Shown here in pieces: positions 1 through 35,411 of a stretch of DNA of 35,411 nt. The translations under genes were made by a program, and so were the position numbers. The notes beneath the pieces were generated by a model that was given only the letters and a program-made list of their open reading frames with translations, had not been told where the DNA came from and made no database searches. Origin of the DNA: a virus; the IMG/VR virus record IMGVR_UViG_3300012354_000010, positions 1 to 35,411 of that record. The stretch is one strand, 5' to 3'. How positions within the stretch are numbered: the first letter of the stretch is position 1; each line of letters starts with the position of its first letter.

Positions 1-1
1 T

Positions 2-16
2 ATGGAACTAACATGA
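2..16 (+). CDS. 3' end of a preceding gene (partial)
   Basis: The window opens inside a probable upstream gene. One frame reads Met-Glu-Leu-Thr and then TGA at 14-16, giving an ATGA overlap with the next start at 13, the junction style used throughout this genome. Only four codons are visible, so nothing can be said about the product and the frame is an inference from the overlap. Confidence 0.3.
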   Translation: MELT

Positions 17-768
17 GTAGGTATAGGCTCCCTCCTCGTAACGTGGCAGAGTTGACTGCTAACATAGAAAAGCGTATTGGAAAGATTGAACGTACGCCTC
101 AGCTTGCCAACTCCACAGTTCCCATCGATAGCGACCTGAGCATCAATGGGAACTTGATAGTTCACGGCTCTGCCGGCCAGACTATTGCTGAGATGGGAAG
201 TGGCTTTTCTGGTGCGGCTGGGGGTTCTACTCTTGCGTTCTCGCGTGCTGATGGTAACCCTAACAGCCTAGGCACTTTGGCTTTTGTTATCCTCGACAAT
301 CCCGATGCACAGAGCCAGACGTTCTGGCTAATGGGCCGAGGGGGCAATCCACTCTTCGCTGAAGACAGTAGTGGTAACGGAATCGGAGTCCCCTACCTAC
401 AATACGCTGCTCGTCCAACAGCCAACCTGTCTACTCCATCCGTCTCTACGTCTTCGGGCTCTTTCGCAGCACAGTGGACGATACAAGGTTCGTACAGTCA
501 CCCTCACATTCAGTGCCTAGTACTTGTTCAGACGTCGGACGGGACTACAGGTGGTCAGATACGACTAAGGGACTCTACTACGGGGGGACTCTTCGATACT
601 CAGAGTATTCCGGTGGGGGAGTTTAACTACCATTATATGGTGGGCGACTTCCCAGAACCTGCAGGGTACGCGGTAGGATTTAAATGGGACGTAGAAGTGC
701 TACGCAACGCTGGTGCAGGAACGATTCGCACCGAGCTTATTTACGCTCATGGAATAGGATACCTGTAA
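13..768 (+). CDS. minor virion (tail/receptor-binding) protein
   Basis: A 251-residue protein in the rightward structural block. Residues about 10-30 form a short charged helix (NIEKRIGKIERTPQ-like) of the kind found at the N-terminus of siphovirus minor tail proteins. The rest is Gly/Ser/Thr-rich and predicted beta-structured, ending in a compact domain with many aromatics. No enzyme motif is visible. It is followed one base later by the next gene, so they are co-transcribed. A tail-tip or fibre component is the best reading, resting on context and composition rather than a named family. Confidence 0.6.
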   Translation: MSRYRLPPRNVAELTANIEKRIGKIERTPQLANSTVPIDSDLSINGNLIVHGSAGQTIAEMGSGFSGAAGGSTLAFSRADGNPNSLGTLAFVILDNPDAQSQTFWLMGRGGNPLFAEDSSGNGIGVPYLQYAARPTANLSTPSVSTSSGSFAAQWTIQGSYSHPHIQCLVLVQTSDGTTGGQIRLRDSTTGGLFDTQSIPVGEFNYHYMVGDFPEPAGYAVGFKWDVEVLRNAGAGTIRTELIYAHGIGYL

Positions 769-769
769 G

Positions 770-1114
770 GTGGCGAGACTTACCATACTAGCAGTTGACA
801 CGCTCGGCCAAGTTGTTAGTGGATGGGCCGTTGCGGGCTCACTCATAGCCGCAATTGTGTCAGCAGTCGTGACAGGTAGGCTTATCCCCCGCAGTTGGGT
901 AAAGGAACAGCTCAACAGGGTTGACGCAGAACTAAAACGAGTTGCAGCAGACCGCGATGAGTGGCGTGAGACATCTCGTCTCAATGAGCAAACACTATTA
1001 ACCACAGCGACCCAGCTAGGAGAGGTACTCAGAGTTGTAAATGTCATCAATGCGGCAGTGCTTCCTCCGCCACCTCCGAAGCATGTGCGGCGATCTGACC
1101 AAGGGGCGGCATGA
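770..1114 (+). CDS. small membrane protein with coiled-coil tail, holin-like
   Basis: A 114-residue protein starting at GTG, one base after the previous stop. Residues about 15-40 form one hydrophobic membrane segment (GWAVAGSLIAAIVSAVV). Residues about 48-90 are a charged helix suited to a coiled coil, and the end contains a run of prolines. Phages commonly place such proteins beside tail and lysis genes. A role as holin, or membrane partner of one, is plausible but not shown by any diagnostic motif; a membrane anchor of another function fits equally well. Confidence 0.5.
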   Translation: MARLTILAVDTLGQVVSGWAVAGSLIAAIVSAVVTGRLIPRSWVKEQLNRVDAELKRVAADRDEWRETSRLNEQTLLTTATQLGEVLRVVNVINAAVLPPPPPKHVRRSDQGAA

Positions 1115-1351
1115 ATGCATTGGTTCAAGAGGTGGACTAAAGCTCCTGAACCTACAACAGACAGAGACGTAGCCTCTGAACTTGTAGTAGACGGAGAGGC
1201 GTCGAAGGCGAGACGCGAAAGTGAAGTCCTTGCTAAGGAAGCCGACCAGCGATGGTCAGAGGTCGAGGACGTAACAAAACCGTACCGGGTGCTAGGCGAC
1301 GAATATATAAAGTCATTGATGGCTACTTACACGAAGAGGAGGACTCAGTGA
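1115..1351 (+). CDS. small charged protein of unknown function
   Basis: A 78-residue hydrophilic protein, starting directly after the preceding TGA. It begins MHWFKRWTKAPEP and continues as a highly charged, probably helical chain (Glu/Lys/Arg-rich). Its last base pairs overlap the GTG start of the next gene at 1348, so the two are likely translationally coupled. I do not recognise a family. Its position between two membrane proteins suggests a role in the lysis or membrane cassette, which is inference only. Confidence 0.55.
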   Translation: MHWFKRWTKAPEPTTDRDVASELVVDGEASKARRESEVLAKEADQRWSEVEDVTKPYRVLGDEYIKSLMATYTKRRTQ

Positions 1352-1671
1352 AAGTGTGGTACCTGTTCCTCCTCCTCGCCGGCTTAGCAGAACTACTTGT
1401 CTTCCTCGCAACGTTTGCATTCTTTACGGACTGGTCTGCGACCCGTTTGGGTAGACTGACTATGGCTTCGAATACAACCTGGGCTGGATTGTTTCTCATG
1501 GCAGTCGTGGGCTTGTTCTTCCACGTCTACCCCTGGATCTGGATCGGTGGCTTCATGGCCTTTGACGCTGTCATGGCAGGACAGGTTCTTATGCTGTGGC
1601 ATCTACAACATGTACGCGAGAGGCTAATGGCTCGACTGCGCGCCCTGCGGAGACACAATGTCAGCAACTAG
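1348..1671 (+). CDS. multi-pass small membrane protein
   Basis: A 107-residue protein. I chose the GTG at 1348 because it overlaps the preceding stop (GTGA) and follows a GAGGAGG-type ribosome site; an earlier in-frame ATG at 1252 lies deep in the preceding gene. Three hydrophobic segments (about residues 4-22, 42-58 and 62-80) are separated by short loops, and the C-terminus is rich in Arg. This is holin-like in size and layout and sits next to another membrane gene, but holins have no sequence signature that would prove it. Confidence 0.5.
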   Translation: MKVWYLFLLLAGLAELLVFLATFAFFTDWSATRLGRLTMASNTTWAGLFLMAVVGLFFHVYPWIWIGGFMAFDAVMAGQVLMLWHLQHVRERLMARLRALRRHNVSN

Positions 1672-2017
1672 TCAGAACTACAAGGTGGCTCTGAACGCTA
1701 ACTTTCGTATTGCTGTTCAGGTAAGGGACGCCGTAACGGGCCAGGTTGTTAACATCACTGGCTACTCCGTACACATGCAGGCTCGGCCAAATAAAGACCC
1801 GACGTCCACACCCATATACCTTGATGCGTCAGTGGGCAGTGGCATTACTCTAACTGATCCTGTCAATGGGAGATTGGATCTCAACATTCCTAAGGCCACC
1901 ATAGTTGCGCTGACCTTTTCAGCCGCCTACTATGACATTGCCATTACAGACCTGATAGGCAACGTGGACATAATCCTGGAAGGAATACTCACGACGACCA
2001 AGGGGGTGACGGCGTAA
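1658..2017 (+). CDS. small virion protein resembling BppU N-terminal domain
   Basis: A 119-residue beta-rich protein with no membrane segment. The pattern, an opening strand, 'VRDAVTGQVVNITGYSVHMQAR' split over two strands, then 'LTDPVNGRLDLNIPKATI', resembles the N-terminal domain of baseplate upper proteins and many small siphophage structural proteins that describe a property and its limits. It overlaps the end of the preceding membrane gene by 14 bases and its stop overlaps the next start at 2017. I judge it structural; the family link is by eye. Confidence 0.55.
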   Translation: MSATSQNYKVALNANFRIAVQVRDAVTGQVVNITGYSVHMQARPNKDPTSTPIYLDASVGSGITLTDPVNGRLDLNIPKATIVALTFSAAYYDIAITDLIGNVDIILEGILTTTKGVTA

Positions 2018-2874
2018 TGGTCAATGCACTTTTTGAGAACGGAAGGCAAGGCATCGCGGACGACAGCATTCAGTTGTCGACTGACACAATCAAGGTAGCT
2101 CTACTGGACCTCGGTACAGCCGATACTGCTGTCAAGGCCATTACGGGTGCCACCAACGCTACGCCAATTGTCATTACGGCTACGGCACACGGATTCACTA
2201 ACGGCGACTTGGTATTCATTGACGGAGTAGGTGGCAACCTTGCCGCTAACGGTCTCTGGAAGATCGCCAACCAGGCTGCTAACACGTTCGAACTAACGAA
2301 CCCAGTTTCTGGAGTCAACGCCGTAGGTTCTGCTGCCTACACATCCGGAGGCTACGCAGTCTGCTACGGACCGTCTGCAAGTAGCGACAACTTCGACGAC
2401 TTCGATGGGTGTCTTGTTGGCACTGCACAGGCACTTGCCAGCAAGACTTTCACTGCCGGTGTATTCGATGCTGCAGACGTTACGTTTACAGCTGTAACCG
2501 GAGCGTCCGTTGAGGCGTACATTTTCTACAAGGATACCGGTACTCCTTCAACGTCAAGAATTATTGCTATCTGTACAGGCAAGCAGATTGTAACTGCTGA
2601 TGCAGCTCTTGCGGCTGGAACTACATTGGTAGTCGAACCAGTAGTTGCTGGTATTCCTAATGGGACCGTACTTACGTTCTCCTCGGGACAGACCGCAACC
2701 GTGAACGCAGTAGTAAATGCTGGAGACAGAGCCATTACGGTACTATCGACTACTATCTCGTCTGGTGCACGTGCCCTTGCACCTATGACTGGCTTCGGGC
2801 TACCTGTATCTCCTAACGGAGGCAATATTGCCATTACGTTCGATAATGGTGCCAACAAGATCTTCAAGTTGTAG
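2017..2874 (+). CDS. virion protein with FCCH-like domain
   Basis: A 285-residue structural protein. Residues about 42-90 (ITATAHGFTNGDLVFIDGV followed by LWKIANQAANTFEL) match the small beta domain called 'ubiquitin-activating E1 FCCH domain' in databases, which is frequent in phage tail proteins. The rest is Ala/Thr/Gly-rich beta structure without catalytic motifs. Its start overlaps the preceding stop (TAATG). It is probably a tail or head-decoration component; which of these cannot be decided here. Confidence 0.6.
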   Translation: MVNALFENGRQGIADDSIQLSTDTIKVALLDLGTADTAVKAITGATNATPIVITATAHGFTNGDLVFIDGVGGNLAANGLWKIANQAANTFELTNPVSGVNAVGSAAYTSGGYAVCYGPSASSDNFDDFDGCLVGTAQALASKTFTAGVFDAADVTFTAVTGASVEAYIFYKDTGTPSTSRIIAICTGKQIVTADAALAAGTTLVVEPVVAGIPNGTVLTFSSGQTATVNAVVNAGDRAITVLSTTISSGARALAPMTGFGLPVSPNGGNIAITFDNGANKIFKL

Positions 2875-2881
2875 GTGACAT

Positions 2882-3439
2882 ATGAGCTTTCAGAGTTGGG
2901 GCGAAGTCCTCGCACGCGCAGAAGTAGACGGAACACCACTTGCAAACACGCTTACTGCTACGTCTATCCTTCCCGCTCAGGCTAAGGTCCAGCTCCCACA
3001 GAGTGCGTTCTTCTACGTTGGAAAGCTTCTGCGCGCCCGTGCCGTTGGTCGTGTTTCTACTACAACTGGTCCACCGACAATTACCTTTGACGTAAGGTTC
3101 GGATCGGTTATTGTCTTCAATGGTGGCGCAGTAACAACTGTTGCTTCTGTTACTAACAAAACCTGGTGGCTAGATGTCACCTTGACCTGCCGTGCAGTCG
3201 GTGCTGGAGGTTCCGCAACAGCAAACATGATGGGCACAGGCAGCCTTACCTCGTCAGCGGTTGTAGGTTCTACGGGCGGCGCCGCGAATACTGCGCTACT
3301 GCCCGACAGCGCTCCCGTCGTGGGAACAAGCTTCGATCCAGGCGCGGCTGCTGTTGTTGACCTATTCGCTACGTGGTCGGCCGCAAGTGCATCTAACACG
3401 CTTCAGCTGCACCAGTTCATACTGGAGGCTCTGAACTAA
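2882..3439 (+). CDS. virion-associated protein, unknown
   Basis: A 185-residue Ala/Thr/Val-rich protein, predicted mostly beta, with no membrane segment or enzymatic motif. It opens MSFQSWGEVLARAEVDGTPL, and 'WWLDVTLTCRAVG' in the middle is typical of small phage structural proteins. It lies in the structural operon with a 7-base gap from the previous gene and 21 bases before the fibre-like gene. A virion role follows from context. Confidence 0.55.
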   Translation: MSFQSWGEVLARAEVDGTPLANTLTATSILPAQAKVQLPQSAFFYVGKLLRARAVGRVSTTTGPPTITFDVRFGSVIVFNGGAVTTVASVTNKTWWLDVTLTCRAVGAGGSATANMMGTGSLTSSAVVGSTGGAANTALLPDSAPVVGTSFDPGAAAVVDLFATWSAASASNTLQLHQFILEALN

Positions 3440-3460
3440 CTCGGCAGTTGGGCTTCGCTA

Positions 3461-5227
3461 ATGGGCATTGCACCTGACGTCACTGGCTCAACGTCGATGA
3501 CCGCCGCGGCAACGTCGGCGACCGTAGACATTACTGCGGCTGCGGTGGGTGCTTGGGTGTATGCTTGGGTTGCACTCGGCATCAACGCAGGTGCTGTATC
3601 GTCGACTGGCTGGACGAGCTTACTTGATGCCGACGATGGTACCTCTGCCCACTACGCTCTGTTGCGTAGACAGAAGGTAGCTGGCGATACTACATTTATG
3701 TTCTCGTGGACCACATCCACGAAGGGTACGATAGGCTGGGCATCGTATACTGGCCTAGATCCCACCACCGTTGACGAGGGCGCAACCCTCGTCACGAACG
3801 GCGTTACGAGTCGGACCGCGGTACCAACACCATCAGCGACACCAACCGCAGCCAATCGGTGGGCAGTTGCCTTCTTTGGGGTACGCACGACCACCGTCGG
3901 GAACAAGCCCATCAGCTGGACCCCCGACGCTGCGACTACCGAACGTCTCGACGTCGACAACAACGCTGCAGGGTCGGCCCCGTGGATGGGTCTGGAAATC
4001 GCAGACACGAACAGCGCGGTTACCCAGGCTTCTCATTCCTACACAGCTACTCACAACGCAGCTGAGTCTCACGACGGCTCGGCAATTCTGTTTCTTATTC
4101 CAGCCCCCACAGCGACAACGGCTCCGTCAGTAATTCACCCCGGTAAAGGTCCACACCGTTTCGCGCGGTTCATTAAGTCAGTAATCCAACAGGTCAACGT
4201 AGCCACCATCATACCTGACCAAGCAGTTAACCCTGTTGGCATCCCTAGTGCGGAACAATTCGGAACAGCTACAGTTTCGAACGTTATTGTAGCCGCGGGA
4301 ATACCTACTACTGAGCAATTCGGGACTGTAGCAGTTACGCAAGTCGTAAGCGCACAGGGAATACCTTCGGCTGAACAATTTGGCACTTCTAGCATTAGTG
4401 CTACGTACAGCATCAACGCCGTAGGGATCCTCACTGCAGAAGTTGTCGGGTCTGCAACCGTAGTTACGAGCATCGCAGGCGTAGGTGTACCTTCAGCTGA
4501 ACAATTCGGCGTAGCTACCGTTGCGACGTCCTACACAATCAACGCAACTGGTATTCCAACTGCGGAGCAGCTTGGCGTAGCCAGTATTGGTCAGGCAATT
4601 AGCGCTGTCGGAATTTCTTCTGCGGAGCGCCTGGGCGTAGCTGCTGTTACACAGATCGTTAGCGCTGTTGGAATTCCAAGTACGGAAGTCTTTGGACTCT
4701 CGGTCATAACGCTAACCGTCGGTGCCATTGGCATCCCTAGTGCCGAACGCTTTGGCGTAGGTTCCGTTGCAGTCGGCGGTCTAGGGATCAGTGGCGTAGG
4801 CATACCTAGTACTGAACAATTCGGCGCTGCAACTGTTGCTCCTGGTACTGTTACAATCAACGCCGTCGGAATCCTGAGCACTGAAAGTTTTGGTCCAGCT
4901 AGCGTTGCACAGTCAGTCAACGGCGTAGGTATACCTACGGCAGAGCGCTTTGGCGTGGGCAGCATCGTCGGTGGACCTTCGGGCATCAATGCTACAGGCA
5001 TTCCTGGTGCCGAAGCTTTTGGCATTGCAATCGTTACGGCACTCCCACTTGTAGCACCTCCGCCAACAGTAATAGTCTACGTCAAGCCACAACTCGTTAC
5101 TGCGTACAAGGGTGCTTCTCTAGTGGTAGGCAATAAAGGCTCTAGCCTTGTGGAGGTGAAGAATGGAAGTGAACTGGTCCTGGGGACTCGAGGCAATGCA
5201 ATCGTAGTTGTACGGAGGCAACAATGA
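3461..5227 (+). CDS. tail-fibre-like protein with tandem repeats
   Basis: The largest structural gene here, 588 residues. Residues 1 to about 215 form a globular beta domain (GWTSLLDADDGTSAHYALLRRQKVAGD region) seen in phage surface proteins. Residues about 259-531 consist of 13 tandem repeats of 20-23 residues around VGIPSAEQFGxASV. The last ~55 residues are charged with short strands (KGASLVVGNKGSSLVEVKNG), perhaps a trimer cap. Such repeats in actinophage minor tail proteins are thought to form extended fibres. Its stop overlaps the next start at 5224 by ATGA. Receptor binding or cell-wall contact is likely but inferred. Confidence 0.65.
   Translation: MGIAPDVTGSTSMTAAATSATVDITAAAVGAWVYAWVALGINAGAVSSTGWTSLLDADDGTSAHYALLRRQKVAGDTTFMFSWTTSTKGTIGWASYTGLDPTTVDEGATLVTNGVTSRTAVPTPSATPTAANRWAVAFFGVRTTTVGNKPISWTPDAATTERLDVDNNAAGSAPWMGLEIADTNSAVTQASHSYTATHNAAESHDGSAILFLIPAPTATTAPSVIHPGKGPHRFARFIKSVIQQVNVATIIPDQAVNPVGIPSAEQFGTATVSNVIVAAGIPTTEQFGTVAVTQVVSAQGIPSAEQFGTSSISATYSINAVGILTAEVVGSATVVTSIAGVGVPSAEQFGVATVATSYTINATGIPTAEQLGVASIGQAISAVGISSAERLGVAAVTQIVSAVGIPSTEVFGLSVITLTVGAIGIPSAERFGVGSVAVGGLGISGVGIPSTEQFGAATVAPGTVTINAVGILSTESFGPASVAQSVNGVGIPTAERFGVGSIVGGPSGINATGIPGAEAFGIAIVTALPLVAPPPTVIVYVKPQLVTAYKGASLVVGNKGSSLVEVKNGSELVLGTRGNAIVVVRRQQ
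4235..5054 (+). repeat. 13 in-frame repeats of about 21 codons
   Basis: The coding sequence repeats a unit of 60-69 bases, each giving (V/T)GI(P/L)(S/T)(A/T)E(Q/R/S)(F/L)G followed by a variable beta-strand linker. Identity is higher in the protein than in the DNA, since codons differ between copies. This points to old duplications kept by selection rather than a recent slip. Position 6 of the core alternates between Gln, Arg, Ser, Val and Ala. Confidence 0.85.
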
Positions 5228-5442
5228 CACAACCAACTGTACCTGTCAGTCGCAAAGTCAAGTGGGCAACGTTCGGATCGTTCGCCGCAGGCCTTGGACT
5301 AGCACTCCTGGCCGGCGTCATCAGTGCCGTTACGGATCACCCGGAGATCCTAACTGGTATCCCGACCTGGGCACAGATTCTAATCATTGCAGCAGTAACG
5401 TCTGCGGGTGCCTTCGTCGCTGGATACAAGGCACACCACTAG
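5224..5442 (+). CDS. small two-segment membrane protein, holin candidate
   Basis: A 72-residue protein whose ATG overlaps the fibre gene stop (ATGA). Two hydrophobic segments (about residues 14-35 and 48-68) flank a short polar loop with TDHPEI, and the ends are charged, a class II holin-like plan. It is the last gene of the rightward block, and a strong hairpin follows directly. It could be a holin or a small structural membrane protein. No endolysin is visible in this window. Confidence 0.55.
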   Translation: MTQPTVPVSRKVKWATFGSFAAGLGLALLAGVISAVTDHPEILTGIPTWAQILIIAAVTSAGAFVAGYKAHH

Positions 5443-5445
5443 GCC

Positions 5446-5496
5446 GCTGGCCTCCTACTATGTCGTAAAGACACCCTCCAGTGGTAGGAGGCCAGC
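5446..5496. terminator. strong hairpin between convergent gene blocks
   Basis: A perfect 13-base-pair stem (GCTGGCCTCCTAC at 5446-5458 with its complement at 5484-5496) encloses a 25-base loop, four bases after the last rightward gene. There is no long T-run on either side, which is common in high-GC hosts. Its place between the rightward structural block and the leftward early block fits a bidirectional terminator. Confidence 0.7.
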
Positions 5497-5507
5497 TTGC
5501 TGCTCAC

Positions 5508-5551
5508 GATCTTGAATGCCTAGCGGACTGCGCTAAAGATACCACACAGGC
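5508..5551 (+). repeat. dispersed 44-base element, copy A (half)
   Basis: This copy runs from GATCTTGAATGCC at 5508-5520 to ACCACACAGGC at 5541-5551. It is a single arm of the element found complete at 15435-15513 and 24868-24947. Between the conserved ends, TAGCG and CGCTA can form a small hairpin. It lies downstream of both convergent gene blocks, just after the terminator hairpin. Confidence 0.75.
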
Positions 5552-5582
5552 TGTTGTTACGTGTCCAAGTACATATCTGGAC

Positions 5583-6152
5583 TTACTTGAGGAACCCATA
5601 AAGCGACGAGTCGTTCAGGGTGAAGCAGGCATAGTACAAAAGGTGTCTAAGTGCATCCATCGAATGTGGCATCCCTGGAGCCCAGAGGCCTAGTTTCTTG
5701 ATCTGCTCAGGGTCTTTCCAGAATCCGTCCTTGAGTGAACGTGGCTGCATCACAAGCTTTACGCGGTTCTCACGTGGCTCTTCGCCGCGGAGCTGATACG
5801 TTCCGCGAGACATTTCTGCATGGAACACTTTGACTACACCTACATACTCCGCTGAGATGTAGACGATCTTATCTCTTTGCTGGTCTTCCTTGTTGAATTC
5901 AAACGACTCACACACAATAGTGAGTGGCACGTTCCAGGGTCGTTGCCAGGGAAGACTGTCGCAGATACCCAAACAGATACATAGGTGCTTCCAGAGTCCG
6001 TAGTGGTGCTGATCCTCTACAATTTGTCTATACGTAAAGTGACGACGTAGCTGAGTAATGTCCGTGATAGGCGTCCTTGGTGGGCACCAGAAGGCTGAAC
6101 CCGTCTTGCCTCCTGGGTCTAGTGCTAGTACTGGTCCTACTTTTTCAAGCAT
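5583..6152 (-). CDS. RuvC-like Holliday junction resolvase
   Basis: A 189-residue RNase H-fold nuclease expected to cut four-way junctions during replication, recombination or packaging. Visible acidic residues are Asp in LALDPGGKTGSAFW near the N-terminus, Glu in IVCESFEF in the middle and Asp in HSMDALRHLLYY near the end, the spacing seen in phage RuvC-like proteins. I start at the ATG at 6152 because the DPGG strand then lies near the N-terminus. An in-frame ATG at 6224 falls inside a repeat element and would add 24 unrelated residues. It is the last gene of the leftward early block. Confidence 0.75.
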   Translation of the reverse strand: MLEKVGPVLALDPGGKTGSAFWCPPRTPITDITQLRRHFTYRQIVEDQHHYGLWKHLCICLGICDSLPWQRPWNVPLTIVCESFEFNKEDQQRDKIVYISAEYVGVVKVFHAEMSRGTYQLRGEEPRENRVKLVMQPRSLKDGFWKDPEQIKKLGLWAPGMPHSMDALRHLLYYACFTLNDSSLYGFLK

Positions 6153-6188
6153 CAGTAGTGTCCTAAACCTAGTCGGATTCTGACACAG

Positions 6189-6237
6189 GCCGTGTGGTAT
6201 CTTTGTGTTCAGCTGTGGGGGCATTCAAGATCTTGAA
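6189..6237 (-). repeat. dispersed 44-base element, copy B (half plus palindromic core)
   Basis: On the plus strand this copy reads GCCGTGTGGT at 6189-6198, a variable middle, and GGCATTCAAGATC at 6220-6232. The core then continues as the perfect palindrome TTCAAGATCTTGAA (6224-6237), but the second outer arm is absent. Read leftward it ends 36 bases before the RuvC-like start codon, so it could act as promoter or leader for that gene. Confidence 0.75.
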
Positions 6238-6242
6238 AATGA

Positions 6243-6373
6243 GTTAGATTGCTAGTTAGACCTCAGTGGATCTTGCTAGTAGCTAACCTATCTAGCTGCT
6301 AGATTCCTTCAGTCTAACTAGCTCTAACAAAGTCTAACTAGCAGTCTAAAGTTGCTCTCAAGCTAAAGCTAAC
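6243..6373. repeat. intergenic TCTAAC repeat array 1
   Basis: A 130-base AT-rich gene-free stretch is filled with short repeats. TCTAAC occurs at 6313, 6323 and 6333, exactly 10 bases apart, with TCTAAA at 6345. The inverted form GTTAGA occurs at 6243 and 6255, and GCTAAC at 6282 and 6368. CTAGC/GCTAG steps are interspersed and GGATCTTG is at 6268-6275. Helical phasing of direct repeats suggests a protein-binding array such as a replication origin, partition site or operator; which one is unknown. Confidence 0.7.
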
Positions 6374-6375
6374 TG

Positions 6376-6672
6376 CTAGGACAGTAGGTCAAGTTGTGCT
6401 TGAAGTTCCTGGATTTGGCTTTCGAGCCTGGCTCGCTGAGCAGCATCGGACCGAGGACGTCTAGGTACGACGACAATATTGTCGGGGTGGAAGTTCGTCT
6501 TGTCGCCATCCTTGAACCGTACCAACTCAGTCTTGTTGTCGATTGGTCTACCAAGGCTCTTCGCCGCGACCAAGAAGTGTTTGCCTACCCAGCCATTTTC
6601 AGTCTTTACGTACGTGTAGCCCATAGCATTGACTGTTTCCGTGCCTAGCTCCGCTGCTCTACCTCTAGGCAT
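6376..6672 (-). CDS. HNH_3-like protein with lost catalytic histidines
   Basis: A 98-residue protein starting at the ATG at 6672, which follows GAGGAGG by about 5 bases; an upstream in-frame extension lacks such a site. Residues about 15-70 follow the HNH_3 plan of homing-type nucleases: a Gly-Tyr-x-Tyr-Val strand, NGWVGKHFLVAAKSLGRPI, then DGDKTNFHPDNIVV. Where active members have a His-His pair before the DGD turn, this one has Arg-Phe (ELVRFKDGDKTN). It probably binds DNA without cutting, or acts through other residues. The C-terminal ~25 residues are a coiled-coil-like helix. Confidence 0.6.
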   Translation of the reverse strand: MPRGRAAELGTETVNAMGYTYVKTENGWVGKHFLVAAKSLGRPIDNKTELVRFKDGDKTNFHPDNIVVVPRRPRSDAAQRARLESQIQELQAQLDLLS

Positions 6673-6682
6673 TGGGCCCTCC

Positions 6683-6898
6683 TCAGTGGTAGTACAGATG
6701 TGTGAACAGAAGTCCAACAAGTCCGATGAGTCCCGCAAGTGTCCAGCCGCGCCAAGGCTTCTTTGGCGCAATGCCAAGAATCCTCCGAAGGTTATACGTT
6801 AGGGTACGCTCTGGGTGACGTGTTGCTACCTCGTAGACATCCATAACGATAAGTGCAGTCACTGTGACTGCGAGCCAAACAATCCACTCAGGTGTCAT
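6683..6898 (-). CDS. small two-segment membrane protein
   Basis: A 71-residue protein beginning MTPEWIVWLAV at 6898, overlapping the preceding gene's end by 11 bases. Hydrophobic segments at about residues 4-22 and 52-68 flank a basic cytoplasmic-type loop (HPERTLTYNLRRILGIAPKKPWRGW). No family is recognised. It sits between DNA-metabolism genes, so it is unlikely to be a lysis protein, but its role is unknown. Confidence 0.6.
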   Translation of the reverse strand: MTPEWIVWLAVTVTALIVMDVYEVATRHPERTLTYNLRRILGIAPKKPWRGWTLAGLIGLVGLLFTHLYYH

Positions 6899-7196
6899 TG
6901 GGCTCCTTCGGTCGAATAAACTCCGTTGTCCCCGTTTCATTCCAGGCAATGCTCTCTTGCCTAAAATTGGTCGTCAGACGTTGGAGTACGTTACGAAGGG
7001 CCTTCTCGTTGGTTGGCAGGATAGTAAAGCCGAAGCACGCATTCTGGTATCCACTGGTGGGCAGCGAAAACCATTCGCCGTATATCTGAGCGGCGAAGTT
7101 TCTGACTGCACCCATTACTGCGTACTGAAGTTGCTCCCAAAGGCGCTGGCTCAACTTGTCGTCGCTGTTACCGACCTGTACGAATACTGTCTTCAC
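6888..7196 (-). CDS. unknown protein, 102 residues
   Basis: A soluble protein starting MKTVFVQVGNSDDKLSQRLW and overlapping its upstream neighbour by 4 bases (ATGA), in the polymerase operon. It looks like a mixed alpha/beta fold: an opening strand, a helix with QLQYAVMGAV, then 'IYGEWFSLPTSGYQNACFGFTI'. No catalytic signature or metal site is evident. I do not recognise the family. Confidence 0.6.
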   Translation of the reverse strand: MKTVFVQVGNSDDKLSQRLWEQLQYAVMGAVRNFAAQIYGEWFSLPTSGYQNACFGFTILPTNEKALRNVLQRLTTNFRQESIAWNETGTTEFIRPKEPNDT

Positions 7197-7438
7197 TCTT
7201 CCTCCACGTAGTAGACACGCCAGGAGTCTGGTTCGAATTCAATACGCTCGTTGTACGTACGGTGCCAATAGTCGACTATGTCTTGCTGGACTGTTTCTTC
7301 GAGTGCTGCTACACTTACCGCGTTTTCTAGCTCTTCATCGCTGATTACTCCTCTGGCCGTTTTGGTTCCGGATTCTACCTTAATGTTGTAGAGGCACGTA
7401 AGTTCGTCGTACCAAACAAGTGTGTGTATGCTGGTCAT
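7193..7438 (-). CDS. unknown acidic protein, 81 residues
   Basis: A small acidic protein (MTSIHTLVWYDELTCLYNIKV at its start) directly after the DNA polymerase gene, with ATGA overlaps at both ends, so it is translated with the polymerase. It has an aromatic-rich N-terminal strand and an acidic helix ending YYVEEE. No family is recognised. Coupling to the polymerase suggests a replication-associated role, which is inference only. Confidence 0.6.
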   Translation of the reverse strand: MTSIHTLVWYDELTCLYNIKVESGTKTARGVISDEELENAVSVAALEETVQQDIVDYWHRTYNERIEFEPDSWRVYYVEEE

Positions 7439-9792
7439 GACCAGTCACCCCAGCTCCTGCCAAAGTCCGTATCAACTACGAACGGAACGTAATCAGTCCA
7501 CTTGGTACCCTCTTCGACCATGATGCTTCGCATGATCTCTGCAATTTCTTCCTTGCGTGATTCAGGACCTTCTGCGATGAGTGCGTCATGAATCGTAAGA
7601 CGAACGAAGCCAATGCCACGAAGAGCAGGACGGATCCGAATGAATGCTGACAGGCAAATATCGCTTGCGATGGACTGAGGCTTGAAGGAAAGTGCCTCGT
7701 TCTCTACATCCTTCTGGTTCTGCTTTGTAATAAGCCAGAATCGACGTGTGCGGCCGAACGAGGTCTTGAGGTCTTCGCCATTGTTGACAGCACGTTTTAT
7801 TTCGTTTTGCCAACGTACAACGCCTGGGAATCTTCCCATAAGTTCGTCGTACATGTGCGTTGCGTCCTGGACTGACATGCTGTATTCCTGGGCTACGCTA
7901 TAGGGAGTCCGCCCATAAGCCGATCCGTAGAATAGTGCCTTGATCCGGACGCGTTCTTCCTTTCCCCAATTGCCTGTACTGAAGATCTGGTCGCACAGCT
8001 CATCGAAAATGTCACGTGTGTGATCACTAAGCAGACTACGAAGGTGTTCGTCCTGCGCAAGGGTAGCGATTACGCGAGCCTCTGCTTGACTGTAGTCGCA
8101 GTGCACTAGGCAGTTTTCTGGTTTGCTAACTACGAACTGCCTCTTGATAGCCTTGTCTCGTACAATATTTTGCATATTGGGGTTCCTGCTGGACAGTCTT
8201 CCAGAGGTCGTTCCATGTAGTAGATATGTGGTAAACACCCTTCCTTTGTACATTCGCTTTCGTATACCAGTAACATAAGTCGAGTAGAGTTTTTGCTGAC
8301 GACGATGTTCCAGAAGTGTTCGCACGAACTCAGCTGGAGCTTGGTTTGAAAGACGTCTGAGCGTTCCTCCAAGCAGTGGCTTAAGAGTATTGACGTCAGT
8401 CTTTTGTACGTAGACTTGCTGACTAGCAAGATACTCCCTGATCTGTTTTGGCGACCGAGGGTTCAAGAAGGTAAGTTGCTGTACTCCCTCCAGGTTAGAG
8501 GTAGAAGTCTTGACAATTTCGTCAATCCTAGCTTCGAGTGGATTAATGCGCTCAAGGAACGTGTGTACTAGTTCGTTGGAGTACTGACGATCGACCGTAA
8601 TGCCGTTAAGTTCCAAGTACATCAGTTGGTCGGACGCTGCACATAGAAACCGAAGAAGTCTACGTTGGTCGTCGTCAAAGAGTTCCTGCTCGTATTTCTT
8701 TAGGGCCCAGCCATTGCTAACGTCCCAGGCGTTATACTGGTATAGGATTGGTCTAGGGACGTCTCCGTAGTTGCCTCCTGGAGGAATATGCTTCTTGAAT
8801 TCTGCTTTCCAGTTGGGCGCTCCTAGCTTCTCTACACTTAGGACTTCGAGCGAGTGATTGCCAGGACGTTCGTCTAAGACGTAAGATCCCAACATGGTAT
8901 CGAAGCCAAGTTGTAGGGGTCCGAGATGAGGGTAAAGTCCTCCAAGGTCAAACTTGCCGTTGTGAGCCTCGATACTAGATCGCTTAAGTAGCGCCCCGAG
9001 TGAATCGAGCACTCGTCTTTCTCGAAGTGCAGAGTAGCCAATAACCACAACACGTCGCTCAGCATAGCCGAGTCCCACGCACAGCAGATCGTACTCATTT
9101 GGGTGTCCGAAAGAGACGTCTTTTTCAATGCCGCACTCAATATCGACATAGATATCGTTCGATAGCTTCTCGATCTCTCCCATGGCTTCGATGGCCATAC
9201 CACCATCCTCAAAGTACTGCCACTCGGGAGGAGTCCAAGCACTTGTAACACCTGCCTTCAGCTTAGCAATGTCACTTACCATGGAGGGGAAGGCGTCGGC
9301 ATTACGCAAGCAATATGCGGGATGCCAAGTAGGTAAAATACGCCTTACGGACGAATTCTTCAGGGCGCTAGTTGGCTTCTTGGGAGGTCCGACGCGTAGT
9401 CGCGTAATGCCTCTGATGTCGTCCAGAAGGACCGATGCAGCAGTTCCTCCGAGGGCAACAACGTCTTCAACGCCTGAGGCAGCCAGCTCGGCCATAAGGC
9501 GACCACGACAGGCATGGATGGCAGCCTTTGGTGGTGTTGCGTTATCCTCTGGTCGACATAGGCATGCATTGGTGTACATAACTTGGCTGCGGCTTAGACC
9601 GTTGTGACCCAAAACTTGGTCTAGAAGCTTGCCCGACGGGCCCCTGAAGGGTTCCTTGTAAGCTGCCTCGTACTGTCCCGGAGCTTCTCCGACGACTGCT
9701 AGCTTGGGCAGAAGTGGAATCAATGACGGAACGAACTTGCCGTCATCAGCGAGTGGGCAAGACTCACACTCCGCCAATGGGTGCTTCCGCAT
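7435..9792 (-). CDS. uracil-DNA glycosylase/family A DNA polymerase fusion
   Basis: A 785-residue replicative polymerase with three parts. Residues 1 to about 185 form a family 4-type uracil-DNA glycosylase domain: iron-sulfur cysteines C9, C12, C79 and C95, motif GEAPGQYE (35-42) and HPAYCLR (157-163). Residues about 212-365 form a 3'-5' exonuclease with D217/E219, NGKFD and YNAWD. Residues about 380-785 form the polymerase with motif A DYSQAEAR (D566), motif B K618-ALFYG-SAYG (Tyr622 at the nucleotide-selecting position) and motif C HDA (D736), where Ala replaces the usual Glu. The ATG at 9792 follows GAGGTGGG and overlaps the DpdA-like gene by 29 bases. Confidence 0.9.
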   Translation of the reverse strand: MRKHPLAECESCPLADDGKFVPSLIPLLPKLAVVGEAPGQYEAAYKEPFRGPSGKLLDQVLGHNGLSRSQVMYTNACLCRPEDNATPPKAAIHACRGRLMAELAASGVEDVVALGGTAASVLLDDIRGITRLRVGPPKKPTSALKNSSVRRILPTWHPAYCLRNADAFPSMVSDIAKLKAGVTSAWTPPEWQYFEDGGMAIEAMGEIEKLSNDIYVDIECGIEKDVSFGHPNEYDLLCVGLGYAERRVVVIGYSALRERRVLDSLGALLKRSSIEAHNGKFDLGGLYPHLGPLQLGFDTMLGSYVLDERPGNHSLEVLSVEKLGAPNWKAEFKKHIPPGGNYGDVPRPILYQYNAWDVSNGWALKKYEQELFDDDQRRLLRFLCAASDQLMYLELNGITVDRQYSNELVHTFLERINPLEARIDEIVKTSTSNLEGVQQLTFLNPRSPKQIREYLASQQVYVQKTDVNTLKPLLGGTLRRLSNQAPAEFVRTLLEHRRQQKLYSTYVTGIRKRMYKGRVFTTYLLHGTTSGRLSSRNPNMQNIVRDKAIKRQFVVSKPENCLVHCDYSQAEARVIATLAQDEHLRSLLSDHTRDIFDELCDQIFSTGNWGKEERVRIKALFYGSAYGRTPYSVAQEYSMSVQDATHMYDELMGRFPGVVRWQNEIKRAVNNGEDLKTSFGRTRRFWLITKQNQKDVENEALSFKPQSIASDICLSAFIRIRPALRGIGFVRLTIHDALIAEGPESRKEEIAEIMRSIMVEEGTKWTDYVPFVVDTDFGRSWGDWS

Positions 9793-10531
9793 TAGCCCAC
9801 CTCATGTAGGTGTTTACGTTGTGGTCCAGTAGACGACCACTCAATAGTTGTCCGTAGTTCGTTCTGAAGTAGTCCCTCGGACGTATAATTCCTTTAACGC
9901 CAGAGTCTATCCTTTTGCCCGCAGCGGTATAGGAGAAGGGCAACGATGTATCGATCGATCGCACACTAGTGTATTTAGTCGCCGCTGCTACTTCCCTAGG
10001 CCACTGCTCGTTGGCCCCGAGGAAGTGAAGCTTGAACCTATTAGGGTAAACCTGCTCGATCCAGTTGGCAAAGTCGATTCGAGTGTGCAGTTGGCCTAGC
10101 GTTACGGGCATGTGCTTCGGGATTCCGATGGTCGCAATAGATTTGTGCTTAGCAAAGACGTCGACGCAATACCGAAAGTCGGTCAGTCGCCTGCCCTGTG
10201 CAACTGCGAACAGAGCTAGTGTCTCTGAAGGATATACCATTTTGCGAATCCACTTCGACACCTGCTCACATGTCGTTTCGGCTTGGCGTAAGGTGTCTGG
10301 CAGAACGATCTCGTTGGCGTGCAGAGCGTAGGCATATCCTAGTACCTCGAAGGGATCTACCATTTTGCCTTCATAGGCACCATTGTCTATGACAAGGAAG
10401 TGGTGTTCTAGGCGATTCTGGTACGCTACGATGTACTCCGAACGAGTGCACTCCTGTGCAAGGGCTAGGTGAAAGACATAGCGTAGTGCATATCTTTCCA
10501 GGCCTCTTGGGGGTATAAGTCCTACCTTCAA
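9764..10531 (-). CDS. dpdA: DpdA-like DNA guanine transglycosylase
   Basis: A 255-residue protein related to tRNA-guanine transglycosylase. Phage DpdA enzymes exchange guanine in DNA for a 7-deazaguanine base. Conserved landmarks are D49-N-G (base-recognition Asp), VLPD (76-79), AQG (111-113), GIPKH (136-140), FLGAN (170-174) and D194 in SIDTSLPF, the likely nucleophile. It is shorter than bacterial Tgt and I see no C-terminal Cys3-His zinc site. The start is TTG at 10531, 6 bases after GGAG. It lies in one operon with four preQ0 genes, which strongly supports the call. Its DpdA subfamily cannot be assigned by eye. Confidence 0.8.
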   Translation of the reverse strand: MKVGLIPPRGLERYALRYVFHLALAQECTRSEYIVAYQNRLEHHFLVIDNGAYEGKMVDPFEVLGYAYALHANEIVLPDTLRQAETTCEQVSKWIRKMVYPSETLALFAVAQGRRLTDFRYCVDVFAKHKSIATIGIPKHMPVTLGQLHTRIDFANWIEQVYPNRFKLHFLGANEQWPREVAAATKYTSVRSIDTSLPFSYTAAGKRIDSGVKGIIRPRDYFRTNYGQLLSGRLLDHNVNTYMRWANAEAPIGGV

Positions 10532-10532
10532 C

Positions 10533-10835
10533 TCAGTCTCCGTGGGGTACTACAATGCCGTCTCGGCCCAATGGTGTATCTTGAAGTTCAGCTGTCTGCT
10601 CTTCAATTCGACTCCGGAGCATTTCGATCCTGACCCAGAGGTACCTTGCGTAATTAGCTGCGTCCACTAGCTCCTCCTGGAGCATGCGGAGCAGATCGTT
10701 GTCTGATTCAAGGAACTTGATCGGACCGTACTTCTTCTCACCAAGCTCGTGTCGACGCTGGCACTCGTAGTGAAAGGCCGCGTCCAGTATGCGTACCTCG
10801 TGCTTGAGTTGCTCTTCAGTCACGAAGTCACTCAC
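10533..10835 (-). CDS. MazG-like all-alpha NTP pyrophosphohydrolase domain protein
   Basis: A 100-residue helical protein. 'LGEKKYGPIKFLESDNDLLRMLQEELVDAANYARYLWVRI' (about residues 31-70) matches the two core helices of MazG-type enzymes, with EELVDAANYA carrying the metal-binding EExxD pattern. Family members hydrolyse nucleoside triphosphates to monophosphate and pyrophosphate. It ends one base before the DpdA-like start and begins inside the tail of another MazG protein, suggesting control of nucleotide pools in the modification operon. Substrate unknown. Confidence 0.65.
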   Translation of the reverse strand: MSDFVTEEQLKHEVRILDAAFHYECQRRHELGEKKYGPIKFLESDNDLLRMLQEELVDAANYARYLWVRIEMLRSRIEEQTAELQDTPLGRDGIVVPHGD

Positions 10836-11163
10836 GTCCGAACCTTGCTTCGTTGAGGACGTGCTTGCGCTCGTACACCCATTGTGGGTCTATCTCGAGA
10901 AGACCTGCAATGCACAGGAAATACGTAAAGATGTCCGCGACCTCGTTCTCGACTTCTTCCCGCTTTTCGTCCAAGGTGAAATCGCCTCGTACGATCTTCT
11001 TGACTAGATTAGCGAGTTCGCCTACCTCTCCCGCTAGGCACAGAACCTGATTGGGCAGCGTCTGCGTCGCAGGATAGTGACCGAACCACCGACTGCTGTC
11101 CCTATGCGCTCCCTGAGCCATGAGGTACAGCTGGCTATGCCGAATGTGTTCGTCGTGTGGCAC
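10828..11163 (-). CDS. mazG: MazG-type nucleotide pyrophosphohydrolase
   Basis: A 111-residue all-alpha protein. 'LCLAGEVGELANLVKKIVRG' and 'REEVENEVADIFTYFLCIAG' give the classical MazG metal site: EVGEL for the first acidic pair and EVADI for the second. I chose the GTG at 11163, which shares its first base with the FolE stop and follows GGGAG by about 7 bases; the ATG at 11121 lacks a ribosome site. The predicted role is hydrolysis of (d)NTPs, possibly to shape the pool for modified DNA or to cut alarmone signals. Confidence 0.75.
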   Translation of the reverse strand: MPHDEHIRHSQLYLMAQGAHRDSSRWFGHYPATQTLPNQVLCLAGEVGELANLVKKIVRGDFTLDEKREEVENEVADIFTYFLCIAGLLEIDPQWVYERKHVLNEARFGRE

Positions 11164-11867
11164 TAGTGGCTCCCGTTGATATAGGAAAGGAATTCCTGTT
11201 TGGCCGACTTGGAGTGATCTGCAAACACTCCAGTCATTCGTGCTGTTGTTGTGTACGTTCCAGGGACCTGTGCGCCGCGCAGTGTCATACACATGTGCTC
11301 TGCGCGGATGACTACCGCAACGCCTTGAGGTTCGAGTGCCTCCTCCAGGAACTGCGCAATCTGGAACGTGAGGCTCTCCTGGACCTGGAGGCGCTTTGCG
11401 AAGTGCCGAACGACCCGAGCGAACTTGCTGAGTCCTGCAATAGCATTGTTGGGTACGTACCCTACGTGTACCCAACCTGTGAAGGGCACTACGTGGTGGT
11501 TGCAAAGACTCGTAAAGGGAATCTTCTGAACTGTTACTAGGTCCTGGCTCCGAGCTTCAAAAGCTCGCCACTTCATGCATGAAGCATCACAGTCCCTACA
11601 GCTAGTTAGTTCCTGCAGCATGTCAAGAAAACGTACAGGCGTCTCCTTGCCATGCTGGCCGCGTACGTCGAGACCAGTGTGAGTGCGGAGGATCTCGGCT
11701 GCAGCCTCTACAGGTTGAGATTTCTCCCTCTTTGCTATGATCTTTTCGATCGCGTCGAGCTTGCCTTCCATCTGCGCACGAAGCCCAGGAGGCTCACCGG
11801 GAAGATCCGACAGAGATCCCAACGTAGCTTCTAGTTCTTCTCGCGAAGGGATGGGGTCTCCTGGCAT
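11163..11867 (-). CDS. folE: GTP cyclohydrolase I
   Basis: A 234-residue enzyme making 7,8-dihydroneopterin triphosphate from GTP, the first step to preQ0. The core from about residue 110 includes SLCNHHVVPF (C122, H125), HVGYVPN, GLSKFARVVRHFAKRLQVQE and RAEHMCMTLRG (C193). C122, H125 and C193 correspond to the zinc ligands. The usual CEHH is CNHH here (Asn123). The N-terminal ~100 residues are longer than in many homologues and hold an extra C90-x2-C93-x3-C97 cluster. The start overlaps the QueE stop (TGATG) with GAGG upstream. With QueD, QueE and QueC present, a deazaguanine rather than folate role is most likely. Confidence 0.88.
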   Translation of the reverse strand: MPGDPIPSREELEATLGSLSDLPGEPPGLRAQMEGKLDAIEKIIAKREKSQPVEAAAEILRTHTGLDVRGQHGKETPVRFLDMLQELTSCRDCDASCMKWRAFEARSQDLVTVQKIPFTSLCNHHVVPFTGWVHVGYVPNNAIAGLSKFARVVRHFAKRLQVQESLTFQIAQFLEEALEPQGVAVVIRAEHMCMTLRGAQVPGTYTTTARMTGVFADHSKSAKQEFLSYINGSH

Positions 11868-12577
11868 CAGATACCTCGTGCTTCTGGGTCGAAGATGTAC
11901 TTATGAGTTTGAAGATTCAGCTTCCAAGGAACGTCGACTTCGAGCATCCAGGCCACGAGCTCTTTGGCCTCTAGCTTTCCCCAGACCGGACCACAGTAGA
12001 TCTCAATGGGACCTGGAACAGCAAGGTGCACCTTACATGTTTCCAGGGCAGCATCGAAGTCCAAACGGTTAGCGACAGTAAATTTAACTGCACAACCGTG
12101 GTACCTGCTAAACTTGAAGACATTGGTAATGATCGCTCCGTAGTCGATGTTTTCTGCTTCGCCTGATCCTGGAAGTTTCCAATCCATGACTACTGACACA
12201 CCCGGATTGAACACCCAGTGAGGATACACGAACGTTCCGTTACTAAAGAACTCAATTGATTTGCCGTCGCACCAGAGTGCGTAGGTGAGCTTACGCAGCT
12301 CTTCTTCGGGCTGCAGGAAAGGTTCACCACCCGTAATGCAGATGTTATGGATCGTATCGTAATGCGCGTGACTTCTTACTAGCTTGACTAGATCATCGGC
12401 CGAAAAGCTTAGCCACTCTTGTCGGTACTTGCTGGGGTCGATTGCATGTTGCGTATCGCAAGGCCAGCCAGGACAGCGAAGGTTACATCCAGCAAGGCGG
12501 ACGAAGATCGTTGGCGTTCCTACTCTTGGTCCTTCTCCCTGTACTGAACAGTAGATCTCACTGAGCCTCAACTTCAT
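11867..12577 (-). CDS. queE: 7-carboxy-7-deazaguanine synthase (radical SAM)
   Basis: A 236-residue radical SAM enzyme converting 6-carboxytetrahydropterin to 7-carboxy-7-deazaguanine. SVQGEGPRVG (11-20) and VRLAGCNL are typical of QueE, followed by CITGGEPFLQ for SAM binding. The cluster cysteines are C31, C35 and C40, a CX3CX4C spacing instead of the canonical CX3CX2C. I start at the ATG at 12577, preceded by GGAAGGAC; a longer in-frame start at 12634 would add 19 residues lying inside the upstream gene. It is coupled to FolE downstream. Confidence 0.85.
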   Translation of the reverse strand: MKLRLSEIYCSVQGEGPRVGTPTIFVRLAGCNLRCPGWPCDTQHAIDPSKYRQEWLSFSADDLVKLVRSHAHYDTIHNICITGGEPFLQPEEELRKLTYALWCDGKSIEFFSNGTFVYPHWVFNPGVSVVMDWKLPGSGEAENIDYGAIITNVFKFSRYHGCAVKFTVANRLDFDAALETCKVHLAVPGPIEIYCGPVWGKLEAKELVAWMLEVDVPWKLNLQTHKYIFDPEARGI

Positions 12578-12965
12578 CGTCCTTCCAGTACGCTCGTAGG
12601 ATCTGAGCGTTGATGTTAGTGGCAGGATGGTCATGGCCTACTAGTATTGCTCTGTAGTCCTGTACCAGGTAGGCGTGATCCCCAATAGCGAACGGCATAC
12701 CGTACTCAAGTGTCGGTAGGTTCCACCTAGGCTCCTTGTCGGTTTGTACCAATACGAGTCCAAGGTCCAGATCCGTCTGGATGTGTCGAATGCCACTCAA
12801 CGAAGGCAGAGCATGCCAGACACGACCGTGTTCGTGGAGCCGTACGCTCTCGATCATGTAGGTTGCAGGCTCTCGCCATGGCTCATGTGACTCTACGAGC
12901 GTCCCGGCCCTAAAGACTTCGAGGTCGATCTCCAGCTTGGTCTGGTCGTCTGAGTAGTAAGGCAT
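12558..12965 (-). CDS. unknown protein embedded between queD and queE
   Basis: A 135-residue soluble protein, mostly beta by eye, with many His residues (RLHEHGRVWH, VGHDHPATN). It starts at an ATG overlapping the QueD stop (TAATG) and ends 20 bases inside QueE, so it is translated as part of the preQ0 operon. No known deazaguanine enzyme pattern is visible: no P-loop, no radical SAM, no Cys nucleophile motif. It could be an accessory or tailoring factor for the modified base, or unrelated. Confidence 0.65.
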   Translation of the reverse strand: MPYYSDDQTKLEIDLEVFRAGTLVESHEPWREPATYMIESVRLHEHGRVWHALPSLSGIRHIQTDLDLGLVLVQTDKEPRWNLPTLEYGMPFAIGDHAYLVQDYRAILVGHDHPATNINAQILRAYWKDDEVEAQ

Positions 12966-13351
12966 TAGTCAGCTCCAAAATACTCTGCGAATGTACTAGG
13001 CGTCTCGCTTACACGCACCTTCTCGAGTAGGACATCTTCCGGTAGCACAATGTGCTGAGTCTCCATGAACTCAAGGATTCGGTGGTATAGTACCCTGGCT
13101 AGACATTCCGACGTGGGCTGGTTCACCTTGTCGTTCAAGTGTCGATGGTCGAACTCGTTCTTGACCCAATTGCCTAGACCATCAAGGTCGCCAAAGTCAA
13201 AGAGCCAGCCCTGGACGGCAAGCGTCCCACCAATGAACGTAACCTCGATCGTGTACGTATGACCATGTAGGCGGCCACACTTGTGGTTCGGACGTAGACC
13301 ATTCAGCTGGTGCGAAGCGTCGAACGTGAACTTCTTACCGATCCGATACAC
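12965..13351 (-). CDS. queD: 6-carboxy-5,6,7,8-tetrahydropterin synthase
   Basis: A 128-residue QueD of typical length. FDASHQL (H14) and CGRLHGH (C25, H29, H31) give the zinc-binding histidines and the catalytic cysteine. EFDHRHLND (about 66-74), PTSECLA and VRVSETP complete the family pattern. It converts dihydroneopterin triphosphate to 6-carboxytetrahydropterin, feeding QueE. The start is GTG at 13351, after GAGAGGTAGG, overlapping the upstream MazG-like gene by 17 bases. Confidence 0.88.
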   Translation of the reverse strand: MYRIGKKFTFDASHQLNGLRPNHKCGRLHGHTYTIEVTFIGGTLAVQGWLFDFGDLDGLGNWVKNEFDHRHLNDKVNQPTSECLARVLYHRILEFMETQHIVLPEDVLLEKVRVSETPSTFAEYFGAD

Positions 13352-13706
13352 GGATCCTACCTCTCAAGTGGACGGCACGTTCAATGACTTCTTCTAGCAT
13401 TGCAGTCTGACTAGTACAAGACATCTCTTGCATTACCGCTCCAACGTCGCAGACCCAATCCAGGAAGTCCCCGATCGACTCGAGCTCGATTTCTGTCTGC
13501 TTCAGGTAGACAGCAAGGTCGAGTACTTCGTCCAGAGCGTCTCGGACTGAGTTGCGTCCATTGAAAGCTTGAAGGTACGTGCCATACTTTTTGAGTCCGA
13601 AGGCCTTTCGCCACTGCAATTGCTCCACGACAAGGTCATGTATGGAAGGATTGTCGCTGGCTACAGGTCTAGGTTCTCCATTTACGTAGTCCGCAGTGTT
13701 ACCCAT
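13335..13706 (-). CDS. MazG-like domain protein
   Basis: A 123-residue helical protein, third of its kind in the operon. 'FGLKKYGTYLQAFNGRNSVRDALDEVLDLAVYLKQTEIEL' (about residues 34-73) resembles the 10533-10835 protein, with DEVLDLAVY as the acidic metal-binding helix. I start at the ATG at 13706, 10 bases after GAGGAG; an upstream in-frame GTG or ATG would lie within the previous gene. Probable nucleotide pyrophosphohydrolase. The C-terminal ~45 residues form extra helices of unknown role. Confidence 0.6.
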   Translation of the reverse strand: MGNTADYVNGEPRPVASDNPSIHDLVVEQLQWRKAFGLKKYGTYLQAFNGRNSVRDALDEVLDLAVYLKQTEIELESIGDFLDWVCDVGAVMQEMSCTSQTAMLEEVIERAVHLRGRIRVSDR

Positions 13707-13908
13707 TGCGCAGGTACTCCTCAAACACCCTTGCGCTCGTAACTACGCTCTTGGCGCTTGGCGTACTTATGTCGCTTAGCGCTATCGCATTTTCAAGTGC
13801 GACGCTGCGGTAGTCGAAGTCGTGGCAGTAGCCAAGTTCGTTGGCACCCGACGGTGCTGGCGGTACCGGAAAGAGACCTGCGGAAGGAGGATTGTAGTCA
13901 GGATCCAT
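13699..13908 (-). CDS. unknown protein, 69 residues
   Basis: A small protein opening MDPDYNPPSAGLFPVPPAPSG, a Pro-rich disordered stretch, then a helical C-terminus. It overlaps genes on both sides by 8-11 bases, typical of this operon. No family is recognised and no metal site is visible. Its reality rests on the tight packing and an upstream ribosome-site-like AGGAG. Confidence 0.55.
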   Translation of the reverse strand: MDPDYNPPSAGLFPVPPAPSGANELGYCHDFDYRSVALENAIALSDISTPSAKSVVTSARVFEEYLRNG

Positions 13909-14512
13909 TTTGTTCTCCTAGGTGTCGAAGTGCCTTGATTGGCTTGCGAGGCTTGTGCCTCCGGAAGTCGTCTAGTTCAGTAGTCTCGATCTCTACAGTC
14001 TCTCCGTGCAAGACACGAAGGTATGCTTCGATCCATGTCCCTGCCATTAGATCGACTTCCGCTGTTACAATGTTGCCGTCTACCTCTAGGGTACGCTGAC
14101 TGTAGATACAACCGGCCTTAGCAAGTAGGTCCTTTGCGTCTATGGTAGGATAAGCTGCTACTCGTCTACCCTTCGCTATGTGTCGGATAGACACAACCGA
14201 ACTGCAAATAGCTCCCACAGGCTTGTCGGCATAGGTCTCGATGACCTGCTGCAGAGGCTTGTAGTGCCAGTAGAACTGTGAATCCTTAGGGTGTCCTGAA
14301 ATGATCAGGAACCCATCGTACCTTGTGACATCAGGTAGTAGGGCATCGGTAAACGTGTAGTCAGCAGAAACTGCAAAGCTACGGTCCTCGGCGGTGATTA
14401 TCTTTGACCGGGAGAGAATGTAGCTCTTAACCCTCTGCTTCCGTAAAGTCTGTAGCGTTGTCATGAACTCGTGGCGGTTGAACCTTGGGTTCACTACCAG
14501 TAGCACTTCCAT
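13898..14512 (-). CDS. DJ-1/PfpI-fold (class I amidotransferase-like) protein
   Basis: A 204-residue alpha/beta protein. MEVLLVVNPRFNRHEF is the first strand and helix, YDGFLIISGHPKD the pre-nucleophile turn, and VGAICSSVVSIRHIAKGRRVAAYP the nucleophile elbow with a Cys. 'CIYSQRTLEVDGNIVTA' matches the following strands of DJ-1/PfpI proteins. The Cys is followed by Ser where proteases have His, so peptidase activity is doubtful. It shares the preQ0 operon; a role supplying or removing ammonia, or repairing glycated bases, is possible but untested. Its start has a strong GAGGAGG and overlaps the preceding gene by 86 bases. Confidence 0.7.
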   Translation of the reverse strand: MEVLLVVNPRFNRHEFMTTLQTLRKQRVKSYILSRSKIITAEDRSFAVSADYTFTDALLPDVTRYDGFLIISGHPKDSQFYWHYKPLQQVIETYADKPVGAICSSVVSIRHIAKGRRVAAYPTIDAKDLLAKAGCIYSQRTLEVDGNIVTAEVDLMAGTWIEAYLRVLHGETVEIETTELDDFRRHKPRKPIKALRHLGEQNGS

Positions 14513-14855
14513 TCAGTACCTCCTCGAGCTTCATTAGCGGAGGCTCTTGCTGCGGTGACTTGTAGTCTAGGTTGGGCGTTCCGTCGGCGTTTAGGTCGAG
14601 CCTCGCCAAGTAGATTTCGCCCTCGCGCTGGAAGACCTTGAGAGCCAAGTCGTGGTTCTTGATGTAGGTACTCAGTCCCGTAGTGAGCGACATAAGTGAG
14701 CGGTTTGTACCTTCTGCAAGACTACTGCGATCCAGCTTTGCTACTACGGCGTTACTCTCCATGAACGCCTTGATGATTGGGTAGGCAACTCGACCTCTGC
14801 GACCTTGGTGGAAGTTAGGAATCTCGCTCGGATCCACTGGCACAAACTTTACCAT
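14427..14855 (-). CDS. unknown protein, first gene after promoter
   Basis: A 142-residue protein, first in the transcript from the promoter at 14880-14909. Residues about 15-100 are basic and helical (HQGRRGRVAYPIIKAFMES, RSLMSLTTGLSTYIKNHDLALKVFQR), giving a compact fold like a small DNA-binding or regulatory domain. The last ~40 residues are Pro-rich and overlap the DJ-1-like gene. No family is assigned. GAGAAGG lies 5-6 bases before its ATG. Confidence 0.6.
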   Translation of the reverse strand: MVKFVPVDPSEIPNFHQGRRGRVAYPIIKAFMESNAVVAKLDRSSLAEGTNRSLMSLTTGLSTYIKNHDLALKVFQREGEIYLARLDLNADGTPNLDYKSPQQEPPLMKLEEVLNGSATGSEPKVQPPRVHDNATDFTEAEG

Positions 14856-14879
14856 TTTAACCTTCTCCTTTCTACTATA

Positions 14880-14909
14880 AGTATATCATAAGTCTCCTTT
14901 GATTATCAA
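14880..14909 (-). promoter_or_regulatory. leftward sigma70-like promoter
   Basis: On the minus strand, TTGATA (14909-14904) is followed after 18 bases by TATACT (14885-14880), about 25 bases before the start of the 14427-14855 gene. The surroundings are markedly AT-rich. It would drive the operon containing the DJ-1-like, QueD, QueE, FolE, MazG, DpdA and polymerase genes. Confidence 0.7.
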
Positions 14910-14946
14910 CGATTTTTGATGAACTCTTTGGAAATTATTGACACTT

Positions 14947-15408
14947 TTAACTTTTTGTAAGTCGCTTTGGGTCCCACTGCGTATAGAGCGCCCACTGAGC
15001 TTCGGCCAGCGACATCTTGTTGGAACAGACCCTGGAATGCAGATCGTTTTCTACCTTGTCCTTCTTGCGTGCATCATCCCAAGGTTCGGGCCAGAGGTTC
15101 CTATAGTCCTTTGGATTACCCCCTACTTCAAGCGCAATCCAGTGGTCTTCCTCGTAGTGACTCGGGTCCTTATCGACGTACTGAGTGTCGTCACCAAGCT
15201 GCGACATCTTTAGTCGGTGCGTGTAGTCGTTGCTTGGCCTGATTGTCTTTGTGTATCCAGGAGTACAGATGGTTGTCCTGATAGTACTCTGTCGCACGTC
15301 CGCATTGAGTAGGTAGCTTGGCACGTGACCCTTTGAACGCGAAAGTGCAGCAGCCCCTGCAACTAAGAGTGCGCCAGCTACAACAACTGCGATGCTACGT
15401 TTGTACAT
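14947..15408 (-). CDS. predicted exported HNH-like nuclease
   Basis: A 153-residue protein with an N-terminal export or membrane signal: Lys-Arg, then IAVVVAGALLVAGAAAL (residues about 6-22). The C-terminal half holds EEDHWIALEVGG, NLWPEPW and KDKVENDLHSRVC, the pattern of small secreted bacterial HNH-type nucleases with an acidic-His pair, an Asn-Leu-Trp-Pro turn and a downstream Lys/His helix. The ATG at 15408 follows GGGGAA; a TTG one codon upstream is also in frame. It may act outside the membrane on incoming DNA or host wall-associated DNA. Confidence 0.65.
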   Translation of the reverse strand: MYKRSIAVVVAGALLVAGAAALSRSKGHVPSYLLNADVRQSTIRTTICTPGYTKTIRPSNDYTHRLKMSQLGDDTQYVDKDPSHYEEDHWIALEVGGNPKDYRNLWPEPWDDARKKDKVENDLHSRVCSNKMSLAEAQWALYTQWDPKRLTKS

Positions 15409-15434
15409 CAATTCCCCGTCAAACTTGGACTACA

Positions 15435-15513
15435 GCCGTGTGGTGGTCCGTAGTAGCTGCCAGGGCATTGAAGATCCTGAATGCCCAGGGAATTACCCAG
15501 ACCACCACACCGC
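15435..15513. repeat. dispersed palindromic element, copy C (complete)
   Basis: A complete 79-base inverted repeat. Outer arms at 15435-15448 and 15500-15513 match at 13 of 14 positions (GCCGTGTGGTGGTC-type). The central block at 15463-15486 is itself nearly palindromic, with GGGCATT and AATGCCC ends around GATC. The intervening spacers are not similar. It lies 26 bases upstream of the exported nuclease gene and 15 bases after the end of the 15529-15807 gene. Confidence 0.85.
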
Positions 15514-15528
15514 TTGTAATCTGTCGAA

Positions 15529-15807
15529 TTAATCCTGGTGTCCGTTGAGCTTCATTTCGGGTGGAACAAAGCCTACGACTTCGAGGCCTCCGTTTGCAAG
15601 TCGACAAGCTTGAGCAGCTTGAGTCAGTCCTGAAGCAATCATTTCAACTACTGCGGGAACCGATTCTGCCGGAATGAGCAGCGTGGTTTGTAGCGATCCG
15701 CTCGTGACGATCATGGCGGGAGTCTTGAACCCCCGCTGGTCTTGGCCGATCCCAAACTGAACAATTACGTTCGGGGCCTGTACCTGACCTTGAACGGGCT
15801 CAGTCAT
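15529..15807 (-). CDS. unknown protein, 92 residues
   Basis: A small protein that overlaps the QueC stop by 8 bases and starts MTEPVQGQVQAPNVIVQFG. It reads as a beta-sheet half (VIVQF, AMIVTSGSLQTTLLI) followed by an amphipathic helix (AVVEMIASGLTQAAQAC). No motif suggests an enzyme. The fold size resembles small phage regulators, but I do not recognise it. Confidence 0.6.
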   Translation of the reverse strand: MTEPVQGQVQAPNVIVQFGIGQDQRGFKTPAMIVTSGSLQTTLLIPAESVPAVVEMIASGLTQAAQACRLANGGLEVVGFVPPEMKLNGHQD

Positions 15808-16693
15808 TTGACTTCCTCACTGCTGTCCTCCAGAACTCGGTGTTCTCGTACTCCGTCTGGTCGATTGGTATGCACGTTCCAACGGGTCGGTCTCCGTCAT
15901 TCCAACGAGTAATTGCCACATCGATTGCTTCAAGACGCTCGACGCAAGTACCACACTTGCCGCAGTGCTTGCCCCCGCCTCTGTAGCACGACCACGTCAG
16001 ATGAAGGGGCACACCCAGTTCGAGGGCGCGGTAGGCAATGTCTGCCTTGGAGGCGTACAGGAACGGTGCATAGATAGCATCGCCATCGCTTTCGCCCTCT
16101 TCATTGAGGGGGAAACTGTGAAAGCCCTCAGTACCTTTGGTAATTGTGTTGCACACCGAAGAGACGAACTCCGGCCTGCAATCTGGATAGATGGCGTGGT
16201 CGCCCGAGTGGACGCCAATGCCAATACATTTCGCCTTCTCGTTGACTGCAACGCCCGCAGCGATACTGAGCATGATCATGTTCCTGTTCGGAACGACCGT
16301 GGCCTTCATGCTCTCTTCGTCGTAGCTGCCTTCGGGCACCTCGATCGGAGGCTTTGCATAGTCGTATATGTTGATGGGCTTGCCGACCTTGAGGTTCTCG
16401 CCATCTGTCAGCAGTTCATGAGTGCCTGAAGGCAATGACGTAAGGGCACTATTCGAAATTAGGTGTGTTAGTCCAGTCAGGTTGATAATGTCATGCTTGA
16501 GACGAAGGTTTTGTGCGGTAATCATTGCGTACTTCAGCTCTTTGACGTGTCGCTGTCCGTAGTTGAACGACAGTAGGTGTGGACAATAACCCTCTTCAAG
16601 CATGTCGTACACGAGTGTGGTTGAATCTAGACCGCCGCTCACAATGGCAATGCTGTCTGTTTCCATCAGCTTCTCCCCTTTTGGTGCGTTCAT
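15800..16693 (-). CDS. queC: 7-cyano-7-deazaguanine (preQ0) synthase
   Basis: A 297-residue ATP-dependent enzyme turning 7-carboxy-7-deazaguanine and ammonia into preQ0. SGGLDST (19-25) is the PP-loop, VVPNRNMI (133-140) and VHSGDHAIYPDCRPEF the substrate region, and C236, C244, C247 and C250 the zinc site. It is longer than typical QueC (~230), with extra sequence around residues 85-128 and at the C-terminus. No glutamine amidotransferase domain is fused, so the expected product is preQ0. The ATG at 16693 overlaps the primase stop (ATGA) after GGAGAAA; the ATG at 16666 also has a good GGGGAG site. Confidence 0.9.
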   Translation of the reverse strand: MNAPKGEKLMETDSIAIVSGGLDSTTLVYDMLEEGYCPHLLSFNYGQRHVKELKYAMITAQNLRLKHDIINLTGLTHLISNSALTSLPSGTHELLTDGENLKVGKPINIYDYAKPPIEVPEGSYDEESMKATVVPNRNMIMLSIAAGVAVNEKAKCIGIGVHSGDHAIYPDCRPEFVSSVCNTITKGTEGFHSFPLNEEGESDGDAIYAPFLYASKADIAYRALELGVPLHLTWSCYRGGGKHCGKCGTCVERLEAIDVAITRWNDGDRPVGTCIPIDQTEYENTEFWRTAVRKSND

Positions 16694-18879
16694 GTTTTCT
16701 CCGGTCCTACAGCGTAGTATCCCTTTCCCCTCCCGGTGGAAGTCGTGTACACAAGCATACGTTGTTCAATGGTATTGAATATTGCGTTTGCTTGCGTTGC
16801 CGTGAGGTGATAAGCCTGCATAATTTGACTTCGGGTAGACCCAGGACGTGCCTTTATTAGGCCCATAATGCGTTCGACGGTTCGTTCGTCAGCGGTCTTG
16901 CCAACGCCATTGATAATGTCTACTGCGTAGGCACGCCAAGTATCTCCGTAGGTCATGGCCTTCAGAAGGTGCTCCAGTTCTACTGTGACATTCTCGGGGT
17001 TCTGATCTTCCGCAGCGGCTATTAGGACCGCAGCTTTTAGTACTGACTTGCTCAGACGATCGTAGACAGGCGTCATAATTTCTGGACGCTCTGACTCAAC
17101 GCCAAAGTGTAGCATTGCCCGTTCGAACTGCGCATAGCGAGTCCAGGCTTCTGTAGTAAGTCTTGCATCCCATTTCTTTGGGGCGGGAATGGTAACGCCA
17201 GTTACTTTAATGAGCGTGTCTTGTACAACGTGATAGTGGTCCACAATGTTCTGCATTTCGTCAACGAGTGCATTGCGATTGCCAATGTCACGTTCTGTTG
17301 GAGGTCCCAATGGTTGAAGCTTGTTAACATCCGATTCTGCAGTCAGGAAGATGAACCGAGGAAGGAAGCCCGACGATACGTGCTCCAAAGTCACCAACGA
17401 TTGCATTCGGTTTTTAATTCCCCCAGCGAACACAATCAGGATTGGGTCCTTCACTTCAATGGTTTCCTTGCGCAGGATCCTCTTCTGTGTTCTTCCGTCG
17501 TACAGCTTCGTTAGTAGCTCGGACATTCCTGCCATGTAGTCACGTTTGGACATCGACTCTAGCAGTCCTGTTACTTCGTCGCGTAGGAAGATAGAGGACC
17601 TGTTGGGGCGTACTGAAAGTCCAGTCAACAATCCTTCAATGGAACCGTCTGCGGTTGCCATAATAGCGTCAGGGTCGACCTCAGCTAGGAGATCGGCCGA
17701 GATGTCCATGGCAGTAGACTTTCTAGTCAAGGTCGTATCGCCCAACAGCATAAACCACAAGTTAGGCAGTATTCGACCGAAGGATGTCCGTAGGACAACA
17801 CAATTCGCTAGTAGTGCTGATAGTATGACGAAGGCCCCAGCCTGATGGTACTGAACAGCTGCATCGCCAAGCCCGGAAGCCCATTCGATGTACCTCTCGA
17901 CGAAGGTTTGTTTGTCTGCAACACTCTTGATTTCCTCGTCGGAAAGAATAGGTCCGAGGACACTTTCAGGTGCAACAACGGCCTGTAGGTTCTGCCGGTA
18001 CTTAGTATGAGCTCTTCCGATGTCCTTCCATAGATCGTTAGGTCTCCCGTCACGTGCAAACTTGTTGTAGGCCGAATCTCTCGCTACCTTGAAGACTTCT
18101 TCCCGAGACAGACCTACCTCGAAAAGGGTCACTTCTAGACTGAAGAGTGTTTTACTCCAGTCTTCGCCTTCTTCAGGCTTGGCTTCAAGTTGTGCCCAGA
18201 CGCGATCAGGGACTCTTTCTGCGAACCGAGCTAGAATTTCCTCGCTCGACTCCGTTGGTAGGTCTTCCTCTAGTGGCGATTCTATGTAGTCTACGCCTAC
18301 TGGTTCGGGGTACTTCGAGAAGTCTTGGACTCGATAATTTCTGACACCTACACCAATGATCTTAACTAGGGGACTACCTGAATACTTGTGGTTGTACGTT
18401 CCTGGTATACGTAGTACCTGCGAAAGGTCCCACCCTGACTTGTCAACTCCGAGGTCTGCATGGCTGTATGCAATGCGCTTCGAGATGCCTTGGGCCGTAG
18501 TGGGATCGGTTGATTCCTCAAATATCCAGTAGGCCTGGTACCTGTCCGGTGAACTCTGGACCTCTATGGAGGCTGGAGTTGATAGTGATTCCGGACGGCA
18601 TGTATCTAGATCAGCCCAGGCACAGGGGCAGGATACAACGTCGTTCTTAGTCCTCCTGGTAGTTGAAAGTAGTTGGGGACAAAAGTAAACGTCGAACGTT
18701 TCTCTCTTCGAGAGACAGAACTCTGACAGCTCGGCTAAGGACTTCGGCCACTCGAAGAAGCAGTCGCGCCATACTTTCTTTTCTCTGTCGAAGAGAGAAA
18801 TGCAAATGAACCCTTTGCCAGATACGCTGCCAAACATGACAGCAAAGAAAGTCTGTATTACATCGAAGTCCTCAGTCAC
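16690..18879 (-). CDS. primase-helicase (AEP primase fused to DUF3987-type ATPase)
   Basis: A 729-residue replication protein. The N-terminal ~200 residues look like an archaeo-eukaryotic-type primase: WADLD (D90, D92) and SGWDLSQVLRIPGTYNHK. The middle holds a RecA-like ATPase with Walker A GDTTLTRKST (Lys387) and Walker B IFLRDEVTG about 45 residues later. The last ~65 residues form a winged helix (RSQIMQAYHLTATQANAIF). I start at the GTG at 18879, 10 bases after GAGGG, because longer in-frame sequence runs into the tRNA-like gene. It overlaps QueC, so primer synthesis, unwinding and base-modification genes share a transcript. Confidence 0.8.
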   Translation of the reverse strand: MTEDFDVIQTFFAVMFGSVSGKGFICISLFDREKKVWRDCFFEWPKSLAELSEFCLSKRETFDVYFCPQLLSTTRRTKNDVVSCPCAWADLDTCRPESLSTPASIEVQSSPDRYQAYWIFEESTDPTTAQGISKRIAYSHADLGVDKSGWDLSQVLRIPGTYNHKYSGSPLVKIIGVGVRNYRVQDFSKYPEPVGVDYIESPLEEDLPTESSEEILARFAERVPDRVWAQLEAKPEEGEDWSKTLFSLEVTLFEVGLSREEVFKVARDSAYNKFARDGRPNDLWKDIGRAHTKYRQNLQAVVAPESVLGPILSDEEIKSVADKQTFVERYIEWASGLGDAAVQYHQAGAFVILSALLANCVVLRTSFGRILPNLWFMLLGDTTLTRKSTAMDISADLLAEVDPDAIMATADGSIEGLLTGLSVRPNRSSIFLRDEVTGLLESMSKRDYMAGMSELLTKLYDGRTQKRILRKETIEVKDPILIVFAGGIKNRMQSLVTLEHVSSGFLPRFIFLTAESDVNKLQPLGPPTERDIGNRNALVDEMQNIVDHYHVVQDTLIKVTGVTIPAPKKWDARLTTEAWTRYAQFERAMLHFGVESERPEIMTPVYDRLSKSVLKAAVLIAAAEDQNPENVTVELEHLLKAMTYGDTWRAYAVDIINGVGKTADERTVERIMGLIKARPGSTRSQIMQAYHLTATQANAIFNTIEQRMLVYTTSTGRGKGYYAVGPEKT

Positions 18880-18913
18880 ACATGTCTCACCCTCTTCTGT
18901 TAGTTCACTTCGT

Positions 18914-19022
18914 GGGCCCGGCGGGAATCGAACCCGCGGAGAGCACATTGTGGGCTGTGCTCCAGTTTGCACTGAGGCTGGGGAAGTTAAGTGCAAACGC
19001 TCTACCATTGAGCTACGGACCC
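18914..19022 (-). tRNA. tRNA-like gene with aberrant anticodon region
   Basis: Read leftward, the acceptor stem is perfect (GGGTCCG at the 5' end with CGGGCCC at the 3' end, one G-U). The D arm is canonical (GCTC-AATGGTA-GAGC) and the T arm exact (GCGGG-TTCGATT-CCCGC). Between them are two long hairpins instead of one anticodon arm: an 8-base-pair stem with a 16-base loop (TTTGCACT/AGTGCAAA) and a 7-base-pair stem with an 8-base loop (GAGCACA/TGTGCTC). The gene is 109 bases, CCA is not encoded, and no normal 7-base anticodon loop is present. It may be a tRNA with an insertion or a tRNA mimic. Confidence 0.6.
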
Positions 19023-19026
19023 AGGA

Positions 19027-19079
19027 CCTCCGCCGTTGTTACTGAGGTGTTACAGTCATCTCGGTAACAACGGCGGAGG
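19027..19079. ncRNA. 16-base-pair perfect hairpin upstream of tRNA-like gene
   Basis: CCTCCGCCGTTGTTAC at 19027-19042 pairs perfectly with 19064-19079, and pairing can extend inward by T-G and GAG/CTC. It lies 4 bases from the tRNA-like 5' end on the leftward transcript. It could be a terminator, a processing signal or part of a larger RNA; no U-run follows in either direction. Confidence 0.65.
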
Positions 19080-19084
19080 CTTTA

Positions 19085-19173
19085 GTGCAGACGTCAAGGT
19101 CGTCGCAGAATCCCTTCGGTGACCGGACAAATCCCTTACTACCGAATTCGTTTTGCTCGCTTGACGTCTGCAC
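19085..19173. ncRNA. structured RNA element with nested stems
   Basis: A 14-base-pair outer stem (GTGCAGACGTCAAG at 19085-19098 with 19160-19173) encloses an inner TTCGGT/ACCGAA stem (19115-19120 with 19141-19146). AATCCCTT occurs twice inside. It lies between the stop of the 19183-19695 gene and the hairpin at 19027, with no reading frame of interest. Covariation evidence is lacking; the length of the perfect outer stem makes chance unlikely. Confidence 0.55.
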
Positions 19174-19182
19174 GCTCTGTTG

Positions 19183-19695
19183 CTACTTCAGGAAGGTTAC
19201 GCCTTCTGCTGCTGAAGTAGCCTTGCCTGCCGTAGTGCTACCGACCGACTTCCAGGCGCTAGTAGGAAAGTAGCTCTTTGGCTCAAAGCGCGGGCTGTAC
19301 GTCTGACCATCGCTACCCTTCGTCTCGCCCTTCTTTATTCCGACAACAACGAGTTCCTGCCCGAGGAACCATTCCGGTTCGGGAACCTCTAGGTCACCTG
19401 CACCATCGATGGTGTAACCAAGGGCCTTCAGGATCTGAACGATGCTGTACAACGCACCCTCGAAGAGCATGACGTTGGCCCAGCACTTGCGGTCGATGTA
19501 TTTACCTGCGGCCACATCGTCGATTACAGTGAACTGCATGCCGTAGTACGGATCGCCGTTGTGCTTTTCGGACGTGGAGAAGCGAAGCTCGACGTCGGAA
19601 ATCGCACAGAGGTACTTACCTCCCGGCAACGGTTCGGGATCGCGGGGGGTAGCGTCAGCTTCCTTGCCGGACATATTTACGCGAATGCCTGACAT
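19183..19695 (-). CDS. DUF669-type protein, probable single-stranded DNA-binding
   Basis: A 170-residue protein beginning MSGIRVNMSGKEADATPRDPEPLPGGKYLCAISDVELRF in form. The beta-barrel-like middle (YGMQFTVIDDVAAGKYIDRKCWANVM) and helix SIVQILKALGYTI match phage DUF669 proteins, thought to bind single-stranded DNA in recombination modules. The C-terminus is Lys/Thr/Ser-rich and flexible. It lies 5 bases downstream of the Sak4-like recombinase gene, a common pairing. The family assignment is by pattern. Confidence 0.65.
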   Translation of the reverse strand: MSGIRVNMSGKEADATPRDPEPLPGGKYLCAISDVELRFSTSEKHNGDPYYGMQFTVIDDVAAGKYIDRKCWANVMLFEGALYSIVQILKALGYTIDGAGDLEVPEPEWFLGQELVVVGIKKGETKGSDGQTYSPRFEPKSYFPTSAWKSVGSTTAGKATSAAEGVTFLK

Positions 19696-19700
19696 GTGTT

Positions 19701-20507
19701 TTACCCTTTCGGAACGAGACTTTTGGTGGAGGCGAGGTCGTGGTCAGGTTCTGAGTTCTTAATGAGTCCGTACAACTGTTGCATTGATGGATTTCCGATT
19801 TTTAACGGAAGTGTGTATTTCTTTCCAATGCGTGACTTCGCTGCAATGTCGGATGTCCTGTCCGTCTGCATAATCCGTGTTGGTACTCCGTCTATATCCT
19901 CCTTGGAGTAGTAAAAGACATAATCAAAGAAGCCAGGAATCTCCATAGCAAGTTTGCCAGAGAGCGCTGGCATCTTGATCGGTCGGTTCATCTTGTCTCT
20001 GTCGATACGTACGAGTGCCGTGAAGATTGTGTTCATGGGCAAGTCACGGTAAGCCCTTACGAACCTACGAATCTGACTTGCACTCTTATTCCATTCCTGC
20101 AGCCCCGTAATGTCGCGGTCTCGATCGGGTTTTTCCCTAACTAGGTCTTCCATGATCTGTTCGACGTTGAACTTCTGGATTTCGGTCAGGGAGTCTAGAA
20201 CGACTGTTTGGTAGGGATGTTTTCCTACCTTAAGTTCTTCGAGAACTTGTCGGAGTTCGTCCCAGGTGGTCACGCGTACAACGTCAATGCTTGGGAAGTC
20301 CCGGAGGCTTAGGGTGCCCGCCTCGCAGTCGACGAAGAGCACCTTGCGCATCTCGGGGACGTCGTCGGCTTGACCACTCAGGTATGTTTTGCCGACTCCC
20401 CAATCCCCGTAGACCATCATGTTGAAGCTGAACTCGAGTTCGTGTACCTTACGAACTGCAAGTCCACCTAACCTAGTTGGTGTCAGAGGTTGGTCTAGGA
20501 TCGTCAT
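19701..20507 (-). CDS. Sak4-like RecA-fold single-strand annealing ATPase
   Basis: A 268-residue ATPase starting at the ATG at 20507 after AGGAAG (six extra in-frame codons upstream begin with GTG). Walker A is GDWGVGKT (34-41) and Walker B is TVVLDSLTEIQ, followed by a RecA-core layout with TALVRIDRDK and a conserved 'MPALSGKLAMEIPGFFDYVF' segment. This matches the AAA_24/Sak4 family of phage recombinases, which anneal or exchange strands. Its neighbours, a DUF669 protein and a Cas4-like exonuclease, complete a typical recombination set. Confidence 0.8.
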   Translation of the reverse strand: MTILDQPLTPTRLGGLAVRKVHELEFSFNMMVYGDWGVGKTYLSGQADDVPEMRKVLFVDCEAGTLSLRDFPSIDVVRVTTWDELRQVLEELKVGKHPYQTVVLDSLTEIQKFNVEQIMEDLVREKPDRDRDITGLQEWNKSASQIRRFVRAYRDLPMNTIFTALVRIDRDKMNRPIKMPALSGKLAMEIPGFFDYVFYYSKEDIDGVPTRIMQTDRTSDIAAKSRIGKKYTLPLKIGNPSMQQLYGLIKNSEPDHDLASTKSLVPKG

Positions 20508-20588
20508 GTACCACTTCCTATCCACTTACCTAGAAGGTTATTTACCTTTTCCAGGAGAAAGGATAATAGTCTGTGATGCCTCCGAAAC

Positions 20589-21905
20589 TCAGCCACGGCT
20601 TCTCTTATCTGTACTAAGCTCTACGTTCTCCCAGTACTTGTACGCACGCTTCTCGTACATTGAGTCTAGCATGTACTGGAAGTCTTCACCTCGGTTCTGT
20701 GCGAGACACGGAGCCTTGTAGGCACAAGTCTGACAGGCAAATCGTCCAGGCGATGGATAGATGCGCTTGTTGGGATCAATGATGTCTAGTGCCTCGAGCC
20801 AGATGTTTACACCTGCGTTGTACAGTTCGAAGCCATTGCGGCTGATTTGACTGCGCTTGTGGTAGACAGGCCCCTCGTTGTGCAGGTACTGTAGGAACTC
20901 CTCGTATAGTCCATCCTCGTAGGCCTGAGGGTCGTTCTGAGAAACGATGCGCTGGTACGTTTCGTAGTCAGTGTCCTGCTGCTTGTTAACGCTGAACCTA
21001 CGGCCAAGGCGCATAGACTTCAAGGGTTCAGGCTCAAGTGGATATCCCTTCTTGAGCTCCGCATAGACGAATCCAGCTACTGGTATATGACCACCATTGA
21101 GGCGCCCCAGTAGGTCTATAGCCCAACAGTACGAAGTTATCTGGTCATCCAAAAGCATGAAGTCGTCTTCGGACCCTGGCTCGGCCGTGAAGACCCTAAT
21201 CGTTGTCTTCCAGTCCCAGATCCAGTAGTGGCCTTCAGTGTCCACTGCGAGCATGTCGATACGGCCACCGTACGTTAGCGGTAGGCCCTTCCAGGGAGTA
21301 CAGAAGAGCCTATCCTTTTCTGGGTCTCCGGTTAGCTCCTGGATACTTTCTACGTGTGCAGATTGGTCTAGTCCTTGCCAGTACCGGACCTGCCTACGCC
21401 AGCACAGTTTGCACTTGCAGTAGGTGGGCTGCCCCTGTGGGTCGAGGATCGGAACCTCAAAGGGAACTTCGACACCGATTGGCGTGAATCCCTGATCGTA
21501 GTATGGCAACACCTGACTGGCGTAGTACCGGAGCATTCCCAGACCTAGTGTGATCTGGTCCTCGTACTGGGCCATCTTCTCGGGGTCAGGTTCTGCGAAG
21601 CTATTGAGCTCAAGGTATCGCTGACGCTGTTCCTTAACGGAAGTCTTGAAGGCCATAAGGGCAAGGGCTGTAGCGGTTTCGCGATCGTTCCAAGTCCTTG
21701 GGTCGTACAGTTCCTGCATGCCCTTATGAAAAGCAATACCGAACTCGAAGTAGTGAGGGGTAGTCAGAGGGTAGTACCCTTGGTTGAAGACGTAGTTGTG
21801 ACGACGTAGACATCCCCGATGTGAAAGGCGTTCGCTAGTGTGAATCGAGTGGACTAGCCCTTTGTCAATAGAGTCATTAACGTCTTGCCACCATTCATTA
21901 TTCAC
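20589..21905 (-). CDS. Cas4-like PD-(D/E)XK exonuclease with iron-sulfur cluster
   Basis: A 438-residue nuclease. GGRIDMLAV and WIWDWKTT supply the Asp and the Asp-x-Lys of the PD-(D/E)XK core. C32 near the N-terminus plus FACQTCAYKAPC near the C-terminus (three Cys) give the four-cysteine iron-sulfur pattern of Cas4/AddB enzymes. A further CKCKLC sits in the middle. It would resect DNA ends for the Sak4-like protein. It is the first gene after the promoter at 21942-21971. No CRISPR repeats or other cas genes are visible, so a phage recombination role is more likely than adaptation. Confidence 0.78.
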   Translation of the reverse strand: MNNEWWQDVNDSIDKGLVHSIHTSERLSHRGCLRRHNYVFNQGYYPLTTPHYFEFGIAFHKGMQELYDPRTWNDRETATALALMAFKTSVKEQRQRYLELNSFAEPDPEKMAQYEDQITLGLGMLRYYASQVLPYYDQGFTPIGVEVPFEVPILDPQGQPTYCKCKLCWRRQVRYWQGLDQSAHVESIQELTGDPEKDRLFCTPWKGLPLTYGGRIDMLAVDTEGHYWIWDWKTTIRVFTAEPGSEDDFMLLDDQITSYCWAIDLLGRLNGGHIPVAGFVYAELKKGYPLEPEPLKSMRLGRRFSVNKQQDTDYETYQRIVSQNDPQAYEDGLYEEFLQYLHNEGPVYHKRSQISRNGFELYNAGVNIWLEALDIIDPNKRIYPSPGRFACQTCAYKAPCLAQNRGEDFQYMLDSMYEKRAYKYWENVELSTDKRSRG

Positions 21906-21941
21906 GTTTGCCGCCCGTTTGAGTATCTCTAGTGTATCTTA

Positions 21942-21971
21942 ATTATACCTAGTGTTCAGCTGAAAACTCAA
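21942..21971 (-). promoter_or_regulatory. leftward sigma70-like promoter
   Basis: On the minus strand, TTGAGT (21971-21966) and a perfect TATAAT (21947-21942) are 18 bases apart, about 37 bases upstream of the Cas4-like start. The -35 box overlaps the end of the preceding gene. TATAATTAAG is shared with the promoter at 31868, and ACTTGAGTTT with that at 34036. Confidence 0.8.
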
Positions 21972-22213
21972 GTCCCAGTTTGGAAAGCTGAAGGGTTCAT
22001 CACAGGCTTTTCGACAGGATTGACTGTGTGTTCCCATTTAGGAAAGCACGCCTTACAGCGACGATTTTTGAGGAATACCAGTGCTTGCCTTGGCGTTATT
22101 TTTACAACTCTCTTGGACGACCAAAGGGCGATCCCGCAAATCGTTTCGTCGCCGCTAGGACTGATCCCGTGAGGATCGTCGTAGGGAGTAAACATGTACA
22201 GAGTTTCGGTCAT
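21968..22213 (-). CDS. small CxxC protein, unknown
   Basis: An 81-residue protein starting at the ATG at 22213 (TGATG with the preceding stop). 'DETICGIALW' and 'KNRRCKACFPKW' give three Cys, two of them in a CxxC with a nearby His, perhaps half of a zinc site. 'VVKITPRQALVFLKNRRC' is a basic helix. No family is recognised. Its final codons overlap the promoter for the recombination operon. Confidence 0.55.
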   Translation of the reverse strand: MTETLYMFTPYDDPHGISPSGDETICGIALWSSKRVVKITPRQALVFLKNRRCKACFPKWEHTVNPVEKPVMNPSAFQTGT

Positions 22214-22608
22214 CACTCACCAGTTCCTTCAACCACCTGTAGGGTGTCGCATGGTATTGTCTCTCCACACTCAACGCAGTAGGTGCCTACGAGACCTCCT
22301 GGTCCTCGCTCTACTGAATGCCAACTGGCAATGCGCCCTAGACGTTCACGGAGCAGGAGCACCTCAGACAGCAGCAGGTACGCGCGGGCGTCCACGTGCG
22401 CGCTGTAGCCCTCACCCTCCGGTATGCCCGCGAGGTCGAGCAGATGGTGTACCGTCCGGGCCTCCTGCATCACCTCGTTGACGCCGTTGCAGCAGTCCTC
22501 GAACTTTCCGTCGATCATGGCCCCGTACTGCTCACCGTCAACGATGTTCAGGTGCTTATGCGGCTTCGTGGACAGCTCTTGAATCAACGTCCAGTTGACC
22601 TCAGTCAT
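22213..22608 (-). CDS. unknown protein with C-terminal zinc ribbon
   Basis: A 131-residue mainly helical protein ending in YCVECGETIPC, a short zinc-ribbon-like Cys set near the C-terminus; C38/C39 occur earlier (EDCCNG). The middle of the gene is visibly richer in G and C than its neighbours (about 22350-22500), suggesting a separate origin. Start ATG at 22608 overlaps the next gene's stop by 8 bases. Function unknown. Confidence 0.55.
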   Translation of the reverse strand: MTEVNWTLIQELSTKPHKHLNIVDGEQYGAMIDGKFEDCCNGVNEVMQEARTVHHLLDLAGIPEGEGYSAHVDARAYLLLSEVLLLRERLGRIASWHSVERGPGGLVGTYCVECGETIPCDTLQVVEGTGE

Positions 22609-23026
22609 CGCTTCTTCCCTTAGGTCGTAGATGCTCAGGAATTTCGTAGGGCTTTCCGCCCTCTACTACGCCTAGATAGCAAGAACGCTCGCGTGGGTCA
22701 AGTTTCTCTGGCTCCAGCAGGTTGCGTGGGTGCTGCCAGTGACTCTTCTTGGGCTTACCACAGACGGAGTGAATCCAAAGGCCCCACTTCTTACCCTTTG
22801 CAGACTTGTCTCCAGGGTTCGTGCATTCGCAGAACTGCGTTGGCTTCATGAACATCGCACGTACATCCACGTTGCCACCGTAAGGCGAGTGAACACTATA
22901 CTGCCCTTCCAGTGAAGGGTGAGGAACAGCCAAGTAGATGCCTTTCGCGCCTCGATTCTGAATCGCTGCTACTAGCGCTTCCGCGTCCCCGTTATCTTCA
23001 AATGCAAGCAACACGTATCGAGCCAT
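22601..23026 (-). CDS. unknown protein, 141 residues
   Basis: A protein with an N-terminal strand-helix unit (YVLLAFEDNGDAEALVAAIQNRGAKGIYLA) followed by a Cys-containing basic part (FCECTNPGDKSAKGKKWGLWIHSVCGKPKKSHWQH) that may bind zinc and nucleic acid. The end is charged. The gene abuts its upstream neighbour's stop at 23026. I do not recognise it beyond these features. Confidence 0.55.
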   Translation of the reverse strand: MARYVLLAFEDNGDAEALVAAIQNRGAKGIYLAVPHPSLEGQYSVHSPYGGNVDVRAMFMKPTQFCECTNPGDKSAKGKKWGLWIHSVCGKPKKSHWQHPRNLLEPEKLDPRERSCYLGVVEGGKPYEIPEHLRPKGRSDD

Positions 23027-23295
23027 TAGGCTACTCCCTGCTCCTTTTCACCTTGTGGTAGCTCCTGACGCTTCCAGTTTAGGTACTCGGTGGAGTTGTT
23101 ATGGACCTCAACGCACTTAATGTGTGACAGAGGGTACTCGATACGTCCGTCTTCTGTCCTAATGATCAGAACCGGAACGTAGTCAGACTCGTAGCAACGT
23201 CGGTCCGACATTCTCCACCCATAAGTCTCCGCGAACGGATAGGTGACTTGGCTATTGTCAGCCAAGTAGACTACTAGGTAACCGTCAGGATTCAT
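23026..23295 (-). CDS. unknown protein, 89 residues
   Basis: I start at the ATG at 23295, an ATGA overlap with the preceding gene and 6 bases after GGAG; a longer form from 23307 lacks this support. The chain looks all-beta: YLVVYLADNSQVTYPF, then VPVLIIRTEDGRIEYPLSHIKCVEV, resembling small Sm-like or barrel proteins. The C-terminus is polar. No family is assigned. Confidence 0.55.
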   Translation of the reverse strand: MNPDGYLVVYLADNSQVTYPFAETYGWRMSDRRCYESDYVPVLIIRTEDGRIEYPLSHIKCVEVHNNSTEYLNWKRQELPQGEKEQGVA

Positions 23296-23693
23296 ACTAG
23301 ACTCCATTCAACTTCATGAATGTCCTCTGGTGGGTCCTCTTCACGCATGTCAGGGTCGTAGTTGTACAGACTTACCAGGTTATGTTGCGGGCAAGCACGT
23401 CTGTGCTGGTCGCCGCATGTTAGGATCCCGACGCCTACGTCTACCGAGCAGCACGGCTCATCGTCGCAAGTACACCTGTCAGGAGCTTCGTCTGGATCTC
23501 GAAAGAATTTATCCTGACAGGCTCTGCACCAACCAGTCTGAACGTACTCCTTCTTCGTGTCTACGCTCCATCGGTGGTAGTCTAGATGGTCAATCCTGCG
23601 ACCACAACCCATTGGTGGATCGATGCACCACAAGTTGCGAATAGCAACTTCCCGGTTGTACATGTTGCCAGCCAATACTGGTCTAGGTTCCAT
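23292..23693 (-). CDS. cysteine-rich zinc-binding protein
   Basis: A 133-residue protein with at least eleven cysteines in pairs: WCIDPPMGCG, WCRACQDKF, RCTCDDEPCCSVD, LTCGDQHRRAC. This allows two or three zinc sites. A His-rich stretch (HLDYHRW) lies between the first two. It may be a nucleic-acid-binding or inhibitor protein; no named family is recognised. It overlaps the neighbour on each side. Confidence 0.55.
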   Translation of the reverse strand: MEPRPVLAGNMYNREVAIRNLWCIDPPMGCGRRIDHLDYHRWSVDTKKEYVQTGWCRACQDKFFRDPDEAPDRCTCDDEPCCSVDVGVGILTCGDQHRRACPQHNLVSLYNYDPDMREEDPPEDIHEVEWSLV

Positions 23694-24177
23694 TCTTTTC
23701 GTTCCTTTGCCTTTCAGCCGCGTATGGCAGTCGCTGTGACTGATCTGCGTGGCACCAGAACGTGCCTAGACTGTCACTGTCGTGAAGGTGCGGTTCGTGG
23801 TCTGTTCGATCGCCACAGAGACCTTGGAGGTCATTGCCCGTATCTCGTAGGTGGAACGGCAATGGAATTTCGTACTGACGAAGTGTGTCCTTCGTGTTCT
23901 CCCAGGCACTGTCGTGACTGACGACCGGAGCGACTACCCCAATGAGTTGCCACAACTTACGTTCCTCATCACGTACGTCTCCGAGGTGGTCCGCAAGAGC
24001 CTGACCGCACAAAACTTCGACCACTATTCCTTCGTACTCACGACGGACGCGCCTTAGTAGTGCCTTTGCCTGAGCGACCTCAAGCCTTTCCCCAACGTAG
24101 GTGCGCCAGTCGTTCACAATCGTGCGCAGCATTGAAGCCAGTTCTTGTATCAGCATGGGGTCGAATGTAGGATCCAT
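23683..24177 (-). CDS. helical protein of unknown function
   Basis: A 164-residue protein starting at the ATG at 24177 (TAATG overlap). Residues 5-85 are long amphipathic helices (LIQELASMLRTIVNDWRTYVGERLEVAQAKALLRRVRREYEGIVVEVLCG). The C-terminal third is His/Asp-rich (GDRTDHEPHLHDSDSLGTFWCH), with a possible metal site. It shares only 11 bases with the downstream gene. No family recognised. Confidence 0.55.
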   Translation of the reverse strand: MDPTFDPMLIQELASMLRTIVNDWRTYVGERLEVAQAKALLRRVRREYEGIVVEVLCGQALADHLGDVRDEERKLWQLIGVVAPVVSHDSAWENTKDTLRQYEIPLPFHLRDTGNDLQGLCGDRTDHEPHLHDSDSLGTFWCHADQSQRLPYAAERQRNEKNGT

Positions 24178-24440
24178 TAGCTGCCTTGACCCTTCTGGAG
24201 CACTACCACAATTCCATCTTCTCGAACGGGAGCGAGGTGTCCACTTGCGAGTAGAACACACTTACGGTGCTGACATGTACAGGTAGTTGGATTTGTACAA
24301 TCGGAGTGCTGCTGGTCCTTACAACTTGGACAGATCACGGCGTTTTCCTCCCGTGCTTGTGCAGCGGAATCAGCGTCTGCGGCGGTTGGGGAATCTGCGG
24401 ACGCTGAGTTGCCAGCGTTGAAGTCCTCATGCCCACCCAT
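24177..24440 (-). CDS. zinc-ribbon protein with Ala-rich leader
   Basis: An 87-residue protein. Residues 1-32 are an Ala/Asp/Ser-rich low-complexity leader, then VICPSCKDQQHSDCTNPTTCTCQHRKC gives six or more cysteines of a zinc-binding domain. It overlaps the upstream zinc-ribbon gene by 106 bases, which is unusually long here. Either both frames are translated or a frame change joins them into one two-domain protein. Confidence 0.5.
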   Translation of the reverse strand: MGGHEDFNAGNSASADSPTAADADSAAQAREENAVICPSCKDQQHSDCTNPTTCTCQHRKCVLLASGHLAPVREDGIVVVLQKGQGS

Positions 24441-24589
24441 ACGCTCTGTGTTGCCAGGTAGGCTAAGGTCAGCTGCGTCCCGCAGTTTTCGCAGTCTGTT
24501 ACGTGGCCTTCTGCTCGCCAGGGTGCAAGGTTATCATCATTGGGCCACGCATTGACAAAGCTGCAAGCCTGACAGTTGAAGGTACTCAC
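24335..24589 (-). CDS. zinc-ribbon protein, 84 residues
   Basis: FNCQACSF and DCENCGTQL (residues about 5-45) form a clear two-CxxC zinc ribbon. After about residue 50 the sequence turns into Thr/Gln/Pro-rich chain that coincides with the 5' part of the overlapping gene at 24177-24440. The ribbon half is convincing and the tail less so. The ATG at 24589 overlaps the upstream stop. Confidence 0.5.
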   Translation of the reverse strand: MSTFNCQACSFVNAWPNDDNLAPWRAEGHVTDCENCGTQLTLAYLATQSVWVGMRTSTLATQRPQIPQPPQTLIPLHKHGRKTP

Positions 24590-24840
24590 TCTTCGACTAG
24601 CTTCCAGGTAGTGGTAGTGGGCTCGAGGACTTCGCCCAGTTCAGTGGGGTCCAACATACCTGCCTCTACGTCGTACATGTCGACAAGCATGCGCTCTTCT
24701 ACTGTCTCCGGCGGCCAACTCCGCAGTGCGCCATCGTCGAGCAACCTCTGGTACTTAGCCTTATCCATATCTGCGTAGTCGATGTCCATAGGGTCGTACT
24801 TGTACACCTTGGTCTCGGTAATGAGGACCTTCTTGACCAT
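24586..24840 (-). CDS. unknown acidic protein, 84 residues
   Basis: I start at the ATG at 24840, 8 bases after GGGAGG; the frame runs 25 codons further upstream but only into the palindromic repeat. The protein (MVKKVLITETKVYKYDP at start) is acidic with many Asp/Glu and helices, ending EPTTTTWKLVEE. It lies 27 bases downstream of repeat copy D, which may carry its promoter. No family recognised. Confidence 0.55.
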   Translation of the reverse strand: MVKKVLITETKVYKYDPMDIDYADMDKAKYQRLLDDGALRSWPPETVEERMLVDMYDVEAGMLDPTELGEVLEPTTTTWKLVEE

Positions 24841-24867
24841 TATTTTTTCCTCCCGGAAATGACAAGA

Positions 24868-24947
24868 GCCGTGTGGTGTTTTGTATTCGTTAGCAGGGGC
24901 ATTCAGGATCTTCAATGGCTAGCGTGGTGTACCAAGATACCACACGG
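24868..24947. repeat. dispersed palindromic element, copy D (complete)
   Basis: An 80-base inverted repeat: GCCGTGTGGT at 24868-24877 with ACCACACGGG at 24938-24947, around a near-palindromic core (GGCATTCAGGATC and TTCAATGGC, 24898-24919). The spacers differ from copy C. It fills the gap between the 24586-24840 and 24957-25232 genes. Confidence 0.82.
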
Positions 24948-24956
24948 GTTTGTGTG

Positions 24957-25232
24957 TCAGGCTCCAAGGTCAGATCGCCGAGCTAGTGTCGTCCTGACGG
25001 TCTCGGCTACCTCGTTGCTCATTCCAGTCAGCACGATCCGGGGACCGTAGTCAACTACCAAGCTGACAACCAGCTCATCAGCGAACGCAACAGTGACTGC
25101 CTCAACTCCGGAGAAGTCAAGGATCAGTGGACCCTCGTCCTCTACCAGCAGCATGACTGCCGCGTTACGGAGCAGGCGAGCCTTGTGTCGAGTAGCGTAG
25201 AAATGCCGACCGAATACAATCCTACTACTCAT
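24957..25232 (-). CDS. STAS-like (DUF4325-type) protein
   Basis: A 91-residue alpha/beta protein. 'GPLILDFSGVEAVTVAFADELVVSLVVDYGPRIVLTGMSNEVAETVRTTL' follows the STAS-like DUF4325 pattern: a strand ending in Asp-Phe-Ser-Gly, a helix with FADEL, then a second strand and helix. Such domains appear in regulators and phage accessory genes. No partner kinase is visible. The start overlaps the preceding stop (ATGA). Confidence 0.6.
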   Translation of the reverse strand: MSSRIVFGRHFYATRHKARLLRNAAVMLLVEDEGPLILDFSGVEAVTVAFADELVVSLVVDYGPRIVLTGMSNEVAETVRTTLARRSDLGA

Positions 25233-25435
25233 TCGAAATCCTCGTGCAAGATATAGGCTCCTGTTCTCCAGTCAGAGGAGCAACCTGGATTGTTGCAGAA
25301 TACCGCAATGTCTCTGCTCGTTACGCCCACCAGGAGCACGCCTTCTGGCGCGCCACCAAAATCGTCGTTGTGGTCGCCCTTATGGGCACGCAGTACGAGG
25401 AATGCTACGTCGTCCCAGCTAACGAGTGCAGTCAT
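25229..25435 (-). CDS. unknown protein, 68 residues
   Basis: I start at the ATG at 25435, which follows GAGAGG and lies two bases after the preceding stop. The protein (MTALVSWDDVAFLVLRAHKGDHNDDFG) is a small mixed fold with two Cys in NNPGCSSDW and the preceding strand. It is followed with a 4-base overlap by the STAS-like gene. Function unknown. Confidence 0.5.
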   Translation of the reverse strand: MTALVSWDDVAFLVLRAHKGDHNDDFGGAPEGVLLVGVTSRDIAVFCNNPGCSSDWRTGAYILHEDFE

Positions 25436-25437
25436 CA

Positions 25438-25737
25438 CTACCTCTCTAGGTACGAGACTTCGCCAGTAGCGCTTACAGTTATCAGGAGTGTGCGGGGTGG
25501 ACGCGGCCCGCCAGCAAAGAGTACATGGACAAGCCAAACTATCCATAGCAGTCCGCACGTGAAAATTCCTCCGACCGCGTACAGCACATGCGTGTCTCGG
25601 CTGATGCCACTAGAGCCACCGGAAGTTAGCGTTGCCGACCTTTCAGTCTGTGCAACTAGCTGCCAACCACCTACCTGTGCAGTGGTGACCAGCTGCTCGA
25701 GGAGCTCGCTGGGACTAGTTTCGTTCGTAGTAGTCAT
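25438..25737 (-). CDS. membrane protein with one or two segments
   Basis: A 99-residue protein starting at the ATG at 25737 (TAATG with the helicase stop). The N-terminal half (LLEQLVTTAQVGGWQLVAQTERSATLTSG) is a small soluble unit. Residues about 54-76 (LYAVGGIFTCGLLWIVWLVHVLF) are strongly hydrophobic, followed by a short beta tail (TLLITVSATGEVSYLE). The plan resembles small actinobacterial membrane proteins; role unknown. Confidence 0.55.
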   Translation of the reverse strand: MTTTNETSPSELLEQLVTTAQVGGWQLVAQTERSATLTSGGSSGISRDTHVLYAVGGIFTCGLLWIVWLVHVLFAGGPRPPRTLLITVSATGEVSYLER

Positions 25738-27200
25738 TATGCATCTCCTAGGAGTTCCTTGATTACTTTCCACTTCATTTCGACTTGATCGAGACGTTGC
25801 GCATCAATTGTTCCACGCGCGCAGATATCGATAATCTCGATGTTGTTCTTCTGTCCAATACGATGAAGGCGATCTTCAGCCTGAAGGTTAACGCCGGGCG
25901 AGGGATGCCTGTCCAGAAAAACCACCACCGAAGCAGCAGTGAGGGTGAGACCCACGCCACCAGCAGATATTGTTCCTGCAAATATCCTTTTACGACCAGA
26001 CTGGAATCCTTCCACCAAAGTAAGGCGGTCCGCCTGCGGCGTGTTGCCAGTGAACAGCACGTGGGAGATATTGTGACGAACCATCCTAGCGGCAAACATT
26101 TCCATGATCTGTCTACTTTTGCTAAAGACGACGAACTGTCTGTCCTCATCCTGAATCCTCTCCATCAGCGCGTCAAGCTTACTGGAGGGTTCAGTGAGAA
26201 GAAGAACGGGTTTCATTACCCAGTCGCCATCTTTGTTCCGTACTTTTCTCTCCTCAATCCTAGCGTACGCCCCCGCGAACTGTTGTAGCCGAACGAGCTG
26301 TGCGACTACGATTGGTGCAGCAATTGGTTCGTTCTCGTGCTCTCCTACCCATGCCAGCATGTTCTTGCGCATTGCGTCGTATGCGCGACGTTGTTCGGGG
26401 TGCAGTTCAACTTCCATCCTTTGTGGTGGATACTTTTCGGGTAGTTGCAGGTTGACTTTTGGGTCAATTTTCAGTCTTCGGATGAAGTATGGAGCTATGC
26501 GAGCTTGGAAACCTGCTGGGTCAACAAGGCCTAGTACTTCATTGTATGCGTTCTTGTGCATACCGCCACAGCCTACTGCTGTACAGACTCCCACAGTATG
26601 TCTCTTGGCCACGATTTCGTTGTTGTAGAATCTCCAGTAGCTCGTCCAGGTACGTGGGTAGAGCCAGTTCAGAATGCTCCAGATGTCGTCCGGACGGTTG
26701 TCGGCAGGCGTGCCCGTCAGCCCTAGCTTGTGCATCGTTGGAAGCTTCTTGAGTCTTGTTGTCTGCTGCGCCTTGCGGTTCTTGGCCCTGTGTACCTCAT
26801 CTGCTATTACGTGGAACCAGTGCAACCTTGCCAGTTCTGGCATCAGGCGCAGACTCTCCCAGTGACAGATGAAGACATCTGCTACGGTTGAATCTACTGC
26901 CTTTAGGAAGGCTTGTCGATTTTTCCTATCTAGGACCGTAATCTTCAGGCTAGGGTTCCAGAGGCTGAACTCACGTTTCCAGACGCCAAGCATTGAAAGT
27001 GGTGCTACTACTAGCGTGCATAGTCTGCTTCGTATCGTTCCGACTTCGGCAACGAGTTTGCGTCGTTCCTTGTCCAGAAGGATAGCCTCGATCGTTTTAC
27101 CGAGGCCCAGCTACATGTCGTCCGCGCAGAGAAAGTTGGGTACGGCAAGAGCCTTTTCAACCATTTCCTGCTGGAACTTATACGGTTCCAAGGACGACAT
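25737..27200 (-). pseudogene. SNF2-family helicase interrupted by TAG in Walker A
   Basis: A 487-residue DEAD-like ATPase frame, in one phase throughout, except for a TAG at codon 30. It starts at the ATG at 27200 (TAATG, GGAGGT upstream). SNF2 motifs are otherwise intact: ADEVHR (II, near residue 134), GLTGTPADN (III), FVVFSKSRQIMEMF (IV), GTISAGGVGLTLTAA (V) and EDRLHRIGQKNN (VI). Walker A reads ADDM-stop-LGLGKT where the family has ADDMGLGKT, as if six bases (TAGCTG, plus-strand 27108-27113) were added. It may be a pseudogene, a read-through product, or an assembly error. The downstream part has no obvious restart. Confidence 0.75.
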
Positions 27201-27430
27201 TAGGACATCACCTCCTCTGGCGAAAGGCTTTCTGAGTAGTTGTACATTGCTTCGTCGGCAGTTACGTCTTTCAGAGTTGCATAGAACCCGTCGTTCAGCC
27301 GCATGTAAATGCACAGGTCCCCATCGCGTACGAGTGTAGCTAGTACATGCACGCGGATGTTGGCGTTCTCGAACTTTCCGTCACTAACTACGCGTCTGAC
27401 GGCTGGACTGAAGAAGTACCTTACCTTCAT
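27200..27430 (-). CDS. unknown protein, 76 residues
   Basis: A small protein directly upstream of, and coupled to, the SNF2-type helicase (TAATG). It opens MKVRYFFSPAVRRVVSDGKFENANIRVHV and looks like a compact beta fold with a C-terminal acidic helix (ADEAMYNYSESLSPEEV). It begins one base after the preceding stop. No family recognised. Confidence 0.55.
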   Translation of the reverse strand: MKVRYFFSPAVRRVVSDGKFENANIRVHVLATLVRDGDLCIYMRLNDGFYATLKDVTADEAMYNYSESLSPEEVMS

Positions 27431-27431
27431 G

Positions 27432-27725
27432 CTACCACCAGTCCTTGCTCAGGAGGTCTTTCAGCTCCTCGTCTGTGAGATCTAGTGGCACAAACGTCAG
27501 CCGTAGGCCTAACAATCGTGCCACCCGACAAAGCAGTTGTACAGTAGGTGGCATTGCTCCGCGCTCCACAATGGGCCACTGATCCTGCCACCGAAGGGTG
27601 AGGCTGTCACGTATGTGAGTTGTCTTTATGCGCTGCCGAACACGTTCTTCTACTAGCCTTTGGACCAACCTGCGTACCTCAGGGTCTTCTGCAGCACGTC
27701 TTTTTGCCAGGCTGTCATCTACCAT
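27432..27725 (-). CDS. XRE-type helix-turn-helix DNA-binding protein
   Basis: A 97-residue protein. The N-terminal ~35 residues are a charged helix (EDPEVRRLVQRLVEERVRQRI), then TTHIRDSLTLRWQDQWPIVERGAMPPTVQLLCRVARLLGLRLTFVPLD gives the XRE-type arrangement: a helix, a recognition-like helix ending VERG, and the 'PTVQLLCRVARLLG' helix with a closing strand. It may regulate the local genes. The ATG at 27725 follows GGGGGTG, with an in-frame TTG four codons earlier. Confidence 0.6.
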   Translation of the reverse strand: MVDDSLAKRRAAEDPEVRRLVQRLVEERVRQRIKTTHIRDSLTLRWQDQWPIVERGAMPPTVQLLCRVARLLGLRLTFVPLDLTDEELKDLLSKDWW

Positions 27726-27727
27726 GT

Positions 27728-27967
27728 TCACCCCCAATTTGTATCGGCACAGATGACTCCTGCCTCCCCGGCATGCTTTAGGAGTTCACACGTTGTCAGG
27801 TCCGGATTGGCAAAGTCCTTTCGGTTGAAACCTAGAGGGAGGTTGCATTGGTTCCATTCGGTGGATACTAGTCGTCGAGCCTGACGATCGCTAGATGCAC
27901 GCACGACGACAGTACGCGTTTCGTATCCTACATTAGGGTCCTTTGTACGCAGCAACCAGAGTACCAT
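27728..27967 (-). CDS. unknown protein, 79 residues
   Basis: A small protein (MVLWLLRTKDPNVGYETRTVVVRASSDRQARRLVSTEW at its start) that reads as strand, helix, strand. Its tandem ATGs at 27970 and 27967 overlap the previous stop; 27967 has the better GAGG spacing. 'WNQCNLPLGFNRKDFANPDLTTCELL' carries two Cys. No family recognised. Confidence 0.5.
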   Translation of the reverse strand: MVLWLLRTKDPNVGYETRTVVVRASSDRQARRLVSTEWNQCNLPLGFNRKDFANPDLTTCELLKHAGEAGVICADTNWG

Positions 27968-28251
27968 CATTTCCTCACCCTTATACGTTCAAGTGCATGT
28001 TCAACGTCGATGCGGTCCTGCACCCAAGAAATGGATTCGATGAAGCCACCTTGAACCAAGGCATTCAAGTAGTTAACTACTTGAATTGCACGCGTATCGT
28101 AGTCACAGCACGAAAAGTCGTGGTTCATGTACGACTTGAGCCTGTCCAGCTTGAACGGAGTACTCGTGCCCTTCATGGCAAGTCTAGTGCTTTGCCAGTT
28201 CTTACACTGAAGAGCCCTAACGACCTCGTCCTGGGTGTAGAATTTGCTCAC
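27967..28251 (-). CDS. unknown protein, 94 residues
   Basis: Starts at GTG at 28251 after GAGGAG. The protein (MSKFYTQDEVVRALQCKNWQSTRLAMKG) is mostly helical and basic, with DFSCCDYDTRAIQVVNYLNALVQGGFIESISWVQDRI in the middle, resembling small winged-helix or helical adaptor proteins. It would be coupled to the preceding frame, whose shifted version ends 3 bases before this start. Confidence 0.55.
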   Translation of the reverse strand: MSKFYTQDEVVRALQCKNWQSTRLAMKGTSTPFKLDRLKSYMNHDFSCCDYDTRAIQVVNYLNALVQGGFIESISWVQDRIDVEHALERIRVRK

Positions 28252-28253
28252 GA

Positions 28254-28410
28254 CTACTCCTCAGGTTCATCCTCCACTGAAATGTCTTCGATGTGCCAGC
28301 CTTCATCTCCCCAGCCATGAAAGAAAATGGCGTTTACCCTTGTCGATGTTGAACTGAATTTCCTTGGCGTCTTGGTCGCTTATGCCATAGAGGATAACTC
28401 GCTTGGTCAT
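28254..28410 (-). pseudogene. 51-residue gene split by a +1 frameshift
   Basis: The ATG at 28410 overlaps the previous stop (ATGA) and follows CGGAG, so translation starts well, but the frame ends after 35 residues at 28303-28305. From about 28340 a second frame, one base shifted, continues as VNAIFFHGWGDEGWHIEDISVEDEPEE and stops at 28254-28256, just before the next start. Removing one G from the GGG at 28338-28340 would join them. A real mutation, programmed shift or sequencing error are all possible. Function unknown. Confidence 0.6.
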
Positions 28411-28772
28411 AGTACTCCGTTCTCGTACGCGGCAAGCGTCCCATGCATTTCGTCGTACCCATCGACGTTTAGTGTCCGTATGTAGTACTCCTCGAGTACG
28501 TCGTCGTAGCTAGTCCCAGGCGGAAGCTTCGATGATTCAGGACGAACGTACTGCCTACGGTTGACACGACGTGGCGGGTGAAAGCGAAGGTCCATCAGGT
28601 CGGATGCTGTAACAGGACATTCAGAGCAGTTCCAACAACGTCGGATGATCTTGGGGCGTGAGACCGTTCCGACTACAACTTTGTCGCCTCGATGGTCAAG
28701 CTTGTGACGTCGTAGTCCCTTACAGATGATGACGCCGTCGGGTACGTCCCTGAGGGACTTAGACCTCTTCAT
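28407..28772 (-). CDS. basic zinc-binding protein, unknown
   Basis: A 121-residue basic protein with 'RRCWNCSECPV' (three Cys in CxxCxxC) and an earlier Cys in VIICKGLRRHKL, giving one plausible zinc site. Basic stretches on both sides (KRSKSLRDV, RRVNRRQYVR) suggest nucleic-acid contact. I start at the ATG at 28772; a GTG two codons upstream is also possible. The ends overlap both neighbours. Confidence 0.5.
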   Translation of the reverse strand: MKRSKSLRDVPDGVIICKGLRRHKLDHRGDKVVVGTVSRPKIIRRCWNCSECPVTASDLMDLRFHPPRRVNRRQYVRPESSKLPPGTSYDDVLEEYYIRTLNVDGYDEMHGTLAAYENGVL

Positions 28773-29154
28773 GACCACACCACTTTGCCCACTCGATTTT
28801 CAGAACTTTGGTTCCCTTGAGGTAGCGGGCTTCCTTACCTTCAGTTGCCCGACGCAATTCCGCAAGGCTCGTGAAGTAGCGCCAGGTCGGCGTCTTGCTT
28901 CCAGGATTACTTTCGGGGGCTAGCATTAGTGCACGCCAAGTGTAGTTTGTAGCGCCCGCTTCGAGGTTGGGGCGTTTCCTTTGGAAATTCCTGACCTTTG
29001 CTGGGTGGCACACGTGAGCCTGGAACGCAAGACCCTTTGATTCAGGTCCCTTCCTGAAGAGGACCGTCTTGCCTTCCACGCGAATTGCTACGAGTCCATT
29101 GGCCCCACAGTTCGTGCACTGCTTTGCGTCTCTAGTCTGTGTTACGTTCGTCAT
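28759..29154 (-). CDS. unknown protein with N-terminal zinc-ribbon-like Cys pair
   Basis: A 131-residue basic protein. QCTNCGANGLVAIRV and AHVCHPAKV give three Cys and a His. The rest is Arg/Lys-rich with aromatic residues (NYTWRALM, TWRYFTSLAELRRATEGKEARYL). I start at the ATG at 29154, 9 bases after GAGG; the ATG at 29160 is close and possible. No family assigned. Confidence 0.5.
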   Translation of the reverse strand: MTNVTQTRDAKQCTNCGANGLVAIRVEGKTVLFRKGPESKGLAFQAHVCHPAKVRNFQRKRPNLEAGATNYTWRALMLAPESNPGSKTPTWRYFTSLAELRRATEGKEARYLKGTKVLKIEWAKWCGHEEV

Positions 29155-29410
29155 CTTCATCGTCCTCTTGTGTGAATCCAAACAGTTTGTCGGCTTCTTC
29201 AATGTTGATTACGTGTCGCCCACAAATGCAGTCGTAGAGTTTTAGTCTTCTGTTCCGGATTGAGTAGTACACTTTTTGTGGCGCAAAGGTCTTACCTGTA
29301 CTTCTGCTACGTAGCCTTGCGTAGTCGATGGGCGTAGCCATTTTCTGTTGTTCAGCTCTGTCGCTGGCCTCGTCGTCCTGCATTTCTTTAATGATGTCGT
29401 CGATGCTCAC
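29132..29410 (-). CDS. unknown protein, 92 residues
   Basis: An acidic N-terminal helix (MSIDDIIKEMQDDEASDRAEQQ) is followed by 'IDYARLRSRSTGKTFAPQKVYYSIRNRRLKLYDCICGRHVINIEEADKLFGF', a compact unit with CxC and a conserved-looking Arg-Leu-Lys-Leu-Tyr-Asp strand. The tail is acidic (DEDDE). This looks like a small conserved actinophage protein of unknown job, and I cannot name it. Confidence 0.55.
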   Translation of the reverse strand: MSIDDIIKEMQDDEASDRAEQQKMATPIDYARLRSRSTGKTFAPQKVYYSIRNRRLKLYDCICGRHVINIEEADKLFGFTQEDDEDDERNTD

Positions 29411-29479
29411 GTCTAACTCCCAGCCTGGACTACAACTACTATTCGTCTAGCTGGGCTTCCAACGTTCATAGGTTCATCC

Positions 29480-29647
29480 TTACACTGTATAAATTCTGAC
29501 CTGTCCGTCGACGACCTCTACTCTAGTTACCGCTCCTTGGTACGGAGTGCTCTTACCTTCCCTATAGACCACCACCTCAGTTGGATCATTTGCAGTCAGT
29601 TCGAGGTCAGTTTGCATGAGTAGGAGCGTTAGTTCCCTCAGTTCCAT
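29480..29647 (-). CDS. short protein, 55 residues, unknown
   Basis: A small but convincing frame: MELRELTLLLMQTDLELTAND, then PTEVVVYREGKSTPYQGAVTRVEVVDGQVRIYTV. The chain reads as a helix then four alternating strands, ending cleanly with TAA. It lies just downstream of the second TCTAAC array, in an otherwise empty ~250-base stretch. Evidence for expression is only its codon-like character and AGGCGA upstream. Confidence 0.5.
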   Translation of the reverse strand: MELRELTLLLMQTDLELTANDPTEVVVYREGKSTPYQGAVTRVEVVDGQVRIYTV

Positions 29648-29659
29648 TTCTTCGCCTTA

Positions 29660-29786
29660 GGATCTTGAGATTTCATAGCTAGTGAGCTCGATTTGTCAAG
29701 CAGTCTAACAAGGTCTAATCTAGGTCTAACTGAGGAATTTAGCTTTCTAATAGCTACCTCTAGCTAGAGGATCTTGCGAGTCTAAC
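29660..29786. repeat. intergenic TCTAAC repeat array 2
   Basis: A second array with the motif of 6243-6373. TCTAAC occurs at 29704, 29725 and 29781, TCTAAT at 29714 and 29746, and GGATCTTG at 29660 and 29769. AGCTAG steps occur throughout. Spacing is 10 and 11 bases at the left end. No reading frame fills this stretch. Confidence 0.65.
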
Positions 29787-29790
29787 TTGC

Positions 29791-29979
29791 TTACGATTTG
29801 GTGTAAGGATCCCAACGTCGCTTTTCCTCTACCTTTACCATCCAGAGGCCTTTGAGAGGATTAGAGCAGATCCACGTTTCGGTCCATTCTACCAGGTTCT
29901 TTCCCGAAACAATTTTGTCTACCTCTCCAAAGAGACGATCCCGAGTGCCAGGGCCGTAACTCCATTCTTTGTCAGGCAT
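29791..29979 (-). CDS. unknown protein, 62 residues
   Basis: A short basic protein rich in Trp (MPDKEWSYGPGTRDRLF, VEWTETWICSNPLKGLWMV). It overlaps the preceding gene's stop by 8 bases and its own stop is at the edge of the second repeat array. Its 62 residues are too few to classify. It is retained because it is tightly packed with real genes. Confidence 0.5.
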   Translation of the reverse strand: MPDKEWSYGPGTRDRLFGEVDKIVSGKNLVEWTETWICSNPLKGLWMVKVEEKRRWDPYTKS

Positions 29980-30310
29980 ATGGGTTCCTCACCTCTGCAG
30001 TTTCTCCGTCGTTGGCTTGCAACTGGCGTTCAAGTTCCCACTGCAGGTTCTCTTCAACGCGTCGTGCGATCACTGGATCGAGTCGCTCGAACTGCTTTTC
30101 GCGTGACAGCGTGATCGGAATCGTTCCGTCAGCGTTCACTTGAACAGTCCAACTGGTGTCATACCAACGACACCTTTTGTTCTGACAAGTAAACGAAAAG
30201 ATCGTTGACCCACGTGGCTCCCTTGCCGGACGCTTGCCTGCCTGCTGGCCCGACATCTTACACTTGGGGCACGCAGTTGCTTCCTCCCATGTTCCAATGG
30301 TCTCAGTCAC
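29972..30310 (-). CDS. zinc-ribbon protein, 112 residues
   Basis: ACPKCKMSG near the N-terminus and FSFTCQNKRCRWYD about 28 residues later form two Cys pairs of a zinc ribbon. The C-terminal half is helical and Glu/Arg/Gln-rich (REKQFERLDPVIARRVEENLQWELERQ). The gene overlaps both neighbours by 8 bases. It may be a small nucleic-acid-binding protein; no named family. Confidence 0.55.
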   Translation of the reverse strand: MTETIGTWEEATACPKCKMSGQQAGKRPAREPRGSTIFSFTCQNKRCRWYDTSWTVQVNADGTIPITLSREKQFERLDPVIARRVEENLQWELERQLQANDGETAEVRNPYA

Positions 30311-30614
30311 TGGCTTCTACCATGAGAGTCAGCTCGCTAGCCGGAATACCAGTAACTAGCCAGACAACGAACTCGTCCCAGTCGCGTCCCTCTGGCGCCC
30401 TAGGACCAGTGTTGTACCACTTGCCTTCGGCCTTGATGGCTGCGTATGAGTACTCAGTACTACTCGCGGAGAACCGCTTCTTGAACTTGAAGACGGTCCC
30501 TTCTTCGAAGTCATCCTCGCCGAAGCCTGAGATGAGGTCCATCTTGAATCTGACCTCGGCGTCGATCTTCTTCTGACGTATAAGTTCTGCGACCTGTGTA
30601 TCTACGTCATTCAC
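30303..30614 (-). CDS. unknown protein, 103 residues
   Basis: A 103-residue protein with a helical N-terminus and a beta half: TVFKFKKRFSASSTEYSYAAIKAEGKWYNTGP, then DWDEFVVWLV. This 'YxYAAIKAxGKWYxTG' unit is frequent in actinophage hypothetical proteins, in my recollection, but has no known activity. Overlaps the preceding gene by 8 bases. Confidence 0.55.
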   Translation of the reverse strand: MNDVDTQVAELIRQKKIDAEVRFKMDLISGFGEDDFEEGTVFKFKKRFSASSTEYSYAAIKAEGKWYNTGPRAPEGRDWDEFVVWLVTGIPASELTLMVEASD

Positions 30615-30993
30615 TGGTCAAAACTCCCTTGTTTGTAGCTGTTACTTCGACCTGCACGTCAGGCCCTACCAGTCGCCGGAGAAGACGAGTGTCCCATCCT
30701 GGTGACATTGACTGGTATCGCGCGTAGGCCTTGAGGGCTTCAGGCTCGCTTGGGCCACGGTACTGAACGCACGCTCCTACCCCAACGTCGACTGTAACGA
30801 TCCACTCCACCCTAACGGCCTGGATCATTGACTCAATCCGGTAGACCTCGAGCTCAGCTTCCCACTCGTCGGCAATCTTGTCGGCTGCCAACTGAATAGC
30901 TCGCCAAGTCCACGGTCCCGACTGAAGGCCCAATGGGTGCCCAAATACGGAGATCTGCTCTTTAATGAATGCGCGCCGCTGTTCTTGTCTCAC
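30607..30993 (-). CDS. unknown protein, 128 residues
   Basis: A mainly helical protein (RQEQRRAFIKEQISVFG, AIQLAADKIADEWEAELEVYRIESM) followed by strands (VRVEWIVTVDVGVGACVQYRG, VQVEVTATNKG). One Cys only. It starts with an ATGA overlap at 30993 and ends 8 bases inside the next gene. Function not recognised. Confidence 0.55.
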   Translation of the reverse strand: MRQEQRRAFIKEQISVFGHPLGLQSGPWTWRAIQLAADKIADEWEAELEVYRIESMIQAVRVEWIVTVDVGVGACVQYRGPSEPEALKAYARYQSMSPGWDTRLLRRLVGPDVQVEVTATNKGVLTSE

Positions 30994-31208
30994 TTTGGCT
31001 CCCTAGGAAGGAGACAGTCCTTCGTGACAGAGATGTAGGTTCCACCGTTCTGTACACAAGCCCTTTCCATGTCCCGGTCACGACCTGCGTTGACTACGTT
31101 TACGTAGGTGATTTCACTAATGAGGATGATTGCCACGAGAGCAGCAAGAGTTGCTATCCACTTGGTCCTTGCGGCACTTTCTAGGTCGTTGGGGGTCTGC
31201 GACTCCAT
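30990..31208 (-). CDS. single-segment membrane protein
   Basis: A 72-residue protein with one hydrophobic segment (about residues 18-35, WIATLAALVAIILISEIT) and a short C-terminal domain holding two Cys (ACVQNGGTYISVTKDCL), which could form a disulfide outside the membrane. It starts one base after the neighbouring stop. Unknown role; anti-host membrane proteins are common in this position in phages. Confidence 0.55.
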   Translation of the reverse strand: MESQTPNDLESAARTKWIATLAALVAIILISEITYVNVVNAGRDRDMERACVQNGGTYISVTKDCLLPREPK

Positions 31209-31628
31209 CTACTTGTCCAATCCAAGAGCTGACTCTACTCGCGTTAGTCGACGGTTTACTTCAACTAGTCCCTGCTCAAGTACACGGACCTTGCCTCGGC
31301 CTGGAGCCTTACGTGCTTCGTAGTTGCGGAAGTCTTCTTCCTCAGGAGGCTTCCAGAGGATCCATCGGCTCTTAGCATTACCGCCACCCCGACGCACTTG
31401 CTCTAGGCACTCCATTCCCTTAAGGGTGCTCAGCACCGTTGTGTAGTGAGGAGTGCTCAGACCTAGTGCAGAGAAGAGTCGAGTCGTGTAGCCCTCGAAC
31501 ACCCGAGCATCGACCGTAGTGTTCAGGTCGTAGTCCTTTGCTGGCTTAGAGCGTTCTAGCATCTTAGCGTAAACAGTCTTGCAGTGCTCAAACAAAATAG
31601 GCGTGGGGGTCTCCTCGGGCTCAGTCAC
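31209..31628 (-). CDS. winged-helix DNA-binding protein
   Basis: A 139-residue protein starting at the GTG at 31628, 7 bases after AGGAGGT. Residues about 40-95 (DARVFEGYTTRLFSALGLSTPHYTTVLSTLKGMECLEQVRRGGGNAKSRWILWKP) have the helix-turn-helix and wing layout of regulators. The C-terminal ~40 residues form a coiled-coil-like helix (VRVLEQGLVEVNRRLTRVESAL), suggesting dimerisation. It is likely a regulator near the start of this operon. Confidence 0.6.
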   Translation of the reverse strand: MTEPEETPTPILFEHCKTVYAKMLERSKPAKDYDLNTTVDARVFEGYTTRLFSALGLSTPHYTTVLSTLKGMECLEQVRRGGGNAKSRWILWKPPEEEDFRNYEARKAPGRGKVRVLEQGLVEVNRRLTRVESALGLDK

Positions 31629-31633
31629 TGTTA

Positions 31634-31846
31634 TCACCTCCTCCCCTCTAGGAGGTCTAGTGCCTTCTTCAGAGCCTCTAGGCGTGACTCCTGCAAGTTT
31701 CGTAGGTCTAGCCACTCTCTTACAGTAGTCGGAAAGTCATCCGAGTGGGCATCCTTCAAGGCCTCACGAGCCTCTTCAGAAGCCACCTCTAGGGCTTCTG
31801 TCAGGTACACCCTTTCATTGGGGTCTAGCGCATCAAGCTGACACAC
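31634..31846 (-). CDS. small helical acidic protein
   Basis: A 70-residue, almost entirely helical protein rich in Glu/Leu/Ala (YLTEALEVASEEAREALKDAHSDD, LQESRLEALKKALDLLEGRR). It starts at GTG at 31846, about 6 bases after GGGAGG, within 30 bases of the promoter at 31868, making it the first gene of this transcript. It may be a protein-protein interaction or antitoxin-like factor; unproved. Confidence 0.6.
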   Translation of the reverse strand: MCQLDALDPNERVYLTEALEVASEEAREALKDAHSDDFPTTVREWLDLRNLQESRLEALKKALDLLEGRR

Positions 31847-31867
31847 CGAAACCTCCCTTCTTACTTA

Positions 31868-31897
31868 ATTATACTTGGTGTCACTATGTGAAATCAA
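31868..31897 (-). promoter_or_regulatory. leftward sigma70-like promoter
   Basis: On the minus strand, TTGATT (31897-31892) and a perfect TATAAT (31873-31868) are 18 bases apart. The plus-strand sequence ATGTGAAATCAAGTA across the -35 region is nearly repeated at 34053-34067 as ATGTGAAACTCAAGTA, so both may share a regulator. Confidence 0.8.
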
Positions 31898-31930
31898 GTA
31901 ATAAAACCAAAGTGGGTTGACAGAGTAGAC

Positions 31931-31959
31931 TGAAGGGCCCCCTTTCGAGGGGCCCTTCA
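31931..31959. terminator. 11-base-pair hairpin terminator
   Basis: TGAAGGGCCCC at 31931-31941 pairs perfectly with GGGGCCCTTCA at 31949-31959 around a 7-base loop (CTTTCGA). It lies 17 bases downstream of the 31977-32150 stop and just before the next promoter. No U-run follows, as is usual for high-GC hosts. Confidence 0.75.
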
Positions 31960-31976
31960 CATCTGGTAGGATCTTC

Positions 31977-32150
31977 TCAGCAGCTATCGTCCTCTTCGAG
32001 AGGGAGACCTACCTGGATGAGGAAACAGCCACGGTCGGTGTCGAACTCTACGTGGAGAATTTCGTACTTCTCACCGACGTCGTCGAGTACGTAGACTTCG
32101 GAGTCGGTCCGATGATCCAGAAGTGCTCGCACGAGATCGTGTCGCTTCAC
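31977..32150 (-). CDS. unknown protein, 57 residues
   Basis: Starts at GTG at 32150, two bases after the preceding stop, with GAGG upstream. The sequence VKRHDLVRALLDHRTDSEVYVLDDVGEKYEILHVEFDTDRG gives an N-terminal helix then strands. The many Asp/Glu suggest metal or protein contact. It is the last gene before the terminator hairpin. No family recognised. Confidence 0.55.
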   Translation of the reverse strand: MKRHDLVRALLDHRTDSEVYVLDDVGEKYEILHVEFDTDRGCFLIQVGLPLEEDDSC

Positions 32151-32152
32151 GA

Positions 32153-32752
32153 CTACTCGGCCTCTTCGATCGTGCCCGAGGTCTCGTTGACGGCCGGAGC
32201 CTCTGCAGCCTTGGCGGCCGCGGCCTTCTTGGCTTCCTTCTCGGCCTTGGTAGCCTTGCTCTCCCGGACGCGCTCGTCCTTCGCGTCCCACCAGGCCAGG
32301 CTCTCGTCGACCTTGAGCAGGTTCTCCCGGCCGCCAGAGCTGTACCGCGGCCACGGGTTCTTGACGCCCTTCTTGTCAGGGTCGGCGTTCTTCATGTAGC
32401 TGTAGACCATCTGCGGCGCAATGTCGATCGCGTCGGCGGTCGGGTTGGTGGCCCGAGCCTTCTCGGTCAGGTGGGCCGACAGGATCTTCGCGAACGCGAC
32501 CGGCGAAACGAAGCCCTCAGGTACCGGCGGACGGGTCGGCGCCTTTTCCTTGGCCTTCGCCTTCTCAGGGGCGACCACAGTCTCAGGCTCGTCGGCCTCA
32601 CTCGGCGTGTCCACGTCGACGTCGGTCTCCAAGTCGAGCTGCGCCTCAGCCTCGGCGTCTTCTAGGTCGCTCGTGGGCTCGACCTCCAGCAGTGTACCAA
32701 CGTTGGCTACGTCTTCGTTGCTGTCGAACGGGTTGCTCGTGGTGGTTGACAC
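32153..32752 (-). CDS. acidic/Ala-Lys-rich DNA-binding-like protein
   Basis: A 199-residue protein with three zones: residues 1-65 very acidic, residues about 75-145 a compact domain (PPVPEGFVSPVAFAKILSAHLTEKA, PQMVYSYMKNA, NPWPRY, LLKVDESLAWWD), and residues about 160-199 Lys/Ala-rich low complexity. The middle looks like a helix-turn-helix unit. The gene is markedly GC-richer than its neighbours, hinting at a different origin or expression level. It starts at GTG at 32752 after GGAGG, under the promoter at 32807. Confidence 0.6.
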   Translation of the reverse strand: MSTTTSNPFDSNEDVANVGTLLEVEPTSDLEDAEAEAQLDLETDVDVDTPSEADEPETVVAPEKAKAKEKAPTRPPVPEGFVSPVAFAKILSAHLTEKARATNPTADAIDIAPQMVYSYMKNADPDKKGVKNPWPRYSSGGRENLLKVDESLAWWDAKDERVRESKATKAEKEAKKAAAAKAAEAPAVNETSGTIEEAE

Positions 32753-32806
32753 TTTTCCTCCAGTTGTGTGTTCCGCAAAAGCTTTTTGCTTTTTTGCTTC
32801 AATTCA

Positions 32807-32835
32807 ATTATAGCTGCTTTTCATGATCTTCTCAA
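32807..32835 (-). promoter_or_regulatory. leftward sigma70-like promoter
   Basis: On the minus strand, TTGAGA (32835-32830) and TATAAT (32812-32807) are 17 bases apart. The leader of the 32153-32752 gene follows and contains the palindrome-like GCAAAAGCTTTTTGC (32775-32789), a possible operator. This gap (32753-32909) has no other feature. Confidence 0.75.
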
Positions 32836-32909
32836 GGTGTCCTTGCTGTGAAACTTTTTTCCTAAAAATCCGGATGTTGTGGGATGAATTACCTACTGAT
32901 CAGGCATGG

Positions 32910-33107
32910 CTACTCGAAAGACCCTCTCGGTGCCGGGCTGTGTAGTGATACCACGTTCTGCTTGGTCAGACTTTCGATGTGCCACGTCCAAGGCTCTCCG
33001 GGCAGGTCCCAGAGGTACGTAGCACGTTCGACAAAGTCAAGGTACTGACAGTGAACTTGAACAGGTTCACGAAGTGGCGGCTGCCAGACTTGAATTCCCT
33101 CATTCAT
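32910..33107 (-). CDS. unknown protein, 65 residues
   Basis: I start at the ATG at 33107, which touches the edge of repeat copy E; the frame extends 13 codons upstream into the repeat. The product (MNEGIQVWQPPLREPVQVHC) is Trp-rich and mostly beta, ending SLHSPAPRGSFE. GAGGGG lies about 11 bases upstream, inside the repeat. No family recognised. Confidence 0.5.
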   Translation of the reverse strand: MNEGIQVWQPPLREPVQVHCQYLDFVERATYLWDLPGEPWTWHIESLTKQNVVSLHSPAPRGSFE

Positions 33108-33152
33108 GATCTTGAATGCCCCTCGGTATGAGCTAAAAGACACCACACGGGC
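33108..33152 (+). repeat. dispersed 44-base element, copy E (half)
   Basis: Single-arm copy: GATCTTGAATGCC at 33108-33120 through ACCACACGGGC at 33142-33152. The second arm is replaced by the start of the 32910-33107 gene, whose ATG is immediately adjacent to the GATC. It fills most of the gap between that gene and 33168-33485. Confidence 0.75.
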
Positions 33153-33167
33153 TTTGTTCGGATTGAC

Positions 33168-33485
33168 CTAGTGTAGTGACTCCCAGCGGAGCTTAGTTGG
33201 GTCCCACTTGTCAACGGCTATTGTCATGTTGCCGTTCTTGTCCAAGGTGCCTACGTAGGCAGTGTTGCCACAAGGCTGGAACGAGTCATACGCATGTGAA
33301 TCTGTGTGGTGACGCCAGCCACTACATAGTCTTACGAAGTAAGTATCGGTGTCAGGCATGTAAACTAAGCCACCGTACTTTTGGCAGAGTTCGCGGCTTA
33401 GGGCACCTGCTTCGTCTAGCGTTGTCAGCGCAACTTGCAGTGCACGTTCGTGTAGTGCCTTGCGCATGCGACTCATAGGGTTCAT
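33168..33485 (-). CDS. unknown protein, 105 residues
   Basis: A protein beginning MNPMSRMRKALHERALQVALT with a helical N-terminal part, then GGLVYMPDTDTYFVRLCSGWRHHTDSHAYDSFQPCGNTAYVGTLDKNG, a beta part containing His-His and Cys residues. It overlaps the upstream stop by 4 bases (ATGA). The product is unknown. Confidence 0.55.
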   Translation of the reverse strand: MNPMSRMRKALHERALQVALTTLDEAGALSRELCQKYGGLVYMPDTDTYFVRLCSGWRHHTDSHAYDSFQPCGNTAYVGTLDKNGNMTIAVDKWDPTKLRWESLH

Positions 33486-33802
33486 ACAACACCTACAAGC
33501 TCGCGCAGCTCGGCGAAATTGCCACAGTCAGGTACTGGCAGGTAGGGACCAAGCACGCGGTCGATTTCGTCTTGCATACGCAGACTAAACTGATGCCAGA
33601 GCTCACCCCAGCGGAGCTCGTCCTCGACCGCACTAACCAACTCAGAACTGACTTCGGAGTCTTGGAGTGCATGTAGCTCTTCAGCGAAGCCTTCGGTTGC
33701 ACCAATGTGTTGGACTTCGTCAGGTTCGCTGTAAGTAACGTACTGCAAACCAATGAGCCCTGTGACAGCGATGACTGCGATCCCCACGCCAAGTACGAAC
33801 AC
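33482..33802 (-). CDS. membrane-anchored acidic protein
   Basis: A 106-residue protein starting at GTG at 33802. Residues about 2-20 (FVLGVGIAVIAVTGLIGLQYV) are a membrane segment with a short outside or inside end, followed by an acidic helical domain (EGFAEELHALQDSEVSSELVSAVEDELRWGELWHQF). It may be an anchored scaffold or an exclusion factor. No family recognised. Confidence 0.55.
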   Translation of the reverse strand: MFVLGVGIAVIAVTGLIGLQYVTYSEPDEVQHIGATEGFAEELHALQDSEVSSELVSAVEDELRWGELWHQFSLRMQDEIDRVLGPYLPVPDCGNFAELRELVGVV

Positions 33803-33806
33803 GCAC

Positions 33807-34025
33807 CTACACCTTTCTTGTAATGTACGGACGCAATTCCTCTTCTGTGGCGTACCCTTCTAGTGCAGCACGGCGAAGCCTTACCCTGTGCATGGTAGTT
33901 ATTCCGAAGCTGCTCAGTGTACCATGTCGGCAAGGTTTGTCAGGCCGAGCCTGACAATAGTTACATCTTACTTTCAGCCCCCAAATGGGGATGTACTGAC
34001 CTGCGTTCTTTTCGTATTTCGACAT
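33807..34025 (-). CDS. actinophage-type zinc-finger protein
   Basis: A 72-residue protein. 'VRCNYCQARPDKPCRHGT' and 'TTMHRVRLRRAALEGY' form the Cys-Cys-Cys-His zinc finger commonly seen in actinobacterial and actinophage small proteins. The helix following is basic. It is the first gene after the promoter at 34036-34065. Likely nucleic-acid binding. Confidence 0.6.
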   Translation of the reverse strand: MSKYEKNAGQYIPIWGLKVRCNYCQARPDKPCRHGTLSSFGITTMHRVRLRRAALEGYATEEELRPYITRKV

Positions 34026-34035
34026 TGCTGTCCTT

Positions 34036-34065
34036 ATTATCCTCGGGTTACCATGTGAAACTCAA
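34036..34065 (-). promoter_or_regulatory. leftward sigma70-like promoter
   Basis: On the minus strand, TTGAGT (34065-34060) and GATAAT (34041-34036) are 18 bases apart, about 10 bases before the zinc-finger gene start. ACTTGAGTTT is shared with the 21942 promoter, and the ATGTGAAA stretch with the 31868 promoter. Confidence 0.75.
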
Positions 34066-34107
34066 GTAGGTCATTTTGTACAGTTTGGTTGGTCCTGCAC
34101 AAAACAG

Positions 34108-34147
34108 GCCGTGTGGTTGCTTTGAGCACTTCGCTAGGCATTCACGG
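34108..34147 (-). repeat. dispersed 44-base element, copy F (half, decayed core)
   Basis: Plus strand reads GCCGTGTGGT at 34108-34117 through GGCATTCACGG at 34137-34147. The GATC of the core has been lost and the second arm is absent. It lies downstream of the 34151-34453 gene, about 80 bases upstream of the zinc-finger gene. Confidence 0.65.
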
Positions 34148-34150
34148 AGG

Positions 34151-34453
34151 TCACTCTCTCGATGTACACGTAGTCGTGGCGTTGTAGTCTGTCGGGACGG
34201 GTGTGGAGGTGCTCATCGTTTGAACACTGTTGTTGAATCCCCCTTCGAGAGCTGCAATGATCGCGTCGGCAACATGCAGGGGAAAGTCGGCGAGATCCGT
34301 TCCCGGTTCCCGGGTCACTGTGACGCCGCACCGACATGTCCAGGTCCACCGGTCGGCACCGGCCTCATCGCGGGTGTAGTCCTGGTAGGCGATCGGGTGT
34401 TCGATGAGCACAGAGGCGATGCGGCTACGCATTGGAACACTGTTGTCGGTCAT
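34151..34453 (-). CDS. unknown protein with CxC, 100 residues
   Basis: A protein with an opening helix (MTDNSVPMRSRIASVLIEH), 'WTWTCRCGVTVTREPGTD', a strand pair with CxC, then a helix FPLHVADAIIAALEGG and a Thr-rich tail. This is a recurrent small actinophage type, in my recollection, without known function. The gene is GC-richer than its neighbours. Overlap-free, 5 bases from the upstream gene. Confidence 0.55.
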   Translation of the reverse strand: MTDNSVPMRSRIASVLIEHPIAYQDYTRDEAGADRWTWTCRCGVTVTREPGTDLADFPLHVADAIIAALEGGFNNSVQTMSTSTPVPTDYNATTTCTSRE

Positions 34454-34457
34454 CGGA

Positions 34458-34784
34458 TCACGCCTCGTACATCCTCATGGCAGTATACATGGCTGCACAC
34501 ATGTGCGCTTCGCGTACGGCTGCTTGCTGGTCGGCAACGATGCCCTGTGCCAACTTGGTCCCCTGCCAGTAGAAGACTTCCTTCCCCTGTGCAAGTGCTT
34601 CCTGCTTGCCTTGGTTGTACCTGGCCCGCAGCCTTTCAGCTTCTTCGTACCAGAACAGCATTCGTTGGTACACGTAGTCGTGGCTGGCTGAGTCTGAAAC
34701 TTGGTCCAGAACGGGTACGACTGGAACACTGCCACGTCGTAGGGGGCTCAAGCTGCCTTCGATGCGATCATACAACGTTGTCAT
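34458..34784 (-). CDS. unknown helical protein, 108 residues
   Basis: I start at the ATG at 34784, 5 bases after GAGGAG; a GTG two codons earlier is in frame. The product is mostly helical (YVYQRMLFWYEEAERLRARYNQGKQEALAQGKEVFYWQGTKLAQGIVADQQAAVREAHMC), with a Pro-rich N-terminal segment. Function unknown. Confidence 0.55.
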   Translation of the reverse strand: MTTLYDRIEGSLSPLRRGSVPVVPVLDQVSDSASHDYVYQRMLFWYEEAERLRARYNQGKQEALAQGKEVFYWQGTKLAQGIVADQQAAVREAHMCAAMYTAMRMYEA

Positions 34785-34810
34785 CGGCACTCCTCGGAAT
34801 CTCGTTCTTT

Positions 34811-35125
34811 TTACGCTTCCGGGTCGAACCAGTTACGAACATCCAGCTTGAGTCCACGCTTGGTCAGCACAACGGTGACTCGGTAGGAACCCTTCTGCCA
34901 CTCGATCTCCTTCCAGATCTTGGTGCCGAAGTTGTCCTTCTCGCGCGTCCAGCCCGAGGACGTTGCCTGGACAGCCTTCAGAATCTCTCCCTCGTTGTCC
35001 TCGTTCTGGAGCGAATCGCCGTCTTCGCCGTAGGCGTTCCAGACGTCGGTGATTGTCTGGTGTAGGAATTCGATGCTGTCGAACGTCAGGTCGCCGTGGA
35101 ATCCTTTTCCGGGCACGAGTGCCAT
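34811..35125 (-). CDS. unknown protein, 104 residues
   Basis: A soluble protein starting MALVPGKGFHGDLTFDSIEFLHQTITDVWNAYG, with a strong GAGGAGG ribosome site. It reads as a helix plus a four-strand sheet (KIWKEIEWQKGSYRVTVVLTKRGLKLDVRNW), a compact alpha/beta unit resembling small phage inhibitors or binding proteins. GC-rich relative to its surroundings. It is preceded on the transcript by the structured element at 35170-35263. Confidence 0.55.
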   Translation of the reverse strand: MALVPGKGFHGDLTFDSIEFLHQTITDVWNAYGEDGDSLQNEDNEGEILKAVQATSSGWTREKDNFGTKIWKEIEWQKGSYRVTVVLTKRGLKLDVRNWFDPEA

Positions 35126-35169
35126 TTTGACCTCCTCGGTCCTTTAGCTGTCCCTCTGACAACTAGGAA

Positions 35170-35263
35170 TGCACTGAGGTGACTCGCATCACGGTAGAAC
35201 ATCAGCCCCAATCAACCCCTAGGCCGTAATGCGAGTCCTTACCGGGTTGCCGACCTCAGTGCA
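35170..35263. ncRNA. structured RNA element with three nested stems
   Basis: An 11-base-pair outer stem (TGCACTGAGGT at 35170-35180 with 35253-35263) directly continues into a 9-base-pair stem (GACTCGCAT at 35181-35189 with 35229-35237) and a short ACGG/CCGT stem. A 15-base bulge lies on one side. It is in the leader of the 34811-35125 gene. CCTCAGTGCAAA at 35254-35265 is the reverse complement of 18966-18977 in the tRNA-like gene. It could be a riboswitch-like leader, a processed RNA or a terminator. Confidence 0.55.
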
Positions 35264-35277
35264 AACCTACCTGGCAG

Positions 35278-35397
35278 CTACGGACTTACGTAGATGTAAA
35301 TGCGATTTCCGTCCTCCGCGTACGCCACCCTTCGGATCTGAAGGATATCGCCTCGTTCATAGGACAAGGTCTGTCCGTTCTGTTGCCCGAGTGTCAC
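35278..35397 (-). CDS. short protein, 39 residues, perhaps partial
   Basis: A small frame at the window edge: VTLGQQNGQTLSYERGDILQ, then IRRVAYAEDGNRIYIYVSP and TAG. The GTG at 35397 lies 7-8 bases after GGGGGAG, so it may be complete, but the frame stays open to the window end, so an earlier start cannot be excluded. The sequence looks like a beta-barrel-type small protein. Unknown function. Confidence 0.45.
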   Translation of the reverse strand: MTLGQQNGQTLSYERGDILQIRRVAYAEDGNRIYIYVSP

Positions 35398-35411
35398 AAT
35401 TTCTCCCCCGA

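Follow-up and report, generated by a model that had tools for sequence, protein, structure and literature searches.

A candidate guanine-replacement operon with a distant DpdA-like transglycosylase beside the DNA polymerase of an uncultivated phage

The virus record IMGVR_UViG_3300012354_000010 is a linear sequence of 35,411 bases, and the window analyzed here is the whole record. It comes from an uncultivated virus of bacteria and is probably a fragment of a larger genome, since several of its relatives are 51–62 kb long. The minus strand carries a gene set bounded upstream by a replication primase/helicase (16690–19008; phrog_10514, E = 3.2e-96; PF13148 and PF16793) and at its other end by a DNA polymerase; between them lie, in order, genes for QueC, a DJ-1/PfpI-family protein, QueD, QueE, FolE, two small MazG-like proteins and a DpdA-like protein, with several ORFs without known function interspersed among them. 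Many gene ends in this set overlap or abut, the primase gene overlapping the start of queC and the polymerase gene the 3′ end of the DpdA-like gene, and scans for promoters and terminators found no excess of matches over shuffled sequence. The polymerase (7435–9792, minus strand) carries a uracil-DNA glycosylase (UDG) domain (PF03167, E = 4.1e-24) fused to a family A polymerase (PolA; PF00476, E = 4e-65), and related polymerases come after the DpdA-like gene in relatives. A SNF2-type helicase is encoded on the same strand at 25737–26993.

The original prediction had placed FolE, QueD, QueE, QueC and a DpdA-like protein in one leftward set with the polymerase, and all were found there, on the minus strand. 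FolE (11163–11867), a GTP cyclohydrolase I converting GTP to H2NTP, matches PF01227 at 188.9 bits and NCBIfam NF006826 above cut-off. QueC (15800–16693), a 7-cyano-7-deazaguanine (preQ0) synthase that is not Gat-fused, scores 163.3 bits against TIGR00364 (cut-off 150.3) with its SGGLDSTT and CX7CX2CX2C motifs intact; both proteins exceed curated NCBIfam cut-offs. QueD, the 6-carboxytetrahydropterin synthase (12965–13351; PF01242, E = 1.2e-29; metal and catalytic motifs ASH..KCGRLHGH and DHRHLN intact), and QueE, the 7-carboxy-7-deazaguanine synthase (11867–12634, likely start 12577; phrog_2076, E = 4.9e-33; PF13353), pass Pfam cut-offs and keep their metal or cluster residues, yet fall below the NCBIfam equivalog cut-offs. 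The cluster motif of QueE (11867–12577, minus strand) reads CX3CX4C (CNLRCPGWPCDT), whereas radical-SAM proteins usually have CX3CX2C; the variant is common to many relatives, other members of the same set and four bacterial relatives have the canonical motif, and a literature search found no paper on the variant.

The remaining genes of the set, also on the minus strand, are less readily assigned. The gene beside the DpdA-like gene (10533–10835) encodes a small conserved protein, probably an all-alpha MazG-like NTPase judging from an EExxD motif seen by eye, with no family match above noise and with relatives beside DpdA in 29 related loci. Its neighbor is a MazG-like pyrophosphohydrolase (10828–11121; PF03819, E = 2.3e-5, above cut-off) whose likely start is 11121, a longer ORF of this gene overlapping folE. 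About 30 loci have this pair of small MazG-like proteins (10533–11121) conserved at the same position, with FolE on one side and DpdA on the other. The protein encoded between QueE and QueD (12558–12965) has no family match and weak relatives in two loci only, and that at 13335–13724 is a phage protein, possibly NTPase-like, from a family of unknown function (phrog_7609, E = 1.5e-23). The DJ-1/PfpI-family protein (13898–14512; PF01965, E = 2.5e-12) is not a core member of the set, being common among the relatives only to L015 (34% identity). Eight related loci encode a small secreted-looking protein between QueC and QueD/QueE (L008 6862–7386, L009 1337–2002 and six more).

The DpdA-like gene (9764–10531, minus strand) has a TTG start and encodes 255 amino acids. 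It had been expected to match DpdA or Tgt profiles; as a single sequence it does not, with no match in Pfam, NCBIfam or PADLOC, PHROG matches only to families without known function, and nothing useful from a scan of PDB sequences. A profile of its family, searched against all PDB sequences, recovered the bacterial DNA-guanine transglycosylase 7UI4 (E = 1.1e-4) over the catalytic half; among rows with E up to 10 there was no tRNA-guanine transglycosylase (TGT), and the sole other row was an unrelated chain (0.33). Structure prediction gave a high-confidence model (pLDDT 94.4) with a TGT-like TIM-barrel fold (against 1IQ8, Z 16.9 and rmsd 3.4 over 225 residues; Foldseek E = 3.8e-7). Its best solved-structure matches are TGTs, which fill the structure matches listed, and we did not count the absence of 7UI4 among these against a DpdA assignment; matches in the viral structure library include annotated phage transglycosylases and the nt-1 protein R9TGF0. 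Because these family-level methods recover the protein, its failure against the profile libraries is one of divergence.

Seven residues do not vary among 32 family sequences: D49, N50, D79, H169, G172, D194 and N238. By motif order and a weak hhalign alignment (probability 42), not by superposition, H169 aligns with H196 of 9g. On the same two grounds we take D49, D79 and D194 to correspond to D102, D156 and D280 of the Zymomonas TGT; by this analogy the nucleophile would probably be D194, and the catalytic and base-binding acids would be D49 and D79. Profile and structure together identify the protein as a putative distant member of DpdA, the transglycosylase family that swaps preQ0 for guanine in DNA, an assignment that survived both tests.

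The surroundings of the gene are conserved. With FolE as bait we retrieved 36 loci from uncultivated viral contigs, some of them near-copies, whereas direct scans of the viral_contigs collection with DpdA-like proteins and with PolA gave no matches. A DpdA-like gene lies near FolE in 32 of the 36, and three of the other four end before its expected place; the polymerase follows it in 30 of the 32. Such recurrence of gene set and order in 32/36 independently fetched loci, near-copies included, is far beyond chance. The one relative that tblastn found for the DpdA-like protein is in Weizmannia phage Youna2, where it too is encoded between FolE and PolA. Searching onward from Youna2 gave relatives in phages of Bacillus, Brevundimonas and Flavobacterium; the Flavobacterium one is annotated as a DNA guanine transglycosylase. 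In the isolates Youna2, BSTP12 and StAshley the gene adjoins a related polymerase. In a tree the protein of the record belongs to a group of 24 with support of 98/95, and the branches outside this group are long; among the sequences retrieved here, the uncultivated group with this gene comprises about 25 distinct ones.

The family profile matched strongly, once each, in Campylobacter phage CP220, Cellulophaga phage phiST, Flavobacterium phage immuto, Youna2 and StAshley, and had no match in 9g, nt-1, Dp-1, HVTV-1, phi38:2 or phiSM. A second model, built from 24 uncultivated members including the record's own protein and with the named phages left out, still found CP220 (3.7e-18), together with phiST and immuto, the next match standing at 0.93; the CP220 match is therefore not circular. 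These comparisons place the predicted DpdA of the record with the CP220/phiST/immuto type, as opposed to the 9g or nt-1 type. We presume this type to be the published DpdA3 group, the name that Cui et al. reportedly gave in 2023 to the type with complete guanine replacement.

Together, these features probably make up a phage DNA hypermodification operon within the replication module, in which preQ0 is made and then swapped for guanine by the DpdA-like enzyme. FolE, QueD, QueE and QueC would convert GTP to free preQ0, and the transglycosylase would exchange guanine for it in phage DNA, after or during replication; the resulting dPreQ0 would stop guanine-reading restriction enzymes of the host, and would thereby probably hide the genome from host defenses. 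That such a gene set is the one expected for guanine replacement by a 7-deazaguanine is supported by known systems, the same arrangement yielding dPreQ0 in Rosebush and CAjan.

Which base is inserted, and whether DNA receives it, can be weighed against three other readings. In the least probable, the genes would serve to increase the queuosine content of host tRNA, with the DpdA-like protein acting as a tRNA-guanine transglycosylase, as its best fold match among solved structures might suggest. We regard this as highly improbable: the C-terminal zinc-binding Cys/His site of TGT is missing (the only cysteines are at 28, 88 and 122), the family profile matches 7UI4 and no TGT sequence, there is no QueF to make preQ1, and the gene is placed beside the polymerase. 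Scarcely more credible is that preQ0 becomes a deoxynucleotide inserted by the phage polymerase, with another role for the DpdA-like protein. The polymerase does adjoin, DpdA has two small MazG-like NTPases as neighbors, and an earlier proposal for Campylobacter phages had the base inserted at the nucleotide level (PMC6884629). However, the TGT-type active-site residues are intact, no phosphoribosyltransferase was seen in the set, and CP220 encodes a DpdA-like relative, which removes the reason for the Campylobacter proposal. We infer that DNA is the substrate of base exchange by the DpdA-like enzyme.

A stronger competitor, though still an unlikely one, is a further change of preQ0 to dADG, dG+ or another derivative, made either before the base is inserted or afterwards. 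The gene responsible would be an unrecognized one, such as that for DJ-1/PfpI or one of the ORFs without known function inside the set. CP220, with the same DpdA type, has dADG (PMC8306585), for the making of which we know of no assigned enzyme, and one distant relative, L041, has a Gat-QueC, the only one among 21 related records. Against this, and as the original prediction had noted for QueF and a Gat-fused QueC, no QueF, Gat or ArcS-type (DUF5591) domain passes cut-off anywhere in the 35,411-base record. The record is probably a fragment, though several relatives of 51–62 kb also lack QueF and Gat. The weak QueF match in the record falls on FolE itself, and of the weak QueF matches in 17 records none passes cut-off, those compared by position again falling on FolE. 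Within the set, the clade as a whole shares no additional gene. DJ-1/PfpI was considered as a nitrile-converting enzyme and is unsupported in that role: because only L015 shares the gene and CP220 has none (it is missing from 19 of 21 related records), we do not give it the step. A preQ0-modifying gene could lie outside the fragment or be present in unrecognized form.

Since no such domain passes cut-off, dPreQ0 is our best guess for the base in the phage DNA, as had been suggested; the original prediction was thus right about the genes and probably right about the base. In phages with FolE, QueD, QueE, QueC and a DpdA, dPreQ0 makes up 28% of G in Rosebush and 32% in CAjan, and a CAjan dpdA mutant loses it (PMC6884629). 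All dG of CP220 is reported replaced by dADG (PMC8306585), and as the record's DpdA appears to be of the CP220/phiST/immuto type, dense or complete replacement is predicted. By contrast, preQ0 phage isolates show about 30% dPreQ0 (PMC6884629), and complete or almost complete substitution of guanine by preQ0, the nitrile base, in this lineage is a tentative proposal that we think more apt to fail than to hold.

This kind of system is already known. Like Rosebush and CAjan, which have no amidotransferase and give dPreQ0, the record has a predicted DpdA and the four preQ0 enzymes typical of Group 2 preQ0 phages, FolE, QueD, QueE and QueC (PMC6884629); no amidotransferase domain passes cut-off in this probable fragment. 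It differs from 9g, which is similar to CAjan in preQ0 pathway, in that the family profile leaves the 9g DpdA unmatched, a difference read from 9g alone. Profile matches and invariant residues put its transglycosylase in one family with those of CP220, phiST and immuto, and the record also shares with phiST the order DpdA-MazG-FolE-QueE-QueD. However, the fetched stretch of phiST lacks an annotated QueC, CP220 carries dADG, immuto has an annotated QueF, and none of the three has the full UDG-PolA neighbor arrangement. Like Youna2, BSTP12 and BSP7 (Bacillus) and StAshley (Brevundimonas), the record has its DpdA-like gene adjoining a related polymerase with QueC, QueD, QueE and FolE near, but the DpdA proteins of these isolates are only about 21–26% identical to it and are annotated as hypothetical or misnamed, and Youna2 and BSTP12 have a thymidylate-kinase-like gene beside DpdA. 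The profile match over its catalytic half likens the protein to 7UI4 of the bacterial dpd island, which differs in being a 436-amino-acid bacterial protein from a larger dpd gene set; PADLOC found no other Dpd proteins in the record.

To what was known our analysis adds three things: it assigns the transglycosylase to the CP220 type, it predicts dense replacement, and it shows how large the uncultivated clade is in which the record's DpdA is a divergent member. The chemistry is open to testing now, since isolates with the same arrangement exist (Youna2, BSTP12, BSP7). A CP220-type DpdA that annotation easily misses forms part of the replication module in diverse uncultivated phages, and guanine replacement in the environment is therefore probably undercounted.
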